Shown: positions 1-64,000 of the stretch, piece after piece | Numbering within the stretch: position 1 is the first letter of the stretch | How the letters are laid out: each line of letters opens with the position of its first letter | Origin: Streptomyces sp. R21 | GTDB lineage: Bacteria; Actinomycetota; Actinomycetes; Streptomycetales; Streptomycetaceae | DNA length: 64,000 nt | Direction of reading: 5' to 3' | NCBI RefSeq assembly: GCF_041051975.1 | Contig: NZ_CP163435.1 | Span: 806,001-870,000, forward strand | Notes under the pieces: generated by a model | Database searches by the model: none | Told to the model about the DNA's origin: nothing | Seen by the model: the letters and a program-made list of their open reading frames with translations, nothing else | Program-made: the position numbers and the translations under genes

Positions 1-79
1 GCCGTTCGCGGGGGTCCAGGTCGGTGGTGAGCGTCTTGAGCGCAAGTTCGGCACGCACCGTTCTCGATCTGCGTCCCAT
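1..79 (-). CDS. N-terminal fragment of an unidentified protein, cut by the window edge
   Basis: A reverse-strand ATG at 79 opens a frame of 26 codons that runs off the left edge without a stop. It begins MGRRSRTVRAELALKTLTTD. A GAGGG stretch lies a few bases upstream of the ATG on that strand and could be a ribosome binding site. The gene would be divergent from ramC. Two AGA codons are unusual for this genome. I do not recognise the protein, and it may be spurious. Confidence 0.35.
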   Translation of the reverse strand, partial: MGRRSRTVRAELALKTLTTDLDPRER

Positions 80-352
80 AGCGCCCTCACTGACCACGTC
101 CGTCATTACAGCGCTTCCGGGACGCGCGCGCAGCCCCTGTGACCGTTCCGGGGCCGTGCGACCTGTGGTGACCCCGGCGCCCGGCCCGCAGGGCTCCGGG
201 GGCGACGCCCCCGCGCGGCACCGCGACGACTCGAAAGGGCCCGAACATGACTTTACGCGTGCGTTCCGCACGGTGATCTCGTGACAGTCGTGACTGTCCG
301 GGCCCGGGTGGGGCTGGAAGTCTCGGTGCCACCTGGCCGAGGGGGAATGGGC

Positions 353-2986
353 ATGGACGAGCGGTACGAGGTGTACGCGCTGGCGGACAGACACTTCTAC
401 GAGACGCCGGACCGGCTGTCCGGGAGCGAACGGAGCGCAGCGCCCTCGTACGAGACGGCCCGCCGTGAGGTGCCGGAGGGCTGGCACTCGGGGCGCATCG
501 GCGACTGGCTCACGCTGACCCCGCTCGACGCCGAGGGGAACGTCCGCCCCGGCCCCGCCCAGGGCTGGAAGATCCACGCCTCGGCCACCCGGCTCAACGC
601 CGAGAAGATCGCCGCGACCGTCTGGGACTACTGCGTGCCGCGGCAGATCCCCTTCAAGTTCGTGCCGGCTCCGCATCTGCTGCATCTGCGCAACACCAAG
701 TACGCGGCCCGCGACGCCAGCGGCAAGTTCGTGACCATCTATCCGGCCGACGAGGAGCACCTGCACACGGTGCTGCGTGAGCTGGGCGAGCTGCTGGACG
801 GTCTGGAGGGGCCGTACATCCTCACGGACCTGCGATGGAACGACGGACCGCTGTACGTCCGCTACGGCGCGTTCGCGCGCTCCTTCGTCGTCGACGAGCG
901 CGGCTCCCTGGTCCCGGCGGTCCGCGACGGCGCGGGCAAGCTGGTGCCGGACCGCCGGCAGCCCTCCTTCCAGGTGCCCGACTGGGTGACGCTGCCCGCC
1001 TTCCTCGCACCGCAGCTCGCGGCGCGCAACACGACGACGGTCGGCGATCTGCCGTACCGCATCGAGAAGGCGCTGCACTTCTCAAACGGCGGCGGGGTGT
1101 ACCGGGGCACCGACACCCGCGACGGACGCAAGGTGGTCCTCAAGGAGGGCCGGCCGCACGCGGGCCTCGCCTCGGACGGCGCCGACGCGATCGCCCGGCT
1201 GGAGCGGGAGAAGGACGCCCTGGAGCGGCTGGCGGGGATCGGTGTCGTACCCGAGGTGCGGGACTGGTTCGCGCTCGGCGAGCACCGCTTCCTCGTCATG
1301 GACTTCCTGGAGGGCCGCCCCCTCAACTCGTTCCTCGCCGAACGGCATCCGCTGCTCACGCCCGAACCGGATCCGGATGCGGTCGCCGCGTTCACGGCGT
1401 GGGCGCTGCGCATCCACCGCAGGGTCGAGGAGGCGGTGGAGGCCGTGCACGCGCGTGGGGTCGTCTTCAACGACCTGCACGTCTTCAACATCATGGTCGC
1501 GCCCGACGAGGAGTCGGTCTCCCTGCTCGACTTCGAGGCCGCGGCGCCCGTCGAGGAGAACGGCCGCCAGGTAGTCGCCCATCCGGGCTTCTTCGCGCCG
1601 CCGGACCGGACGGGGCCGGCCGTCGACCGCTACGCCCTCGCGTGTCTGCGGCTGGCGATGTTCATGCCGGTCACCACGCTGTTCGTGGTGGACCGCGGCA
1701 AGGCCGCGCATCTGGCCGAGGTCATCTCGGGGCAGTTCCCCGATGTGCCGCGGCGGTTCCTGGACGAGGCGGTCGCCGAGATCACTCGGGACTTCCCCGT
1801 CGCCGGCGCGACAGCGGCCCCTTCGGCTGCTTCGGCCCCTTCGGCAGCTCCGGCCGCTGCGCCGTTCGCCTCGCTCGCCGAACCCGGTGACTGGCCCTAC
1901 AGCCGCGACTCGATGGTCAAGGCGATCCTGGCCTCGGCCACGCCCGAGCGGGATGACCGGCTCTTCCCCGGTGACATCACCCAGTTCTCCGACGGCGGCG
2001 GGCTCGGCATCGCGCACGGAGCCGCGGGGGTGCTGTACGCCCTGGCCGAGACCGGGGCCGAGCGCTACGAGGACGGCGAGCGCTGGCTGCTGGAGCACAC
2101 CGCTCCGGTGCCCGTGGGCACGCCGCTGGGCCTCTACGACGGGCTCGCGGGCGTCGCCTACGTCCTGGAGCGGCTCGGGCACCGGCAGCGTGCCCTCGAC
2201 CTGATCGACGGCATTCTCAAGGAGGGGTGGCAGCGGCTCGCCTCCGACCTGCGGGGTGGCCTCGCCGGACTCGGGCTGGTCCTCGCGGACCTGGCGCGCA
2301 CGACCGGCGAGAAGGAGCTCGGCGAGCGGGCTGCGGAGGCCGCCGGGCTGCTCGTCCAACGGTTCGCCGAGCCGCAGCCCGCCTCCGCCCGGCGGCGCGC
2401 GGGGCTGCTGCGGGGTGCGAGCGGGCCGGCGCTGTTCCTGCTCCGGCAGTACGAGGCCACCGGTGAGCCCGCGCTGCTGACGGCGGCCGCCGAGGCGCTG
2501 CGCCGTGACCTGGACCGCTGTGTCGTGCAGAAGGGCGGCGGCCTGGAGGTCGACGAGGGCTGGCGGACCCTGCCGTATCTCGGCGACGGGAGCGCCGGCC
2601 TGGGCATGGTGATCGACGACTTCCTCGCGCTCACCGGCGGCGACGGCGCCGACTTCGAGAAGGCCCGCACAGGCATCCTCACCGCCGCGACCTCACGCTT
2701 CTACGTGCAACCCGGTCTCTTCCAGGGCCGGGCCGGCATGATCCTGCACCTCAGCCGTACGACCACCCCGGGCGCCACTCCGCGGCGGCTGGCCGACCAG
2801 GTCTCCGCGCTCGGCTGGTTCGCGATGCCGTACCAGGGCCAACTGGCCTTCCCCGGGCACCAGATGATGCGGCTCTCCATGGACCTCGCCACCGGAACGG
2901 CAGGGTGTCTGCTCGCGCTCGGCGCGGCCCTCGACAGCGAGGTACCGGCCCAACTGCCGTTCCTGCCGCCGCTTCGGCGGCCCTGA
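353..2986 (+). CDS. ramC: RamC/AmfT-type class III lanthipeptide synthetase
   Basis: Trifunctional synthetase expected to phosphorylate and dehydrate Ser residues of the RamS precursor and cyclise them to (methyl)lanthionine or labionin. Domain order over about 877 residues: N-terminal lyase-like region (about 1-215), Ser/Thr kinase-like domain (about 230-480) with the VVLKEG lysine near 259, a catalytic-loop-like FNDLHVFNIM near 372 and DFE near 390, an Ala/Ser/Pro linker near 490-510, and a LanC-like alpha-toroid with repeated GxxG segments. I see no Cys/Cys-His zinc set in the cyclase part, as is usual for class III enzymes. The open frame continues upstream to a GTG at 281. I prefer the ATG at 353 because GAGGGGG lies 7-8 bases before it and MDERYEVYALADRHFYE matches how family members begin. 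First gene of the ramCSAB run. Confidence 0.93.
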   Translation: MDERYEVYALADRHFYETPDRLSGSERSAAPSYETARREVPEGWHSGRIGDWLTLTPLDAEGNVRPGPAQGWKIHASATRLNAEKIAATVWDYCVPRQIPFKFVPAPHLLHLRNTKYAARDASGKFVTIYPADEEHLHTVLRELGELLDGLEGPYILTDLRWNDGPLYVRYGAFARSFVVDERGSLVPAVRDGAGKLVPDRRQPSFQVPDWVTLPAFLAPQLAARNTTTVGDLPYRIEKALHFSNGGGVYRGTDTRDGRKVVLKEGRPHAGLASDGADAIARLEREKDALERLAGIGVVPEVRDWFALGEHRFLVMDFLEGRPLNSFLAERHPLLTPEPDPDAVAAFTAWALRIHRRVEEAVEAVHARGVVFNDLHVFNIMVAPDEESVSLLDFEAAAPVEENGRQVVAHPGFFAPPDRTGPAVDRYALACLRLAMFMPVTTLFVVDRGKAAHLAEVISGQFPDVPRRFLDEAVAEITRDFPVAGATAAPSAASAPSAAPAAAPFASLAEPGDWPYSRDSMVKAILASATPERDDRLFPGDITQFSDGGGLGIAHGAAGVLYALAETGAERYEDGERWLLEHTAPVPVGTPLGLYDGLAGVAYVLERLGHRQRALDLIDGILKEGWQRLASDLRGGLAGLGLVLADLARTTGEKELGERAAEAAGLLVQRFAEPQPASARRRAGLLRGASGPALFLLRQYEATGEPALLTAAAEALRRDLDRCVVQKGGGLEVDEGWRTLPYLGDGSAGLGMVIDDFLALTGGDGADFEKARTGILTAATSRFYVQPGLFQGRAGMILHLSRTTTPGATPRRLADQVSALGWFAMPYQGQLAFPGHQMMRLSMDLATGTAGCLLALGAALDSEVPAQLPFLPPLRRP

Positions 2987-3050
2987 TACGCGGCTCCGCA
3001 CGACGGAGTCGTGACACAACACCCCGTCCCCACCTAGGAAAGGACACGAG

Positions 3051-3170
3051 ATGGCACTCCTCGACCTGCAGACGATGGAAGCCGACGAGATGGGCGGTGG
3101 CGGCGGTGGCGCCAGCACACTGAGCCTGCTCTCCTGCATCTCCGCGGCGAGCCTTCTGCTCTGTCTCTGA
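3051..3170 (+). CDS. ramS: RamS/AmfS-like class III lanthipeptide precursor (39 aa)
   Basis: Short gene between ramC and ramA, preceded by AGGAAAGGA 6-7 bases before the ATG. The leader starts MALLDLQTMEADEM, very like the AmfS/RamS leader (LLDLQ is the motif recognised by class III synthetases). It is followed by six glycines at residues 15-20. The C-terminal core STLSLLSCISAASLLLCL (residues 22-39) contains two Ser-x2-Ser-x3-Cys motifs, STLSLLSC and SAASLLLC, the pattern turned into two rings in SapB. The product is expected to be a hydrophobic two-ring surfactant peptide needed for aerial hyphae. Compared with SapB the core is shorter and the leader more glycine-rich. Confidence 0.93.
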   Translation: MALLDLQTMEADEMGGGGGGASTLSLLSCISAASLLLCL

Positions 3171-3191
3171 CGGCACCGAGCCGGCACGGCT

Positions 3192-3230
3192 CCGGGCGGT
3201 TCCTTCCCTTCGTGGGAAGGAACCGCCCGG
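3192..3230 (+). terminator. Perfect 17-bp hairpin between ramS and ramA
   Basis: Arms at 3192-3208 and 3214-3230 are perfectly complementary around a TTCGT loop. Only a short GGTTC follows, not a T-run. The position, directly after the precursor gene and before the exporter genes, suggests partial termination or 3' end protection, giving more ramS than ramAB mRNA. Confidence 0.8.
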
Positions 3231-3276
3231 GGTTCTTCACCGTGCCGGGGACAGGGATACGAGGTGCCGCCGCCGC

Positions 3277-5073
3277 ATGACGACTCCTGCCGACACGACG
3301 ACTTCCGCTCCCGACGCGCCCACAGTCACCGCGCCCTCCCGCGCCTCGGGCGCGCTGCTGCGGGCGGCCACCCGGCACAGCGGAGTCCGCTGCCTCGCCC
3401 TGGGCCTCGCCACCACGGCCGCGACGGCGGCGGGCCTGCTCCTGCCGGCCGCCCTGGGCCGGGCCCTCGACCTCCTGCTGACGGATCCCGGCGGGGCGCC
3501 GGCCACGCGCTGGGTGCTGTGGTGCACCGGCCTCGTCCTGCTGCTGGCCGTGCTCGACGCCTGCGAGACCGTACTCGGCGGGACCACGAACGCGCGGGCC
3601 ACGGCGTGGCTGCGTGAGCGCCTGGCCGGGCATGTCCTGGCGGTGGGGCCACGGGCCGTGACCCGGTTCGGCTCCGGTGAGCTGGTGGCCCGGCTGGTCG
3701 GCAACGCGGCGCAGGCGGGGACCGCGCCCGCCGCGTTCGCGGCGCTCCTCTCAGCGATCGCCGCGCCGGTCGGCGCCGTGGTGGCGCTCGCGCTGATCGA
3801 TCCCTGGCTGGCAGCGGTGTTCCTCGGCGGGGCTCCGGTGCTCACGCTGCTGCTGCGTGCCTTCGCTCGCGACTCCTCGCAGTGCGTGGCGCGCTACCAG
3901 GAGGTGCAGGGGCGGATCGCGGGCGGTCTGGCGGAGGCGATCGGCGGATTCCGTACGATCGCGGCCGGCGGCACCGCCGACAAGGAGGTCGCGCGCGTTC
4001 TGCGGCCGCTTCCCGAACTCTCCCGCGAGGGCCACCGCATGTGGCGTGTCCAGGGGCGCGCCGCCGCCCAGGCCGTCGCCGTGGCGCCACTGCTGCACCT
4101 GGGCGTCCTCGCCGTGGCGGGCATCCTGCTCGTCCACCACCGGTTGTCGGTCGGCGACCTGCTCGCGGCGTCCCGTTACGCGGTCCTCGCGAGCGGTGTC
4201 GGCGTCCTGGTCGGTCACATCTCGGGGCTCGTCCGGGCGCGAGTGGCGGCCCGGCGGCTGGGCGAGGTCCTCGACGAGCCCGCGACCGACCACGGGACAC
4301 GCCGACTGCCGCCCGGCCAAGGAGCGTTGGAGCTGCGCGGCGTGATCGCCCGGCGCGGCACACGCACCGTGCTGGACGGAGTCGACCTGGTCGTCCCCGG
4401 CGGAACCACCCTTGCCGTAGTGGGCCGTTCGGGCGCCGGCAAGTCGGTCCTCGCGGCGCTCGCCGGGCGGCTGGCCGACCCCGACGGTGGCGACGTGCTC
4501 CTCGACGGAGTGCCCCTGCGCGAGTTGGACCACGATGAGCTGCGCCGTGCGGTCGGGTACGCCTTCGAACGGCCCGCACTGCTCGGCGGGAGCATCGCGA
4601 ACACGATCGGCTTCGGCGTCGCGTCGCCGCCGGCCCCGCGGATCAGGGAGGCCGCCCGCACGGCGTGCGCGGACACCTTCGTGCGCCGGCTGCCCGAGGG
4701 ATACGCCACCGCCTGCGCCGACGCCCCGCTCTCCGGCGGCGAGTCCCAACGCCTTGGTCTCGCCCGGGCGTTCGCGCACGGCGGTCGGCTCCTCATCCTC
4801 GACGACGCCCTCTCCAGCCTCGACACCGTCACCGAGCACCACATCGCACAGGCCCTCTTCCGCCGCACCCCCGGCAGCAGCCGCCTGATCGTCGCGCACC
4901 GGGCCTCCACGGCGGCCCGGGCGGACGCGGTGGCCTGGCTGGACGAGGGACGGGTACGGGCGCTGGGCCCGCACGCCGAGCTGTGGCGGATACCGGCGTA
5001 CCGGGAAGTGTTCGGGGCTGGGGACACCGAGCAGCAGGACGGCGGTCCGGCACCGGCGGGCGGGGGCTCATGA
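3277..5073 (+). CDS. ramA: RamA-type ABC exporter half-transporter
   Basis: 598-residue fused membrane and ATPase half-transporter. The N-terminal half holds about six hydrophobic segments (residues about 30-320). The nucleotide-binding domain has Walker A GRSGAGKS at 383-390, signature LSGGESQR near 485 and Walker B LLILDDALSS near 505. It is expected to pair with RamB to export the mature lanthipeptide. Its stop overlaps the ramB start in an ATGA, indicating translational coupling. The start at 3277 follows the ramS hairpin by 46 bases and has GAGG-like sequence upstream. Confidence 0.9.
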   Translation: MTTPADTTTSAPDAPTVTAPSRASGALLRAATRHSGVRCLALGLATTAATAAGLLLPAALGRALDLLLTDPGGAPATRWVLWCTGLVLLLAVLDACETVLGGTTNARATAWLRERLAGHVLAVGPRAVTRFGSGELVARLVGNAAQAGTAPAAFAALLSAIAAPVGAVVALALIDPWLAAVFLGGAPVLTLLLRAFARDSSQCVARYQEVQGRIAGGLAEAIGGFRTIAAGGTADKEVARVLRPLPELSREGHRMWRVQGRAAAQAVAVAPLLHLGVLAVAGILLVHHRLSVGDLLAASRYAVLASGVGVLVGHISGLVRARVAARRLGEVLDEPATDHGTRRLPPGQGALELRGVIARRGTRTVLDGVDLVVPGGTTLAVVGRSGAGKSVLAALAGRLADPDGGDVLLDGVPLRELDHDELRRAVGYAFERPALLGGSIANTIGFGVASPPAPRIREAARTACADTFVRRLPEGYATACADAPLSGGESQRLGLARAFAHGGRLLILDDALSSLDTVTEHHIAQALFRRTPGSSRLIVAHRASTAARADAVAWLDEGRVRALGPHAELWRIPAYREVFGAGDTEQQDGGPAPAGGGS

Positions 5074-7028
5074 CGGGGAAGCAGCGGCCCATGACGGGCG
5101 GTTTCGGCGATGTGCGTGGGCGCGGCCTGCGGTTTCTGCGCGAGCGGTGGCCGGTGGTCGTCCGGCTGGCCGCGTGGTCGGTGCTGGAGACGGGGCAGAC
5201 GTTCCTGATGGGGTACGCGCTGGCACGGGCCCTGGACAAGGGGTTCCTGAGCGGACGGACCCACGTCGGCCTCGGGTGGCTCGGGGTCGCCGCGCTCGCC
5301 GTGATCGTCGGGGCGTACGGCACGGGGCGGGTGTACGGGGCCGTCGCGGCGCTGGTCGAGCCGTTGCGCGACCGGCTGGTGCGACACGTGGTGGAGCGCG
5401 GGGTGCGGGAGGCGGACAGCGGGGCGCTGTCCGGGCTCACCCAGCAGGTGGAGATCGCGCGGGACACCTTCGCCGGGCTGGTGATGGTCTCGCGCGCGTT
5501 CCTCTTCACCTCCGTGGGCGCCCTGGTCGGGCTGTTCTCCCTCGACCCGTTGCTGCTGCTCGTGGTCGCTCCGCCGCTCGCCGCCGGGGTCGCCCTCTTC
5601 GCCGCGACGCTGCGCCCGCTGGCCCGCCGCCAGGAGAAGTTCCTGGTGACCGACGAGGAGATCGCCGCCCAACTGGGCGCCGTCTGCCCGGGGTTGCGGG
5701 ACATCACCGCGGCCGGCGCGGAGGAGCCGGTCGCCGCCGACCTGGGCGAGCGCATCGACGCCGAGCTGCGCGCCGCGCGGTCGCTGGCCCGCTGGGGCGT
5801 CCCGCGCGTCGCCTCCCTCGCCGTCGGCGGCCAGCTCCCGATCGTCCTGCTGCTCGCCGCCGCCCCGTGGCTGCTGCGCCGCGGTGTCACTCCGGGCGCC
5901 CTGGTCGGCGCCCTCGCCTACGTCACCCAGTCCCTGCTTCCCGCCCTGCAGAACCTGGTCCACGGCCTGGGCACGAGCGGCTCCCGCCTCCTGGTCGTGC
6001 TGCGCCGCCTCGCGCCCGAAGCGGCTTCGGAGGAGTCGGCCGGGGCACGCACGATCGATGTGTCCGCCGATGCCGATACGGCTGCCGATGCGGCGTCCAG
6101 CGGCCCCGAAGCCCCCGTGCGGCGCGCCGCCCCGGCCCCCCGCCCCCCGGCGATCGCCCTCTCCTCGCTCACCTTCGCCTACGGCCCCACCAGTGATCCG
6201 GTCATCAAGGACCTCAGCCTCACCGTCCCGCAGGGCACACACCTCGCGGTCGTGGGCCCCAGCGGCATCGGGAAGTCCACCCTCGCGGGTCTGGTCGCCG
6301 GACTGCTGGAGCCGCGGCACGGAACCGTCCGGTTGTGCGGACATCCGGTGCCAGGGCGCACATCCTCCACCCATCGCGTCCTCATCCCGCAGGAGGCGTA
6401 CGTCTTCAGCGGATCCCTCGAAGAAAACCTCGGTCAACTACGGCCGGATCCCGTGCCCGAGGCGGAACTGCTGGCCGCGGCGGAGGCGGTCGGGCTCGCC
6501 CCACTGCTGCACGAGTGGGGCGGGCCGGCAGCCCGGATCGACCCGGCGACGCTGTCGGCGGGCGAACGCCAGCTGATCGCGCTGACCCGCGCCCACCTGT
6601 CGTACGCGCCGGTCGTGCTGCTGGACGAGGCGACCTGTCACCTGGACGCGGTGGCCGAGGAGCGGGCGGAGCGCGCCTTCGTCGACCGGCCCGGCACCAC
6701 GCTCGTCGTCGTCGCCCATCGCATCAGCTCGGCCCGCCGTGCCGACCACGTCCTCGTCATGGACGGCCGCCACGCCGAGTACGGCGACCACGACGAGCTG
6801 ACCCGTCGCTCGCCGCTCTACCGCGACCTGGTCGGCACCTGGTCCCCCGAGGTCAGGGCCGCGAGGTCATACCCATCCCTCACCCTGGGAGATGCGGATG
6901 GCGTCGATGCGGTTGCGCGCCCCGGTCTTCCGGGTGATGGCCGCCATGTAGTTGCGTACCGTCCCGTGGGACAGATGGAGACTTCCGGCGATCTCCGCGA
7001 CGGAGGCACCCTCGGCGGCAAGGGATAA
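5070..7028 (+). CDS. ramB: RamB-type ABC exporter half-transporter
   Basis: Second half-transporter of the SapB-type exporter, 652 residues. Hydrophobic segments occupy about residues 20-310. The ATPase domain has Walker A GPSGIGKS near 397, a degenerate signature LSAGERQL near 498 and Walker B VVLLDEATC near 517. The start ATG at 5070 overlaps the ramA stop. An open frame beginning further upstream in the same phase is read-through of ramA in another frame. The last roughly 54 codons (from about 6867) overlap ramR on the opposite strand and look like non-homologous tail rather than ABC sequence. The stop TAA at 7026-7028 is the complement of a TTA codon in ramR. Confidence 0.9.
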   Translation: MTGKQRPMTGGFGDVRGRGLRFLRERWPVVVRLAAWSVLETGQTFLMGYALARALDKGFLSGRTHVGLGWLGVAALAVIVGAYGTGRVYGAVAALVEPLRDRLVRHVVERGVREADSGALSGLTQQVEIARDTFAGLVMVSRAFLFTSVGALVGLFSLDPLLLLVVAPPLAAGVALFAATLRPLARRQEKFLVTDEEIAAQLGAVCPGLRDITAAGAEEPVAADLGERIDAELRAARSLARWGVPRVASLAVGGQLPIVLLLAAAPWLLRRGVTPGALVGALAYVTQSLLPALQNLVHGLGTSGSRLLVVLRRLAPEAASEESAGARTIDVSADADTAADAASSGPEAPVRRAAPAPRPPAIALSSLTFAYGPTSDPVIKDLSLTVPQGTHLAVVGPSGIGKSTLAGLVAGLLEPRHGTVRLCGHPVPGRTSSTHRVLIPQEAYVFSGSLEENLGQLRPDPVPEAELLAAAEAVGLAPLLHEWGGPAARIDPATLSAGERQLIALTRAHLSYAPVVLLDEATCHLDAVAEERAERAFVDRPGTTLVVVAHRISSARRADHVLVMDGRHAEYGDHDELTRRSPLYRDLVGTWSPEVRAARSYPSLTLGDADGVDAVARPGLPGDGRHVVAYRPVGQMETSGDLRDGGTLGGKG

Positions 7029-7475
7029 CACGCTCAGCTCGCGCCGGGTCAGCGGCATCTCGGCGGCCTTGAGGAAGCCGAAGCCGAGCGAGTCGTCGAC
7101 GTAACGTTTCCCCGCGGCGACCTGGCGGATGCCGGACACCAGCCGGTCCGGCGAACCTTCCTTGGCGACGTACCCGAGCGCGCCGGCCTCCGCGGCCCGT
7201 CTGAGCAGCCCGGGCCGGTTCGCGCCGGCCAGCACGAGGAGCCGCGGAACCGCGGGATCCGGGCGCCTGGCGCAGAGATCGGCGAGCGGTGGGAGCCCGT
7301 AGGGGTCCGCGCATTCCAGGTCCGCCGCGCAGACGTCCGGCCGTACCGTACGCACCTGCGGAGACGCGCTGCGCCAGGGTGCGTCGAACACCCTGAAGTC
7401 GGGTTCACGGCGTAACCACTCCGCCAACGCCAACCGCACCAGACATTCGTCGTGCACCAGAAGTACCCGGATCAC
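6867..7475 (-). CDS. ramR: RamR/AmfR-type response regulator, activator of the ram operon
   Basis: 202 residues: N-terminal receiver domain (about 1-120) and C-terminal LuxR/NarL helix-turn-helix (TRRELSVLSLAAEGASVAEI onward, about 142-195). The acidic pocket is altered: the usual DD is HD at residues 8-9. VAKEG near 104 holds the conserved receiver lysine. RamR/AmfR are orphan regulators that switch on ramCSAB. Codons 21 (7413-7415) and 150 (7026-7028) are TTA, the leucine codon read by the developmental tRNA encoded by bldA. Convergent with ramB and overlapping its 3' end by 162 bp. Confidence 0.9.
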   Translation of the reverse strand: MIRVLLVHDECLVRLALAEWLRREPDFRVFDAPWRSASPQVRTVRPDVCAADLECADPYGLPPLADLCARRPDPAVPRLLVLAGANRPGLLRRAAEAGALGYVAKEGSPDRLVSGIRQVAAGKRYVDDSLGFGFLKAAEMPLTRRELSVLSLAAEGASVAEIAGSLHLSHGTVRNYMAAITRKTGARNRIDAIRISQGEGWV

Positions 7476-7793
7476 GTCTGCCCCTCAACTCGCCGCTAGC
7501 CGGTGTTTCCGTCACTTGCCGATTGCCGGTATCCCCGACATCAGCGACTGCCCATTGTTTGGCGCATGTCACCGTTCCGGTGCGCGAAGAACCGGCCAAG
7601 AGGGGGCGTGGGGGCGCACGGGGAGCGCCCCCGGTCCCCTTCGCGCTTCGACACGCGAGGCATGACTTCGGGTCGACGGGGTAAACACCCGCCTCGCCCG
7701 TCGCCGCCCTCGCTCGCCGTGCAGGAAGGGCCACCAGGAGAGAGCCTTGACCCCTGGGACTGGTCGCGAGGCCCTTGCGAGGAGGTGGTCGGC
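7476..7793. other. Divergent intergenic region between ramR and the SpoIIE-like gene
   Basis: 318 bases between two divergent starts. It contains an AdpA-like box (listed separately), no recognisable RNA gene, and no convincing short gene. The large open frame of the phosphatase extends through it, but no ribosome binding site supports a start earlier than 7794. Confidence 0.6.
7589..7598 (-). promoter_or_regulatory. Candidate AdpA-binding site upstream of ramR
   Basis: Reverse-strand TGGCCGGTTC matches the AdpA consensus TGGCSNGWWY at every position. It lies 114 bases upstream of the ramR start. In S. griseus the ramR orthologue amfR is a known AdpA target, so the location is plausible. The motif is degenerate, so a chance match cannot be excluded. 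Confidence 0.45.
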
Positions 7794-9941
7794 GTGTCCG
7801 ACTGGCAGGGGTCCGGACGGGAGGCGGCCTCCGCCGCGGCACCGGCCGGCCGGCCGCTGCTGTCACTGGCGCTCGCCTCCATGCTGGACGGCGTCCACGC
7901 GCACTCCGGCGCGGTCTATCTGCTGGCGCCGGACGAGCCGGTCCTGGAGATGGCGGTCATGGCGGGGCTTCCCCGCGCCTTCGCCGCGCCCTGGGAACGG
8001 GTCGGGCTCAACGCGCCGGTCCCCGTGGCCGAGGCGGTACGGGAACGGCGGCTGATCTGGGTCAGCGGCGACGAGGAGATGGCCCGCCGCTACCCACGGA
8101 TCGCAGTGGTCCTCCCCTACCCCTTCTCGCTGGCGGCGCTCCCGGTGGCGACCCCGGACACGGCGTACGGCGCCGTCTTCGTGACCTGGCCCGGCGCGCA
8201 CCCGACCGATCTGTCCGACCGTGAACGCGACCACCTCACCGCGGCCTGCGACCGGCTCGCCCTGCGCCTGCGGCGCGCCGCGGACGAGCACCGTCCGGTG
8301 CACCCCGAGCCGGACCTGCTCGCGCCCGCGGCCGCGTCGACCGTGGCGGGCACGCTGGGCACGGTGGAGGCGGCACGGATGGTGGCGCGGCTGCCGTACG
8401 GCCTGTGCGCGCTGGACCTGCACGGCCGCATCAGCTACGCCAACCCGGCCGCGGCCGATCTGCTCGGGCTCCCGGTCAGCGGACTGCTGGGCACCCAGCT
8501 GTGGGCGGCCGTGCCCTGGCTCAACGACCCCGTGTACGAGGACCGCTACCGTGCCGCGCTGATCAGCCAGCAGGTGACGTCCTTCGTGGCGCTGCGGCCG
8601 CCCGGCGACTGGCTGTCGTTCCGTCTCTACCCCAGCACCAACGGGCTGAGCGTACGCATCTCGCGGGCTCGCGCGGTCTCCGAGATGGGCCGGGCCGGAG
8701 CGCCCCTGGGCGACGGCACCTCGCGGCTGGTGACCATCTCTCAGGTGCTGAGCCTGGCGGGGGCGCTCACCGAGGCGGTGGGAGTGCAGGACGTGGTGCA
8801 GCTGGTCGCGGACGAGATCGCACCGGCCGTCGGCAGCCAGGCCCTCGTCGTCCTCGGCTCTCGGGCCGGACGCCTGCATGTGCTCGGGCATCACGGATAT
8901 CCCGACCCGCACGTCGTGGAGCGCTTCGACGGGATGCCGCTCACCGCCCAGACCCCCGGCACACAGGCTCTGAGCAGCGGGGTTCCCTCCTTCTTCGAGT
9001 CCCGCGGGCAACTGGAGCACCTGTATCCGGCGCGGCACGCGACACCCGACGGGATGGCCGCGTGGGCGTATCTGCCGCTCATCGCGTCCGGGCGGCCGGT
9101 GGGGACCTGCGTCCTCGCGTACGCGGAACCGCACCGCTTCCCGACGGACGAGCGCGCCGTGCTCACCAGCCTGAGCAGCCTCATCGCCCAGGCCCTGGAA
9201 CGGGCCATGCTCTACGACACCAAGCACCGGCTGGCGCACGGCCTCCAGGCTGCCCTGCTGCCGAACTCCCTGCCGTCGCTGCCCACCATCGAGGCGGCCG
9301 CCCGCTACCTCCCCGCCACGCAGGGCATGGACATCGGCGGCGACTTCTACGACCTGGTGCCCTTGGGCGGCCAGGCCGCCGCCGTGATCGGCGACGTACA
9401 GGGGCACAACGTGACGGCGGCGGGCCTGATGGGGCAGATCCGTACGGCCGTCCGCGCGTACACCACCGTGGGACAGCCGCCGGAGGAGGTCATGCGCAGC
9501 ACCAACCGGCTGCTCATCGACCTCGGAACCGAGCTGTTCGCGAGCTGTCTCTACCTGCGGCTCGACCCGTCCCGCGGCCGGGCGGTGATGTCCCGCGCGG
9601 GGCACCCGCCTCCGCTGCTGCGCAAGCCCGACGGACGGGTCCGGGTGCTCGATCTGGCCGGAGGGCCCCTGCTCGGGATCGACGCCGCCGCCACGTATCC
9701 GACCACCGAGGTCGCGCTCGACCCCGGTTCCGTTCTCGCCCTCTACACCGACGGGCTCATCGAATCCCCCGGTGTCGACATCGAGGACGCGCTCGCCGAC
9801 CTGGGCCGGTTGCTCGCCGAGACCGGGGACCGGCCGCTGGACGAGCTGGCCGACAGCATGGTCCAGTACAGCGCGTCGGCGTCGCCGGAGCGGCTCGACG
9901 ACGTGGCGTTGCTTCTGCTGCGTGCCCGGGCTGTGGACTGA
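7794..9941 (+). CDS. GAF/PAS-domain SpoIIE-type PP2C phosphatase
   Basis: 715 residues from a GTG at 7794, chosen because GAGGAGG lies 9-10 bases upstream. Order: GAF-like domain (about 20-165), PAS (about 190-260, LPYGLCALDLHGRISYANPA), second GAF (about 305-470), then a SpoIIE/RsbU-type PP2C domain (about 485-710) with IGGDFYDLVP supplying metal-binding aspartate and a late LYTDGLIES motif. Such proteins dephosphorylate STAS anti-sigma antagonists in partner-switching networks in response to a cytoplasmic signal. No HATPase kinase domain is attached, unlike the second family member at 48275. The substrate is unknown. An STAS protein lies at 23287. Confidence 0.87.
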   Translation: MSDWQGSGREAASAAAPAGRPLLSLALASMLDGVHAHSGAVYLLAPDEPVLEMAVMAGLPRAFAAPWERVGLNAPVPVAEAVRERRLIWVSGDEEMARRYPRIAVVLPYPFSLAALPVATPDTAYGAVFVTWPGAHPTDLSDRERDHLTAACDRLALRLRRAADEHRPVHPEPDLLAPAAASTVAGTLGTVEAARMVARLPYGLCALDLHGRISYANPAAADLLGLPVSGLLGTQLWAAVPWLNDPVYEDRYRAALISQQVTSFVALRPPGDWLSFRLYPSTNGLSVRISRARAVSEMGRAGAPLGDGTSRLVTISQVLSLAGALTEAVGVQDVVQLVADEIAPAVGSQALVVLGSRAGRLHVLGHHGYPDPHVVERFDGMPLTAQTPGTQALSSGVPSFFESRGQLEHLYPARHATPDGMAAWAYLPLIASGRPVGTCVLAYAEPHRFPTDERAVLTSLSSLIAQALERAMLYDTKHRLAHGLQAALLPNSLPSLPTIEAAARYLPATQGMDIGGDFYDLVPLGGQAAAVIGDVQGHNVTAAGLMGQIRTAVRAYTTVGQPPEEVMRSTNRLLIDLGTELFASCLYLRLDPSRGRAVMSRAGHPPPLLRKPDGRVRVLDLAGGPLLGIDAAATYPTTEVALDPGSVLALYTDGLIESPGVDIEDALADLGRLLAETGDRPLDELADSMVQYSASASPERLDDVALLLLRARAVD

Positions 9942-9968
9942 CGGCGCAACCGCCCTGCGCACACGGCG

Positions 9969-10000
9969 GTGCGGCCCTCCCGCCGGAGGGCCGCACTTTT
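9969..10000. terminator. Rho-independent terminator after the SpoIIE-like gene
   Basis: Perfect 12-bp stem (9969-9980 with 9985-9996), CGCC loop, followed by TTTT on the + strand. It separates the phosphatase gene from the convergent protease gene and may serve both. Confidence 0.85.
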
Positions 10001-10042
10001 CCACTCCACTGTCGGCCGGGACCGCTCCGGACCGCGACCGGA

Positions 10043-11437
10043 TCAGTGGCTCTCGGACACCAGACCGGAGCCGTCGTCGGCGCCTGTGCCGGAACCTGAG
10101 GCGTCACCCGTGCCGGTGCCGCTCTGGTCGCCCGACTGCTGGCCCGACTGGTCGCCCACGGCGCCGCTCTGGTCGCCGGCCTGGTCCCCGGCTCCACCTG
10201 CCTGGTCGTCGGCTCCGCCGCCCGCCTGGTCGCCTGCACCCGCATCCCCGGCACCCGCATCTCCGGCACCCGCGTCCCCAGCACCTGCGTCCCCGGCACC
10301 GGCATCTCCGGCACCTGCGTCGCCGGCACCCGCGCCGATCGTCGCGCCGACCGCTGTCAGCGCGGTGGTGACCGGCTGGAAGAAGGTCTCGCCGCCGACC
10401 GTGCAGTCGCCGCTGCCGCCGGAGGTCAGCCCGATCGCGCTGCCGTCCTGGGTGAACAGGGAGCCGCCGCTGTCGCCCGGTTCGGCGCAGACGTCGGTCT
10501 GGATGAGGCCGGTGACCGTGCCCTCCGGGTAGTTCACCGTGGCGTCGAGACCGGTGACGTTGCCGTCGTTCAGGCCGGTGGTGCTGCCCATCCTGAGGAC
10601 CGCCTGGCCCACGGTGGCGTCCGCGGCCTGGGTGATCTGGACGGTCTGCCCGTTGCCGACGTTGACCTCGCTGGCCGCCTGCGTGTTCGGGTCGTCGTAC
10701 TTGACGAGCGCGAAGTCGCCGTCGCCCGGGAAGGTGGCCTTGTCGACGGTCGCGATGGGCGCCCCGTCCTGGGAGTCCGACCACTGGGCCGCCGCGACAC
10801 CGCAGTGGCCCGCGGTCAGGAAGGCGGGGCTGCCGTCGCCCGCCACGACGTTGAAGCCCAGCGAGCAGCGGGCACCACCGCCGAAGATGGCGTCGCCGCC
10901 CGACACGAACGTCTTGAACGTGCCGGCGGACTTCTTGAGGGTGGCGACGTCCGATCCGAGGCTCTTGACCGTCGCCTCGACGGTGTCCCACTTGGCGCCC
11001 GTGACGGTGCTGTCCGCGGTGACCCTGATCTCGTTCGTCTTCGGGTCGACGGCCCACGAGGTGCCGGGAATCGTCGCGTCGGTCTTCAGCGTCGTCGCGG
11101 CGGCCTTCAGCGTGGAGGTGCTGTTCTGTACCTCGTGGGGGACGGCACCCGCCTTCTTGATCTCGTTGACGACGTTGCTGTTGTTACCGACGACGTTCAC
11201 GACGATCTGCTGCTTGTCGGCGTCGTAGTACGACCCGGCGAAGGCGTCGCCGAGCCGGGAGGCCAGCTGTGAGGCGAGGTCCGACGCATCATCGGCCTTG
11301 AACGTCCGGGGAGCCGCGTCCTTCGCGTCCGTCTGCGACGCATTGGCGTTGGGCAGCAGAAGGGCCGCTGCTCCGAGCGCCGCCACGCTGCCTGCCGCGA
11401 TCGCGGCCTTGCGCTTGGGTATGCGTTTGTGACTCAA
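10043..11437 (-). CDS. Secreted streptogrisin-type serine protease (S1E) with repetitive C-terminal tail
   Basis: Secreted chymotrypsin-fold protease made as a preproenzyme. Start TTG at 11437 chosen because AGGAGG stands 7 bases upstream. The resulting N-terminus MSHKRIPKRKAAIAAG begins a signal peptide of about 34 residues. A pro-region of about 150 residues follows, then the mature domain from roughly GGDAIFGGG. Catalytic triad visible: His in FLTAGHCG, Asp in DGDFALVKYD, Ser in AEPGDSGGSLF. The primary substrate preference cannot be read with certainty. After the catalytic domain comes an unusual tail of about 100 residues: AGAGD repeated about seven times, then Gln/Ser/Gly/Asp-rich sequence. 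Confidence 0.92.
   Translation of the reverse strand: MSHKRIPKRKAAIAAGSVAALGAAALLLPNANASQTDAKDAAPRTFKADDASDLASQLASRLGDAFAGSYYDADKQQIVVNVVGNNSNVVNEIKKAGAVPHEVQNSTSTLKAAATTLKTDATIPGTSWAVDPKTNEIRVTADSTVTGAKWDTVEATVKSLGSDVATLKKSAGTFKTFVSGGDAIFGGGARCSLGFNVVAGDGSPAFLTAGHCGVAAAQWSDSQDGAPIATVDKATFPGDGDFALVKYDDPNTQAASEVNVGNGQTVQITQAADATVGQAVLRMGSTTGLNDGNVTGLDATVNYPEGTVTGLIQTDVCAEPGDSGGSLFTQDGSAIGLTSGGSGDCTVGGETFFQPVTTALTAVGATIGAGAGDAGAGDAGAGDAGAGDAGAGDAGAGDAGAGDQAGGGADDQAGGAGDQAGDQSGAVGDQSGQQSGDQSGTGTGDASGSGTGADDGSGLVSESH
10236..10325. repeat. Six tandem 15-bp units in the protease tail
   Basis: Six consecutive 15-base units of the type GCACCCGCATCCCCG, each with one to three differences, encode AGAGD repeats on the reverse strand. 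A degenerate seventh copy follows. Copy number probably varies between strains. Confidence 0.85.
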
Positions 11438-11631
11438 CTCTTGACCTCCTGGGGACGGGGCCGAATGCCGTCGTCCGGCAGCTGACTGGGGGGCGCCTGG
11501 ATGCCTGTTGATACGGGCGAGTCGGGTGAGGTGTTCAACTGCCTTTGCAAATCGTGAGGTTGACGCGGCCGAAAGCATGGAATGTCCGGCAAACACGCCT
11601 GCTCGGGTGCGGCGGCGGGCACCATCACCCC

Positions 11632-12045
11632 ATGACGCTGACACCCGCCGAAGCCGACAAGATCCTCGCCACCCACTTCGCCCCCTGGGTGCTGGAGCTG
11701 GGCCTGTCGGTACAGGAGGTGGGCGAAGGCAGTGCGGTCCTGCGGCTGCCCTGGTCCGGCCACCTCGCCCGGGAGGGCGGCTCGCTCTGCGGCCAGGCCC
11801 TGATGGCCGCCGCGGACACGGCCACCGTGATCGCGGTGTCGGCGGCGCGCGGCGGCTTCGTCCCGATGACGACGGTCCAGCAGTCCATCAGCTTCCAGCG
11901 CGCGGTCACGGGCGCGGACGTCCTGGTCGAGACGGTCCTCACCAAGCTCGGCCGCCGCATGGCCTTCGCCGACATCACGATGACCGCCGAGGGGCACGAG
12001 GAGATCGCGGCCCGGGCGAGCACGGTGTACGCGCTGCTGGGCTGA
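11632..12045 (+). CDS. PaaI-type hotdog-fold acyl-CoA thioesterase-like protein
   Basis: 137 residues, hotdog fold. The segment GGSLCGQALMAAADTAT (about 50-66) is the central helix region of PaaI/4HBT thioesterases, and FVPMTTVQQSISFQRA forms the following strands. These enzymes hydrolyse acyl- or aryl-CoA thioesters. The substrate is unknown. Start ATG at 11632. Only a weak GGCGGG precedes it, but the upstream extension of the frame is not protein-like. Divergent from the protease gene and convergent with a possible 43-codon gene. Confidence 0.82.
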   Translation: MTLTPAEADKILATHFAPWVLELGLSVQEVGEGSAVLRLPWSGHLAREGGSLCGQALMAAADTATVIAVSAARGGFVPMTTVQQSISFQRAVTGADVLVETVLTKLGRRMAFADITMTAEGHEEIAARASTVYALLG

Positions 12046-12057
12046 ATTCCGGGGGCC

Positions 12058-12189
12058 TCATACGTCGTACGGGATGAAGCGCGCTCCCTGCGCAACCAGC
12101 AGCACACGTTCCGCTACCGCCTGGTAACCGTCAGTCCCCCACAGGTACCGGAATCCCGGCTTCAGCGAATCTGCACATCGAATGCGCAA
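12058..12189 (-). CDS. Possible 43-residue protein of unknown function
   Basis: Reverse-strand frame from TTG 12189, with GCGAGGTG 5 bases upstream, to TGA at 12058. The product, MRIRCADSLKPGFRYLWGTD followed by 23 more residues ending RFIPYDV, has a balanced composition unlike most shadow frames. Third positions are only about two-thirds G/C, clearly lower than in neighbouring genes, which suggests acquired DNA or a non-coding stretch. No family recognised. Confidence 0.35.
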   Translation of the reverse strand: MRIRCADSLKPGFRYLWGTDGYQAVAERVLLVAQGARFIPYDV

Positions 12190-12563
12190 GCGGGTCACCT
12201 CGCGCGGCGGACGTGCACAACCGTGCGCAGGCCGTCGCGCCCATTGGGGCGGGAGTGTCCTATTCGCGGTCACCGGGACCGGGGACGGTGCGCGCCGATG
12301 ACGCGCACCCTGTGAAGAAGTCGCCCCCAAGGCGTGCGCGCTCCTGCACGGTTCACCGCCCTTGGGCCTCAAGTGCCCAGGTGAGAGCCCCGGTTGATTG
12401 GAAGCGCGTGCTGTCACCGTGCTTTGATCCGTTGCACCGCGGGGGTCGCACGAAGGTTCCCCGGCAACGGGTACCTGACACCCGTGTTCGCGGCCGACCA
12501 TCTGTCCCCCAGAGGGGGGCCGCTCTCCCCCTTATGAATATCCATACGAAGGGAAGTTCCATC
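12190..12563. other. Leader region of the double-glycine peptide locus
   Basis: 374 bases without a convincing gene. It holds an 8-bp hairpin (12287-12294 with 12302-12309) and, just before the peptide gene, a G-run (12514-12519) flanked by two C-runs (12506-12510 and 12527-12531) that could pair alternatively. The peptide promoter should lie here, but I cannot place -10/-35 elements with confidence. Confidence 0.5.
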
Positions 12564-12779
12564 ATGAACTCCACCCCCCAGGTTGAGACCGCCGAGATCT
12601 CGGACGCCGCCCTCGACGCCGTCTCCGGCGGTCTGTCCCTGAACGCCGTGGGCACCGTCACGGGCCTCGTGGACTCGGTTGCCCCGGTCTCCGGCATCGT
12701 CGGCACCGTCGTCGGCACCGTCGAGGGCGTCACCGGCCTGAACACCGCCCCGGTCACGGGCCTGGTCGCCGGTCTCTGA
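12564..12779 (+). CDS. Double-glycine leader peptide with glycine-zipper core (putative NHLP-exported bacteriocin-like peptide)
   Basis: 71 residues. The leader MNSTPQVETAEISDAALDAV ends SGG at 21-23, the double-glycine site cut by C39 peptidases. The 48-residue core has no Cys and no charged residues except Asp37 and Glu54. It is built of Val/Thr/Gly/Ala with GxxxG spacing: Gly47, Gly51 and Gly55 form a GxxxGxxxG zipper, with further pairs 30/34 and 66/70, and VTGL occurs four times. This predicts a membrane-active or self-associating peptide. AAGGGA lies 9-10 bases before ATG 12564. An in-frame ATG at 12534 would add 10 residues and cannot be excluded. HlyD and two ABC genes follow. No lanthipeptide or other modification enzyme is adjacent, so it is probably unmodified. 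Confidence 0.8.
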   Translation: MNSTPQVETAEISDAALDAVSGGLSLNAVGTVTGLVDSVAPVSGIVGTVVGTVEGVTGLNTAPVTGLVAGL

Positions 12780-12815
12780 TCGCTTCGCGCGATCTTTAGC
12801 TCCACCGTGTGCCGG

Positions 12816-12848
12816 GAGTCCCGGAACCGTTCCCCGGTTCCGGGACTC
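12816..12848 (+). terminator. 13-bp hairpin between the double-glycine peptide and its export genes
   Basis: Arms 12816-12828 and 12836-12848 are perfectly complementary with a 7-base loop and no T-run. It mirrors the hairpin after ramS: both peptide genes are separated from exporter genes by a strong stem-loop, presumably to keep peptide mRNA in excess. Confidence 0.7.
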
Positions 12849-12888
12849 TCGGGTGCCATAAACCTCTCTGACAGGTGAGGGAAGTCCC

Positions 12889-13695
12889 GTGCAGTTCCGC
12901 CAACAGGCCCTCGCCAAGCTGCAGTCGCCCGAAGAGCTCGACCTTCCGGTGCGCTTCGCCCGGCCCCAGGGCTGGCTCGTGCTCGCCGTGACCGTGGTGG
13001 TCATGGCGGCGGCGTCCGTGTGGGCGGTGACGGGCACGGTCGCGTCCACGGTCGGCGCGCCGGCCATCCTCACGCACGGGGAGGGCAGTTACATCCTGCA
13101 GAGCCCTGTCGCGGGCCAGGTCATCGCGGTCCTCGCCAAGGAGGGCGAACGGCTCGCCGCGAACGCCCCCGTCCTCAAGGTCCGTACGCAGCAGGGCGAG
13201 ACGGTCGTGCGCACCGTCGCCGCGGGCCGGATCACCGCGCTCGCCGCCACCATCGGCGCGATCATCTCGACCGGCGCGAACGTCGCCGCCGTGGAGAAGG
13301 TCGCCCACGCCGGCGATCCTCTGTACGCGACGGTCTACGTGCCCGCCGAGAACGCCTCCTCGATTCCCGCGAACGCCGCGGTGGACCTCACCGTGCAGTC
13401 GGTGCCGACCCAGCAGTACGGCGTCCTGCGCGGACATGTGAAGTCCGTCGACCGTTCCGTGCAGTCGCAGCAGCAGATCGCCGCGTTCCTCGGCGACAGC
13501 CAGCTCGGCGAGCAGTTCACGAAGAAGGGCCGGCCGGTGGCCGTACTGGTGCGGCTCGACCGCGGGTCCGGCACGAAGTCCGGCTACAAGTGGTCCTCGG
13601 CGGACGGCCCGCCGTACGCTCTCGCCTCCATGATGTCGGCCACGGCCTCGATCCGGCTGGCCGATCAGCGTCCCGTCGACTGGCTGCTGCCATGA
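12889..13695 (+). CDS. HlyD-like secretion adaptor of an NHLP-type peptide export system
   Basis: 268 residues from GTG 12889 (GGTGAGGGA upstream). One membrane-spanning segment near residues 28-50 (WLVLAVTVVVMAAASVWAV), then a biotinyl/lipoyl-like hairpin region (YILQSPVAGQVIAVLAKEGERL and a second half near 100-130) and a beta-rich C-terminus. Membrane fusion proteins link an ABC exporter to the cell exterior. This one is shorter than typical family members and lacks a long coiled coil, as expected for a Gram-positive cell. Its stop overlaps the start of the C39 transporter (ATGA), so the two are translationally coupled. Confidence 0.85.
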   Translation: MQFRQQALAKLQSPEELDLPVRFARPQGWLVLAVTVVVMAAASVWAVTGTVASTVGAPAILTHGEGSYILQSPVAGQVIAVLAKEGERLAANAPVLKVRTQQGETVVRTVAAGRITALAATIGAIISTGANVAAVEKVAHAGDPLYATVYVPAENASSIPANAAVDLTVQSVPTQQYGVLRGHVKSVDRSVQSQQQIAAFLGDSQLGEQFTKKGRPVAVLVRLDRGSGTKSGYKWSSADGPPYALASMMSATASIRLADQRPVDWLLP

Positions 13696-15914
13696 GCGCC
13701 GCTCAGGACACCCGTGGCAGACGCCGCGCCGCACCGCCGAAACGGACGGTTCCCAAGGGCCGCCGGAAGACCGTGCGCACCCCCACCGTCCTCCAGATGG
13801 AGGCCGTGGAGTGCGGCGCCGCCTCCCTCGCCATGGTGCTCGGCCACTACGGGCGGCACATCCCCCTCGAAGAGCTGCGCATCGCCTGCGGTGTCTCCCG
13901 GGACGGCTCCCGCGCGAGCAACCTCCTGAAGGCCGCGCGCAGTTACGGCCTCACGGCCAAGGGCATGCAGATGGACACGGCCGCCCTCGCCGAGGTGCAG
14001 GGGCCCGCCATCCTGTTCTGGGAGTTCAACCACTACGTCGTCTACGACGGGATGGGGCGCCGCTTCGGGCGGCGGGGCGTGTACATCAACGACCCCGGCA
14101 AGGGCCGCCGTTTCGTCCCGATGGAGGACTTCGACACCAGCTTCACCGGCGTCGTGCTCGTCTTGGAACCGGGCGCCGACTTCAGCAGGGGCGGCCGCAA
14201 GCCGGGTGTGCTGGGCGCCATGCCGGCCCGGCTGCGCGGGACTTCCGGCACGATGCCGGCGGCCGTGCTGGCGAGTCTGCTGCTGGTCGTGGTCGGCGCG
14301 GCGGTGCCCGCGCTCAGCCGCACCTATATCGACCTGTTCCTGATCGGCGGTCAGACCTCGCTGCTGGGCGTGCTGTTCGCGTCGATGGGCGCGTCGGTCG
14401 CGCTCACCGTCGTCCTGACCTGGCTGCAGCAGACGAACCTGCTGCGCGGCCGCATCATCTCCTCGACGCTCAGCAGCGCCCGGTTCCTGCGGCATCTGCT
14501 GCGGCTGCCCGTCACGTTCTTCTCCCAGCGCAGCCCGGCCGACCTGGTGCAACGCCTGCAGTCCAACGACGCGGTGGCCGAGACCCTGGCCCGCGACCTC
14601 GCCGCGGCCGGTGTGGACGCGGTCGTCGTGGTGCTCTACGCGGTGCTCCTCTACACCTACGACCCACAGCTCACGGCCGTGGGCATCGGTGTCGCGCTGC
14701 TCAACGTGGTGGCCATGCGGGTGGTGATCCGGCTGCGTGCGACACGTACGGCGAAGCTGCGCGCGGACAGCGCCCGGCTGACCAACACGGCCTACTCCGG
14801 GCTTCAGTTGATCGAGACGATGAAGGCGACCGGCGGCGAGGACGGCTACTTCCGCAAGTGGGCGGGCCAGCACGCCACCACGCTGGAGGAGGAGCAGCGT
14901 CTCGGAGTACCGAGCGCCTGGCTGGGGGTCATCGCGCCGACGCTCGCCACGCTGAACAGCGCCCTGATCCTGTGGATCGGTGGGCTGCGGGCCGTCGAGG
15001 GGCACATCTCGGTCGGTCTGCTGGTCGCCTTCCAGGCGCTGGTGACCCGCTTCACCGCGCCCCTCACGCGGCTCAACGGCGTCGCGGGCCGTATCCAGGA
15101 CTTCGCGGCCGATGTCGCCCGTCTCAAGGACGTGGAGAACTTCAAGGCGGACCCGCTCTACGCCCGCCCCGACGGCGGCGGGTCGACGCGCCGGCTGCAC
15201 GGCCATGTCGAGCTGGAGAACATCACCTTCGGCTACAGCCCCCTCGACAAACCGCTGCTCACCGGCTTCTCACTCACGGTGGGCCCGGGCCAGCAGGTCG
15301 CCCTGGTGGGCGGTTCCGGAAGCGGCAAGTCGACGGTGTCCAGGCTGATTTCGGGCCTCTACGCCCCCTGGGAGGGCGTCATCCGTATCGACGGGACCCG
15401 GCTGGAGGACATCCCGCGCGGCGCGCTCGCGGCCTCCGTCTCCTTCGTCGACCAGGACGTGTTCCTCTTCGAGGGCACGGTCCGCGACAACGTGGCGCTG
15501 TGGGACCCCTCGATCCCGGACGACGCCGTCGTCGCGGCACTGGAGGACGCGGCCCTGTACGACGTCGTGGTGCGCCGCCCCGGCGGCATCCACAGCCGGG
15601 TCGAGCAGGACGGACGCAACTTCTCCGGCGGCCAGCGCCAACGCCTGGAGATCGCGCGGGCGTTGGTGCGCCGCCCCAGCATTCTGGTCCTCGACGAGGT
15701 GACCAGCGCGCTGGACGCGGAGACCGAGCAGACCGTCATCGACAACCTGCGCAAGCGCGGCTGCGCCTGCGTGGTGATCGCGCACCGGCTGAGCACCGTG
15801 CGCGACAGCGACGAGATCGTGGTGCTCCAGCACGGCACGATCGTGGAACGCGGGCGTCACGACGCCCTGGTGACGGCCGGCGGTCCCTACGCCGAGCTGG
15901 TCAAGGAGCGTTGA
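13692..15914 (+). CDS. C39 peptidase-containing ABC exporter (NHLP system)
   Basis: 740 residues. N-terminal C39 peptidase domain (about 30-165) with the complete catalytic set: Gln35, Cys41 in AVECGAASLAMVLGHYG, His in NHYVVY and Asp in INDPGKG. It should cut the peptide at 12564 after SGG while exporting it. Six membrane segments follow (about 180-450), then the ATPase with Walker A GGSGSGKST, signature FSGGQRQR and Walker B ILVLDEVTSALD. Overlaps the HlyD gene by 4 bases. A longer open frame begins upstream in this phase but lies across the HlyD gene. ATG 13692 is the supported start. Confidence 0.93.
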   Translation: MSAAQDTRGRRRAAPPKRTVPKGRRKTVRTPTVLQMEAVECGAASLAMVLGHYGRHIPLEELRIACGVSRDGSRASNLLKAARSYGLTAKGMQMDTAALAEVQGPAILFWEFNHYVVYDGMGRRFGRRGVYINDPGKGRRFVPMEDFDTSFTGVVLVLEPGADFSRGGRKPGVLGAMPARLRGTSGTMPAAVLASLLLVVVGAAVPALSRTYIDLFLIGGQTSLLGVLFASMGASVALTVVLTWLQQTNLLRGRIISSTLSSARFLRHLLRLPVTFFSQRSPADLVQRLQSNDAVAETLARDLAAAGVDAVVVVLYAVLLYTYDPQLTAVGIGVALLNVVAMRVVIRLRATRTAKLRADSARLTNTAYSGLQLIETMKATGGEDGYFRKWAGQHATTLEEEQRLGVPSAWLGVIAPTLATLNSALILWIGGLRAVEGHISVGLLVAFQALVTRFTAPLTRLNGVAGRIQDFAADVARLKDVENFKADPLYARPDGGGSTRRLHGHVELENITFGYSPLDKPLLTGFSLTVGPGQQVALVGGSGSGKSTVSRLISGLYAPWEGVIRIDGTRLEDIPRGALAASVSFVDQDVFLFEGTVRDNVALWDPSIPDDAVVAALEDAALYDVVVRRPGGIHSRVEQDGRNFSGGQRQRLEIARALVRRPSILVLDEVTSALDAETEQTVIDNLRKRGCACVVIAHRLSTVRDSDEIVVLQHGTIVERGRHDALVTAGGPYAELVKER

Positions 15915-15915
15915 G

Positions 15916-18732
15916 ATGACGACAGTTCACGAGGGCGACCTCGTCCTCGGCGCACTCGGCGGCATGGGTACGCCGATCGACTGCTCCGGCCAGAGCCGCC
16001 TCGACCTGGAAGGCCCGCAGGTGCTGTGGCTGGTCGCGGCGGGCGCCATGGACCTGTTCGCGGTCGACGCCGCCCAGCAGGGCCACTGGCACCACCTCGG
16101 CCGCCTGGAAGCGGGCTCACTGCTGCTCGGCCCGGTCGCGGGCCCCCAGCACACCCTGGTCGGACGGCCGTTGCGGGACTGCGTGGTGCACCGCATCGGG
16201 CTGCGCGAGCTGTACCAGCCCGTCAACACCGAAACATGGTCGTACGACGCCTACGGCAACCCCCAGTACGTACCCCCGACGACGAGCCCCCTGGAGTACG
16301 CCCTCGCCCTCGGCGTCGGCCGCAGCCTGTCCATCCTCTTCCAGGCGCCGATGGCCACGGAGAACGCTGCGGCGCTGACGGACGACGACGTCTTCTGGAT
16401 GCAGGTGCCGCCGGGCAGCGTGCAGTACGGCTCGCTGTACGGCGCGGAGGCGGCGGCCGACCTGCTGATGGACTCCGGTGTCTGGCAGGGGATGGTCGAC
16501 CAGCAGTACCGGCTGCTGGCCACGCTGGACCGCTGGATCGAGCAGCTGGAGGCCAGCCACGAGCACCGTACGGCGGCGGGCATCAAGGCGGGCGAGGCCG
16601 TCCGCGCCCAGGCCGACCGGACGCTGCTGGCATCCATCGGCAAGCAGTCGGCGAAGCGGCCGACCGCGGCCGACGCGGATGCCACGTACGCGGCGTGCAA
16701 GCTGGTCGCGCAGGCGGCCGGGATCACGCTCGCCCAGCCGGCGCAGAACGGCACGGAGAGCGACCGGCTCGACCCGGTCGAGCTCGTCGCCGTCGCATCG
16801 CGGGTCCGCACCCGTGGCGTACGCCTGGACGGGCGCTGGTGGCGCGACAACGTCGGCCCGCTGGTGGGCCACCGTGCCGTGTCGGGCAGCCCGGTCGCGT
16901 TGCTGTGGCGGCGCGGCGGTTACGTGGCGGTGCAGCCGTCCTCGGGGCGCGAGACACCAGTGGAGAAGGCCAACGCGGCGGAGTTCGAGCCGCGTGCCGT
17001 GATGTTCTACCGTCCGCTGCCCGAACGGAAGTTGAGCCCGTTGCGGCTGCTTCGGTTCTGCCTTCAGGGCACGGGCGGGGATCTGCGCAACCTGGCGATC
17101 AGCGGTCTGGTGACCGTCGTGATCGGCGCGCTGGTGCCGATCGCGACCGGCAAGGTGCTCGGCGAGTACGTACCGAAGGCGCAGCACAGCCTGATCGTGC
17201 AGGTCTGTCTGGCCCTGATGGTCACCAGTGTGGTGTCGGCTGCGTTCATGCTGCTGCAGAACCTCACCCTGCTGCGGATGGAGGGGCGGATCGAGGCGAC
17301 GCTCCAACCCGCCGTGTGGGACCGGCTGTTGCGCCTGCCGACGAAGTTCTTCACCTCGCGCTCCACCGGTGAGCTGGCCAGTGCCGCCATGGGCATCAGC
17401 GCGATCCGCCGGCTCCTCGCGGGTGTCGGCCCGACGGTCGCGCAGGCGGGCACCGTCGGCGCGATGAACCTGGGGCTGCTGTTCTGGTACAGCGTTCCGA
17501 TGGCGCTGGCGGCGATCGGGATGCTGGTGGTCATCGCCGCCGTGTTCCTGGCTCTAGGTCTGTGGCAGGTGCGCTGGCAGCGCCGTCTGGTGGTGCTCAG
17601 CAACAAGCTCAACAACCAGGCGTTCCAGACCTTGCGCGGTCTGCCCAAGCTGCGGGTGGCGGCGGCCGAGAACTACGCGTACGCCGCCTGGGCGGGCGAG
17701 TTCGCGCGCAGCCGCGAGCTCCAGCAGAAGGTCGGGCGCATCAAGAACCTCACCACCGTGCTGGGCGCCGTATATCTGCCGCTGTGCTCCCTGCTGATGT
17801 TCATGCTGCTCGCGGGCCCGGCCCGCGGCTCGCTGTCGGCCGCCGCGTTCCTCACCTTCAACACGTCGGTGACGATGCTGCTGACCTCGGTCACGCAGCT
17901 GACCGGCGCGTTCGTCTCGGCGGCGGCCGCGCTGCCGATGTTCGAGGAGATCAAGCCGGTGCTCGACGCCACGCCCGAGGTGCGCACGGCCAGCACCCGC
18001 CCGGGTCCGCTGCTGGGCGGCATCGAGGCGCGCCGGCTCTCCTTCCGGTACGCCGACGACGGCCCGCTCGTCCTCGACGACGTGTCGTTCGACATCCGCC
18101 CCGGCGAGTTCGTGGCCATCGTCGGTCCGAGCGGCTGCGGCAAGTCGACGCTGCTGCGGCTGCTGATCGGCTTCGACAAGCCGGTCTCGGGCAGCGTCCT
18201 GTACGACGGCCAGGATCTGGCGGCTCTCGACCAGTCCGCCGTACGCCGTCAGTGCGGTGTGGTGCTCCAGCACGCCCAGCCGTTCACGGGCTCGATCCTG
18301 GACTGCATCTGCGGCACCGAGCCGTACACGCCGGAGGAGGCGATGGCGGCGGCCGAGATGGCCGGTCTCGCGGAGGACATCAAGCGGATGCCGATGGGGC
18401 TGCACACCATCGTCGCGGGCAGCGGCGCGGTCTCGGGCGGCCAGCGTCAGCGTCTGATGATCGCCCAGGCTCTGATACGCCGTCCGCGCATCCTCTTCTT
18501 CGACGAGGCGACCAGCGCCCTCGACAACGAGACGCAGCGCACGGTGATCGAGAGCACCCGGGCCCTCAACGCCACCCGGGTCGTGATCGCGCACCGGCTG
18601 TCCACGGTGATGGACGCCGACCGCGTCATCGTGATGGAGGACGGCCGGGTCGCCCAGCAGGGCCCGCCCGCGCAGCTCCTCGCGGACACGGGCGGTCGAC
18701 TGCACGAACTGGTGCGGCGCCAGATGCGGTGA
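15916..18732 (+). CDS. NHLP-type ABC transporter permease/ATPase with long N-terminal domain
   Basis: 938 residues, starting one base after the previous stop. The first roughly 360 residues are soluble and include a cupin/cyclic-nucleotide-binding-like beta region (about 20-120), as in the second subunit of NHLP export systems. They lack C39 peptidase residues. Membrane segments lie at about 390-660. The ATPase has Walker A GPSGCGKST, signature VSGGQRQRLM and Walker B ILFFDEATSALD. Expected to form a heteromeric exporter with the C39 subunit and HlyD adaptor. Ends 4 bases before the convergent SRPBCC gene, with no room for a terminator. Confidence 0.9.
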   Translation: MTTVHEGDLVLGALGGMGTPIDCSGQSRLDLEGPQVLWLVAAGAMDLFAVDAAQQGHWHHLGRLEAGSLLLGPVAGPQHTLVGRPLRDCVVHRIGLRELYQPVNTETWSYDAYGNPQYVPPTTSPLEYALALGVGRSLSILFQAPMATENAAALTDDDVFWMQVPPGSVQYGSLYGAEAAADLLMDSGVWQGMVDQQYRLLATLDRWIEQLEASHEHRTAAGIKAGEAVRAQADRTLLASIGKQSAKRPTAADADATYAACKLVAQAAGITLAQPAQNGTESDRLDPVELVAVASRVRTRGVRLDGRWWRDNVGPLVGHRAVSGSPVALLWRRGGYVAVQPSSGRETPVEKANAAEFEPRAVMFYRPLPERKLSPLRLLRFCLQGTGGDLRNLAISGLVTVVIGALVPIATGKVLGEYVPKAQHSLIVQVCLALMVTSVVSAAFMLLQNLTLLRMEGRIEATLQPAVWDRLLRLPTKFFTSRSTGELASAAMGISAIRRLLAGVGPTVAQAGTVGAMNLGLLFWYSVPMALAAIGMLVVIAAVFLALGLWQVRWQRRLVVLSNKLNNQAFQTLRGLPKLRVAAAENYAYAAWAGEFARSRELQQKVGRIKNLTTVLGAVYLPLCSLLMFMLLAGPARGSLSAAAFLTFNTSVTMLLTSVTQLTGAFVSAAAALPMFEEIKPVLDATPEVRTASTRPGPLLGGIEARRLSFRYADDGPLVLDDVSFDIRPGEFVAIVGPSGCGKSTLLRLLIGFDKPVSGSVLYDGQDLAALDQSAVRRQCGVVLQHAQPFTGSILDCICGTEPYTPEEAMAAAEMAGLAEDIKRMPMGLHTIVAGSGAVSGGQRQRLMIAQALIRRPRILFFDEATSALDNETQRTVIESTRALNATRVVIAHRLSTVMDADRVIVMEDGRVAQQGPPAQLLADTGGRLHELVRRQMR

Positions 18733-18736
18733 CGGT

Positions 18737-19264
18737 TCAGTCGAGCCCGGGGACGGGGGCGCCGGAGGGGACTCCGGCGTCGATGTACGCGCGGTAGAGC
18801 TCCTTCCACGGCGCGCCCGCGCCGGTGTCCGGGCCCTCGCCCCGCTCGCCTCGCGCCCACGCGCCGAGGGCGGTGAGGCACACCTCCCAGCCGGCGCCGT
18901 TGCGGGCGGCGGTGTCCTTGGCCGACAGGACGTCGGTGAGGGTGAAGCGGGTGCGCTTCTCGTCGAGGGCTTCCAGGTCGAAGCGCAGCTCGTCGCCGCC
19001 CCAGTCGAAGGACAGGTGCCGGGGCGCGTCGACGGCGATGACCCGGCCGGTGGACTCGGGCATGTTCGGGTCACCGCTGAACGTGATGGTGCCACCGGGG
19101 CGCAGTTCGATCTCCGCGCGGGACGGGAACCAGTGGGCCAGCTCGTCCGGGTCGGTCACGAAGTGCCAGACCCGGTCGACCGGATGGCCGTAGGTACGGC
19201 TGAAGCGGACGGCGGGGCGGCCGTCGTCCAGGGTGAGGTAGGTACCGGTGAGGTCGGCGGACAT
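18737..19264 (-). CDS. SRPBCC/AHSA1-domain protein
   Basis: 175 residues with a START/Bet v1-like fold: VRFSRTYGHPVDRVWHFVTDPDELAHWFP is the typical AHSA1 opening, followed by GGTITFSGDP and late FTLTDVLS. These proteins bind hydrophobic ligands or act as Aha1-like activators. The role is unknown. It lies 6 bases downstream of the ArsR-family gene, so the two form an operon, a very common pairing in actinobacteria. Confidence 0.87.
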   Translation of the reverse strand: MSADLTGTYLTLDDGRPAVRFSRTYGHPVDRVWHFVTDPDELAHWFPSRAEIELRPGGTITFSGDPNMPESTGRVIAVDAPRHLSFDWGGDELRFDLEALDEKRTRFTLTDVLSAKDTAARNGAGWEVCLTALGAWARGERGEGPDTGAGAPWKELYRAYIDAGVPSGAPVPGLD

Positions 19265-19270
19265 GGCGGA

Positions 19271-19612
19271 TCAGTCCTTCGGGGAGGGTTCCTTGGCGTT
19301 GTCCGGCGCCTCGTACAGGCGCCGCCCCAGTGCGTCGAGGCCGGTGTTCCACAGCGTGCGGTACGGGGCCAGCCAGGCGTCGAGCTCGGCGATCGGGGCC
19401 GGGTCGAGGGCGTAGACACGGCGCTGCGCGTCCTGCCGTACCCGGACCAGTCCCGCGTCCCGCAGCACCCGCAGATGCTTCGACGTGCCGGGCTGGCTCA
19501 GACCGCACGCCTCGGCGATCTCGCCGACGGGCCGTGGCCCCTCCAGGAGCAGCGCGACGATCGCCCGGCGGTGCGGGTCGGCGAGTGCGGTCCAGAGCGG
19601 GGCGTCGGACAT
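19271..19612 (-). CDS. ArsR-family winged-helix repressor
   Basis: 113 residues. WTALADPHRRAIVALLLEG and a helix-turn-helix at about 30-58 (VGEIAEACGLSQPGTSKHLR) are typical of ArsR regulators. No CxC-type metal site is visible on the recognition helix, so this is probably a non-metal-sensing ArsR member that controls itself and the downstream SRPBCC gene. ATG at 19612. An AT-rich stretch upstream (about 19630-19640) may hold the promoter. Confidence 0.88.
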   Translation of the reverse strand: MSDAPLWTALADPHRRAIVALLLEGPRPVGEIAEACGLSQPGTSKHLRVLRDAGLVRVRQDAQRRVYALDPAPIAELDAWLAPYRTLWNTGLDALGRRLYEAPDNAKEPSPKD

Positions 19613-19701
19613 GGCCCCAATATGCCCCTGCAGTTATATACCCGTCAAGGCATACGCCCACCTCGGCGTCCGGAGCGCCGCAGCTCCCCTACCCCGAATA
19701 G

Positions 19702-19760
19702 CGAAACGTTGCCGTTTCGATGAAAGTGCTCTAGTCTCCATGTGTACGAAACAGTTTCGT
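19702..19760 (+). promoter_or_regulatory. Promoter with two palindromic operators for the DHA2 exporter
   Basis: Two palindromes share the CGAAAC half-site: CGAAACG-TTGC-CGTTTCG at 19702-19719 and the perfect 15-mer ACGAAACAGTTTCGT at 19746-19760. A promoter fits between them: -35 TTGCCG (19709-19714) inside the first site, a 17-base spacer, and -10 TAGTCT (19732-19737), with the second site at or just after the start of transcription. This is classic repressor architecture, of the type used by TetR-family regulators. No TetR gene is adjacent, so the regulator acts from elsewhere. Confidence 0.7.
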
Positions 19761-19806
19761 TTAGGCACTGCCTTCTCGAGCGACCTTTCCCTGGAGTGAT
19801 GCTCCG

Positions 19807-21309
19807 ATGTCCCAGACCCTGTCCGAAGGCGCCCGCACCGGCGCTCCGACCGCGCCCTCCGAGGCGCCGTCGTCCAAGCGCTGGTGGATCCTCGCGATCA
19901 TCGGAATCGCGCAGCTGATGGTGGTCCTCGACGCCACCATCGTGAACATCGCCCTGCCCTCCGCCCAGGCGGACCTCGGCTTCACCGACGGCAACCGGCA
20001 GTGGATCGTCACCGCGTACTCCCTGGCCTTCGCCTCCCTGCTGCTGCTCGGCGGCCGCATCGCCGACCTCTTCGGACGCCGGACCGCGTTCCTCGTCGGC
20101 ATCGTCGGATTCGCCGGGGCCTCCGTCCTCGGCGGCGTCTCCACCGGCTTCGGCATGCTGGTCACGGCACGCGCCCTGCAAGGCGTCTTCGGCGCACTGC
20201 TCGCGCCCGCCGCGCTCTCGCTGCTGAACACGACCTTCACCGACGCCAAGGAGCGCGCCAAGGCGTTCAGCGTGTACGGCGCGATCGCCGGCGCCGGCGG
20301 TGCGGTCGGCCTGCTGCTCGGCGGCGTACTGACCGACACGTTCGACTGGCGCTCGACGCTGTACGTCAACGTCGTCTTCGCGGTCGTCGCCTTCGCCGGC
20401 GGCTGGGTCCTGCTGAGCAACCACCGGGACGCCGCCAACTCCAAACTGGACGTGCCGGGGACGGTCCTGGTCGCCACCGGTCTCTTCTCCGTGGTCTACG
20501 GCTTCTCCAACGCCGAGACGCACGACTGGAGTTCACCCCAGACCTGGGGCTTCCTGACCGTGGGCGCCCTGCTCCTGGCGGCCTTCGCCTGGTGGCAGAC
20601 CCGCGCCAAGCACCCGCTGCTGCCGATGCGCGTCCTGCTCGACCGCAACCGTGCCGCCTCGTTCCTCGCCGTTCTGATCACCGGCGCGGGCATGTTCGGT
20701 GTCTTCCTGTTCCTCACCTACTACCTGCAGCTGAACCTCGGCTTCAGCCCCACCAAGACGGGTATCGCCTTCCTGCCCATGATGGCGGCCCTGATGGTCA
20801 TGGCCCAGGTCGCCACCACGCAGCTCGTGCCGCGCATCGGTCCCAAGGCCGTCATCCCGGCGGGCTTCGCCGTCGCCGCGGTCGGCATGGCCTGGCTGAC
20901 CGGCATCGGCATCGGCTCGTCGTTCTCGACCGCCGTGCTGCCGCCTCTGCTGCTGATCGGCGCGGGCCTCGGCATGGTGATGCCGCCCGCCATGTCGCTG
21001 GCCACCAGCGGGATCGCACCCGAGGACGCGGGTGTCGCCTCCGCGACGGTCAACACCATGCAGCAGGTGGGCGGTTCGATCGGTACGGCGCTGCTGAACA
21101 CGCTGGCCGCGAGCGCCGCGACGAGCTACCTGTCCGGCAAGGACGCGACGAGCAAGCTGGTCCAGGCACAGGCCACGATCGAGAGCTACACCACCGCCTT
21201 CTGGTGGTCGGCGGGCTTCTTCGTGGCGGGCGCGCTGATCGCCCTCGTGCTCTACCGCCGCGGCGCGCAGGAGCAGGACGCCGATGCCGTGAAGGTCGTC
21301 CACATGTAG
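19807..21309 (+). CDS. DHA2-family (EmrB/QacA-like) MFS drug exporter
   Basis: 500 residues with 14 predicted membrane segments. Diagnostic sequence LDATIVNIALPSAQADLGF near 35 and the loop GGRIADLFGRRTAFLVG near 80-96 mark the drug:H+ antiporter DHA2 family. Expected to expel cationic dyes, antibiotics or toxic metabolites. The substrate is unknown. GGAG precedes ATG 19807. Transcription appears to be controlled by the two palindromes upstream. Confidence 0.9.
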   Translation: MSQTLSEGARTGAPTAPSEAPSSKRWWILAIIGIAQLMVVLDATIVNIALPSAQADLGFTDGNRQWIVTAYSLAFASLLLLGGRIADLFGRRTAFLVGIVGFAGASVLGGVSTGFGMLVTARALQGVFGALLAPAALSLLNTTFTDAKERAKAFSVYGAIAGAGGAVGLLLGGVLTDTFDWRSTLYVNVVFAVVAFAGGWVLLSNHRDAANSKLDVPGTVLVATGLFSVVYGFSNAETHDWSSPQTWGFLTVGALLLAAFAWWQTRAKHPLLPMRVLLDRNRAASFLAVLITGAGMFGVFLFLTYYLQLNLGFSPTKTGIAFLPMMAALMVMAQVATTQLVPRIGPKAVIPAGFAVAAVGMAWLTGIGIGSSFSTAVLPPLLLIGAGLGMVMPPAMSLATSGIAPEDAGVASATVNTMQQVGGSIGTALLNTLAASAATSYLSGKDATSKLVQAQATIESYTTAFWWSAGFFVAGALIALVLYRRGAQEQDADAVKVVHM

Positions 21310-21347
21310 GCGCCAAACCGGCCGACCACAGGGAGCCACCCCAAACC

Positions 21348-21383
21348 GAGGGGCCGCCGTCTTCAGGGAGACGGGGGCCCCTC
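21348..21383 (+). terminator. Hairpin after the DHA2 exporter
   Basis: 15-base arms (21348-21362 and 21369-21383) pair with one mismatch around a 6-base loop. There is no clear T-run. Confidence 0.6.
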
Positions 21384-21464
21384 AGCCATTGCCACGACCG
21401 GCGCTCGGGCACCTCGATCGTCGGGGCAGGCGTGCCGTCGTCACAGGCGGGTACTTCCGGGGTC

Positions 21465-22478
21465 ATGCGACTCAGCGTGGTTGACGTGGGATCCAAGACT
21501 GTCCGGCTCGTGGTGGCGGACGCCGAGGGCGGGGTTCCGCTGCCGGCGCACACCGCGAAATGGAAGCTACGGCTCTCCGAGCAGGTGGAACCGGGCGGAC
21601 GCATCCCCGACGAGGCGGTGAGACAGCTGGTGCAGGCGGTCACGGCGGCGGAGATCACAGCCCAACAGTGGGGCGCGGCAGTCCCGTTGGCGTTCGCGAC
21701 GACCGTGGTGCGCAATGCCCCGAACCGCCATGAGGTACTGCGGGCCGTGCGGGCACAGACCGGCGTCCAGCTGTGCACGCTTCCCGGCGAGGTGGAGGCA
21801 GAACTGACGTTCCTCGGCGCCCGTCGGTGGATGGGGTGGCGGTCCGGGCCGCTCGCACTGCTGGACATCGGCGGCGGTTCCCTGGAAGTCGCCTTCGGCC
21901 GGGGCCGGTTACCGGACTTCGTGGCGTCCTTGCCGCTCGGCGCCGACCGGCTCACCCAGGAGTTCCTCGCGGGACAGCAACTGCCCTCGCCGGAGGCGGT
22001 GAAGGCGCTGCGCCGCAAGGTCCGCCATCAACTGCGGGACGTGGCCGCACGGATCCGCTGGGAGGGACCGCGCACCGCCGCGGCGACCTCCCGGACGTTC
22101 CAGCAGCTGGCGCGGCTGTGCGGGGCCTCGCCGGGGCGCCACGGACCCTTCGTGGAACGGGAGTTGCGACGCGCCGACCTCCGTCGGTCGGTGGAGCGCC
22201 TCGCCGCCATCCCCGGCGCCGAACGCTCACGGCTGCCCGGCATCTCCGCACCACGCAGCGACCAGAGCCTCGCCGGTGCGGTGGTCGGGCACACCGCCAT
22301 GAAGCTGACCGGCCTCAAGACGGTCACCATCTGCCCCTGGGCGATCCGCGAGGGCATACTGCTGCGGCACATCGAGGACGGCGGGTCCTGGTGGACGGAG
22401 ATCAGCCGCCGCGAGGACGATGACATCCCCACCGACGCCTGCGCCGTGCCGCTGCGGATCGCGACTCCGGCGCGCTGA
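21465..22478 (+). CDS. Ppx/GppA-family exopolyphosphatase-like protein with a TTA codon
   Basis: 337 residues of the actin/hexokinase fold: phosphate-1 loop VVDVGSKTVRLVV at 5-17 and phosphate-2 loop LLDIGGGSLEV near 130. The family hydrolyses polyphosphate or pppGpp. The usual DxGSN of phosphate-1 is DVGSK here, and the protein has only the two N-terminal lobes. Codon 149 (21909-21911) is TTA, so translation should need the bldA tRNA. The start ATG is supported by the family N-terminus. The GGG tract upstream is only a weak ribosome site. Confidence 0.82.
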   Translation: MRLSVVDVGSKTVRLVVADAEGGVPLPAHTAKWKLRLSEQVEPGGRIPDEAVRQLVQAVTAAEITAQQWGAAVPLAFATTVVRNAPNRHEVLRAVRAQTGVQLCTLPGEVEAELTFLGARRWMGWRSGPLALLDIGGGSLEVAFGRGRLPDFVASLPLGADRLTQEFLAGQQLPSPEAVKALRRKVRHQLRDVAARIRWEGPRTAAATSRTFQQLARLCGASPGRHGPFVERELRRADLRRSVERLAAIPGAERSRLPGISAPRSDQSLAGAVVGHTAMKLTGLKTVTICPWAIREGILLRHIEDGGSWWTEISRREDDDIPTDACAVPLRIATPAR

Positions 22479-22552
22479 CCACCACTGCGGGGCGTCCGCC
22501 GCCACTGCTCGCCACGGCGGCGGCGCCTCGAACGGCCATGCCGTCACGCCCC

Positions 22553-23023
22553 TCACCGATCGGCAGGTTCGAGACCCGTCGGCCGCCACGCCCCCTGCCA
22601 TACGACCCACACGTGGCCGTCAGGTCCGTGGTGGACGTGCAGTCCGTCGACGACGGCCAGGAGCGGCAGGTTCTTGGCGCTGCCGTGTCCGGCCGCGTCC
22701 AGGGTGACCTCGGTGTCGTCGGTGGCCGCCACCGTGATGCCTGTGCCGTCCGCGGTGAGCACGATCCGGCAGGCGTCCGCCGCGGTCCGCTCCAGCAGGC
22801 AATGACTCACGGAGCGCCCGGCCTCGAGCACCGGGGCGACGAACCAGCCGGGTGCTTCGATCACCCTCGCCACCGCCGCCGTCGCGGCCTCCACCGCCGA
22901 CTCCCCATCCCCACGCACGAAGTGGGCGGTGAACTCCATCTCCAGCGCGGGCTCCATGAGGCCGCGCTCCGTCAGGAGCGGAGGCCCCTCCGAGGACGGA
23001 CGCACCGGCGTTCCCACCCCCAA
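22553..23023 (-). CDS. Conserved-looking protein of unknown function
   Basis: 156 residues from TTG 23023, or 134 from an ATG at 22957 that has GGAG 9 bases upstream. The middle (VSHCLLERTAADACRIVLTADGTGITVAATDD) alternates helix and strand and faintly recalls the HATPase-fold anti-sigma kinases, but no N, G1 or G2 boxes are visible, so I do not assign it. It is divergent from the STAS gene, which makes a partner-switching role conceivable. Coding-type GC bias is present. Confidence 0.6.
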   Translation of the reverse strand: MGVGTPVRPSSEGPPLLTERGLMEPALEMEFTAHFVRGDGESAVEAATAAVARVIEAPGWFVAPVLEAGRSVSHCLLERTAADACRIVLTADGTGITVAATDDTEVTLDAAGHGSAKNLPLLAVVDGLHVHHGPDGHVWVVWQGAWRPTGLEPADR

Positions 23024-23173
23024 CCCCCTGGTTCGGCCGAGTCGGACACCATGACCAACAGCGTTGCGACCGGGGACTGGGGCGGCACTGCGACTCTACG
23101 ACCCCGACTTCCCCTTGAACAGGGGACGTTGCGCCAGCCTCGCACTTGAAAAGTCAACACTGGCAGATGCGAT

Positions 23174-23191
23174 TTCACCTGTACGGGTGAA
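23174..23191. promoter_or_regulatory. Near-perfect 18-bp palindrome between the divergent unknown gene and STAS gene
   Basis: TTCACC-T-GTAC-G-GGTGAA: 8 of 9 base pairs are symmetric. It lies in an AT-richer part of the 263-base divergent region, about 95 bases before the STAS start, and could be an operator. Confidence 0.4.
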
Positions 23192-23286
23192 TCGGATCTT
23201 GCGGGTCGTGGGGCAGGGATGGTTCGGCCGCCCCGGGGTAGCTACGGAGATCGAATAGACCCCTCCCCTGCCGAGGTGGAGCCAAC

Positions 23287-23679
23287 ATGCAGCCGGAACC
23301 TCAGGACCGCGCCGACGACCTGCCCGAGGGCACGGCCGGCGCATCCGGGTCACCGGCGCCGAATCCCTACGCGCACAGCTATGTCCATGGACGGTTCATC
23401 GTCGTCGAGGTCTCGGGCGAGATCGACATGGCGACGGCGGGCTCCCTGGCCGAGCACCTCCAGGCGGCCGCCGGACAACCCGCACCGGACCTCCTGGTAG
23501 ACCTGCGCCAGGTCGCCTTCTTCGACGGCTCGGGCCTGCGCGTGCTGTGCCGCGCCGACTCCAGGGCACGGGAGCGCGGGGGCCGCCTGCGGATCGTCTC
23601 CGACCGGCCCCGCATCCACCGCCTCCTGAGGGCCGCGGGCCTGCTGAGTCGTTTCCCGCCGCTGCCGGACCTCCCGTAA
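23287..23679 (+). CDS. STAS-domain anti-sigma factor antagonist
   Basis: 130 residues. STAS fold from about residue 32: FIVVEVSGEIDMATAGSLAEHL, then LLVDLRQVAFFDGSGLRVLCRA. The phosphorylatable serine is in the DGSG loop (usually D-S/T-S-G). Unphosphorylated antagonists of this kind bind anti-sigma kinases and free sigma factors. The two SpoIIE-type phosphatases in the window are candidate activators, by inference only. GAGGTGGAG precedes the ATG. Confidence 0.9.
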   Translation: MQPEPQDRADDLPEGTAGASGSPAPNPYAHSYVHGRFIVVEVSGEIDMATAGSLAEHLQAAAGQPAPDLLVDLRQVAFFDGSGLRVLCRADSRARERGGRLRIVSDRPRIHRLLRAAGLLSRFPPLPDLP

Positions 23680-23821
23680 ACCATGCCGAGGGCCGGCCGA
23701 CGGCCCCACTCCGTCCGGCCGACCCCCGGTGCGAGATCACACGGCGCCCCACTGCGAGGCTCGCACTCCCCAGCTACGAGCTCTCGGTCGACGCTCGCAG
23801 GGACCGCGCGATCCCGGTCCC

Positions 23822-24256
23822 TCAGAACGTGAAGACGGACATCCCGGAGGAGTTCTTCACGCACTCGTTGGCGAAGGTGTGCTCATAGGAGACGCGCTTG
23901 CCCTGCCAGACGCCGACAGCCGTGACGACCACTGGGCTGAACTGCTTCGTACACATCGCCCCGTCTCTGTCGGGCAGTGCGTCGAAGTCCCCGCCGTACG
24001 CGCGCAGTTCAGCGCAGGCCTTGATCGCCGCCGGATGGGTTCCGGATGCGGTCGGCGCGCAGTTCAGCGTGGCGGCGCGTTCGGGGGTGGCGGTGGCGGC
24101 GCTGTATCCGTGGCCCACTGTGAGGACCAGGGCGGAGGGGGCGTAGAGCCCCGGCGAGACCGAGTCGGGGGCCGCGTGGGCGCCCCCTGCGAGAGGGCCG
24201 CAGACGGCGGTGGCCGTCAGAGTAAGAGTTGCTGCCCAGCGCGCGGTGTTCGGCAT
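23822..24256 (-). CDS. Streptomyces subtilisin inhibitor (SSI) family protein, Lys P1
   Basis: 144 residues. ATG 24256 chosen because GGAAGG lies 9 bases upstream. Signal peptide to about residue 29 ([10 protein letters not shown]). The mature part matches the SSI family throughout: [39 protein letters not shown] and [25 protein letters not shown]. Four cysteines stand at the two disulfide positions. At the reactive loop the family Cys-Pro-Met|Val is Cys-Thr-Lys|Gln (MCTKQFSP), so P1 is lysine, predicting inhibition of trypsin-like rather than subtilisin-like proteases. Secreted. Confidence 0.95.
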
Positions 24257-24576
24257 TGTGTGCATCCTTCCGCTCAATTGAAGGCCGTACCAGCTCGGTT
24301 GAGTGCCGGTGCGGCGAGCGCGAGTCTGCCGAGTCCGGGGCGGAAACACACATCGACCCCACGCGTTTCAGTAACCTCCAGTATTGAATCAGTGGCGTGA
24401 AGTTACGGAATTCGAACATGCGCACCCTGTAACCAGGCGGTCACTGATCATCGAAAGCGGTTCACTGGCCTGTTTTCCATGTCTCCGCAATAGGCCTGAA
24501 ACATTCCGCTTCAGCCCATGGCGGACCTCGGCCCTCACCCCTTGCTTTGTGCTCCTTGCCGAGTAATGGTCATTAC
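24257..24576. other. AT-richer intergenic region upstream of the SSI gene
   Basis: 320 bases between divergent genes, visibly less GC-rich than its surroundings. At 24393-24402, TGGCGTGAAG matches the AdpA consensus except at the last base. SSI genes are AdpA-controlled in S. griseus, so this is a weak candidate site. No gene is evident. Confidence 0.4.
24563..24576. promoter_or_regulatory. Palindrome GTAATG-GT-CATTAC abutting a start codon
   Basis: Perfect 6-bp arms around GT, ending at the base before ATG 24577. It occupies the position where a ribosome binding site would be, which suggests a leaderless or operator-controlled start. Confidence 0.45.
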
Positions 24577-25161
24577 ATGATTACAACGGAGCAGCACGAG
24601 AAACTGCGCGGCTGGTTCGCCGGCCGCCTGCCCGACGACCTCTTCGAGACGCTGGTGGAGGTGACGGTCGACCGCGAGGAGATCACCGTCATCGGCCGCA
24701 TCCCCCGGCCCCGGCTCACCGATGGCGCTTCGGACGCCGAGAAGGACGCGGCCGTGCAGTCACGGATCCAGGAGTTCAGGGAGCGCACCCGCGAGGACCG
24801 GATCGCGGTCGCACGCGAGGCGGAGCACCGGTTCCGCAAGAAGGTCTCCTGGGGCGTGGAGTGCGACGGCGAGCGCGCCCTGTTCACGCACATCGCCGCG
24901 CCCGTCATGACCCGGCTGCGCCAGCCCGAGCGCCAGGTGCTCGACACGCTCATCGCCGCCGGTGTCGCCCGCAGCCGCAGCGACGCCCTCGCCTGGTGCG
25001 TGCGCCTGGTCCAGCGCCACACCGACGACTGGCTCACGGAGCTGCGGGACTCGCTGGAGCACGTGCAGCGGGTACGCGCACAGGGGCCGGACGCGGCGCC
25101 GCAGGATTCGGCGGCACACGACGACGAACCCCACGACACACCGCCCGCAGACGAGGAGTGA
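24577..25161 (+). CDS. Actinobacterial protein of unknown function with ribbon-helix-helix-like C-terminus
   Basis: 194 residues, highly charged. The first half (GWFAGRLPDDLFETLVEVTVDREEITVIGRI) has strands, the middle (about 55-95) is a long Arg/Glu-rich helix, and RQVLDTLIAAGVARSRSDALAWCVRLVQRH (about 120-150) resembles a ribbon-helix-helix segment. An acidic tail ends the protein. No catalytic motif is seen. No ribosome binding site precedes ATG 24577. Instead a palindrome covers that place, so autoregulation is possible. Confidence 0.75.
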   Translation: MITTEQHEKLRGWFAGRLPDDLFETLVEVTVDREEITVIGRIPRPRLTDGASDAEKDAAVQSRIQEFRERTREDRIAVAREAEHRFRKKVSWGVECDGERALFTHIAAPVMTRLRQPERQVLDTLIAAGVARSRSDALAWCVRLVQRHTDDWLTELRDSLEHVQRVRAQGPDAAPQDSAAHDDEPHDTPPADEE

Positions 25162-25294
25162 CCCGATCCGCCGACCGAGGCACCCAACAACCGACGACCG
25201 CCCGGCTCCTGGAGCGGGGACGCGATGTGCTGTGCCCGCCACGGATCCCGCGCCACACTGGTACCAGGTGTCAACAGGTACGAGGTGATGACCG

Positions 25295-26122
25295 ATGAAG
25301 TTCGGGGTGTCGACGTTCCTCACCGACGAGGGCATCGGGCCGACGGAGCTGGGCCCGGCGCTGGAGCAGCGCGGGTTCGACGCGCTGTTCCTCGCCGAGC
25401 ACACGCACATTCCCGTGGACCGGCAGTCTCCGTATCCGTCCGGAGGCGAACTGCCGCGCATGTACTACCGCACGCTCGATCCGTTCGTGGCGCTCGCAGC
25501 CGTCGCCGCCGTGACCCGCGACCTGCTCCTCGGTACAGGTATCGCGCTGGTGGTCCAGCGGGATCCGATCATCACGGCGAAGGAGTTCGCCTCCCTGGAC
25601 CTGATCTCCGGGGGCCGCGCCGTGTTCGGGGCGGGCGCCGGCTGGAACCGGGAGGAGATGCGCAACCACGGGACCGATCCGGGCAGCCGTGGCCGCCTGA
25701 TGGACGAGCGGATCCGCGCGATGATCGAGCTGTGGACGAAGGACGAGGCGGAGTTCCACGGCGAGTTCGTCGACTTCGACCCGGTGTTCTGCTGGCCCAA
25801 GCCCGTCCAGCGGCCGCATCCGCCGATCTATGTCGGCGGCGGCAGCGAGCGCACCTTCGCCAGGGTAGCCGAGTACGGAACAGCATGGATGCCCAGCAGA
25901 GTGCCTCCCAAGGAGTTGGGCGAGCGGATCGACCGTATGCGGCAGACGGCCGGCGACCGACCCTCCGTGGTCGTGTACGCCGCCCCGCACTATCGGGAGG
26001 CGCTGGACATCTACGCGCAACTCGGCGTCGAGCGCGTGCTGTTCTACCTGCCGACCCTGCCGCAGAACGAGACACTGCACCACCTGGACGACCTGGCTCA
26101 GACGGCTTCCGCCTACCGCTAG
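25295..26122 (+). CDS. LLM-class F420-dependent oxidoreductase
   Basis: 275 residues of the luciferase-like TIM barrel: MKFGVSTFLTDEGI, FLAEHTHIP, LLLGTGIALVVQRDPI, LDLISGGRAVFGAGAGWN and PIYVGGGSERTFARVAEYGTAW match the TIGR03619-like F420-dependent group. Probable hydride transfer using reduced F420. The substrate is unknown. GAGGTGATG precedes the start. A second F420-type protein begins 31 bases downstream, forming a probable operon. Confidence 0.9.
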   Translation: MKFGVSTFLTDEGIGPTELGPALEQRGFDALFLAEHTHIPVDRQSPYPSGGELPRMYYRTLDPFVALAAVAAVTRDLLLGTGIALVVQRDPIITAKEFASLDLISGGRAVFGAGAGWNREEMRNHGTDPGSRGRLMDERIRAMIELWTKDEAEFHGEFVDFDPVFCWPKPVQRPHPPIYVGGGSERTFARVAEYGTAWMPSRVPPKELGERIDRMRQTAGDRPSVVVYAAPHYREALDIYAQLGVERVLFYLPTLPQNETLHHLDDLAQTASAYR

Positions 26123-26153
26123 CGGCTTGGCTCACCCGGGATCGGAGTTCACC

Positions 26154-26612
26154 GTGCCGGACATGGGCGAACAGGAGGCTCGCGAGCGGTTCACGGCCGC
26201 CCAGGTGGCGCGCCTGGCGACCGTGGACGCCGAGGGGCGCCCGCATCTGGTCCCGGTCGTGTTCGCGTGGCACGCGGGCCGGATCGTCAGCGCCGTCGAC
26301 CGGAAGCCGAAGCGGACACCGCACGTGCAGCGGCTGCGCAACATCGCCGTCCACCCGGCCGTCAGCCTCCTCGTGGACGCGTACGACGAGGACTGGGACC
26401 GGTTGTGGTGGGTGCGCGCGGACGGCGACGCCCATGTCGTACAGCCCGGCGATCCGGCCGCCCGGGACGAGTACGCCGCAGCGATCGCCCTGCTGCGCGA
26501 GAAGTACCCGCCCTACCGGCAGCAACCCCCGGACGGCCCGGTGATCGCGGTTGCCGTCCGGCGGTGGACCGGCTGGCGCGCGAGTCCCGAAGGCCCGCTG
26601 CCGGGCGGGTGA
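26154..26612 (+). CDS. Pyridoxamine 5'-phosphate oxidase-like (PPOX-class) F420-dependent enzyme
   Basis: 152 residues from GTG 26154 (GGAG 5 bases upstream). An in-frame TTG at 26127 and ATG at 26163 are alternatives. Split beta-barrel flavin-binding fold: VARLATVDAEGRPHLVPVVFAW, RTPHVQRLRNIAVHPAVSLLVD and LWWVRADGDAHVV match the TIGR03668-type PPOX proteins that bind F420. Likely reduces a small molecule or quinone. Probably co-transcribed with the LLM enzyme upstream. Confidence 0.85.
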   Translation: MPDMGEQEARERFTAAQVARLATVDAEGRPHLVPVVFAWHAGRIVSAVDRKPKRTPHVQRLRNIAVHPAVSLLVDAYDEDWDRLWWVRADGDAHVVQPGDPAARDEYAAAIALLREKYPPYRQQPPDGPVIAVAVRRWTGWRASPEGPLPGG

Positions 26613-26619
26613 GGCCGCC

Positions 26620-26642
26620 CCGGTGGACCATTCGTCCACCGG
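26620..26642 (+). terminator. 9-bp hairpin after the PPOX gene
   Basis: CCGGTGGAC (26620-26628) pairs perfectly with 26634-26642 around CATTC. No T-run follows. Confidence 0.55.
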
Positions 26643-26827
26643 AGGCGCGAAAGTGGGATGATCCGTCCTCTGGTGCGGGTGCGACAGGGCGCTTTAGCGT
26701 CGCAAGACCCCTCAAGGACGGCTTCCGCCCGCACCGCACACCCCCGGCGGCGCCCACCGGCCGTCCTCACTTGGCGCCACCCGCGCTCCAACGCCCGTTC
26801 GCGTACAGGCACTTCGCTGGAGCACCC

Positions 26828-28411
26828 TTGCCCGAGAACTCCCCCACCACCCCGCCCCCGTCCCTCACCGAGGTCGAGACCCACGGCGTCGAGCGCATCC
26901 CCGACGCGGACCGCACCGCGACACCGCTCGACCTGTTCCGCGTCGCCTTCGGCGGTGCCAACACGTTCTCCACCTGCGTCCTGGGCGCCTTCCCCATCCT
27001 GTTCGGCCTCTCGTTCTGGCAGGGGCTCGCCGCGACCCTCCTCGGCGTCGTCGCGGGTGCGCTGATCCTGTGCCCGATGGCGGTGTTCGGCCCGGTCAAC
27101 GGCACCAACAACGCGGTCTCCTCCTCTGCCCACCTGGGCGTGCACGGCCGGGTGGTCGGCTCGTTCCTCTCGCTGCTCACGGCCGTCGCGTTCTTCTCCA
27201 TCTCGGTGTGGAGCTCCGGCGACGCCCTGGTCGGCGGCGCGCACCGGCTCTTCGGCCTGGAGCGCAGCACGCTCGCCTACGTCGTCGCGTACGCGCTGTT
27301 CGCCGCGCTGGTGCTCGTGGTCTGTGTGTACGGCTTCCGGTTCATGCTGTTCGTCAACAAGATCGCGGTGACGTCGGCGACCCTGCTGTTCCTGCTCGGC
27401 GCGATCGCCTTCGCCGGGGACTTCGACCCGTCGTACGCCGGTGTCTTCACGGACTCCGCCGACGCGGCCACCCAGTCGCTGTTCTGGCCGTCGTTCATCG
27501 GCGCCGCGCTGATCGTCCTGTCGAACCCGGTGTCGTTCGGTGCCTTCCTCGGCGACTGGTCGCGCTACATCCCGGCGAGCGCGCCGCGCCGCAGGGTGAT
27601 CGGCGCGGCGTTCCTGTCGCAGATCGCGACCCTGCTGCCGTTCGTGTTCGGCCTGGCGACCGCGAGCATCATCGCGAAGGAGGCCCCGAAGTACGTCGAC
27701 CCGGCGGCCCCCGACTTCGTGGGCGGGCTGCTCGCCATCTCGCCGAGCTGGTTCTTCCTGCCGGTGTGTCTGCTGGCGCTGATCGGCGGCATGTCGACGG
27801 GCACCACATCGCTGTACGGCACCGGGCTGGACTTCTCCTCGGTGTTCCCGCGGCTGTCGCGGGTGCAGGCGACCGTGCTGGTCGGTGTGCTGTCGATCGC
27901 GTTCATCTTCGTCGGGCGATTCGGGTTCGACCTGGTGCAGTCGATCTCGACGTTCGCCACGATGATCATCACCTGCACGACGCCGTGGATGGTCGTGATG
28001 ATGCTGGGCTTCTGGACGCGGCGCGGCTGGTACGACCCGGACGCGCTCCAGGTCTTCAACCGCCGTCAGCGCGGCGGGCGTTACTGGTTCGCGCACGGCT
28101 GGAACTGGCGTGGCATGACGGCCTGGTGGGTGGCCGCGGTGGTCGGCGTCCTGTTCACGAACATCCCCGGGCAGTTCGTCGGGCCGCTGGGCGATCTGGC
28201 GAACGGCATCGACATCAGCCTGCCGCTGTCGCTGGCCGTCGCCGCCGTCCTGTACCTGGCGCTGCTGCGGATCTTCCCCGAGCCGAGGGCGGTGTTCGGC
28301 CCCGAGGGTGCGCGGCTGGCCCGTACGGTGGACGTGCCGGTGCCGGGGATCACCGGGCCCGGCGCGGAGCGGGACGACGCTCCGCCCGTACTCGCCGTCG
28401 AGGGCAGCTGA
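26828..28411 (+). CDS. NCS1-family purine/cytosine permease
   Basis: 527 residues from TTG 26828, chosen for GGAG 6 bases upstream. About 12 membrane segments. FRVAFGGANTFSTCVLGAFPILFGLSFWQG and FGPVNGTNNAVSSSAHLGVHGR are typical of the nucleobase:cation symporter-1 family (Fcy/CodB-like). Imports a nucleobase, hydantoin or similar heterocycle. The stop overlaps the cyclase start (TGATG), so permease and hydrolase are translationally coupled, which suggests that the imported compound or its product is the hydrolase substrate. Confidence 0.9.
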   Translation: MPENSPTTPPPSLTEVETHGVERIPDADRTATPLDLFRVAFGGANTFSTCVLGAFPILFGLSFWQGLAATLLGVVAGALILCPMAVFGPVNGTNNAVSSSAHLGVHGRVVGSFLSLLTAVAFFSISVWSSGDALVGGAHRLFGLERSTLAYVVAYALFAALVLVVCVYGFRFMLFVNKIAVTSATLLFLLGAIAFAGDFDPSYAGVFTDSADAATQSLFWPSFIGAALIVLSNPVSFGAFLGDWSRYIPASAPRRRVIGAAFLSQIATLLPFVFGLATASIIAKEAPKYVDPAAPDFVGGLLAISPSWFFLPVCLLALIGGMSTGTTSLYGTGLDFSSVFPRLSRVQATVLVGVLSIAFIFVGRFGFDLVQSISTFATMIITCTTPWMVVMMLGFWTRRGWYDPDALQVFNRRQRGGRYWFAHGWNWRGMTAWWVAAVVGVLFTNIPGQFVGPLGDLANGIDISLPLSLAVAAVLYLALLRIFPEPRAVFGPEGARLARTVDVPVPGITGPGAERDDAPPVLAVEGS

Positions 28412-29061
28412 TGGAGACCTGGCTCGATCTGTCCGTTCCCCTGGTCACCGGGATGCCCGTGTATCCCGGTGACCCGCGGGTCGACGTCTCCCGTGCGCTG
28501 CGGGTCGCCACGGACGGGGTCAACGTGCTGAGCCTGCACATGGGTTCGCAGTCGGGCACGCATGTCGACGCGCCGTACCACGTGGACTCGGCGTGGCCGA
28601 CGCTGGACCAGCTGCCGCTGGACCGCTTCACGGGCCCCGCGGTGGTGGCCGACGTCCGGGGTCTCCCGGCGCGGGCGCCGATCACGCCCGACCTGCTCGT
28701 TCCGGCGCTGGCACAGCTGCGGCTGCTGCCGGGCGCCATCCTGCTGCTGGCCACGGGCTGGTCGGCGTACTGGGGCACCGACGACTATCTGGCGCACCCG
28801 TGGCTGACGCCGCAGGCGGCCGAGGCCGTCGTCAACGCGGGCGTTCGCACGGTCGGCATCGACGCGCTGAGCGTCGACCCCACCGGGGACGCGGATCTGC
28901 CCGCCCACCGCGCCCTGTGCGGCCCGGGAGGCGTGATCGCCGAGAACCTGACCGGCCTGGAACGGCTGCTCGGCCGGCGCAACATCGAGGTCTTCCTCTT
29001 CCCGCTGCACCTGCCCGGAGCGGACGGCGCCCCCGTCCGTGCCGTCGCCCGCGTCCAGTAG
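28411..29061 (+). CDS. Cyclase-family (kynurenine formamidase-like) metal hydrolase
   Basis: 216 residues with the hallmark metal motif SGTHVDAPYH (about 49-58, HxGTHxDxPxH type). GMPVYPGDP near 13 and late GPGGVIAENLTGLERL are family signatures. Members hydrolyse N-formyl-kynurenine, isatin or other cyclic amides. The substrate here is unknown but should relate to the coupled permease. Overlaps the permease by one base. Convergent with the PucR gene. Confidence 0.9.
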   Translation: METWLDLSVPLVTGMPVYPGDPRVDVSRALRVATDGVNVLSLHMGSQSGTHVDAPYHVDSAWPTLDQLPLDRFTGPAVVADVRGLPARAPITPDLLVPALAQLRLLPGAILLLATGWSAYWGTDDYLAHPWLTPQAAEAVVNAGVRTVGIDALSVDPTGDADLPAHRALCGPGGVIAENLTGLERLLGRRNIEVFLFPLHLPGADGAPVRAVARVQ

Positions 29062-29077
29062 ACCTCCCGTCGGACGC

Positions 29078-30247
29078 TCAGGCCCTGATCGTCCGGGCGA
29101 TGTCCAGCGTCAGCCGCTGCCAGGGGTCGCGGGGGTCGCGGCCGGTCCGGTCGTGGATGCGGCGCAGCCGGTAGCGCAGTGACTGCGGGTGGAGGTGGAG
29201 TTCGCGGGCGGCGGCGCTCGCGGAACCGGTGTCGATGTACGCGGTGAGCGCCGCCAGCAGGTGGGCCTGGCCCGGGTCGGTGAGCGGGCCCAGGACCAGG
29301 CGGGCGATGTGGTCCGGCGCTGCGGCCGGATGCCCGGCGAGCAGGGCGAGGACATGGGCGTCGGCGTCGGTGAGGACCCGGCCGGGCCGGTGGGCGTGGG
29401 CGGGTGCCGTGTCGAGGGCGTCGGCGGCGAGGCGATGGGCGACAGCGACACGGTCCGGCCCCTCGCCGGTGATCGCGCAGCCCCGCCAGGCCTGCCGGTC
29501 CAGGACCGCTCCGGCCTGCTCGACGGCCCCGGCGGGGAACAGCAGGACGGCCCGCGAACCGCGGATGGTCGACAGGGACGTCCCTGTGCTGTGCAGCGCG
29601 TCGGCCAGTCCCGTCGCCGCCTCGTAGGACATGTCCGCCCCGCCCTCGGCCGCCGGTTCGGCCACCAACAGGCAGTACGGGTCCGGGAGATGGACGCCCA
29701 GCCGGGCGGAACGGTCGGCGAGCGCGCCCACCGAGGCGTGCCGGCCGGCGATCAGGTCGTCGAGCAGCAGCCGCAGCGCCCGGTCGCGGTCCCCGCTGAG
29801 GTCCTCGCTGGTCGCGGCGTACGCCGTGGCCATCTCCTCCGACAGGGTGTCCAGGGCGTTCAGGAGCATCCGGGCCAGCGCGAAGGCGTCGGCGGCGGCG
29901 AGGTCCGGCGCGCGGGCCGCGATCTCGTCGGTGAGGACGGTGGCCGCCACACGGTAGGCGCGCAGCACGGCCTGCACGGGCCGTCCGTCCGCGGCGCGGG
30001 CCGCCGCGATGCCCCGGAAGCGGCGCAGGTCGGAGGGGTCCAGCACGGAGTCGGTCGCCCAGAGGTGGAGCAGCCGGTCCAGCCCCCAGGCGGCGATCGC
30101 CCGCACCTCGGGCAGCCTGCTGTCGTCGAGTGCGGCATACACCGGGACCTGTTCATGGACGGCGGCGACCACGGCCTCCAGGACCCGCGGGTCGGCGACC
30201 ATCTCCTGTCGGACGCGGGCCCGGGCCCCCGAAGGCTTGTTTGTCAC
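29078..30247 (-). CDS. PucR-family transcriptional regulator (CdaR-like)
   Basis: About 389 residues from GTG 30247. The frame also opens 12 codons earlier at 30283. N-terminal helical sensing region (VAAVHEQVPVYAAL, FRGIAAARAADGRPVQAVLRAYR), a GGDEF-like middle domain, and a C-terminal PucR helix-turn-helix: ASAAARELHLHPQSLRYRLRRIHDRTGRD. Such regulators respond to purine-degradation or sugar-acid intermediates. It stands between the permease/cyclase pair and the divergent oxidase/dehydrogenase pair and probably controls both. Confidence 0.88.
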   Translation of the reverse strand: MTNKPSGARARVRQEMVADPRVLEAVVAAVHEQVPVYAALDDSRLPEVRAIAAWGLDRLLHLWATDSVLDPSDLRRFRGIAAARAADGRPVQAVLRAYRVAATVLTDEIAARAPDLAAADAFALARMLLNALDTLSEEMATAYAATSEDLSGDRDRALRLLLDDLIAGRHASVGALADRSARLGVHLPDPYCLLVAEPAAEGGADMSYEAATGLADALHSTGTSLSTIRGSRAVLLFPAGAVEQAGAVLDRQAWRGCAITGEGPDRVAVAHRLAADALDTAPAHAHRPGRVLTDADAHVLALLAGHPAAAPDHIARLVLGPLTDPGQAHLLAALTAYIDTGSASAAARELHLHPQSLRYRLRRIHDRTGRDPRDPWQRLTLDIARTIRA

Positions 30248-30361
30248 CTTGTGATGATCCCAGCCGCGCGATGTGCGCACCACGGTGGACGGACCTTGTC
30301 ACAGTGGCCAGGATCGTCGACGTACAGCGCGGTCTCAAGGACGAGAGGCGGGACGTACGGA

Positions 30362-31531
30362 ATGACCAAGCATTGGGCCGATTTCCAGTACGAGATCTAT
30401 CTGAACGGCATGACGGGCGCCGTACCGCGGCTGCCCACCGATCTGACCCGGCTGGAGGAGCTCACCGAGCAGCGGCTCGGGCCCGGCCCGGTGGGCTACG
30501 TGGCGGGCAGCGCGGGCAACGGCAGCACCGCCCGCGCCAACCGGGCCGCCCTCGACCGGCGCAGGATCGTGCCGCGCATGCTGCGCGATGTGCACGAACG
30601 CGACCTGTCCGTAGAGGTGTTGGGGCGGGCGCTGCCCGCGCCGGTGGCTCTCGCGCCGATCGGCGTGCTGTCGATCATGCACCCGGACGCCGAGTGCGCG
30701 GCCGCGCGGGCCGCCGCCGCGCAGGGCGTGCCGTACATCCTGTCCTCGGCGTCCAGCACGCCCATGGAGCAGGTCGCGGAGGCGATGGGCGACGCCGAGC
30801 GCTGGTTCCAGCTGTACTGGGCCAAGGACCGCGAGGTCACCCGCAGCTTCCTGGACCGGGCCAAGGCTGCGGGCTTCACCGCGCTCCTTGTCACCCTCGA
30901 CACCCCGCTGCTGGCCTGGCGGCCGCGCGACCTCGACCAGGCTTACCTGCCGTTCCTGCACGGCGTGGGCACCGCCAACTACTTCTCCGACCCGGCGTTC
31001 CGGGCGGGCCTGGCCAAGCCGGTGCACGAGGACCCGAACGCGGCCGTGATGCACTTCGTCGGCATGTTCGCGGACCCCGGGAAAACCTGGCCGGACCTCG
31101 CGTTCCTGCGGGAGAACTGGGACGGGCCGATCGTCCTCAAGGGCATCCTGCACCCGGACGACGCCCGTCGCGCCGCCCACGCCGGGATGGACGGCGTGGT
31201 CGTCTCCAACCACGGCGGCCGCCAGGTCGCGGGCTCCGTCGCGGCCGCCGACGCGCTGCCGCGCGTGGTCGAGGCGGTGGGCGACCGGCTGACCGTGCTG
31301 TTCGACAGCGGGATCCGCACCGGCGACGACATCTTCAAGGCGCTCGCACTCGGGGCGCAGGCCGTCCTGGTCGGGCGGCCGTACGCCTACGGGCTGGGCC
31401 TGGACGGACAGGCGGGCGTCGAGCACGTCATCCGCTGTCTGCTCGCCGAGTTCGACCTCACGCTGGCGCTGTCCGGGCACGCGGGTCCCGGGACGCTCGG
31501 CTCCGACGACCTGATCGAGGAAAACGCATGA
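30362..31531 (+). CDS. FMN-dependent alpha-hydroxy-acid oxidase (lactate 2-monooxygenase-like)
   Basis: 389 residues, close in length to lactate 2-monooxygenase. TIM barrel with VGYVAGSAGNGSTARANRAALDRRRIVPRM, PVALAPIGVLS, WFQLYWAKDREV, PIVLKGILHPDDARRAAHAGMDGVVVSNHGGRQV (catalytic Lys, and His/Arg in SNHGGRQ), and FDSGIRTGDDIFKALALGA for FMN phosphate binding. Oxidises a 2-hydroxy acid. Start ATG 30362 has AGAGG upstream. The stop overlaps the next gene in ATGA. Confidence 0.93.
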   Translation: MTKHWADFQYEIYLNGMTGAVPRLPTDLTRLEELTEQRLGPGPVGYVAGSAGNGSTARANRAALDRRRIVPRMLRDVHERDLSVEVLGRALPAPVALAPIGVLSIMHPDAECAAARAAAAQGVPYILSSASSTPMEQVAEAMGDAERWFQLYWAKDREVTRSFLDRAKAAGFTALLVTLDTPLLAWRPRDLDQAYLPFLHGVGTANYFSDPAFRAGLAKPVHEDPNAAVMHFVGMFADPGKTWPDLAFLRENWDGPIVLKGILHPDDARRAAHAGMDGVVVSNHGGRQVAGSVAAADALPRVVEAVGDRLTVLFDSGIRTGDDIFKALALGAQAVLVGRPYAYGLGLDGQAGVEHVIRCLLAEFDLTLALSGHAGPGTLGSDDLIEENA

Positions 31532-32517
31532 CCACAGCGCAGAACGCCGAAAAGAACGTGCTCGCCGTCGTCTCGCCCCACGTCGGCGGGCGCACCGCAG
31601 GGGCCGCGCTCGCCTCCGTCTTCCCCGGGGAGGTCCGCGTCACCGTCGTCGAGGCGACGGACGAGGACCCCGTCGCACTGCGCGAGGCCCATGTGATCAT
31701 CACCGGTCTCGGTCCGGTGACGGCCGAGCACCTCGCCGCCGCACCGGAGTTGGAGCTGGTCCAGTGCGCCAGCCATGGCTTCGACTACGTCGACCTGGAG
31801 GCCGCTCGGGCCAAGGGTGTGCCGGTGTGCAACATCGGCTCCAGCGGGGCCGAGAAGCAGAACGTGGCCGAACAGACCTTCGCCCTGATGCTCGCCCTCG
31901 CCAAGCAGCTGGTCCCGGCGCACACCGCGCTCGTCGACGCCGACTGGGCGCTGCCGCGGTTGCAGCAGTCCATCACGGAGCTGTCCGGCAAGACCCTGGG
32001 CATCGTCGGGCTCGGGCACATCGGTGAGGAGGTCGCCCGCCGCGCGCTCGCCTTCGACATGAGCATCGTGTACGCCGGACCTCAGCCCGTCGCCGCCGAG
32101 ATCGAGGCGCGCCTCGGCGGCGCGCGTCATGTCGAACTCGACGAGCTGCTGCGCACCTGCGACTACATCACGCTGCACGCGCCGCTCACCGAGGAGACCC
32201 GGCACCTGCTGAACGCGGAGCGGCTGGCGCTGCTCAAGCCGACCGCGTTCGTGGTCAACACGGCGCGGGGCGCCCTGATCGACCAGGACGCCCTAGCGGA
32301 CGCCCTGGAGGCGGGCACCCTGGCCGGGGCGGGTCTCGATGTCTTCGACCCCGAACCGCCCACCCCGGCCCTGCGGTTGCTCAAGGCCCCGAACGTGGTG
32401 CTCTCGCCGCACGTCGCGGGGGTCACCCGCGAGACGCTCGTGCGGATCGCGCTGGCCGCCGTCCAGAACGCCGCCGACTTCGTGGCGGGCAAGCCGCCGC
32501 GGGACGTGGTGTCCTGA
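31528..32517 (+). CDS. D-2-hydroxyacid dehydrogenase family protein
   Basis: 329 residues. Rossmann domain LGIVGLGHIGEEVARRAL (about 155-172). Catalytic set of the family: Arg in NTARGALID, Glu in DVFDPEPP and His in LSPHVAG. Interconverts a 2-hydroxy and 2-oxo acid using NAD(P)H. Translationally coupled to the FMN oxidase, so the two may act on the same hydroxy acid. Convergent with the following gene. Confidence 0.92.
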   Translation: MTTAQNAEKNVLAVVSPHVGGRTAGAALASVFPGEVRVTVVEATDEDPVALREAHVIITGLGPVTAEHLAAAPELELVQCASHGFDYVDLEAARAKGVPVCNIGSSGAEKQNVAEQTFALMLALAKQLVPAHTALVDADWALPRLQQSITELSGKTLGIVGLGHIGEEVARRALAFDMSIVYAGPQPVAAEIEARLGGARHVELDELLRTCDYITLHAPLTEETRHLLNAERLALLKPTAFVVNTARGALIDQDALADALEAGTLAGAGLDVFDPEPPTPALRLLKAPNVVLSPHVAGVTRETLVRIALAAVQNAADFVAGKPPRDVVS

Positions 32518-32539
32518 CGTACCGTCAGCATGCTCGTGG

Positions 32540-34441
32540 CTACAGGCCCACCCCGGTGGGCAGGTCCGGCAGTTGGACGGGCAGGGGAAGCGGCAGCGCG
32601 GGCTCGGGGCTCGCTTCGTCGTCGATGTTCATCACCCGGCGCTCCTGGTAGGTGTCCGATGGGGCGGCCTCCGGGTCCCCGGAGGTGGCGGGCGCGGCCG
32701 TCCCCTGCTCGTCGGGCACGTCGGTCGTGCCCGGCGCGGGCGGCGGCTCGCTGACGGGCGTCGAGGACGGCTGCGCCGTCCCGGCGATCGACAGCGATTC
32801 GTGGCCGACCGACGAGGAGTCGGTCCCCCACCGCTGCGCGTCGGAGCCGTCGCGGACCTTGACCACGATGTCAGAGCCCGGATCGGTACTGGTCGGCGCG
32901 AGAGCGAGGCCTTCCTTCCGCCGGGGCAGCAACTCGCCCCGCACGGTGAGGTCGTAGCGCACGTCCCGGGCATGGGCGTCCTTTTCGCCGACGCACCGGG
33001 CCAGGACGACGATGCCGTCGTCCTGGTGGGAGTCGAGGCACAGTTCGGGGTCGGCGATGCTGCGCAGCAGGCCGTCGTCGCCGAACGACCACTGCTGGGT
33101 CCACGCCGACGAGCACACCGCCAGCTTGGTGCCGGCGCCCGACTTCGCCTCGCCGCCCCGGATGTCCAGGCACAGATCGGCGGCGAGATTACGCAGCCGG
33201 GTCTGCGCCAGGGCCGTGGGCGTTCCCGCCGAGGTGGGCGGTGACGAGGAGACGGCGGGCGGAATCTCCGAGCCGGTGCTCGGCGCCAGCGTGCGGGTAC
33301 TGCTCGCGCCCGTGGAGGCGGTGGGATCGGCGCCGCCGTCGTCGTCCGACCACAGGCTGGCGGCGAGGACGGTGACGAGCAGACCGGCCGAGACCAGCCC
33401 CGCCCCCGTCAGCAGTGCCTTCGCATGCCGCTCCCCGAGTGGGGTCCCGCGGCCCGGCGAGGGGATCTGGGCGAGCAGACGGTGGCGCCCGCTGCCACTC
33501 GCACGGCCCCCGCCGCCCGAACGGCCACCCCCGCCCGAACGCCCGCCGCCCCCCGACCGCTTGCCGGTGAAGGGCACACTCCCTCGGGGGCGCATTCCCT
33601 GCCGCGCGCGCCCCGGGCGCGATTCGAGATACCGTCGCGCGCCCCAGCCGAGCACCGCGTCGGCGAGCAGAGTGCCCAACCCGCCCTCGAAATGGCTCAG
33701 TTGCTCGGCGGCGGAACGGCAGTAGCGGCAGTTCAGCAGATGCTGTTGGACATCGGGCAGCAGAGCACCGCCGCGACGAATCGGGACATCCAGCAGCCGG
33801 TTGTTGAAGCGGCATTCCTTGGTCGGGGCGAGTTCCCGGTGCGAGCGCACCAAGGCCTCCCGGAATTGCTCCCGGGCACCTTCCAGAGCGACCGACGCCG
33901 CGTCGGGATCCATGCCCGACAGACCGGCCGGTACGGATATGTGCTCGGCCTCGACCTCGGTGTGCCACAGCAGACAGCGGGCAAGTCCCGGCAGGGCGTG
34001 GAATGAACGCTCGGTGAGCTTCCGATTTTCCGCCGTCATGGACTTCGCGGCTCGCATACCGCGGCCTCCGGCGGGTTTCCTCAAGTCCGGCAGAACGCCG
34101 GATATCCGCTCCTGGGCGGACCACTGTCTGACGGTGTCCCGTACGGCCACGAGGAGGTCGGGCCGCACGGCGGCGCCGGTGTCTCCCTGCACGAGGCGGT
34201 CGAGTACGTGATGGAAGGAGGCGGCGGTGACCATCGAGGCGACGTTCGCCGAGGAGGCGAGGCAGATGACCGCGTAGTCGTACGCCGACTGCCAGTGCCG
34301 CGCCATCAACAGCGCGACGGGATGAGCGGTCTCTCCTTCCGGCCGGCCCCGCAGCTGGGCCGCGAGACTTTCGTCGGATTCCCCGGCAGCAGCGCCGGGT
34401 CCCGGCGGATAGGACGGACGAGGGGGGTGGGGGGTGTGCAA
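32540..34441 (-). CDS. One-chain ECF-sigma-like / zinc anti-sigma / transmembrane / ricin-lectin protein
   Basis: 633 residues from TTG 34441 (GGAAGGA 8 bases upstream). N-terminal part resembles ECF sigma factors: a region-2-like stretch (DESLAAQLRGRP then ALLMARHWQSAYDYAVICLA, about 23-65) and a region-4-like stretch (FHALPGLARCLLWHTEVEAE to about 205). The acidic promoter-melting residues are poorly kept. Near 234-241 HLLNCRYC is the HxxxCxxC zinc anti-sigma motif. A Gly/Arg linker, one membrane helix (about 340-365) and an extracytoplasmic ricin B-type lectin domain (about 412-540) follow, then a Pro/Asp-rich tail. Looks like an extended sigma factor of the ECF52/53 kind, tethered to the membrane and perhaps sensing glycans. 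Confidence 0.8.
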   Translation of the reverse strand: MHTPHPPRPSYPPGPGAAAGESDESLAAQLRGRPEGETAHPVALLMARHWQSAYDYAVICLASSANVASMVTAASFHHVLDRLVQGDTGAAVRPDLLVAVRDTVRQWSAQERISGVLPDLRKPAGGRGMRAAKSMTAENRKLTERSFHALPGLARCLLWHTEVEAEHISVPAGLSGMDPDAASVALEGAREQFREALVRSHRELAPTKECRFNNRLLDVPIRRGGALLPDVQQHLLNCRYCRSAAEQLSHFEGGLGTLLADAVLGWGARRYLESRPGRARQGMRPRGSVPFTGKRSGGGGRSGGGGRSGGGGRASGSGRHRLLAQIPSPGRGTPLGERHAKALLTGAGLVSAGLLVTVLAASLWSDDDGGADPTASTGASSTRTLAPSTGSEIPPAVSSSPPTSAGTPTALAQTRLRNLAADLCLDIRGGEAKSGAGTKLAVCSSAWTQQWSFGDDGLLRSIADPELCLDSHQDDGIVVLARCVGEKDAHARDVRYDLTVRGELLPRRKEGLALAPTSTDPGSDIVVKVRDGSDAQRWGTDSSSVGHESLSIAGTAQPSSTPVSEPPPAPGTTDVPDEQGTAAPATSGDPEAAPSDTYQERRVMNIDDEASPEPALPLPLPVQLPDLPTGVGL

Positions 34442-35056
34442 GAGCGGAGTCCTTCCAAGGTGCAAGGTGGCACACAGAAGTTCGCCCGCCGAAAAGGGAC
34501 TTCCGATTGGTGCGTACCTTCTTGGCGGTGCGCCAGGAAAACGGCGGGACACGAAGGCCGCTCGACGGCCATCGGCCAAGAGCCTTTTGAGCTCGTCGGC
34601 GGTCCGGAATAGCGACCAGCGATTCGGGCCGAGCCATTGACCATGCGCAGGTCACCCTTGCACAACACGCTCATGACCAACAAGGCACTTGAGCAACATC
34701 CGCATCATTGAAAGAAAGTCAGATGCCGCGCCAACTCGTGGCGCCTCGCACCGGCTTTCGAAATTCCATGCGCCCCGTGTGAACCGTGCGCACACGCCGA
34801 TGCCTCTCGCACGCTCCCGGCGCACAGTGCCCCGTAGTCCACTGGAACCGGCCCTTCTCGGAGGCCCCGCGCAGGAAGGCGGCTCTCCCGCGCGAAACGG
34901 GCCGTCGACCCCGATCCTCCCGCCCTCGGTCGGCGGCCCCGAGGGCGGGCCCCTCGTCAACCAAGCCCGTGGGAACGGGGGTTGGCGGACGCGCCCTCGG
35001 CGCAGCAGGGCCCACAGGACACCCCGAGTGCGGCGAGGTCGCGCACCCGGCGCGCC
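34442..35056. other. 615-base intergenic region
   Basis: No gene is convincing here. The left part (34640-34760) is relatively AT-rich and probably carries the promoter of the lectin-sigma gene. The right part holds a strong hairpin listed separately. Short open frames have no coding bias. Confidence 0.5.
34919..34949 (-). terminator. Hairpin downstream of the toxin-antitoxin operon
   Basis: Perfect 11-bp stem (34919-34929 with 34939-34949), 9-base loop, about 110 bases beyond the toxin stop in the leftward direction. No T-run. Confidence 0.5.
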
Positions 35057-35434
35057 TCAGATCTGCCAGGACCGCAACCGGTCAGCCGCGCCGTAGACAT
35101 CGGCCTTGCCCGACATCAGGTCGCGGGCGAGGTCGACGAGGGCACCGTACGGCGGATCGATGCCGACACCGCTGACGAACATGTACGCCACCGCCGCCGA
35201 GCAGGCGAACCGGGCGTTGGCCGACGGCAGCGGCTTCAACAGGGCGAGGGTGTGCAGCAGTGCGGCGGCGCGCCAGGCCGGGTCGGAGTCGACGCCGAGC
35301 CTGGGCGGGTCGACGCGGTGGCGGGCCACGGCGGCGACTAGCGCCGAGAAGTCGTTGACCGTGGGCTGGTCCGGCAGGACCTCTTCGTGGCGCTGGAGCA
35401 GCCAGGGCACGTCGATGTGGATGACGGGGGGCAT
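35057..35434 (-). CDS. Doc/Fic-like toxin with degenerate active-site motif
   Basis: 125 residues, the size of Doc toxins. The helical core ends in LLKPLPSANARFACSAAVAY, which aligns with the Fic motif HPFxxGNxR. The catalytic His is Lys67 and Phe is Leu69, whereas Asn73 and Arg75 are kept. Active Doc phosphorylates EF-Tu and Fic proteins AMPylate targets. With no histidine the chemistry here is doubtful. It starts 3 bases after the antitoxin stop. Actinobacterial Doc-like proteins may share this divergence. Confidence 0.78.
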   Translation of the reverse strand: MPPVIHIDVPWLLQRHEEVLPDQPTVNDFSALVAAVARHRVDPPRLGVDSDPAWRAAALLHTLALLKPLPSANARFACSAAVAYMFVSGVGIDPPYGALVDLARDLMSGKADVYGAADRLRSWQI

Positions 35435-35437
35435 GGG

Positions 35438-35683
35438 TCAGGCAGCCCGCCCCTCGCCCGCACCCGGTGGTTCGTCCTCCGGGAAGGCGGCCGCGAACTC
35501 GTCCGCGTGCGCGGCGAAGAACTGCCGGAAGACCTCGGCACCTTCCTGCAGCGCCCGGTGCCGCACGATGTCGGCGGCAGCCGCCTCGCGCACCAGGGCC
35601 TTCATCGACGTCCCGCGCTCCTTGGCGATCTGCCGCAGGTCCTCTAGCTCGCGCTCACTGAACTCCACATTGAGAGCTGGCAT
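35438..35683 (-). CDS. Ribbon-helix-helix antitoxin partner of the Doc-like toxin
   Basis: 81 residues. MPALNVEFSERELEDLRQIAKERGTSMKALVREA is a ribbon-helix-helix DNA-binding segment. The C-terminal acidic half (EGAEVFRQFFAAHADEFAAAFPEDEPP) resembles a toxin-neutralising tail. Antitoxin first, toxin 3 bases later, is the usual toxin-antitoxin layout. It probably represses its own promoter through the inverted repeats just upstream. Confidence 0.85.
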   Translation of the reverse strand: MPALNVEFSERELEDLRQIAKERGTSMKALVREAAAADIVRHRALQEGAEVFRQFFAAHADEFAAAFPEDEPPGAGEGRAA

Positions 35684-35693
35684 GCCCTCACGG

Positions 35694-35718
35694 TACCGCG
35701 CGGGTACTTACTCGTAAA
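35694..35718. promoter_or_regulatory. Inverted repeats upstream of the antitoxin gene
   Basis: GTACC-GCGCG-GGTAC (35694-35708) is followed directly by TTAC-TC-GTAA (35709-35718), 11-35 bases before the antitoxin start. Two adjacent short palindromes are what an autoregulating ribbon-helix-helix antitoxin would bind. Confidence 0.5.
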
Positions 35719-35755
35719 TACTCCCAGCTCAATGGCGATGCCGACCGGTACCGCC

Positions 35756-36787
35756 CTAGAGCTTGCCGGTCACCAGCACCGCCTTCCCGCTGATCTCCCG
35801 CCGTTCGAGCTCGGCGTGCACACCGGCGGCTGTCATGAGCGGACGCACGGCGCCGATGCGCGGCGCGATCTCACCGCTCCGGGCCATACCGAGCAGGCGC
35901 TCCATGCTCCTGCGGTACCACGCGCGATCACCCTTGATCTCGGACGGCACCATGCTCACAGCGGTGCGCCTGCCCGGCCGCAGGTTCATCAGTTTCACCC
36001 GGGCCGCGCCCCGCACGGTGTCGGCGACCATGTGTCCCGGGCGGCCCGCGAACGCGTAGCTGACCAGCACTCCCCCGGGCGCCAGAACGCGGTACGCCTT
36101 GCGCAGGCCCGGCCCCCCGAGGTGGTCGAACACCGCCTGGACGCCGCCCGGTTCACGCTCACGCAGGACGGCTTCGAAGTCCTGGCTGCGGTAGTCGATG
36201 AAGGTCACACCCTGCCGTGCGAGCAGTTCCTCGGCACCGGGCGCCGAGGCCGTGCCGTACATCCGCAGTCCGCGCAGCGCGCCGAGGCGGCTGAGCGCCT
36301 GGCCGACTCCGCCGCTCGCACCCTGGATGAGGACGGCATCCTCGGCCCCGACGCGGCCGTGGGTGTCCAGGACGCTCAGTGCGGTGAGGTGGTCGAGCGG
36401 GACCGCGGCGGCCGTCAGTGGGTCCAGGCCGTCGGGCAGGGGAACGAGTTGCCACAGCGGCAGTGAAACGTACTCGGCGTACGCACCCATCTTCGTCAGG
36501 GCGACCGCGACGCGGGCACCCTCCTGAAGCCAGGCCGGCCTGGGGCCGTCGGGCGTGAAGTCGACGATCTCGCCGACGAGTTCGTAGCCCGGAGTGAAGG
36601 GTGCCTTGCGCTGCAACAGGTAGTCGCCCGACCGCGCCATCAGGTCGGTGAAGCCCACTCCGGCGGCCAGCACCTTGACGCGGGCGTACCCCCGAGGCGG
36701 CTCCGGCAGCGTGGCGTCCACGGGCCGCATGACGTCGGGGCCCCCGAATCGTTCCACGACGATCTTTCGGTACCTGATCTCACTCAT
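35756..36787 (-). CDS. Zinc-less MDR-family NAD(P)H oxidoreductase (quinone reductase-like)
   Basis: 343 residues from ATG 36787. An in-frame start at 36799 is possible. GroES-like N-terminus (GYARVKVLAAGVGFTDLMARSG, PFTPGYELVGEIVD) and Rossmann domain with VLIQGASGGVGQALSRLGAL. No structural-zinc cysteine cluster, so it belongs with quinone oxidoreductase/enoyl reductase types. Probably reduces an electrophilic compound. Divergent from a MarR-type regulator with shared operators, so it is the likely regulated target. Confidence 0.88.
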   Translation of the reverse strand: MSEIRYRKIVVERFGGPDVMRPVDATLPEPPRGYARVKVLAAGVGFTDLMARSGDYLLQRKAPFTPGYELVGEIVDFTPDGPRPAWLQEGARVAVALTKMGAYAEYVSLPLWQLVPLPDGLDPLTAAAVPLDHLTALSVLDTHGRVGAEDAVLIQGASGGVGQALSRLGALRGLRMYGTASAPGAEELLARQGVTFIDYRSQDFEAVLREREPGGVQAVFDHLGGPGLRKAYRVLAPGGVLVSYAFAGRPGHMVADTVRGAARVKLMNLRPGRRTAVSMVPSEIKGDRAWYRRSMERLLGMARSGEIAPRIGAVRPLMTAAGVHAELERREISGKAVLVTGKL

Positions 36788-36805
36788 GAACCTCACCATT
36801 TTCTG

Positions 36806-36886
36806 TGTCGTGTCATTAAGTTATACGACACATAGTTGAGTGACCAGGTCAGGTTCCAGTTCGGCAATCAATGAGTGTCGTGTAAC
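36806..36886. promoter_or_regulatory. Operators in the MDR oxidoreductase/MarR divergent region
   Basis: A 25-bp imperfect palindrome at 36806-36830 has outer arms TGTCGT and ACGACA. A third half-site TGTCGTGTAAC occurs at 36876-36886 near the regulator start, matching in inverted orientation the GTTATACGACA arm with one mismatch. Sites beside both starts fit autorepression and repression of the oxidoreductase. Confidence 0.6.
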
Positions 36887-36925
36887 ATACTTCCTCCGTC
36901 CGCCGACCCCCGGGAGAGCAGCACG

Positions 36926-37405
36926 ATGGAGCCGGCCGAAGAAGTTCGCTTCCTCATCCTCGCCGCACAGCGCGAGGGAAACCGCCAACTCGCCCAGGGG
37001 CTGCGCCCGTTGAGAGTGACTCCCGCCCAGGCCGAGGTGCTGCGACTGCTCGCCGAGCGACAGCCGCTCAGCATGTCCGGGCTCGGCGCCCTGCTCGTGT
37101 GCGAGAGCGGCGGCAATCCCAGCCGCCTCGTGGACCGTCTGGTGACCGCGGGATTCGTGCGGCGCGAGGAGGGGAGTCACGACCGGCGCCATGTGGAGCT
37201 GACACTCACCCCCGCCGGACACGAGACGGCCCGCGCGGTGGCCGCGATCGAGGCGGAGCTGCACGCCGGGATTCACGCAGCGGCAGCCGGTCACGACGTC
37301 GAGGCGGTGCTCGCCCTCCTGCGCACCCTGGTGTCCGGATCGAGTGCCGGCGACGCCGTAGCCCTGCGTGCGGGCCGGTCCGCCGACCCGCACGGAGCGC
37401 GCTGA
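36926..37405 (+). CDS. MarR-family winged-helix regulator
   Basis: 159 residues. Winged helix at about 25-100: LRVTPAQAEVLRLLAERQPLSMSGLGALL, then NPSRLVDRLVTAGFVRREEGSHDRRHVELTLTPAG, where the DRR wing is characteristic. GGGAGAG lies 7 bases before ATG 36926. An upstream ATG at 36875 falls inside the operator region and has no ribosome site. Probably senses a phenolic or electrophilic compound detoxified by the divergent oxidoreductase. Confidence 0.9.
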   Translation: MEPAEEVRFLILAAQREGNRQLAQGLRPLRVTPAQAEVLRLLAERQPLSMSGLGALLVCESGGNPSRLVDRLVTAGFVRREEGSHDRRHVELTLTPAGHETARAVAAIEAELHAGIHAAAAGHDVEAVLALLRTLVSGSSAGDAVALRAGRSADPHGAR

Positions 37406-37543
37406 CACCTCGGGGCGCGATGTCCGAATCCCGCCAGCAGCCCCTTCCGTACGGCACCAGACTCGTACCCATCGGCCCCGCACACCATCACTTCGTACGT
37501 GTCGCCGGGCCGAAGGACGACGAAGGAAAGGGTGAACGCGACG

Positions 37544-38056
37544 ATGACGACGTACACGACCATCGACAGCCCGCTGGGCGAGCTGCTGCTCGTCGGCGAG
37601 GACTCGACACCGGAGGGGGTGGCACTCGCCTCGCTCTCGATGCCGGGGCAGCGCAATACCCCGGCCGTCCGGCAGACCTGGCGGCGCGACGACTCCGCGT
37701 TCGCCGAGGCCGCCCGGCAGATCTCCGCATACTTCGCCGGGCAACTCACTCGATTCGAGCTGGAGTTGGCCGACTCCGGGACGGAGTTCCAGCGGCATGT
37801 GTGGCGGGCGCTGGAGGAGATCCCGTATGGCACTACGACCACGTACGGCGAACTCGCCGAGCGGCTGGACGTCCCGCGGGCTGAGGTACGGGCGCTGGGC
37901 GCGGCGATCGGGGCCAACCCCCTGCTGCTGGTGCGGCCCTGCCACCGGGTGATCGGGGCGGACGGCTCGATGCGCGGTTACGCCGGCGGTGTCGAGCGCA
38001 AGGTACGGCTGCTCACGCACGAGGGGGCGCTGCAGCCGATGCTCACCGGCGTCTGA
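37544..38056 (+). CDS. ogt: Methylated-DNA-protein cysteine methyltransferase
   Basis: 170 residues. DNA-binding domain with FQRHVWRALEEIPYGTTTTYGELAERL and the active-site LLLVRPCHRVIG (acceptor Cys near 137), then GYAGGVERKVRLLTHEG. Removes alkyl groups from O6-guanine and transfers them irreversibly to itself. AAGGAAAGG is 12 bases upstream of ATG 37544. An in-frame GTG at 37532 is less likely. It lies 35 bases ahead of a predicted nucleic-acid oxygenase gene. Confidence 0.93.
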   Translation: MTTYTTIDSPLGELLLVGEDSTPEGVALASLSMPGQRNTPAVRQTWRRDDSAFAEAARQISAYFAGQLTRFELELADSGTEFQRHVWRALEEIPYGTTTTYGELAERLDVPRAEVRALGAAIGANPLLLVRPCHRVIGADGSMRGYAGGVERKVRLLTHEGALQPMLTGV

Positions 38057-38091
38057 TCACCATCGCTGACACTGCACTGGAGAAACGCGTC

Positions 38092-38814
38092 ATGACTGCC
38101 ATCCGCGCACAGGCCCGCCGCCGTGTCGACGCCGCCGACTGGGCGGCGTTGGCCGAGGAGTTGGACGCCTACGGCTGCGCGCTCACTCCCCCGCTGCTGA
38201 CGCCGGCGGAATGCCGGGACCTCGCCGGACTGTACGAGCGGCCCGAGCTGTTCCGGACCACCGTCGACATGGCCCGGCACCGTTTCGGGTCGGGCGAGTA
38301 CCGCTACTTCACGCACGAACTGCCGCCGGAGGTCGCCGCCCTGCGGGCCGCGCTGTACCCGCGACTGCTGCCGATCGCCCGTGACTGGGCAGGTCGGCTG
38401 GGCCGCCCGGCGCCGTGGCCGGACTCGCTGCAGGAGTGGCTGTCGCTGTGCCACGAGGCGGGCCAGGACCGCTCGGCCCAGATCCTGCTGCGCTACGGGG
38501 AGGGCGACTGGAACGCCCTGCACCGCGACGTCTTCGGCGACATGGTCTTCCCGCTCCAGGTCGTCATCGGCCTGGACGCCCAGGGCGCCGACTACACGGG
38601 CGGCGAGTTCCTGCTCGTGGAACAGCGCGCCCGCGCCCAGTCCCGGGGCACCACGACCGTCCTCGCGCAGGGCCACGGCCTGGTCTTCACCACCCGGGAC
38701 CGCCCGGTGCGCTCGCGGCGCGGCTGGTCGGCCGGCGCGATGCGGCACGGCGTGAGCACGGTGCGCTCGGGCCGCCGGCACGCGCTGGGCCTGGTCTTCC
38801 ACGACGCGGCGTGA
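38092..38814 (+). CDS. 2-oxoglutarate/Fe(II) oxygenase, DNA-damage-associated family
   Basis: 240 residues. Iron ligands appear as HRD in NALHRDVFGDMVFPLQVVIGL and a distal His in GAMRHGVSTV, with RHALGLVFHD giving the 2-oxoglutarate-binding Arg. It resembles the Pfam family annotated as nucleic-acid oxygenases (PF09859). Placement directly after ogt supports a role in reversing alkylation damage alongside direct methyl transfer. AGAAACG precedes the ATG as a weak ribosome site. Confidence 0.85.
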   Translation: MTAIRAQARRRVDAADWAALAEELDAYGCALTPPLLTPAECRDLAGLYERPELFRTTVDMARHRFGSGEYRYFTHELPPEVAALRAALYPRLLPIARDWAGRLGRPAPWPDSLQEWLSLCHEAGQDRSAQILLRYGEGDWNALHRDVFGDMVFPLQVVIGLDAQGADYTGGEFLLVEQRARAQSRGTTTVLAQGHGLVFTTRDRPVRSRRGWSAGAMRHGVSTVRSGRRHALGLVFHDAA

Positions 38815-38964
38815 CGCCGGTCCGCACCCTACGGATCGTCTCGCACCCGGTGACGAGTGGCCCTGCCCCCGGTACGGCGGACAATGGTGCGTAGGGGCCT
38901 CACATCGCCCCATGGGTGTGTGGAGGCCTCACATCGCCGAACCGATCGAAAGGCGGCGATCATC

Positions 38965-39360
38965 ATGGCTGAACACCCGCACGCAGCACTCGTCCGCAAG
39001 GGCTACGAGGCTTTCTCACGTGGTGACATGGACACGCTGCGCCAGTTGACGGCGTCGGACGCCACCCACCACGTGCCCGGCAGCCACCCGATGTCCGGCG
39101 ACTTCAAGGGCGTGGACACGATTCTCGACATGTACCGCCGCCAGTTCGAGGAGACCAACGGAACCCTCAAGGTCCAACTGCGATACGTGCTCGTCGACGG
39201 CCGCGGACACGCGGTCTCCCTGCACCACTACACCGCCGAGCGCAACGGCAAGCGAATCGACGAGACCGGAGGCATCGTCTTCCGGATCGTCGGAGACAAG
39301 GCCACCGACCTCGACGAATGCGTCGAGGACATCGACAAGAGCAACGAGTTCTGGTCCTGA
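38965..39360 (+). CDS. SnoaL/NTF2-like protein
   Basis: 131 residues of the cone-shaped NTF2 fold: ALVRKGYEAFSRGDMDTLRQLTASDATHHVPGSHPMSGDFKGVDTILDMYRRQFEET. Such proteins are small isomerases/hydrolases or ligand binders. No specific function is assignable. ATG 38965 preceded by AAAGGCGG. The frame runs upstream without ribosome signals. Convergent with the following SRPBCC gene. Confidence 0.85.
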   Translation: MAEHPHAALVRKGYEAFSRGDMDTLRQLTASDATHHVPGSHPMSGDFKGVDTILDMYRRQFEETNGTLKVQLRYVLVDGRGHAVSLHHYTAERNGKRIDETGGIVFRIVGDKATDLDECVEDIDKSNEFWS

Positions 39361-39409
39361 TTCCCCCTCCTCTCCCCGCCGAGCAGGTGCCGGGCCCGAA
39401 GGTGCCGGC

Positions 39410-39826
39410 TCAGCCGAGGAGGGGGGCCGGCTGGCCGGTCTCCGCGTAGGCCTTGAGGGCGGTGAACTTGGTTGCCCAGCCGTAGGTGAAGTTGCGGTAG
39501 GCGTCGTCCTGGACCGGGAAGCCGGCGTGCGTGAAGCGGAGCAGGACGCCGCCCTCGGGGACGTCGAGGATCTCGTACGTCTGCGTGGTGCCGCTCCACG
39601 GTCCGTTCGCGCCCTCCAGCACCAGGCGCCGCTCGGCGGACTCGGTGACGCGCAGCCGCCAGGGCTCCGCTACGCCCGGGAAGGTCAGCGCGTGCTCCGC
39701 GCCGACCCCCTCCCCCACCGCCGCGTCCGCGGTGAACCAGCTGCGCACGCCGGCCCCGGTGGCGATGGCCTCGCGCACGGTGTCCGCCTCGGCCTCAATG
39801 GTGAGCTGCATGGCGATGTCAGCCAT
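39410..39826 (-). CDS. SRPBCC/AHSA1-like protein
   Basis: 138 residues. IAMQLTIEAEADTVREAIATGAGVRSWFTADAAVGEGVGAEHALTF and late FTHAGFPVQDDAYRNFTYGWATKFTALKAY fit the START-like AHSA1 group. Function unknown. It is the second such protein in the window but not paired with an ArsR gene. It lies 54 bases downstream of the hemerythrin gene and may share its transcript. Confidence 0.82.
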   Translation of the reverse strand: MADIAMQLTIEAEADTVREAIATGAGVRSWFTADAAVGEGVGAEHALTFPGVAEPWRLRVTESAERRLVLEGANGPWSGTTQTYEILDVPEGGVLLRFTHAGFPVQDDAYRNFTYGWATKFTALKAYAETGQPAPLLG

Positions 39827-39880
39827 CGGATGCCCTCTCGGAGTCTGGGGTCTGCAATCTGGAGCCTGGGACCTGGGCCT

Positions 39881-40498
39881 TTATGCCGCGCTCTGCCGCC
39901 ACAGCCCGCGCCGGCGGTAACCCGCCTGCCAGAAGAGCCGGTTGAGGATGCGGGCCGGCGGCGGCACCACCTTGAGGAACCGGGCGCGGTAGGCGGGCGA
40001 GATGCCGTCGAGGATCCAGGGCACGAACACCGCGGCCCCGCGCAGTCCCTGCTGTTCGACGATACGACCGGTGAAGGCGCGCCAGTCCGCTTCCGTCAGC
40101 ACCTCCTGCATCAGGGGCAGGGTGTTCTCCTCCTCGTGCCCGAGGTGCTCGTCGAGGGCGGACGCGAGCGCCTCGACCAGTTCGGGCAGCTTCGCGGACC
40201 GGTCGGCGAGTGCCGTGTCGACCGCGGTGAGCAGCGGGTCCAGGCCGGCGTGCTCGGCCTCCATCGCGGCGAGGAGGGCGACGTCCTCGGGCCGGTCCAT
40301 GACCTTGCGCTGCACACGCGGCCACAGGTCGCTGTCCTCGGCACTGTGGTGGATGTGCAGCTGGTGCCGGAAGTTGGCCCAGCCCGCGAGGACCGCGGGG
40401 GCGTCGGCGGTGCCGTCCGCCGCCGCCTTTCCGAGGCGCTCCAGGTCGCGCCGGAAGGCATCGTGGGCGGCGTACATCGCGATGAAGTCGATGGTCAT
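39881..40498 (-). CDS. Hemerythrin/HHE-domain protein
   Basis: 205 residues with a four-helix HHE pattern: MYAAHDAFRRDLERLG, FRHQLHIHHSAEDSDLWP, AMEAEHAGLDPLL and LDEHLGHEEENTLPLM supply the His/Glu/Asp ligands for a di-iron site. Binds O2 or senses oxidants or NO. ATG 40498 overlaps the stop of the upstream DHA2 exporter gene by 4 bases, so the two are translationally coupled. The last third (about 150-205) lies outside the HHE domain. Confidence 0.88.
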   Translation of the reverse strand: MTIDFIAMYAAHDAFRRDLERLGKAAADGTADAPAVLAGWANFRHQLHIHHSAEDSDLWPRVQRKVMDRPEDVALLAAMEAEHAGLDPLLTAVDTALADRSAKLPELVEALASALDEHLGHEEENTLPLMQEVLTEADWRAFTGRIVEQQGLRGAAVFVPWILDGISPAYRARFLKVVPPPARILNRLFWQAGYRRRGLWRQSAA

Positions 40499-42111
40499 GA
40501 GGTGGCTTCCTCCAGTTCGGGCTCGTACACGGGAAGGGCGTGCGGGTTGGCGGACGGTCCGTGATGGCGGCGTACGGCGAGACAGGCGAGCGCGCCGGCC
40601 AGCAGGACCGCGGCGGAGACGAGTACGGCGGGGCCCATCGCGTCGACGAAGCCATGGCCGAAGACCTGGCCGCCGAGCTCCCGCATGCGGGCGGCGACGT
40701 CGTGCGGGACACCGGCCGGAACACCGCCCGCCTGCCCGGCGTTGACGTCGGACCCGGCGTGCGAGAAGGCGTCGACGAAGCCGTCGCGGTAGGCGACGGG
40801 CAGCTGCCCGGCGCGCTGTCGTGCCTGATCGGCGAGGGAGCCCGCCAGCTGCGCCTGGAGTACGGCGCCGACGACGGCGCCCGCGAGGACCGAACCGACC
40901 TGCCGCAGCGCGTTGTTGACACCGGAGGCCGCGCCGGACAGCCGCGCCGGTACGTTGCGCATGACCTCCGTGGCCATCGGCGCGAAGGTGCAGCCCGCTC
41001 CGAGACCCGCGAGGAAGAGCGGGAAGGCGACGGCGGTCCAGCTCGAACCGGTGTCGACCGCGGCCGCGATCCAGATCAGCGCCGCGGCCCAGGCCCCCAG
41101 CCCGGTCATCAGGATGAACTTGCCGCCGACCTTGTCCGAGAAGGCGCCCGCCGGGCCGGCCGTCACGAACGAACCGAGGGCGAGGGGCAGCAGCACGAGC
41201 CCGGACTTGAGGGCGCTGAAGCCCAGCACCGACTGGAGGTAGATGGTCAGCGGCAGGAACATCCCGAGGACGCCGAAGGACACCGTGATGCCGACGAAGT
41301 TGAGGAGCGTGAAGTTGCGGTCCTTGAAGAGGGAGAACGGGACGAGCGGATCGTCGGTCTGCTGTCCGCGCTCGTGGACGAGGAACCCGGCGAACAGCAG
41401 CGCAGCCGCGCCGAACAGCGCGAGGATCCAGCCGTTCCAGTCGTAGCGCTGCCCCTCGATGAGGGCGAAGGCCAGGCAGCACAGGGCTGTCGAGGCGAGG
41501 ACCACGCCGAGGGTGTCGAAGCGGTGGCGCACCGTGCGCCGCTGCCCGCCCGGGATGATCGCCGCGGCGAGCACCAGGACGAGGACGCCGAGCGGGAGGT
41601 TCACGTAGAAGATCCACCGCCAGTCCAGATGCGTGATCAGTGCGCCGCCGATGATCGGGCCCAGCGCCCCGGAGATGCCCGCGACTCCACCCCAGACCCC
41701 CATCGCCACGCCGCGCCGGTCGGCCGGGAACACCTCGGCGATGATCGACAGCGTCTGCGGCATGAGCAGCGCCGCGCCCAGCCCCTGCACCGCGCGGAAC
41801 GCGATCAGCTGGGCCGGGTCCTGTGCGAGGCCGCAGGCCAGGCTCGCCAGGGTGAACAGCGCGACGCCGGACATGAACAGGGTGCGTTTGCCGCGCAGGT
41901 CGCCGAGACGGCCCGCAGTGATCAACAGGACCGCCAGGGCGAGGGTGTAGGCGTTGACGACCCACAGGATCTCGTCCAGGGAGGCATCCAGATCCTCGCC
42001 CATGTCGGGGATCGCGATGTTCACGATCGTCAGGTCGAGCAGCGTCATGAAGAACCCGAGCGAGAGCGTGATGAGGATCGCCCAGGGGTTGCCGTGCCAT
42101 TTCTTGAACAC
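40495..42111 (-). CDS. DHA2-family MFS exporter
   Basis: 538 residues from GTG 42111 with AAGGAG 9 bases upstream. 14 membrane segments. LLDLTIVNIAIPDMGEDL and AGRLGDLRGKRTLFMSG are DHA2 hallmarks. Probable multidrug exporter. The long loop near 430-475 (SHAGSDVNAGQAGGVPAGVPHD) is unusual. Divergent from the ECF41-like sigma gene and coupled to a hemerythrin gene, which hints at a redox- or oxidant-related substrate. Confidence 0.9.
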   Translation of the reverse strand: MFKKWHGNPWAILITLSLGFFMTLLDLTIVNIAIPDMGEDLDASLDEILWVVNAYTLALAVLLITAGRLGDLRGKRTLFMSGVALFTLASLACGLAQDPAQLIAFRAVQGLGAALLMPQTLSIIAEVFPADRRGVAMGVWGGVAGISGALGPIIGGALITHLDWRWIFYVNLPLGVLVLVLAAAIIPGGQRRTVRHRFDTLGVVLASTALCCLAFALIEGQRYDWNGWILALFGAAALLFAGFLVHERGQQTDDPLVPFSLFKDRNFTLLNFVGITVSFGVLGMFLPLTIYLQSVLGFSALKSGLVLLPLALGSFVTAGPAGAFSDKVGGKFILMTGLGAWAAALIWIAAAVDTGSSWTAVAFPLFLAGLGAGCTFAPMATEVMRNVPARLSGAASGVNNALRQVGSVLAGAVVGAVLQAQLAGSLADQARQRAGQLPVAYRDGFVDAFSHAGSDVNAGQAGGVPAGVPHDVAARMRELGGQVFGHGFVDAMGPAVLVSAAVLLAGALACLAVRRHHGPSANPHALPVYEPELEEATS

Positions 42112-42205
42112 TATGCCGGTCTCCTTGTGTCGGACTCGAGTTCAAGAGGGCGCCGGTCCCGGCCGCCGTGACGTCGTGAGACGTACGTCACTCTTCGCCG
42201 TCCGA

Positions 42206-42212
42206 TGTCACA
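42206..42212 (+). promoter_or_regulatory. Possible ECF41-type -35 element
   Basis: TGTCACA, the conserved -35 of promoters read by ECF41 sigma factors, occurs 55 bases before the sigma gene start. The expected CGTC -10 at about 16 bases spacing is not present, so this is weak. Confidence 0.3.
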
Positions 42213-42266
42213 TTCCGGCCCCCTGTCGGGCTCGCAGTAGTGAGCCCACCCAGGGGAGGCAAGGCC

Positions 42267-43202
42267 ATGTCCGAGGGGACCGACACCGCGACTCAGGTGT
42301 TCGTCGACCACCGCGAGCTGCTCTTCGCGATCGCCTACAACATGCTCGGCAGCGTCGCCGACACCGAGGACGTACTGCAGGAGACCTGGCTGTCGTGGAC
42401 GGGCCGACGGCACGGCTCGCCCCTCGACGGGATCAGCAACCCGCGCGCCTATCTCGTCCGCATCGCGGTGAACCACGCGCTCGCGCGGCGCGCGGTCATC
42501 ACCCGCCGCCGCGAGACGTACGTCGGCCCGTGGCTGCCCGAGCCGCTGCTCGACGAGGCCGCCCCCGACGACTCGGCCGAGGGCGCCCTGCGCTCCGAAT
42601 CGGTGTCGCTGGCGATGCTCGTGGTCCTGGAGTCGCTCACCCCACTGGAGCGGGCGGTGTTCGTCCTCAACGAGGTGTTCGGCTACCCCCACACGGAGAT
42701 CGCCGAGGTCCTCGACCGCACCCCGGCGGCGGTGCGCCAGCTCGCGCACCGCGCCCGGCAGCACGTGCACGCCCGCCGTCCGCTCTACCGCGCCCATCCG
42801 CGCGTACGGCAGCAGGCGACGGAACGTTTCGTGGAGGCCGCGCTCGGCGGTGACATCGCCGCGCTGATGGAGATCCTGGCGCCGGATGTCACGGTGTGGA
42901 CGGACGGCGGCGGCAAGGCGCGCGGGGCGGGGCTGCGGCCCGTGCACGGCCGGGACAAGGCGGCCCGGCTGCTGGCCGGCTACGCCACGCACCGCGGCAC
43001 TGGCCTGGACGTCCGCTACCGGCGTGTCAACGGCGACGACTCCGCGGTGGTGTTCGAGGGCGAGTCGCCGTACGCGGTCATGGTCATGGACCTCACCCCG
43101 GACGGCGACCAGGTGTCCGACGTCTACATCGTCACCAATCCCGAGAAGCTCGCGCATGTGCGCCGCGAGGAGGACACCAATACGGCCAAGGAGCGCGCAT
43201 GA
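42267..43202 (+). CDS. ECF41-type sigma factor with SnoaL-like C-terminal domain (SigJ-like)
   Basis: 311 residues from ATG 42267 (GGGGAGG 7 bases upstream). Region 2: FVDHRELLFAIAYNMLGSVADTEDVLQETWLSW. Region 4: LESLTPLERAVFVLNEVFGYPHTEIAEVLDRTPAAVRQLAHRAR. After about residue 185 an NTF2/SnoaL-like extension of about 125 residues follows, which in ECF41 members replaces a separate anti-sigma factor. The stop overlaps the cytochrome b gene start (ATGA), so sigma factor and respiratory protein are made together, which is unusual. Confidence 0.9.
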   Translation: MSEGTDTATQVFVDHRELLFAIAYNMLGSVADTEDVLQETWLSWTGRRHGSPLDGISNPRAYLVRIAVNHALARRAVITRRRETYVGPWLPEPLLDEAAPDDSAEGALRSESVSLAMLVVLESLTPLERAVFVLNEVFGYPHTEIAEVLDRTPAAVRQLAHRARQHVHARRPLYRAHPRVRQQATERFVEAALGGDIAALMEILAPDVTVWTDGGGKARGAGLRPVHGRDKAARLLAGYATHRGTGLDVRYRRVNGDDSAVVFEGESPYAVMVMDLTPDGDQVSDVYIVTNPEKLAHVRREEDTNTAKERA

Positions 43203-44842
43203 CCACCACCGAGCAGCCGGGCACGGCGCCGCAGCCGGCTTCGCGACCGGCCGGCAAGGCGTCGTCCGGTGAGCGGGTCGCCGACTGGTTCGACGGCCGC
43301 CTCGGCGTGTACAGCCTGGGCAGGCAGTATCTGCGCAAGGTCTTCCCGGACCACTGGTCCTTCCTGCTCGGCGAGATCTGCCTCTACAGCTTCGTCGTGC
43401 TGATCCTCACCGGTGTCTATCTGACACTGTTCTTCCATCCGTCGATGAACGAGGTGACGTACCACGGCAGTTACGTCCCGCTCAACGGCGTACGGATGTC
43501 GGAGGCGTACGCCTCGACCCTCGACATCAGCTTCGACGTGCGCGGCGGGCTGCTCATCCGGCAGATCCACCACTGGTCCGCGCTGATCTTCCTCGCCGCC
43601 ATGCTGATGCACATGATGCGGCACTTCTTCACGGGCTCGTTCCGCAAGCCCCGCGAGGTGAACTGGCTGTTCGGCTGGACGCTGCTGCTGCTCGGCCTGT
43701 TCGAGGGCCTCTTCGGCTACTCGCTGCCGGACGACCTGCTGTCGGGGACCGGGCTGCGGTTCGTGGACGGGGCGCTGCTGTCGATGCCGGTCGTCGGCAC
43801 GTATCTCTCGTTCTTCACCTTCGGCGGCGAGTTCCCCGGCCACGACATCGTGGCCCGCTTCTACTCCCTGCACATCCTGCTGATCCCCGGCATCATGGCG
43901 GCCCTCGTGGTGGCCCACATCCTGCTGGTCGTCTACCACAAGCACACCCAGTTCGCGGGGCCCGGGAAGACCGAACGCAACGTCGTGGGCGCGCCGTTCA
44001 TGCCGGTCTACATGGCGAAGGCGGGCGGCTTCTTCTTCCTGGTGTTCGGCGTCATCGCACTCATATCGGCGGTCGCGACCATCAACCCGGTCTGGGTGTA
44101 CGGCCCTTACCGCGCCGACCAGGTGTCGACGGGCGCCCAGCCCGACTGGTACCTGGGCTTCGCGGAAGGGCTGGTGCGTGTGATGCCGGGCTGGGAGATC
44201 ACCGCGGCGGGACACACGCTGAACCTCGGCGTGCTCATCCCGGTCGTCGTCTTCCCCCTCCTCCTGGTCTTCGTCGCCGTCTACCCCTTCCTGGAGTCCT
44301 GGATCACGGGCGACCGGCGCGAGCACCATCTGCTGGACCGCCCGCGCAACCGGCCGATCCGCACGTCGATCGGCACGGCGTGGATCAGCCTGTACCTGAT
44401 CCTGCTGGCGGGTGGCGGGAACGACATCGTGGCGACCCGCTTCCATCTGTCGATCAACATGGTGACCTGGTCGGTACGGATCGCCCTGTTCGTGGTCCCC
44501 GCCGTCGTCTTCGTGGTGACCCGCCGCATCTGCCTCGGCCTCCAGCGGCGCGACCGCGAACTCGTGCTGCACGGCCGCGAGACCGGCGTCATCAAGCGCC
44601 TGCCGCACGGCGAGTACGTCGAGGCACACCGGCCCCTCTCCCCCGCCGAACTCCACACCCTCACCGCCCACGAGGAGCCGCCACCGCTGGAACTCGGCCC
44701 CGCCCAGGACTCCAACGGCGTCCCGAACGGCGCGCCCCGCTCCGTGCGCCTGCGCGCCGCCCTCTCCCGCAGGCTCTACGGCGAGGGCACCCGCGTCGAG
44801 AAGCCCACGGCCGAGGAGTACGAGGAGGCGCGGCGCCACTAG
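43199..44842 (+). CDS. QcrB-like cytochrome b, stand-alone paralogue
   Basis: 547 residues. Heme-ligand histidines sit in QIHHWSALIFLAAMLMHMMRHFF and FYSLHILLIPGIMAALVVAHILLVVYHKH. About nine membrane segments. QPDWYLGF matches the quinol-site region of actinobacterial QcrB. No Rieske (QcrA) or cytochrome c (QcrC) gene is nearby, so it is not the housekeeping bc1 operon. It may be an alternative subunit or quinone-linked redox protein. Translationally coupled to the ECF41-type sigma gene. Confidence 0.9.
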   Translation: MTTTEQPGTAPQPASRPAGKASSGERVADWFDGRLGVYSLGRQYLRKVFPDHWSFLLGEICLYSFVVLILTGVYLTLFFHPSMNEVTYHGSYVPLNGVRMSEAYASTLDISFDVRGGLLIRQIHHWSALIFLAAMLMHMMRHFFTGSFRKPREVNWLFGWTLLLLGLFEGLFGYSLPDDLLSGTGLRFVDGALLSMPVVGTYLSFFTFGGEFPGHDIVARFYSLHILLIPGIMAALVVAHILLVVYHKHTQFAGPGKTERNVVGAPFMPVYMAKAGGFFFLVFGVIALISAVATINPVWVYGPYRADQVSTGAQPDWYLGFAEGLVRVMPGWEITAAGHTLNLGVLIPVVVFPLLLVFVAVYPFLESWITGDRREHHLLDRPRNRPIRTSIGTAWISLYLILLAGGGNDIVATRFHLSINMVTWSVRIALFVVPAVVFVVTRRICLGLQRRDRELVLHGRETGVIKRLPHGEYVEAHRPLSPAELHTLTAHEEPPPLELGPAQDSNGVPNGAPRSVRLRAALSRRLYGEGTRVEKPTAEEYEEARRH

Positions 44843-44846
44843 GGAG

Positions 44847-44880
44847 CGCCGCCGGGGAGGCGGAGGCCTCCCCGGCGGCG
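44847..44880. terminator. Bidirectional hairpin between cytochrome b and GH2 genes
   Basis: Perfect 14-bp GC-rich stem (44847-44860 with 44867-44880), 6-base loop, filling the gap between two convergent genes. Confidence 0.75.
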
Positions 44881-44890
44881 GACGCCCGGT

Positions 44891-47800
44891 CTACGCCACG
44901 GGCGCCTCCAGTTTGCTGATGCGCTGGGCACCGTTCGCCTCGCCCGGGTGGGCGCTGGTCAGGGTGAGGCGGAGGGCTGTGCCGCCGGCCGCGTCGAAGG
45001 TGACGACGGTGGGCGCGTCCGAGGCGGTGGCCCAGTCGACGGTGGCGCCCGTCACCGGCACGTACTTCCTGCCGTCCCAGACCTCGACCTCGACGGACGC
45101 GGGCAGGGTGTGGGTCGCGTCGACGGTGAAGGAGACCTCGACGCGGTCGAAGGTGCGCGAGCGCGCCCAGGTCAGCGAGACCCAGTCCTTCGGGCGGGCT
45201 CCGTTGAACGCGGGCAGCAGGGCGGTGGCCGCCTTGTAGAACGCGTTGGACCAGCCGGTGGCCGCGTCGCCGTCGACCATGGCGGCGGGGAGGGTGTCGG
45301 GTCGGCCCGAGTAACTGGCGTCGGCCAGTGGGTAGTTGGGGGTGCCCGGGCCCGGGTCGGGGGCGAACACGGCGGCCGGGGTGGTCGCTTTCGCGCGTGC
45401 GGTGGTGGTGCGTACGGTGACGGTGTCCGAGTGCAGCCCGTCCGAGCGCGCTCGCACCTTCAGCGAGCCGGGCTTGGTGCCGGAGCGGACGACGGCAAGT
45501 GCCTTGCCGTGGAAGGCGGTTCGGGTGCTCGCCTGGTAGCGCTCGGCGCTCTCCTCCCGCCCGTTGTCGAGTCCGGCCAGCGAGCCGCCGTCGACCTCGA
45601 AGGCGATCAGGTGCTCGGCGTCGGGCACGACCACACCCCGCGCGTCGACGACCTCCGCGGTCACGAAGCAGAGGGAACGCCCGTCGGCGGCCAGTGACTT
45701 GCGGTCCGGTGTGAGCCGCACGGCGTGCGGTGCTCCGGCGGTGCGCAGGACGTCGGTGGCGACCGTACGGCCGTCGCGGCGGGCGACGGCCTTCAGCTCA
45801 CCGGGCGCGTACGGCACCTTCCAGGTGAGGTGCAGCTTGCCCGCGCTGCCGTTCGGGCTGGTGTAACTGCCGGGGTAGGGGCCGCTGGTGACCGACTTGT
45901 CGTCGCCGCTGGCCTCCGTGGTCTCCAGGTACGTGCGGCCGTCGGTGGTCTTCTTGGTGTCGAACGTCCTTGTCCCCAGGGACTTTCCGTTGAGGAAGAG
46001 TTCCACGGTGTCGACGTTCGCGTACGCCCACACCTCGACCGTGTCGCCCTCCTCGTGGTTCCAGCTCATCGGCACCAGATGGACCATCGGCTCGCTGATC
46101 CACTGGCTCCGGAAGAGGTGGTACATGTCCTTCGGGAACCCCGCCGTGTCGACCGCGCCGAAGAAGGACGCCTTGACCGGGAACACGTCGTACGGCGTAG
46201 GCTCCCCGATGTAGTCGATGCCCGACCACAGGAACTGCCCGGCGAACCACTTCCGGTCCCGGTCCTTCTTGTGCCCGTACTCCCCGCTGATCGTCCACGA
46301 GGCGAGGTTGTTGTCGTACGAGGAGGTCGCGCGCCGGCCCGGCGTGTGGTTCTCGCCGGTGTTGAGGTGTTCCGGCTCCTGGTAGGTGGAGCGCGTCGAG
46401 GTCTCCGACGACGACTCGGACTCGAAGAGGAAGAGGTGGGGGTAGGCGGCGTGCAACTGGTCCACCGAGGCCGCGGTGTTGTAGTTGAGGCCGAGCCCGT
46501 CCAGCTTGGCGAGCATCAGGTCGGCCGCGGAGCCCTTGGCGGGAATACGGCGGTACTTGTCGGAGCCGATGACGAGCGGGCGGGTGTCGTCCACCGCCCT
46601 GATCGCGGCGATGATCCGGTCGGCCATGGCGAGCCCGGCGGTGGAGGTGGAGTCGGGTATCTCGTTGCCGATGGACCACAGCACCACAGCGGGCGAGTTG
46701 CGGGCCGCGAGCACCATCTCGGTGGCGTCCTGGTCGGCGTACTCGGTGAAGAACCGGCCGTAGTCGTAGGCCGTCTTGCCGGTCTTCCAGCAGTCGAAGG
46801 CCTCCACCATCATCACGATGCCCAGCTCCTCGCAGACCTGGACGATCTGCGGCGAGGGCGGATTGTGGGAGGTGCGGAAGGCGTTGACTCCCATCGACTT
46901 CATGATGGTCATCTGGCGGCGTACGGCGTCGATGCTGATCGCGGCGCCGAGCGCGCCCTGGTCGTGGTGCAGGTCGACGCCCTTGATCTTGGCGTGGATG
47001 CCGTTGAGATGGAATCCCTCGTCGGGGTCGAAGCGGAACGAACGGATACCGAAGGTGGTCCGGTAGCTGTCGGTGACCCGGCCCCCGACACGGAGTTCGG
47101 TCTCCAGGGTGTAGCGGTGCGGGGCTTCGAAGTCCCACAACCGCGGCTCGGGCACGGTGAGTTCGTGGGTCTCCGCCTTCTCGCTGTCGACGGTGACGGT
47201 GGAGTGCGTGCGGGCCACCACCCGGCCGCCGGGGTCGACGACCCGCGAGCGGACCTCCACCTCGCGCGGGGTGCCCGACTGGTTCGCCACGGAGGTCTGC
47301 ACCCGTACAAGGGCGCTCTTCGCGGTGATCTCCGGAGTCGTGACATAAGTCCCCCAGCGGCGGACGTGCACCGGCTCGGTGACGACGAGCCGGGCGTCGC
47401 GGTAGATGCCGCTGCCCGAGTACCAGCGGCTGCTGGGCAGTCGGTTCTGCACCTTGACCGCGATGACGTTGGCGGTGGTGCCGTCGGTGTGCAGGAGGTC
47501 GGTCAGGTCGAAGGCGAACCCCGTGTAGCCATAGGGGTGCCGGCCGACCTGCGTCCCGTTGCAGTACACGTACGCGTCCATGTAGACGCCGTCGAACTCC
47601 ACCGAGATCCGCTTGCCGGCCAGGGCGGGCGGCAGGGTGAAGGAGTTGCGGTACCAGCCGAGGCCACCGGGGAAGAAGCCGGTGCCGCTGGTGGTGCCGT
47701 GCTCGGTGGTCGGCGTGAGCTCGATGCTCCAGTCGTGCGGTACGGCGACTTCACGCCACGCCGCGTCGTCGTAACCGGGCTCGGCGGCCCCGGCGTACGC

Positions 47801-47986
47801 ACCCGTGGGGTCGGTGATGCCACCCGGGTTGACCAGCGCGAAGCGCCAGCCGTCACGGAGTTCCACGGTGCGGCGGCCCGCGGCGCTCGCGGGCGACGCG
47901 GCCCAGGCGTCGGTGGCGCCCGCGAGCGTCCCGACCGCCGGTACGGCCGTTCCTGCGATCAGTACCGATCTTCGAGTGACCGTCAT
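44891..47986 (-). CDS. Secreted glycoside hydrolase family 2 (beta-galactosidase-like)
   Basis: 1031 residues. Tat-type signal (TRRSVLIAG, cut near AWA|ASPA). Order: GH2 sugar-binding jelly roll (about 40-200), Ig-like domain (215-320), TIM barrel (325-620) with acid/base Glu in VVLWSIGNEIPDS near 441 and the nucleophile Glu in the LFLFESESS strand near 519, then a DUF4982-like domain, an invasin/Ig-like domain (about 755-850) and an F5/8-like C-terminal carbohydrate-binding region (about 890-1030). Beta-galactosidase or beta-glucuronidase activity on plant or algal glycans is likely. The precise substrate is unknown. GGGGGAG precedes the ATG. Confidence 0.92.
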   Translation of the reverse strand: MTVTRRSVLIAGTAVPAVGTLAGATDAWAASPASAAGRRTVELRDGWRFALVNPGGITDPTGAYAGAAEPGYDDAAWREVAVPHDWSIELTPTTEHGTTSGTGFFPGGLGWYRNSFTLPPALAGKRISVEFDGVYMDAYVYCNGTQVGRHPYGYTGFAFDLTDLLHTDGTTANVIAVKVQNRLPSSRWYSGSGIYRDARLVVTEPVHVRRWGTYVTTPEITAKSALVRVQTSVANQSGTPREVEVRSRVVDPGGRVVARTHSTVTVDSEKAETHELTVPEPRLWDFEAPHRYTLETELRVGGRVTDSYRTTFGIRSFRFDPDEGFHLNGIHAKIKGVDLHHDQGALGAAISIDAVRRQMTIMKSMGVNAFRTSHNPPSPQIVQVCEELGIVMMVEAFDCWKTGKTAYDYGRFFTEYADQDATEMVLAARNSPAVVLWSIGNEIPDSTSTAGLAMADRIIAAIRAVDDTRPLVIGSDKYRRIPAKGSAADLMLAKLDGLGLNYNTAASVDQLHAAYPHLFLFESESSSETSTRSTYQEPEHLNTGENHTPGRRATSSYDNNLASWTISGEYGHKKDRDRKWFAGQFLWSGIDYIGEPTPYDVFPVKASFFGAVDTAGFPKDMYHLFRSQWISEPMVHLVPMSWNHEEGDTVEVWAYANVDTVELFLNGKSLGTRTFDTKKTTDGRTYLETTEASGDDKSVTSGPYPGSYTSPNGSAGKLHLTWKVPYAPGELKAVARRDGRTVATDVLRTAGAPHAVRLTPDRKSLAADGRSLCFVTAEVVDARGVVVPDAEHLIAFEVDGGSLAGLDNGREESAERYQASTRTAFHGKALAVVRSGTKPGSLKVRARSDGLHSDTVTVRTTTARAKATTPAAVFAPDPGPGTPNYPLADASYSGRPDTLPAAMVDGDAATGWSNAFYKAATALLPAFNGARPKDWVSLTWARSRTFDRVEVSFTVDATHTLPASVEVEVWDGRKYVPVTGATVDWATASDAPTVVTFDAAGGTALRLTLTSAHPGEANGAQRISKLEAPVA

Positions 47987-48274
47987 GGCGGCTCCCCCTC
48001 ATCAAGGGCTCATAATTCATCACAACTAATCGTGAGCAAACAGATTCTGACGGGATGACACACACGGCAGTCAAGGGTCTGACAGCTACTTCCGCCCCGG
48101 CCGTCACATCGGCTTGAATCCCACCCGGCCCGCGCGCCCGTCGCCCCTCACGATCCGCTCGTCCGATCCGCCCCGCGCCGGGCCATGTGTCGGGTGCAGG
48201 GCCCGTCCAAGCACTAGGCTGGAACACAAGTGACGCGCTTGTTCACTGTGAGTGTGCGCAATGGAGTGGCGACG

Positions 48275-50659
48275 ATGACCCCGGTCCACCCCCTCGACGA
48301 GGCCGCCACGGCACGGGCTGTCATCGACGAGAACGGCATCCTGATCCGCTGGAGCGAAGGCGCCCGGCGGCTGCTGGGCTACGCGCCCGCGGAGGTGGAG
48401 GGCCGGCCTGCCGCCGACCTGCTGGCCGACCCGGCCGAGGCCGCGGCGCCCGACCCGGCCGCCCACCGCTGGAGCGGCACCCTCTCCCTGCGCCGCCGCG
48501 ACGGAGGCGTCCTGTCCGTGTGGCTGCTCGCCCACCGCAGGAGACCGGAGCACGGCGGCAACGACGACTGGCTCGTCGTCACCCCGCTGGCGGGTCGCGA
48601 CCGGCGTCCACCGGACGACCCGCTGACCACGGCCGTACTGGCGCAGTCCCCCTGCGCGACGGCCGTCTACGACGAACGGCTGCGGCTGTACGGCCTCAAT
48701 GACGCGATGGCCGCCGTGATAGGCCTCCCGGAATCCCGCATCCGCGGCCTGCGGCTCTCGGAGATCGGTGGCAAACGCGAGAGCGAGGAGCTCGAGCAGC
48801 ACCTGTACGAGGTGCTCGTCGCCGGGCAGGGGCGCGAGGTGGAGACGTACATGCGCACGGGCGGCGAGGACCACGCGCACGCCTGGCTGGCCCGGATCTC
48901 CCCGCTCACCGACGCCGAGGGCCGGGTGCGCGGTGTGTGCCTGGCCGCGCACGACTTCACCGAGCAGTACCTCGCCCGGGAGCGCCTGCAACTCGTCAAC
49001 GAGGCGAGCGTCCGCATCGGCAGCACCCTCGACGTCACCCGGACGGCGCAGGAGCTCGTCGACGTCTGTGTGCCCGCGCTCGCCGACTTCGTCAGCGTCG
49101 ACCTGATCGATCCGCCGGGCCAGAACGGCGAGCCCCGCACGGAGCCGCCCACCGCCCCGGTCACGCTGCGTCGCGCCGCGCACCAGTCGGTGCTCCCCGG
49201 GGCTCCCGAGGCGGTGGTGAAGGCCGGGGAGGTCGACCTCTACCCCGCCGCCTCGCCGCAGGCGGACTCCCTGCTGGCCGGGCGCACGATCGTGGCGCCG
49301 GACTCCGCGAGCACTCTGTCGGAGTGGCTCGCCTGGGACCGGCTGCGCGGCGAGCGCATCACGGAGTTCGGCATCCACGCCACGATGTCGGTACCCATCC
49401 AGGCCCGCGGCACCACCCTCGGCGTGGCCGTCTTCACCCGGCACCGGCGCCCCGACCCCTTCACCCCCGACGACGTCCTGCTGGCCGAGGAAGTGACGGC
49501 CAGGGCGGCCATCTGCATCGACAACGCCCGCCGCTTCTCCCGGGAGCGGCAGACCGCGCTCGCCCTGCAACGCAGTCTGCTCCCCCAGTCGCTGCCCCGG
49601 ACCGCCGCCGTGGAGGCGGCCTCGCGCTACCTCCCGGCCGCACGCGCCGGCGTGGGCGGCGACTGGTTCGACGTGATCCCACTGTCCGGGATGCGGGTCG
49701 CCATGGTCGTCGGCGACGTCGTCGGCCACGGCATCCAGGCGTCGGCGACCATGGGACGACTCCGTACGGCCGTACGGACCCTCGCCGACATCGATCTGGC
49801 CCCCGACGAGCTGCTGACGCACCTGGACGACCTCGTCGTACGGCTGTCCATCGAGGCCGGCTCCGAGGGTGTCACCGGCGAGGTCGGCGCCACCTGCCTG
49901 TACGCGGTCTACGACCCGGTCTCCCGGCGCTGCACGATCGCCCGGGCCGGCCATCCGCCGCCCGTCATGCTGCCGCCGAACGGATCGCCCCGGCAGATCG
50001 ACGTACCGGCCGGTCCGCCGCTGGGCCTGGGCGGCCTGCCCTTCGAGTCCACCGAGATCGACCTCGCCGAGGGCACGGTGCTCGCCCTGTACACCGATGG
50101 CCTGGTCGAGAGCCGGGAGCGGGACCTCGACACCAGTCACCAGCTGCTGCTGCGCGCCCTGGCGCAGTCCCCGGGGGCACTGGAGGAGACCTGTCACACG
50201 ATCCTCCAGTCGCTCCTTCCGGTGGGCGGTGCCTCCGACGACGTGGCGCTGCTGCTCGCCCGCACCCGCGGCCTCGCGGCCTCGCAGGTGGCGACCTGGG
50301 ACATCCCGGCCGACCCCGCACTCGTGGCGCCGATCCGCAAGCAGGTCGTCGACCAGCTGGACTCCTGGGGTCTGAGCGAGGCGACGTTCCCGGCCGAACT
50401 GGTGGTGAGCGAACTGGTCACCAACGCCATCCGGTACGGCGAACAGCCCATCCGGCTGCGCCTCATCCACGACTCCGCCACCCTCATCTGCGAGGTGTCC
50501 GACACCAGTCACACCGCCCCGCATCTGCGCCGCGCCAAGATCTTCGACGAGGGCGGCCGCGGCCTGCTGCTGGTCGCCCAGCTCACCCAGCGCTGGGGCA
50601 GCCGCCACACGGCCGACGGCAAGACGATCTGGGCGGAGCTGACCCTGCTCGGCGAGTGA
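48275..50659 (+). CDS. PAS/GAF/SpoIIE phosphatase with C-terminal HATPase kinase domain
   Basis: 794 residues from ATG 48275 (GGAG 8 bases upstream). GTG 48230 is an alternative. Domains: PAS (about 10-110), PAS (about 115-240), GAF (about 245-420), SpoIIE-type PP2C (about 430-660, with VGGDWFDVIPL) and an RsbW-like HATPase (about 670-794, with ELVVSELVTNAIRYGE as N box and DEGGRGLLLVAQL as G2). One protein thus holds both opposing activities of a partner switch, phosphatase and anti-sigma kinase. Its STAS substrate and sigma target are unknown. Confidence 0.9.
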   Translation: MTPVHPLDEAATARAVIDENGILIRWSEGARRLLGYAPAEVEGRPAADLLADPAEAAAPDPAAHRWSGTLSLRRRDGGVLSVWLLAHRRRPEHGGNDDWLVVTPLAGRDRRPPDDPLTTAVLAQSPCATAVYDERLRLYGLNDAMAAVIGLPESRIRGLRLSEIGGKRESEELEQHLYEVLVAGQGREVETYMRTGGEDHAHAWLARISPLTDAEGRVRGVCLAAHDFTEQYLARERLQLVNEASVRIGSTLDVTRTAQELVDVCVPALADFVSVDLIDPPGQNGEPRTEPPTAPVTLRRAAHQSVLPGAPEAVVKAGEVDLYPAASPQADSLLAGRTIVAPDSASTLSEWLAWDRLRGERITEFGIHATMSVPIQARGTTLGVAVFTRHRRPDPFTPDDVLLAEEVTARAAICIDNARRFSRERQTALALQRSLLPQSLPRTAAVEAASRYLPAARAGVGGDWFDVIPLSGMRVAMVVGDVVGHGIQASATMGRLRTAVRTLADIDLAPDELLTHLDDLVVRLSIEAGSEGVTGEVGATCLYAVYDPVSRRCTIARAGHPPPVMLPPNGSPRQIDVPAGPPLGLGGLPFESTEIDLAEGTVLALYTDGLVESRERDLDTSHQLLLRALAQSPGALEETCHTILQSLLPVGGASDDVALLLARTRGLAASQVATWDIPADPALVAPIRKQVVDQLDSWGLSEATFPAELVVSELVTNAIRYGEQPIRLRLIHDSATLICEVSDTSHTAPHLRRAKIFDEGGRGLLLVAQLTQRWGSRHTADGKTIWAELTLLGE

Positions 50660-50728
50660 CGGGACCGGTCGCCGACTCGGCGGACGCGACCGGGGTGGGG
50701 TGCGATCGATCACGTGGAGCCTGATTTG

Positions 50729-52024
50729 ATGAAGGGGCACCACGACCGTGTCCCGGAGGACCGAACCCTGAACACCCCGCTGGCGGAGTCCCTCTCCGTC
50801 GTCCTGCTCGTCGCCGTGCTCGTCTGCGCGGTGGTCCGCCCCTTCAACTGGCCAGAGGCCGTCGTGGCCGTCCCGGCCGCCGGGCTGGTGATGGCCACCG
50901 GAGCGATCTCCTGGGACCACGCCCGCGCCGAGGCCGCACACCTGGGACCGGTGATCGGGTTCCTCGCGGCGGTCCTGGTGCTGGCCCGGTTCTGCGACGA
51001 CGAAGGGCTCTTCCGGGCCGGCGGCGCGTGGATGGCCCGCTGGGCCGCGGGCAGCCCCGGGCGCCTACTCACCGCGGTCTTCGCGCTCGCCTCGGCGATC
51101 ACGGCGGTGCTCAGCCTGGACGCCACGATCGTGCTGCTCACCCCCGTCGTGTTCGCCACCGCGGCCCGGATGGGCGCCCGCCCGAAACCGCACGTCTACG
51201 CCTGCACCCATCTGTCGAACACGGCCTCGCTGCTCCTGCCGGTCTCCAACCTCACCAACCTGCTCGCGTTCACCGCCAGCGGTCTGAGCTTCACCCGCTT
51301 CGCCGCACTGATGACGCTGCCCTGGCTCGTCGCCATCGCCGCCGAGTACGTCGTCTTCCGGCGCTTCTTCGCCCGCGACCTCGGCGCGGCCGCCCCGGCG
51401 CCGAGCGTGGACGAGCCGCCGGACATGCCGCTGTTCGCCCTGGTCACCGTGGTGTGCACACTGGCCGGGTTCGTCCTCGCCTCCGCGCTCGGCATCGATC
51501 CCGCCTGGTCCGCGGCGGCAGGCGCCCTCGTGCTCGCCGCCCGCGCGCTGCTGCGCCGCCGCGCCACCCCGCTCACCGTGGTGCGTGCCGCCGCCCCCGC
51601 CTTCCTCGCCTTCGTGCTCGCGCTGGGCATCGTCGTACGGGCCGTCGTCGACAACGGTCTCGCCGACGCCCTCGGCCGGCTGCTCCCGGACGGGTCCGGA
51701 CTGCTCGCGCTCCTCGGCATCGCGGCGCTCGCCGCTGTCCTCGCGAACCTGATCAACAACCTGCCCGCGGTCCTCGTACTGCTGCCGCTGGCCGCGGTGT
51801 CGGGTCCCGGCGCGGTGCTGGCCGTGCTCCTGGGCGTCAACATCGGTCCCAACCTCACCTACGCCGGTTCCCTGGCGACGCTGTTGTGGCGGCGTATCGT
51901 GCATCAGCACGACCACGGCGTCGACCTCAAGGAGTTCACCCGCCTCGGGCTGATCGCCGTACCGGCCGCGCTGGTCCCGGCCGTTGTGGCCCTATGGGCC
52001 TCACTCCACGTTCTCGGAGGCTGA
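50729..52024 (+). CDS. ArsB/NhaD (ion transporter superfamily) membrane protein
   Basis: 431 residues from ATG 50729 (GGAG 9 bases upstream). About 11-12 membrane segments. VLSLDATIVLLTPVVFATAARMG, HLSNTASLLLPVSNLTNLLAF and LANLINNLPAVLVLLPL are the paired signature loops of the SLC13/ArsB-type fold. Could export arsenite or exchange Na+/H+. No arsenic genes are nearby, so substrate identity is open. A Usp-type gene follows directly. Confidence 0.85.
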   Translation: MKGHHDRVPEDRTLNTPLAESLSVVLLVAVLVCAVVRPFNWPEAVVAVPAAGLVMATGAISWDHARAEAAHLGPVIGFLAAVLVLARFCDDEGLFRAGGAWMARWAAGSPGRLLTAVFALASAITAVLSLDATIVLLTPVVFATAARMGARPKPHVYACTHLSNTASLLLPVSNLTNLLAFTASGLSFTRFAALMTLPWLVAIAAEYVVFRRFFARDLGAAAPAPSVDEPPDMPLFALVTVVCTLAGFVLASALGIDPAWSAAAGALVLAARALLRRRATPLTVVRAAAPAFLAFVLALGIVVRAVVDNGLADALGRLLPDGSGLLALLGIAALAAVLANLINNLPAVLVLLPLAAVSGPGAVLAVLLGVNIGPNLTYAGSLATLLWRRIVHQHDHGVDLKEFTRLGLIAVPAALVPAVVALWASLHVLGG

Positions 52025-52030
52025 TTGCGC

Positions 52031-52516
52031 ATGCGGGTCGTCGTCTGGCTCGTCGAAGGGACCTGGCCCGCGTGCGTGGACGCGGTGCGCGGCCACGCGC
52101 CGCACGCCACCGATGTCGTACTGCTGCACGTCAGCGAGCCGGACGTACCCGGCCTCGCGCACGGCGCCTTCGCCGGGCTGCTGGGCCGCGGCCGCTCGGA
52201 ACCCGACCCCGGCGACCGCCTGGAGGACCTCGGGACGTCCTCGGCCACCCTCCTGCTCGACGCGGCCGCCGAGCGACTGGACGGCCCCTGCACCCGGTTG
52301 AAGCGAACGGGGCGCGCCGAGCGTGCGGTGGTCGCCGCCGCCGAGGGCGCCGACCTCCTGGTGCTGGCCCGCGACGGCGACCGCGCGCGCCTCGGTCCCC
52401 GCAGCCTGGGCCCGGCCGGGCGCTTCGTGGTCGACCATGCGCCGTGCCCCGTTCTCCTGGTCTGGCCCGAACCGGCCCCGGACGTCACGACACTGCCGCC
52501 TCCGCCGCACGCCTGA
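52031..52516 (+). CDS. Universal stress protein (UspA)-like domain protein
   Basis: 161 residues from ATG 52031. TTG 52025 is also possible, as GGAGG is shared. Alpha/beta fold beginning MRVVVWLVEGTW, with VVAAAEGADLLVLARDG and RFVVDHAPCPVLLVWPE as the usual C-terminal strands. The GxxGx9GS ATP-binding pattern is not clear, so it may not bind nucleotide. It sits 6 bases after the transporter and may regulate it, as Usp domains do for some transporters. Confidence 0.8.
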   Translation: MRVVVWLVEGTWPACVDAVRGHAPHATDVVLLHVSEPDVPGLAHGAFAGLLGRGRSEPDPGDRLEDLGTSSATLLLDAAAERLDGPCTRLKRTGRAERAVVAAAEGADLLVLARDGDRARLGPRSLGPAGRFVVDHAPCPVLLVWPEPAPDVTTLPPPPHA

Positions 52517-52520
52517 TCCC

Positions 52521-52562
52521 TGGCTCCTGGCTCCTGGCTCCTGGCTCCTGGCTCCTGGCTCC
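52521..52562. repeat. Six exact tandem copies of TGGCTCC
   Basis: A 7-base unit repeated six times without change just after the Usp-like gene, in the 164-base gap before the MMPL gene. Probably polymorphic in length. No function is evident. Confidence 0.9.
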
Positions 52563-52613
52563 TAGCCGCGGGTGCTTCCGCGGCTGTGGCACGGGTTCAC
52601 GACGCTCCCAAAA

Positions 52614-52665
52614 ATACCCCCTGGGGTATCTCCTGCTACGCTCTCAAATACCCCCAGGGGTATTT
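52614..52665 (+). promoter_or_regulatory. Two CsoR-type operators upstream of the MMPL gene
   Basis: ATACCCC-CT-GGGGTAT (52614-52629) and AAATACCCC-CA-GGGGTATTT (52646-52665) are perfect-arm palindromes of the TACCCC...GGGGTA type bound by CsoR/CstR-family copper or persulfide sensors. Centres are 34 bp apart. A TACGCT that could be a -10 (52637-52642) lies between them. The second site ends 15 bases before the MMPL start. Confidence 0.7.
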
Positions 52666-52680
52666 CAGCGAGGAGGGCAC

Positions 52681-54846
52681 ATGACCAGCACGGCATTCCC
52701 CGAGGCGGCGGAGCATGAGCCGGAGGTGCAACCACCCGGCCGTTCCGGGCCGCTCGGGCAGCTCGGCGCCTGGACGGCCGGGCACTTCAAGCAGGTGCTC
52801 ATGGGCTGGCTGGTCGTCGTGGCCGTGCTCGGCGCGTTCGCACCGCAGGTCACCTCGGCGCTGTCCGGGGCTGGCTGGCAGAGCAACGGCTCCGAGTCGG
52901 TGCGGGTGCGCGAACTGGCCCAGGAGCACTTCGGCGGAAACGCCTCGTCCGCGATCCAGGTGGTCGTCGGCTCGAAGGACGGGAAGGTCACCGACACCTC
53001 CGCGCGCAAGGTGATCGCCGAGGTCACCCGCGCACTCAAGGCGGACGACCGGATCGGCGAGGTCATCGCTCCTCAGCCGGGCGTCAGCATCAGCAGGGAC
53101 GGACGGACCGCCGTCGTCCTCGGCGGCGCCGACGCCAACACCGACGACATGGTGCGCGCCGCCGACGACCTCAAGGAACCCCTGCGGAAGCTGTCGACCG
53201 GCGACATCACCGTGCGTGCGACCGGCGCCTCGGCCATGTGGAGCGACTTCAACACCGCCAACCTGGAAGCGATGATCCACGCCGAGATACTGTCCTGGCC
53301 GGTCACCCTCGTCGTGCTGGTCATCGCGTTCGGATCACTGGTGGCCGCCGGACTTCCGCTCCTCCTCACGATGGCGGGGCTGGCCGCCTCGGTCGGCTCC
53401 CTGGTCCTGCTCAGCCACGTCATGCCCATCTCGATCTGGGCGATGGACTTCGCCCTGATGTTCGCGCTCGCGCTGGGCATCGACTACGCGCTGTTCCTCG
53501 TCATCCGCTTCCGGGCGGCCCTCGCGGCGAGCGGGGACCGGCGCCGGGCCGTGGTCGAGACGATGGACACGGCCGGGAAGGCCGTCCTGCTGTCCGGGCT
53601 CACGGTCCTGGTCAGCCTGTCCGCGGTGATGCTGGTGCCCGCCCCCGCCGTACGCACCATGGCGGTCGGCATCATGCTCTCGGTCGTCTTCGTGCTGGCC
53701 GCGACGCTCACGCTGCTGCCGGCCGTCCTCGGCAGACTCGGCCCGCGCGTCAACAAGTTCGCGCTGCCCCGGACCCGCGCGGATCGGGCCGCGTCGCCTC
53801 GCTTCCAGGCCTGGGGCGAGCGTCTGTGGCGGCAGCCGCTGCGTTTCGGCGCGCTCGCCCTCGCCGTACTGATCGCCCTGGCCGTCCCCGTCCTCGGGCT
53901 GAAGACCGCGATGCCGTCCATCAAGGTCGTCCCGGAGAACGACAGTTCGCGTCAGGGGTACGAACTCGTCCAGTCGGCTCTCGGCAAGGGCGCCCCCGGC
54001 ATGCTCCAGATCGTCACCCCGTCCGCCGACGCCGACGCCGCGGTCGAGGTGCTCACGACGAACGAGGGCATCGCCGCCGTCACACCCGCCCAACAGGCTG
54101 CCGACGGATCGCACTTGACCATGATCCAGGCCATGCCGTCCGTCGATCCGTCCGACGGTCAACTGGCGCGCACCGTCGCCGGACTGCGTGCCGAGCTGCC
54201 CCCGAACGCCCTGGTCGGCGGCGCGGCCGTGGAGAACCTGGACCTCAAGCAGTCCCTGGACGACAAGGCACCGCTGGTCATCGGAGTCATCCTGGCGCTC
54301 GGCTTCGTCCTGCTGCTGATCGCTCTGCAGGCCCCGCTGATCTCGGCCCTCGCCGTCCTGACGAACCTCCTGGCCACCGGCGCGGCCTTCGGAGTCGCCC
54401 GGCTGATCTTCCAGGACGGGCACCTCTCCGGCCTGCTCGGCTTCGATCCACAGGGCTTCCTCGACGGCTGGGGACCGGTCTTCTTCTTCGCGATGATCTT
54501 CGCCATCGCCATGGACTACACCGTGTTCCTGCTGTCCTCCGCCAAGGAGCACTACGAGCGCACCGGAGAGCCCAGGCAGGCGGTGATCGGCGCGCTCGCC
54601 CACTCCGGTCGCGTCATCTTCGCCGCCGCCGCGGTCATGGTCGCCGTCTTCTTCACGTTCGCGCTCGCCGACCCGCTGCCGCCCAAGGAGATGGGCATCG
54701 TGCTGGGCGTCGCGGTGCTGCTCGACGCGTTCCTCATCCGACTGGTCCTGCTGCCCGTCCTGCTCCGACTGACCGGCCGCGCCGCCTGGTGGTCCCCGGC
54801 ATGGCTGCGCCGCATCCTGCCGGACGTGCGCTTCTCGCACGACTGA
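52681..54846 (+). CDS. MMPL-family (RND superfamily) transporter
   Basis: 721 residues. Two repeats, each with one membrane segment, a large extracytoplasmic domain and about five further segments. The conserved acidic/Tyr motifs are ALGIDYALFLVIRFR and IFAIAMDYTVFLLSSAKEHYE, which belong to the proton relay of MMPL proteins. Substrates of the family are lipids, siderophores or drugs. GAGGAGG lies 5-6 bases before ATG 52681. Control by a CsoR-type sensor is predicted from the operators, which would make this a metal- or sulfur-stress exporter. Confidence 0.9.
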   Translation: MTSTAFPEAAEHEPEVQPPGRSGPLGQLGAWTAGHFKQVLMGWLVVVAVLGAFAPQVTSALSGAGWQSNGSESVRVRELAQEHFGGNASSAIQVVVGSKDGKVTDTSARKVIAEVTRALKADDRIGEVIAPQPGVSISRDGRTAVVLGGADANTDDMVRAADDLKEPLRKLSTGDITVRATGASAMWSDFNTANLEAMIHAEILSWPVTLVVLVIAFGSLVAAGLPLLLTMAGLAASVGSLVLLSHVMPISIWAMDFALMFALALGIDYALFLVIRFRAALAASGDRRRAVVETMDTAGKAVLLSGLTVLVSLSAVMLVPAPAVRTMAVGIMLSVVFVLAATLTLLPAVLGRLGPRVNKFALPRTRADRAASPRFQAWGERLWRQPLRFGALALAVLIALAVPVLGLKTAMPSIKVVPENDSSRQGYELVQSALGKGAPGMLQIVTPSADADAAVEVLTTNEGIAAVTPAQQAADGSHLTMIQAMPSVDPSDGQLARTVAGLRAELPPNALVGGAAVENLDLKQSLDDKAPLVIGVILALGFVLLLIALQAPLISALAVLTNLLATGAAFGVARLIFQDGHLSGLLGFDPQGFLDGWGPVFFFAMIFAIAMDYTVFLLSSAKEHYERTGEPRQAVIGALAHSGRVIFAAAAVMVAVFFTFALADPLPPKEMGIVLGVAVLLDAFLIRLVLLPVLLRLTGRAAWWSPAWLRRILPDVRFSHD

Positions 54847-54856
54847 GCGCTGCTTT

Positions 54857-54888
54857 CCGTGCGGCGGAGGGACACCTTCGCCGCACGG
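54857..54888 (+). terminator. Hairpin after the MMPL gene
   Basis: 10-base arms CCGTGCGGCG (54857-54866) and 54879-54888 pair perfectly, and four further inner pairs (one G-U) leave a 4-base loop. Confidence 0.6.
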
Positions 54889-54892
54889 TCGC

Positions 54893-54958
54893 ATGCGCGG
54901 GACGGTGTACCGCGACCCCGACGGCAACGAGATCGGGTACAGAAGGGGCCACGCCCTA
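54893..54958 (+). pseudogene. Possible remnant of a VOC/glyoxalase-family gene
   Basis: A + strand frame reads VYRDPDGNEIGYRRG just before the convergent AraC gene. RDPDGNEIG is the very common C-terminal motif of VOC-superfamily (glyoxalase/bleomycin-resistance) proteins, but no upstream part of such a protein exists. It may be the tail of a deleted gene, or chance. Confidence 0.35.
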
Positions 54959-55840
54959 GCGCAGGCCCGTCCGGTACGCGCCAGGCGGCGCCCCATACCG
55001 TTCGCGGAAGGCCCGGTTGAAGTGGAACGGGCTGGTGAAGCCGGAGGCCGCGGCCACCCGCTCGACCGGTAGCTCGGTGGCCTCCAGGAGGCGGGCGGCG
55101 TGCAGCAGCCGGGCCTCGCGCAGGGCGCGCATCGGGGAGTGGCCGAGCTGCTCGGTGTAGAGGTGGGCGAAGCGGGACGGGGAGAGGGACACGGCACCGG
55201 CCAGGGAACGCACGGTGTGCGGGGCGCTGGGGTCGGCGCTGATGAGGGCCTCCGCCCGGCGGATGCGCGCGTCGATGTCGGGGCGCGGCCGCTCCGCCTG
55301 GGCGGTGGCCAGCAGGACGATCTCCTCCAGGGAACAGAGCGCCAGTTCGCGGGCGGCGGTGCCGTGCGCGACTGCGATCTCGCCGTCGGAGGGCTCCGCC
55401 GCGGTGGGTGGTGGGCCCTCCCCGGTCCAGCGGGCGTCCGCGAGCATCCGGCGGAACGCCGCCTCGACGCGTCCCGGGCCCGGGACGGGGCCGACGGCGT
55501 AGAGCCGGTCCTCCAGGGCGTACGGCCGCAGCCAGCCGGACCAGGACACCCTGGCCTGGCAGTGCACCCACCAGAACGCCCAGTGCCCGGCGCCCGGTTC
55601 GACGGCGTAGCGATGCGGTGCTCCGGGGCCGAGGACCACCAGGTCGCCGGGTCCGGCCGTGGTCCGGGCCGCGCCCTGTTCGAGCCGGCCGCGTCCGTCG
55701 GTGGTCCAGGTGAACAGCCAACTGTCGGCGCCGGAGGGCCGGTTGATGCTGTAGCCGGGCTCCTGGTCGAAGCGCCCGATCGTCACCAGGCCCGGTGGCG
55801 GGGACGGGTCAGCAGTCTCGGGCAATTCGTCAGCACGCAC
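54956..55840 (-). CDS. AraC-family regulator
   Basis: 294 residues from GTG 55840. This start is preferred because GGGAGG stands 6 bases upstream, directly before an in-frame ATG at 55846. N-terminal cupin-like ligand domain (GPGDLVVLGPGAPHRYAVEPGAGHWAFWW) and C-terminal double helix-turn-helix: VRSLAGAVSLSPSRFAHLYTEQLGHSPMRALREARL and VAAASGFTSPFHFNRAFRERYGAPPGAYR. Divergent from the phytanoyl-CoA dioxygenase-like gene, its likely target. Confidence 0.9.
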   Translation of the reverse strand: MRADELPETADPSPPPGLVTIGRFDQEPGYSINRPSGADSWLFTWTTDGRGRLEQGAARTTAGPGDLVVLGPGAPHRYAVEPGAGHWAFWWVHCQARVSWSGWLRPYALEDRLYAVGPVPGPGRVEAAFRRMLADARWTGEGPPPTAAEPSDGEIAVAHGTAARELALCSLEEIVLLATAQAERPRPDIDARIRRAEALISADPSAPHTVRSLAGAVSLSPSRFAHLYTEQLGHSPMRALREARLLHAARLLEATELPVERVAAASGFTSPFHFNRAFRERYGAPPGAYRTGLR

Positions 55841-55910
55841 AGGCATCCTCCCGATCAGCGGATCGGCCTAGCGTGAGGCACCTGAGCCACTGATGGGAAG
55901 GGTCGGTCGT

Positions 55911-56720
55911 ATGACAGGCACGGACAGGAACACGGACGGGCTGCGGGAGTTCGAGGAGAAGGGCTTCGCCGTGGTGCGGGGGCTGTTCACTCCCGCCGAA
56001 ATCGACGAGCTGTGCACGGAGTTCACCGCGCTGCGCGCCGCCGGGCCGGTACCGGGGCACTTCGAACCCCGTACGCCGCGGGACGGCGCTCCCGTCGATC
56101 CGCTGCACGCCTACCCCCGGGTCATGCACCCGCACCGCATCAGCGCGCGCTCCCGACACCTCCTTCTCGAACCCCGGCTGCGGGACGTCCTGGAGGTCCT
56201 GCTGGGCGAGGAAGTGCTGGCCGCGCAGAGCATGTTCTACTTCAAGCCGCCGGGCGCCCGCGGGCAGGCGCTGCACCAGGACAACTTCTATCTGCGGGTC
56301 GAGCCGGGCACGTGCGTGGCCGCCTGGATCGCCTGCGATGTGATCGACCGGGACAACGGCGGGCTGGAGGTCGTGCCGGGCACCCACCGCATGGACCTGT
56401 TCTGCCCGGAGGAGGCGGACGCGGACGTGTCGTTCGCGCGGGAGTACGTTCCGCCGCCGCCCGGCCTGGCGACGGTGCCCGTCGACATGGCGCCGGGCGA
56501 CGTGCTGTTCTTCAACGGCAGCCTGGTGCACGGCTCCGGCCCCAACCGCACCGCCGACCGCTTCCGTCGCTCCTTCATCGGCCACTACGTCGGCCGCTCC
56601 ACACAGCGCATCGGCGGCTACTACCGCACGCTGACCATGACGGGCGCCCCCGTCTCCCTGGCCGAGAGCGAGGGCGCGGGCCCGTGCGGCACGGAGTTCG
56701 AGCCCGCCGCCCCGCACTAG
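55911..56720 (+). CDS. Phytanoyl-CoA dioxygenase (PhyH)-family Fe(II)/2-oxoglutarate oxygenase
   Basis: 269 residues from ATG 55911 (GGAAGGG 8 bases upstream). Iron ligands His and Asp in ALHQDNFYLRV and distal His in NGSLVHGSGPNRT. The following RFRRSFIGHY carries the 2-oxoglutarate-binding Arg. Hydroxylates an unactivated carbon of a small molecule or acyl-CoA. Divergent AraC regulator suggests induction by its substrate, perhaps a sugar-linked or quaternary-amine compound. Confidence 0.9.
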   Translation: MTGTDRNTDGLREFEEKGFAVVRGLFTPAEIDELCTEFTALRAAGPVPGHFEPRTPRDGAPVDPLHAYPRVMHPHRISARSRHLLLEPRLRDVLEVLLGEEVLAAQSMFYFKPPGARGQALHQDNFYLRVEPGTCVAAWIACDVIDRDNGGLEVVPGTHRMDLFCPEEADADVSFAREYVPPPPGLATVPVDMAPGDVLFFNGSLVHGSGPNRTADRFRRSFIGHYVGRSTQRIGGYYRTLTMTGAPVSLAESEGAGPCGTEFEPAAPH

Positions 56721-56723
56721 GTC

Positions 56724-59510
56724 CTACGGCGACGAGTCGGGCAGTGCGTCCCGGAGCTGGGCCCGGGACGTGATGCCGAGCTTGGGGAAGATCCGGTAGA
56801 GGTGGAAGCCGACCGTGCGGGGTGAGAGGAAGATACGTTCGCCGATCTCTCGGTTGGTCAGGCCCGCGCCCGCGAGACGGGCGATCTGGAGCTGCTGCGG
56901 GGTGAGTTCGGCCAGCGCCTGGGCGGACGCGGACGGCGGGGCGCCGGGGGTGACGCCCGCGGCCCGCAGTTCCGCACGGGCGCGTTCGGTCCACGGTCCG
57001 GCGCCGAGCTGCTCGAAGCAGTCGAGCGCCGCGGTGAGCAGCGGGCGCGCCTCGACCGCGCGGCGCCTGCGGCGCAGCCATTCCGCGTAGTCGAGGCGGA
57101 CCTGCGCGCGCTCGAACGGCCACTGGTCGCCCTCCGGGTCGGCCAGTGCCGCCGTGAAGTGCCGTTCGGCGTCGTCCGGTTCGGCGAGCAGGGCGCGGGC
57201 CCGGTGCACCAGGGCGTCGAGGCGCGCCGACAGCTCTCCCTGCGCGAGCCGGCGGCAGGCCGCGTCGAGCACCTGGCGCGCGTCGTCGGCACGTCCGGTG
57301 CGTACGGCGGCCGCGGCCAGGTCGGCCAGGTAGTAGTCGGAGGCGTGGTAGTGCAGGGGCGCGGGTTCCGGGTCCTGGGTGTAGACGGCTCGGAAGCGGT
57401 CGTAGGCCGCGGCGTGGTCGCCCTCCGCCAGTGCGGCGGCGCCCAGCGCGTAGTGCGTGCGCACCTGGAGACTGCGGCAGCCCGAGAGGTCCAGACCGTG
57501 GACGGCGCGCTGGACGGCGGCGCGTGCGGCCTCCGTCTCGCCGCGCAGGGCGAGCAGGGTGGCGCCGAGCACCGGGGATCCGGCCGCCACGTTCTCCAGT
57601 CCCGCTTCGGCGGCGGTGCGGTACGCCTCGTCGAGGGCGGCGCGGCAGGCCGTCCAGGCCCCGCTCTCGTACAGGGCCAGGGCGAGCGCCTGCGCCACGG
57701 TGGCGTTGGCCCCGGCTGTCGGGGAGCGGCGCAGGTGATCCAGCGCCCCCTCCAGCAGCCGTACCGCCTCGGCCGTCTCGTCCAGCACCCAGGCGGCCGC
57801 GCCCCCGACGACCAGACGGGACAGGACGCGGTCGCTTCCGGGGGCCGAGTCGGGCCCGGACCGCGGCTCGATCCAGACGGTGCCGCGGAGCATCTCCAGG
57901 GCCCTGGCCCGGTGCCGTAGGGGATCGCAGCCCGCCAGGATCCACAGCCGGGCCGCCTCGTCCTCCTGCGGCGGCACGCGTTCGGCGGTCCGCAGGATCC
58001 GTTCGCGGTGCTCGGGCGCTCCCGAGTTGTACGCGGGCGTGGTGGCCGTCGAGAGGGCGTCGAGGGCGAGGACGGGGTCGGCCTCCACCACCGACTCGGC
58101 GACGGGCAGCAGGAACCCGAGCGAGCCCGCGAACTGGGTGGTCACGGCGAGCGCCCAGCCCGCCCGGAGCGAGGCCACCGCGAGCACGGCGGGGTCGTCG
58201 GTGAGCGTGGCGACCTCGGTGGCGATCTCGCCGACCCAGCGCGGATGCCCGGCGTACATGGCCATGGTCGCCGCCCGCACCAGGCGCTGCGCGCGCGTTT
58301 CGGGTTCGGGGGTGAGCCGGGCGGCGCGCTGGAGGGCGGTGGCGGCGGCCGCGTACCCGCCGCGGCGCTGGGCGCGTTCGGCGCTGTGCTCCAGCTCCTG
58401 GGCGGCGTCCTCGTCGACACCCGACACGGCGGCCGCGTGGTGCCAGGCGCGGCGGTCGGGGTCGCCGACCAGGACGTCGGCGAGGGCCCGGTGGGCCGCG
58501 TGGCGTTCGGCGTAGGTCGCGGCCTGGTAGACGGCGGAGCGGATCAGCGGGTGGCGGAAGCGGATCTGCTCGTCGCCGATGCGCACGAGTCCGGCGCGCT
58601 CGGCGGGCAGCCAGTCGTCGGGGCTCGTGGTGCCGCCCGCGGCGGAGAGGATGACGGGCAGTTCGGCGCTCTCCGCGGCGGCCGCGAGCAGCAGCAACTT
58701 GCGGGTGGCGGCAGGAAGTTCGGGCAGGTCTGCGGCGAAGATGGCCTCCAGCCGGTCGGTCAGGGGCAGCGCCCCGCCCTGGGCGGCCGCGGGGTCGCGC
58801 CCGACAGCCCGGGCGAGTTCGACCAGGGCCAGCGGCACGCCCGCCGCCTCTTCGAGGACCCGGGAACGCGCCCGTCCGACCGGCGGTTCGGGCTGCCGGT
58901 CGAGAAGCTGCCCGGCCGCCGCAGGTTCGAGCGGCTCGATCGTCAACTGTCCCATTTCGCGGCCGAATTGCGCGGGTACGGCGGTGTCGCGCGCCGCGAG
59001 CAGCAGGGCGACGGGCTCGCCTTCGAGCCTGCGCGCCACGAAGGCCAGGACGTCGAGTGTGCCCAGGTCCAGCCAGTGCGCGTCGTCGACCACCAGGAGC
59101 AGCGGGCCGCGCCCGGCGGCGTCGGAGAGCAGGGTGAGGGCGCCGAGCGAGGTAAGCAGCGGGTCGGGGGCCGGCTCGGCGCCGTCATCGAGCCCGAACA
59201 CGGCCAGCAGGGCGGCCCGTTGACGCGGGGGCAGCCCGTCGGCGAGGTCGAGAACAGGCCGCAGCAACTGGTGCAGTCCCGCGAAGGGGAGGCCCGACTC
59301 ACCCTCGCTCCCCCGGCAGCGCAGCACGCGGGTCCCGGCCCGCCGGGCGATACGGGCGGCGGCGTCCAGCAACACACTCTTGCCCGCGCCGGGCCCGCCC
59401 GACAGCACGAGGGTCCCGGGCTCGCCCGCGGTCAATCCCTCCACCAGCCGCGTCAGCAGGGCCAGTTCATGGTCCCGGCCGATGATCCAGTCGTCCCCGC
59501 CCGGCGTCAT
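56724..59510 (-). CDS. LAL-type LuxR-family ATP-binding regulator
   Basis: 928 residues. N-terminal AAA/STAND ATPase with Walker A GGPGAGKS at 38-45 and Walker B LLLVVDDAHWLD near 140, a long TPR-like helical middle, and a C-terminal LuxR helix-turn-helix (LTPQQLQIARLAGAGLTNREIGERIFLSPRTVGFHLYRIFPKLG). Large ATP-binding LuxR regulators typically activate catabolic or secondary-metabolite genes. ATG 59510 overlaps the stop of the hydrolase gene upstream by 4 bases. The open frame extends further into that gene and is not the real start. Confidence 0.92.
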   Translation of the reverse strand: MTPGGDDWIIGRDHELALLTRLVEGLTAGEPGTLVLSGGPGAGKSVLLDAAARIARRAGTRVLRCRGSEGESGLPFAGLHQLLRPVLDLADGLPPRQRAALLAVFGLDDGAEPAPDPLLTSLGALTLLSDAAGRGPLLLVVDDAHWLDLGTLDVLAFVARRLEGEPVALLLAARDTAVPAQFGREMGQLTIEPLEPAAAGQLLDRQPEPPVGRARSRVLEEAAGVPLALVELARAVGRDPAAAQGGALPLTDRLEAIFAADLPELPAATRKLLLLAAAAESAELPVILSAAGGTTSPDDWLPAERAGLVRIGDEQIRFRHPLIRSAVYQAATYAERHAAHRALADVLVGDPDRRAWHHAAAVSGVDEDAAQELEHSAERAQRRGGYAAAATALQRAARLTPEPETRAQRLVRAATMAMYAGHPRWVGEIATEVATLTDDPAVLAVASLRAGWALAVTTQFAGSLGFLLPVAESVVEADPVLALDALSTATTPAYNSGAPEHRERILRTAERVPPQEDEAARLWILAGCDPLRHRARALEMLRGTVWIEPRSGPDSAPGSDRVLSRLVVGGAAAWVLDETAEAVRLLEGALDHLRRSPTAGANATVAQALALALYESGAWTACRAALDEAYRTAAEAGLENVAAGSPVLGATLLALRGETEAARAAVQRAVHGLDLSGCRSLQVRTHYALGAAALAEGDHAAAYDRFRAVYTQDPEPAPLHYHASDYYLADLAAAAVRTGRADDARQVLDAACRRLAQGELSARLDALVHRARALLAEPDDAERHFTAALADPEGDQWPFERAQVRLDYAEWLRRRRRAVEARPLLTAALDCFEQLGAGPWTERARAELRAAGVTPGAPPSASAQALAELTPQQLQIARLAGAGLTNREIGERIFLSPRTVGFHLYRIFPKLGITSRAQLRDALPDSSP

Positions 59511-60394
59511 GAGCAGAACCCGAGGATCGTGTCGGCGACCTGGCCGGGGTTCTCCAGCAGCATGGCGTGAGTGCCGTCGATCTCGGCGACCGTCACCCCG
59601 GGGCGCTCTTCGGCCAGTTCGGCCAGGTCGCGTGCGAGGCCCTTCGCGTACGCGGCCATCAGCTCGTCGAACCATTCCATGCCCGGCGTCGACGGCACCG
59701 GGCGCAGCGCGCGTCCGAGCAGCAGCGGGCGGGTCATCCGGCGGAAGAGGGCGAAGAGATCGAGCAGGTCGACCGCGTCCAGCATCTCCCGGGCGTGCAC
59801 GCCCGACGGCCGCGACCCCAGTCGCCCGTCCGGGCCCTCGTGGAGGGAGCGCAGCAGGGCCGCCTCCAACAGCTCGTAGGGGATGCCCAGTTGCCGGGAC
59901 ATCGCGCGCTCGTGGGCGAGCAGTCCCTTCAGCCCGTCCGCCGGAATCGGCCGGCCCGCTATCGTCGCCGCCAACTCACGCACCCGGCCGAGCCGTTCCT
60001 CGACGTCCACCGGGTCCAGTCCCGGGTACTGGTCAGGGCGGCCCCACCCGAAACCGTCCAGATTGACCGCTCCCGGTGTGCTGTCCGGGTGCTCCAGGGC
60101 GTACCGCACGGCGATCATGCCGCCGAGCGAGTGCCCGACGGGCAGCGCGCCGGGGATGCCGTACTCCTCCAACACCGCCTCGATGTCCGCGAGGACGCCG
60201 GGGAAACTCCAGGTCCCGGACGGCGAGAGCCCGTGGCCGCGCAGGTCCACGGCGAGCACCCGGTGGCGCGGGACGAGGAGCGGGGCGACGGCCGCCCAGT
60301 CGGCAAGGGTGCGTCCCGCGCCGTGCAGCAGGAGCAGAGGCGGGCCGTCGCCGCCATGATCGTGTACGGCCAGGGGAAGGAACTCTCCGGTCAT
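59507..60394 (-). CDS. Alpha/beta hydrolase
   Basis: 295 residues of the alpha/beta hydrolase fold: PLLLLHGAGRTLADWAAV (oxyanion HG), VLAVDLRGHGLS, nucleophile elbow VGHSLGG and late EIDGTHAMLLENP with the catalytic His. Esterase, lactonase or epoxide-hydrolase-like activity possible. Translationally coupled to the LAL regulator, so it may process a signal or substrate sensed by it. Confidence 0.9.
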   Translation of the reverse strand: MTGEFLPLAVHDHGGDGPPLLLLHGAGRTLADWAAVAPLLVPRHRVLAVDLRGHGLSPSGTWSFPGVLADIEAVLEEYGIPGALPVGHSLGGMIAVRYALEHPDSTPGAVNLDGFGWGRPDQYPGLDPVDVEERLGRVRELAATIAGRPIPADGLKGLLAHERAMSRQLGIPYELLEAALLRSLHEGPDGRLGSRPSGVHAREMLDAVDLLDLFALFRRMTRPLLLGRALRPVPSTPGMEWFDELMAAYAKGLARDLAELAEERPGVTVAEIDGTHAMLLENPGQVADTILGFCS

Positions 60395-60415
60395 GTCCAG
60401 ACAATAAGCCCTCGG

Positions 60416-61021
60416 TCAGGGTTCCATGAGGAGCGGGAGCATCGGCAGGCAGCCGCCCGGAAGCTGCTGGAGACGCCCGCCGCCCGCCAGCGATCCGAGG
60501 TCGATCGGCGCCCAGCCCACGCGCGCGGCGAGCCGGGCGACGCGTTCGTTGGCGCTCGCGTGGTTCCCGGACAGGAAGATCACCCGGCGTCCGGCGGGAG
60601 TGCGGGGATCGGCCCCGAGCACGGCCGGGGTCAGCGTGTTGAAGGCCTTCACGAGGCGGGCGCCGGGCACGAGGTCGGAGACGACTTCGCTGGAGGTACG
60701 GCCGCCGAGGTCGGCCACCTCCGTGTCGGGCGACCCGAGCGGGTTGGTGGTGTCGATGACGATCCGCTCCTGCCAGTCCGGTGCGCCCGCCGCGCTCACC
60801 GCCTCGTGCAACCGCCGCCAGGGCACGGCGAGAACGACGACCTCCTCGCTCGCCGCCTCGCCGACCGTGCCTGGTTTCAGCCCGGTCCCCAGCGAGGAGG
60901 CAAGGCCCCACAGCGACCGGGGGCCACGGCTGTTGCTGATCACGACCTCCTCCCCGGCCGCGACGAACCGCCCGGCGAGGGCCTGCCCGATGGCTCCGGA
61001 CCCGATGATTCCGATGGGCAT
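60416..61021 (-). CDS. F420/NADP oxidoreductase-like Rossmann protein
   Basis: 201 residues from ATG 61021. N-terminal NADP-binding motif IGIIGSGAIGQALAGRFVAAGEEVVISNSRGP, then VVVLAVPWRRLHEAV and VIDTTNPLG, as in F420-dependent NADP reductases and their many short paralogues. Could reduce F420 with NADPH, supplying the F420 enzymes at 25-26 kb, but many relatives have other substrates. No typical ribosome site; the frame upstream has no coding character. Confidence 0.83.
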   Translation of the reverse strand: MPIGIIGSGAIGQALAGRFVAAGEEVVISNSRGPRSLWGLASSLGTGLKPGTVGEAASEEVVVLAVPWRRLHEAVSAAGAPDWQERIVIDTTNPLGSPDTEVADLGGRTSSEVVSDLVPGARLVKAFNTLTPAVLGADPRTPAGRRVIFLSGNHASANERVARLAARVGWAPIDLGSLAGGGRLQQLPGGCLPMLPLLMEP

Positions 61022-61307
61022 GCGCGCTGCCTTCCCTCTCAAGCGCCGTACGGCCATGGTCAGCTTCGGCCCGGGGCGCTGACCGGCTCTTCTGTCAGGT
61101 GACTGGCCTTCGCGCACGGGGTTCCAGCACGGGGTTCCATTTGACGCGAGACGGCGGCGGACGATTTGATCCTGGCCTGTCGGGCCGCGCGCTCGACGCC
61201 CAGAGGTGCGCCCAGCCGGTAGCGGACGAGAGTCCAAGTCCGGACCGAGTCGCCAGGACGACAGGAGCGTCCGAGGCGGGGTCGTACTCGCCATTGATGG
61301 AGCGGAC

Positions 61308-62150
61308 TTGTCCGTCAAGCGTGTTGCCCGTGTCGGAGGATTCAAGACGGCCGCCTTGCTGGTCGCCCTGATGACGGTCGCGGGCTGCGGTTCCGGGGGC
61401 GACGGCACCACCGCCTCGAAGGCGAAGCCGACGCCGACCGCCGTGCGTCTGCCACCGCTGCACGCCGGCTTCGACTACCAGATCGGCGGCGCCTATCCCC
61501 CGCCGTCCGGCGTCCGCGTCGTCAGCCGCGACCGTGCCTCCTCCCCCGCGCCGGGCCTCTACAACATCTGCTACGTCAACGCCTTCCAGGTCCAGCCGGA
61601 CGAACGCGGCAAGTGGCCCGCCGACCTGCTGCTGCGGGACACGCGGGGCAAGCTGGTCGTCGACCGCGACTGGGACGAGGTGCTGCTCGACATCGGCACG
61701 CCGGCCAAACGGGAGCGCGTCGCCGCCCGGATCAACGAGTGGATCGACGGGTGCGCCGCCAAGGGCTACGACGCGATCGAGCCGGACAACTACGACAGCT
61801 ACACCCGCTCCCGGCACCGGCTCACCGCGGACGACGCCACGGCGTTCATCACGCTGCTCTCGGCCCACGCGCACTCACGCCATCTGGCCATCGCGCAGAA
61901 GAACACCCTGGAGCTGGCCGGGCAGAGGTCCAGAACCGGGCTCGACTTCGCGGTGGCCGAGGAGTGCGCCGAGTGGGACGAGTGCGGGGAGTACGCGAAG
62001 GCCTTCCACGACCGGGTGCTCGTCATCGAGTACACCGACAGCGGTCTGCGCAAGGCCCGTTCGGGCTTCGGCGACCGGCTGAGCATCGTGCGCCGGGATG
62101 TCGATGTGTCGACGCCGGGCAGCAAGGACTACGTCCGCAAGACGCGCTGA
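61308..62150 (+). CDS. Secreted lipoprotein with GH114 (endo-alpha-1,4-polygalactosaminidase-like) domain
   Basis: 280 residues from TTG 61308 (GGAG 5 bases upstream), giving MSVKRVARVGGFKTAALLVA and lipobox VAGC near residues 24-27. The domain has FDYQIGGAYPPPSGVRVVSRD, GLYNICYVNAFQVQPDE, WPADLLLRD and GYDAIEPDNYDSYT, all typical of GH114, where the DN acidic pair is likely catalytic. Relatives cleave galactosaminogalactan-type polysaccharides. An anchored lipoprotein could trim the organism's own matrix or that of fungi. The membrane glycosyltransferase gene follows. Confidence 0.87.
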   Translation: MSVKRVARVGGFKTAALLVALMTVAGCGSGGDGTTASKAKPTPTAVRLPPLHAGFDYQIGGAYPPPSGVRVVSRDRASSPAPGLYNICYVNAFQVQPDERGKWPADLLLRDTRGKLVVDRDWDEVLLDIGTPAKRERVAARINEWIDGCAAKGYDAIEPDNYDSYTRSRHRLTADDATAFITLLSAHAHSRHLAIAQKNTLELAGQRSRTGLDFAVAEECAEWDECGEYAKAFHDRVLVIEYTDSGLRKARSGFGDRLSIVRRDVDVSTPGSKDYVRKTR

Positions 62151-62280
62151 CGCTGGGGCCCGCCACGACACGGCTCCCCCCTCCACCGCGACCGCCCGGG
62201 CAGAGGCACAGGTCGGTGCATACTCATATCCGCCCGCCGCCGGTTGAGCGGGCGCGTACGAAGCGGACGTAACAAGGGAC

Positions 62281-63984
62281 ATGCCGACATTCATGGCCGA
62301 CGGGCGCGAGGACAGCGTGCCGGTGACCGCCGTTGCGGAGCCGCCGCGCCGAGGGGCCCTCCTGCTGCGCCACCGGCGGTGGCTGTTCGCCCTCGCCGTG
62401 GTCGCGCTGCTGGCCCAGATGGCCGTGGCGATGGTCACGACGGCCGTGGAACAGACACCGACCATCGACGAACCCGTGTACGCGGGCACCGCGGTGGTCT
62501 ACGCGCAGCAGCACAATCTGCACTTCAACCCGGAGCATCCGCCGCTGGGCAAGCTGATCATCGCGAGCGGGCTGGTTCTCGCCCACCCGCACCTCGACGC
62601 CGGGCTCAGCGGCGATCAGGGGGAGCTCGGGCGACGTCTGCTGTACGAGTCGGGCAACGATCCCTGGCGACTGATGCTGTGGGCGCGCCTGCCGGTGATC
62701 GTGCTGACGCTGCTGTTCGGGTTGGTCGTCCTCGCCTTCGCCCGTGATCTCGTGGGCCCTGCGGGCGGGTTGGCGGCGCTCGCCCTCTACACGTTCTCCC
62801 CGGACGTCATCGCGCACGGTTCGCTGGCGACGCTCGATGTTCCGGCGGCCGGTTTCGTGCTGACGTCGGCCTGGCTGCTGTGGCGTGCCCGCCGACGGCC
62901 GCGCCTGTACCTCCCGCTGGCCGGGGTGGCGCTGGGCGCGGCCCTGGCCACGAAGATGAGCACCCTGACGGCGGTCCCGGTCCTGCTGCTCCTGGTCGTC
63001 GTGTCCGTCTGGCGGGCCCGCCGCTCCCCCGGCCTCGACGCGCGCGGCAAGGTGCGGCTCGTCGCGGTCGGTCTGGCGGTGGCGGCCGGAGTGGCACTGA
63101 TCGCCGTGGCCGTGGTGTGGCTGACGTATCTCGCCGTCGACCCGCGGCTGCGCTGGGCCACGCCCGCGGACGTGCCCACCGTGCACGGGCTGCGCGGGCT
63201 CGTCATCGACTGGATGCCCTTCCCGCGGCCGTTCCGGGACGGGATGCGCATCCAGTTCGGCTTCGAGTACGCGACCTGGGAGGGCTTTCTCTTCGGCCGG
63301 CTCTACCGCGGTTCGCTCTGGTACTACCTGCCGACCGCGCTGCTGGTGAAGACGCCGCTCGGGATGCTCGTCCTCTGGGCGGCAGGTGCCGTCACGCTCC
63401 TGGCGATCCGCCGGCTGCGGCCCGCGGCACCGTACCTGCTCCTCCCGCCGGCTGTGCTGCTGGTCGCGGCGATGTCCGGGTCGCGTGACCTCGGCGTGCG
63501 GTACGCGATCTTCGTGCCGATGTTCCTGGCGGTCGCGGCGGCCGGTGTGCTCGCGGTGCACCGGCGGTGGACGCGGATGGCAGCGGCGGCGCTGATCCTC
63601 TTCGTCGCGGTCAGCTCCCTGCGCACGTTCCCGTACTACCTGCCGTACTCCAACGAGGCGTTCGGCGGTCCCGCGAAGACCCATCTGCGCCTGCACGACT
63701 CGAACGTCGACTGGGGCCAGGACCTGGGCCGCCTCGCCGACCGCCTCCGCGAGCGCCACCCGGGCGAGAGGGTCTGGCTCGTCTACAAGGGCAGCGGTGT
63801 GCCGTCGTACTACGGCATCGAGGCGTCCGATCCGCGCAAGGCGCCGCCGAGCGAGGTGCACGGGCTGCTCGTCGTCTCGGACTCCGCGGTCGCCAAGGCC
63901 AGGGGCCGGCTGGCGGCGCTGATCGCCACCAGCACGCCGATCGACGAGGTCGGGCACTCCATCACGATCTACCGCCGCGGGTGA
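62281..63984 (+). CDS. GT39/PMT-type polytopic membrane glycosyltransferase
   Basis: 567 residues with about 11-12 membrane segments. TPTIDEPVYAG holds the acidic residue pair of the first luminal loop of lipid-phosphate-sugar-dependent (GT39/GT83-type) transferases. FNPEHPPLGKLI is the second conserved loop. The C-terminal WGQDLGRLADRLRERHPG domain is soluble. Transfers a sugar from a polyprenyl-phosphate donor to a protein or glycan outside the membrane. The stop lies 16 bases before the window end. It is not coupled to the GH114 gene (130-base gap). Confidence 0.85.
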   Translation: MPTFMADGREDSVPVTAVAEPPRRGALLLRHRRWLFALAVVALLAQMAVAMVTTAVEQTPTIDEPVYAGTAVVYAQQHNLHFNPEHPPLGKLIIASGLVLAHPHLDAGLSGDQGELGRRLLYESGNDPWRLMLWARLPVIVLTLLFGLVVLAFARDLVGPAGGLAALALYTFSPDVIAHGSLATLDVPAAGFVLTSAWLLWRARRRPRLYLPLAGVALGAALATKMSTLTAVPVLLLLVVVSVWRARRSPGLDARGKVRLVAVGLAVAAGVALIAVAVVWLTYLAVDPRLRWATPADVPTVHGLRGLVIDWMPFPRPFRDGMRIQFGFEYATWEGFLFGRLYRGSLWYYLPTALLVKTPLGMLVLWAAGAVTLLAIRRLRPAAPYLLLPPAVLLVAAMSGSRDLGVRYAIFVPMFLAVAAAGVLAVHRRWTRMAAAALILFVAVSSLRTFPYYLPYSNEAFGGPAKTHLRLHDSNVDWGQDLGRLADRLRERHPGERVWLVYKGSGVPSYYGIEASDPRKAPPSEVHGLLVVSDSAVAKARGRLAALIATSTPIDEVGHSITIYRRG

Positions 63985-64000
63985 TGCCGTAGGGCCACGG

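Follow-up and report, generated by a model that had tools for sequence, protein, structure and literature searches.

In Streptomyces sp. R21, the stop codon of the SapB exporter gene ramB and a TTA codon of the convergent regulatory gene ramR are one and the same triplet, and its distribution over the genus is probably the outcome of two pressures on it, with ramB needing a stop and ramR favoring TTA over CTA. The triplet is situated in the ram/amf (SapB) cluster of the window (i.e., the whole 64,000-nucleotide stretch of DNA that was analyzed), where the following features were located:

281–2986, + strand: ramC, class III lanthionine synthetase (NF038151 above cut-off; RamC_N)
3051–3170, + strand: ramS, lanthipeptide precursor of the SapB/AmfS family, 39 aa (NF033212 above cut-off)
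3277–5073, + strand: ramA, ABC exporter subunit, 598 aa (ABC_tran), without TTA codon
5070–7028, + strand: ramB, ABC exporter subunit, 652 aa (PF00005, ABC_tran; NCBIfam ABC exporter models below cut-off)
6867–7475, – strand: ramR, response regulator, 202 aa, GTG start (Response_reg and LuxR-type HTH, i.e., GerE, residues 141–195)
6867–7028, both strands: overlap of 162 bp between the 3′ ends of ramB and ramR, codons aligned in antisense (123:321, phase 0)
6867–7025, + strand: RamB tail (residues 600–652), encoded wholly within ramR, opposite the HTH region
7026–7028, both strands: shared triplet, read as the ramB stop (TAA) on the + strand and as ramR codon 150 (TTA, Leu) on the – strand
7413–7415, – strand: codon 21 of ramR, its other TTA, where the ramB frame meets its next in-frame stop

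The ramB stop codon coincides with a TTA codon of ramR

With a lanthionine synthetase, a precursor, two ABC exporter genes and a convergent LuxR-type regulator in a fitting gene order, the locus can be recognized as a SapB cluster. Its ramB and ramR genes are located on opposite strands and overlap at their 3′ ends with aligned codons, as is typical of the convergent overlap class of phase 123:321. The original prediction had placed a tail-to-tail overlap of 162 bp at 6867–7028 and had equated the ramB TAA at 7026–7028 with the TTA of ramR codon 150, and both the overlap and the identity of the base pairs were confirmed. Regarding the two overlapping frames, the HTH of ramR is conserved; the RamB tail is without a family match (RamB family matches stop by approximately residue 592), but synonymous change opposite this tail is reduced.

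In this phase the codons of ramB and ramR pair one to one as reverse complements, and within ramR the ramB frame can meet a stop only at TTA, CTA or TCA. The ramR gene of this genome is devoid of CTA and TCA codons, leaving its two TTAs as the sole in-frame ramB stops inside ramR, with the next one 128 codons past 7028 on ramR codon 21. Judged by the codon use of ramA plus the ramB core in the fetched loci (TTA 10, CTA 95, TCA 232), TTA would make up approximately 3% of such stops, vs. approximately 56% when judged by the use of ramR itself outside codons 147, 150 and 151 (TTA 109, CTA 25, TCA 62). Given the overlap and its frame, ramR-like codon use thus renders TTA as a stop unremarkable for ramR. 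The TTA/TAA coincidence in a single genome, being partly forced by the phase, is weak evidence of anything; what does exceed chance is the species distribution of TTA150 (i.e., TTA at ramR codon 150) relative to where ramB ends.

The end point of ramB across Streptomyces

Our sample comprised 203 loci (53, 29 and 120 from three search sets, plus the window), from which removal of 12 duplicates with identical ramR DNA left 191 distinct ramR genes; a RamB match adjoins 175 of these. The first set of relatives contained 64 loci, 11 of which (L062–L072, distant or non-Streptomyces) were not used, while the genome set consisted of the best 150 of 184 matching genomes (own genome included), with 208 of 392 having no match at 1e-48. 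The ends of ramB were located with a RamB core query (residues 1–599); matches to the whole RamB extend into the antisense frame of ramR. The tree was without an outgroup root, left 50 of 168 inner branches open and is limited in its use by long branches. It excludes L180, L195, L200 and L203, in which a stop falls inside the RamB match, although all four are counted among the 57 loci with ramB ending before ramR. A mixture-model tree was also built for the near clade of 102 rows.

Sixteen of the 191 ramR genes were without a RamB match beside them, including those of L081 and L110, which lie at contig ends and both carry TTA150. In L115, ramR (501–1103) was found with ramC (4012–1466) and no RamA or RamB match in the fetched stretch, and this ram cluster may lack the exporter. 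The ramR-like genes of L165, L166, L179, L183, L184, L186–L188, L190 and L193 (54–60% identity, TTA at codon 4 and/or 44) have no RamA, RamC or strong RamB nearby (L165 has one weak RamB match of 32%) and are perhaps stand-alone paralogues.

Among the 175 loci with RamB, 60 have the ramB end at aligned codon 150 (TTA/TAA in 58, CTA/TAG in 2) and 37 at Ser151 (all TCA/TGA), so that Leu150 or Ser151 serves in 97. The remaining ends are at codon 147 (4 loci, with L112, L117 and L148 using TTA147), elsewhere in the same phase (10), in another phase (7) or before ramR (57). The overlap measures 159–171 bp in most overlapping loci. The original prediction had allowed for the overlap being a recent accident, which can be rejected, as the neighboring 159-bp version on TCA151 occurs in 37 loci, many of them distant. 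This TCA151 state, spread over distant branches of a tree without outgroup root, may be ancestral. Its loss rate of 0.58 (0.30–0.82) is below that of TCA108 (3.1; 1.5–7.4), and TCA151 is rare where it does not serve as stop (2/138).

In L074, TTA150 and TCA151 stand side by side as two adjoining stops in the ramB frame, of which TCA151, one codon before 150, is the active one; this double-stop state may represent an intermediate between the TGA state and the TAA state. In L180, the RamB match is interrupted by a stop 489 bases before ramR, and ramB is probably broken; TCA151 is still present in ramR.

TTA150 in relation to the end of ramB

Codon 150 of ramR is a leucine codon in 191/191 genes, and nothing in the protein sequence would thus keep it from being TTA. 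The original prediction had asked whether TTA is kept here only where the genes overlap, and indeed TTA150 is almost exclusive to loci in which it provides the ramB end (58 of the 60 loci with a ramB end at codon 150 vs. 1 of the other 115). Relatives with TTA150 but without the overlap, named beforehand as refuting the idea, were encountered in none of the 57 loci with ramB ending before ramR. Put differently, among the 108 loci whose ramB stops short of codon 150, TTA150 occurs once (L074); among the other 67 it occurs 58 times, the latter figure being partly true by construction, since a ramB ending on codon 150 must see either TTA or CTA there.

When independent pairs were compared on the tree with loci ending past codon 150 left out, none spoke for and 5.6 of 7 spoke against TTA150 when ramB is free (median p 0.031); with those loci kept, the outcome was none for and 5.2 of 9 against (median p 0.0625). 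The mixture-model tree of the near clade yielded none for and 5.5 of 7 against, and the same test on the control codons TTA44, TTA67 and TTA79 revealed no link with the ramB end. The tree-corrected support for the link between TTA150 and the ramB end amounts to 7 to 9 supported pairs only and is modest.

The minimum number of TTA150 changes was 16 for the full tree and 12 for the mixture-model tree. Within the near clade, TTA150 was lost in L084, L090 and L021, where ramB ends 5–33 bases before ramR. It was also lost in L094, where ramB is in another phase and ramR is left without any TTA. L034, L039 and L100 have lost it as well, and their ramB continues as far as a TCA at aligned codon 108 or 129. 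The expectation that synonymous removal of the TTA would usually destroy the ramB stop holds for four of the five other leucine codons and fails for CTA, which retains the stop as TAG in 2 of the 60 loci (L019 and L113, whose ramR genes carry another TTA, at codons 79 and 67, respectively).

TTA150 was lost at a rate of 0.95 per unit branch (0.67–1.22), vs. 0.33 for TTA44, 1.08 for TTA67, 2.46 for TTA79 and 1.56 for TTA112, with wide intervals. A strict evolutionary lock, in which TTA150 would outlast the other TTAs of ramR, is unsupported, as its loss rate is not clearly below those of TTA44, TTA67 and TTA112.

TTA preference of ramR and predicted bldA dependence

The ramR gene has at least one TTA in 138 of 175 loci (95 when codons 147 and 150 are set aside), compared with 3 of 174 for ramA. 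Outside codons 147 and 150, its TTA:CTA ratio of 109:25 differs from that of ramA (3:38 in 174 loci), the ramB core (7:57 in 178 loci) and ramC (21:16 in 138 loci), with Fisher tests on these TTA/CTA tables yielding 1e-10 or less when ancestry is ignored. Free-standing ramB stops (i.e., before ramR) are TGA in 47, TAG in 10 and TAA in 0 of 57 loci, vs. a TAA:TAG ratio of 58:2 on Leu150, which argues that the preference for TAA does not stem from ramB. On the tree, a CTA-dominated equilibrium with 9.5% TTA at Leu150 fell 3.4 log units short of the best value (97%); parity of TTA and CTA at this codon fell 1.7 log units short and was not rejected.

Other TTAs of ramR are found across species at codons 44, 67, 79, 112, 4 and 21, often without the overlap. 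TTA44, present in 29 of 191 ramR genes, is conserved in a distant group in which ramR mostly starts with ATG and ramB mostly ends before ramR. TTA150 is the sole TTA of ramR in 37 of 59 TTA150 loci. Possible compensation, with fewer other TTAs beside TTA150 (22/59 vs. 79/116; Fisher 1.7e-4), vanished after tree correction (median p 0.375).

In-frame TTA codons, by which bldA-dependent genes are recognized, are present in ramR at codons 21 and 150, and a single pattern match for a tRNA-Leu with anticodon TAA was found in the genome and confirmed by ARAGORN. The original prediction had let one triplet both terminate ramB and impose bldA dependence on ramR. Its first half stands; for this genome, predicted bldA dependence resting on codon 150 alone had to be rejected, because codon 21 is also TTA and the dependence would survive the loss of codon 150.

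Possible constraint opposite the RamB tail

At the four-fold sites of ramR, the ratio of change in codons 152–195 to that in codons 2–146 was 0.80 (0.75–0.85) in 77 overlapping near-clade loci and 1.09 (0.96–1.22) in 20 non-overlapping ones, the bootstrap resampling sequences rather than lineages. Both sets were alike in protein distance (0.226 and 0.233) and in change in the body of the gene (0.383 and 0.375). Over all loci, the ratios were 0.86 with and 1.03 without overlap. This suggests some constraint on either the RamB tail or the RNA.

Possible explanations for the shared triplet

The interpretation advanced in the original prediction is partly supported, in that the history of the triplet over the genus, as read from these sequences, would fit pressure from both genes. 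In the explanation that we consider likely, the convergent ends of ramB and ramR overlap with aligned codons, and ramB could end in ramR only at TTA, CTA or TCA. On the ramB side, a stop would be wanted at codon 150, because without it ramB is 21 to 42 codons longer in three relatives and would be 128 codons longer here. On the ramR side, TTA would be preferred to CTA as in the rest of the gene, most likely because the UUA codon would delay synthesis of the SapB regulator until the bldA tRNA is available. A direct mechanism linking both reading events would be unnecessary.

A more far-reaching version, in which the rare codon was captured by the stop of its neighbor, is conceivable but doubtful. 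Leu150 would then have become TTA for the sake of the ramB stop, replacing the TGA on TCA151 that distant relatives have, and this would have made or kept the SapB regulator bldA-dependent, and TTA150 would disappear when ramB escapes. If so, the stop of the exporter alone would carry the developmental control of the regulator in the 37 of 59 loci where TTA150 is the sole TTA.

A plainer account, which we deem unlikely, dispenses with any pressure on ramR: ramB lost its own stop long ago and simply ends at whatever TTA, CTA or TCA ramR happens to have. Mutation of the stop codon is the usual origin of convergent overlaps (PMC2174442, available in part), the phase admits only the three codons mentioned, and ramR-like codon use predicts the TTA share of approximately 56%. 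The loss of TTA150, moreover, is no slower than that of other ramR TTAs. However, TTA150 should then persist where ramB ends upstream, as TTA44, TTA67 and TTA79 do, and it did so in 1 of 108 loci. The conservation of TCA151 in stop service and its rarity elsewhere (2/138) likewise run counter to this account.

Gene pairs under antisense regulation, with overlapping transcripts that affect each other, are referred to as excludon-like. It is improbable, though conceivable, that the ramB/ramR pair behaves in this way, with read-through RNA from ramCSAB pairing with the 3′ end of the ramR mRNA and damping its own activator, possibly via RNase III (AbsB). The shared triplet would then be a side effect, and the lower synonymous change in the overlap would reflect RNA pairing rather than the RamB tail. 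The transcripts may indeed overlap, as a simple scan revealed no terminator-like site in 6600–7700, a result that says little with 0.4 sites expected by chance. In S. coelicolor, ramR mRNA is higher in absB mutants, but purified AbsB did not cleave ramR RNA on its own, and AdpA was indicated as the route (PMC2936110, available in part). Pairing, furthermore, would be perfect whatever the sequence, and conserved codons are not predicted by pairing itself.

Finally, it is hardly credible that the link merely reflects shared ancestry, with TTA150 having arisen once or a few times in an overlap-bearing clade: TTA150 is confined to the near clade and clustered there, and the forks of the tree are partly ill-supported, but the number of changes counted on both trees and the nested losses that coincide with a new ramB end (elsewhere in L084, L090, L021 and L094; further on in L034, L039 and L100) speak against it.

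Implications and comparison with known systems

If the need of ramB for a stop and the preference of ramR for TTA do jointly shape this triplet, a rare regulatory codon would be held in place by the need of a gene on the opposite strand, which would bear on how TTA codons are placed in Streptomyces developmental genes. Nature provides a contrast set in the form of TTA/TAA, CTA/TAG, TCA/TGA and escaped loci. In engineered strains in which TTA150 of ramR is recoded, ramB should be checked, as most synonymous changes would extend the exporter into the antisense strand of the regulator. Our literature search of open-licence papers found no prior account of a shared TTA/stop triplet. Convergent overlaps are a known kind, as are TTA codons under bldA control, and it is their meeting in one conserved triplet that makes a new combination.

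The cluster resembles the ram/amf cluster of S. coelicolor in the order and orientation of ramCSAB with a convergent ramR and in its RamR of 202 aa; RamB has 652 aa here vs. 608 aa in S. coelicolor, a difference that approximates the tail inside ramR (PMC10090380 and PMC4255298, both available in part). According to the accessible text of PMC2174442, 33% of those convergent overlaps that span at least 5 bases are in phase 123:321, and mutation of the stop codon is the favored origin. The ramB/ramR pair shares with those overlaps the opposite orientation, the overlapping 3′ ends and the phase. Unlike the overlaps described in that text, the ramB stop is also a regulatory rare codon of its partner, the overlap is long, and its end point is conserved over the genus.

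A TTA codon in amfR/ramR was noted in 7 of 12 Streptomyces, with the S. coelicolor gene being TTA-free (accessible part of PMC4255298). As a developmental regulator carrying TTA, ramR resembles the bldA-dependent genes treated in the available portions of PMC4255298 and PMC2936110, among which adpA is the case of a positionally conserved TTA. In contrast to adpA as presented there, the TTA of ramR moves between codons, and its placement at codon 150 tracks the stop of the opposite-strand gene.
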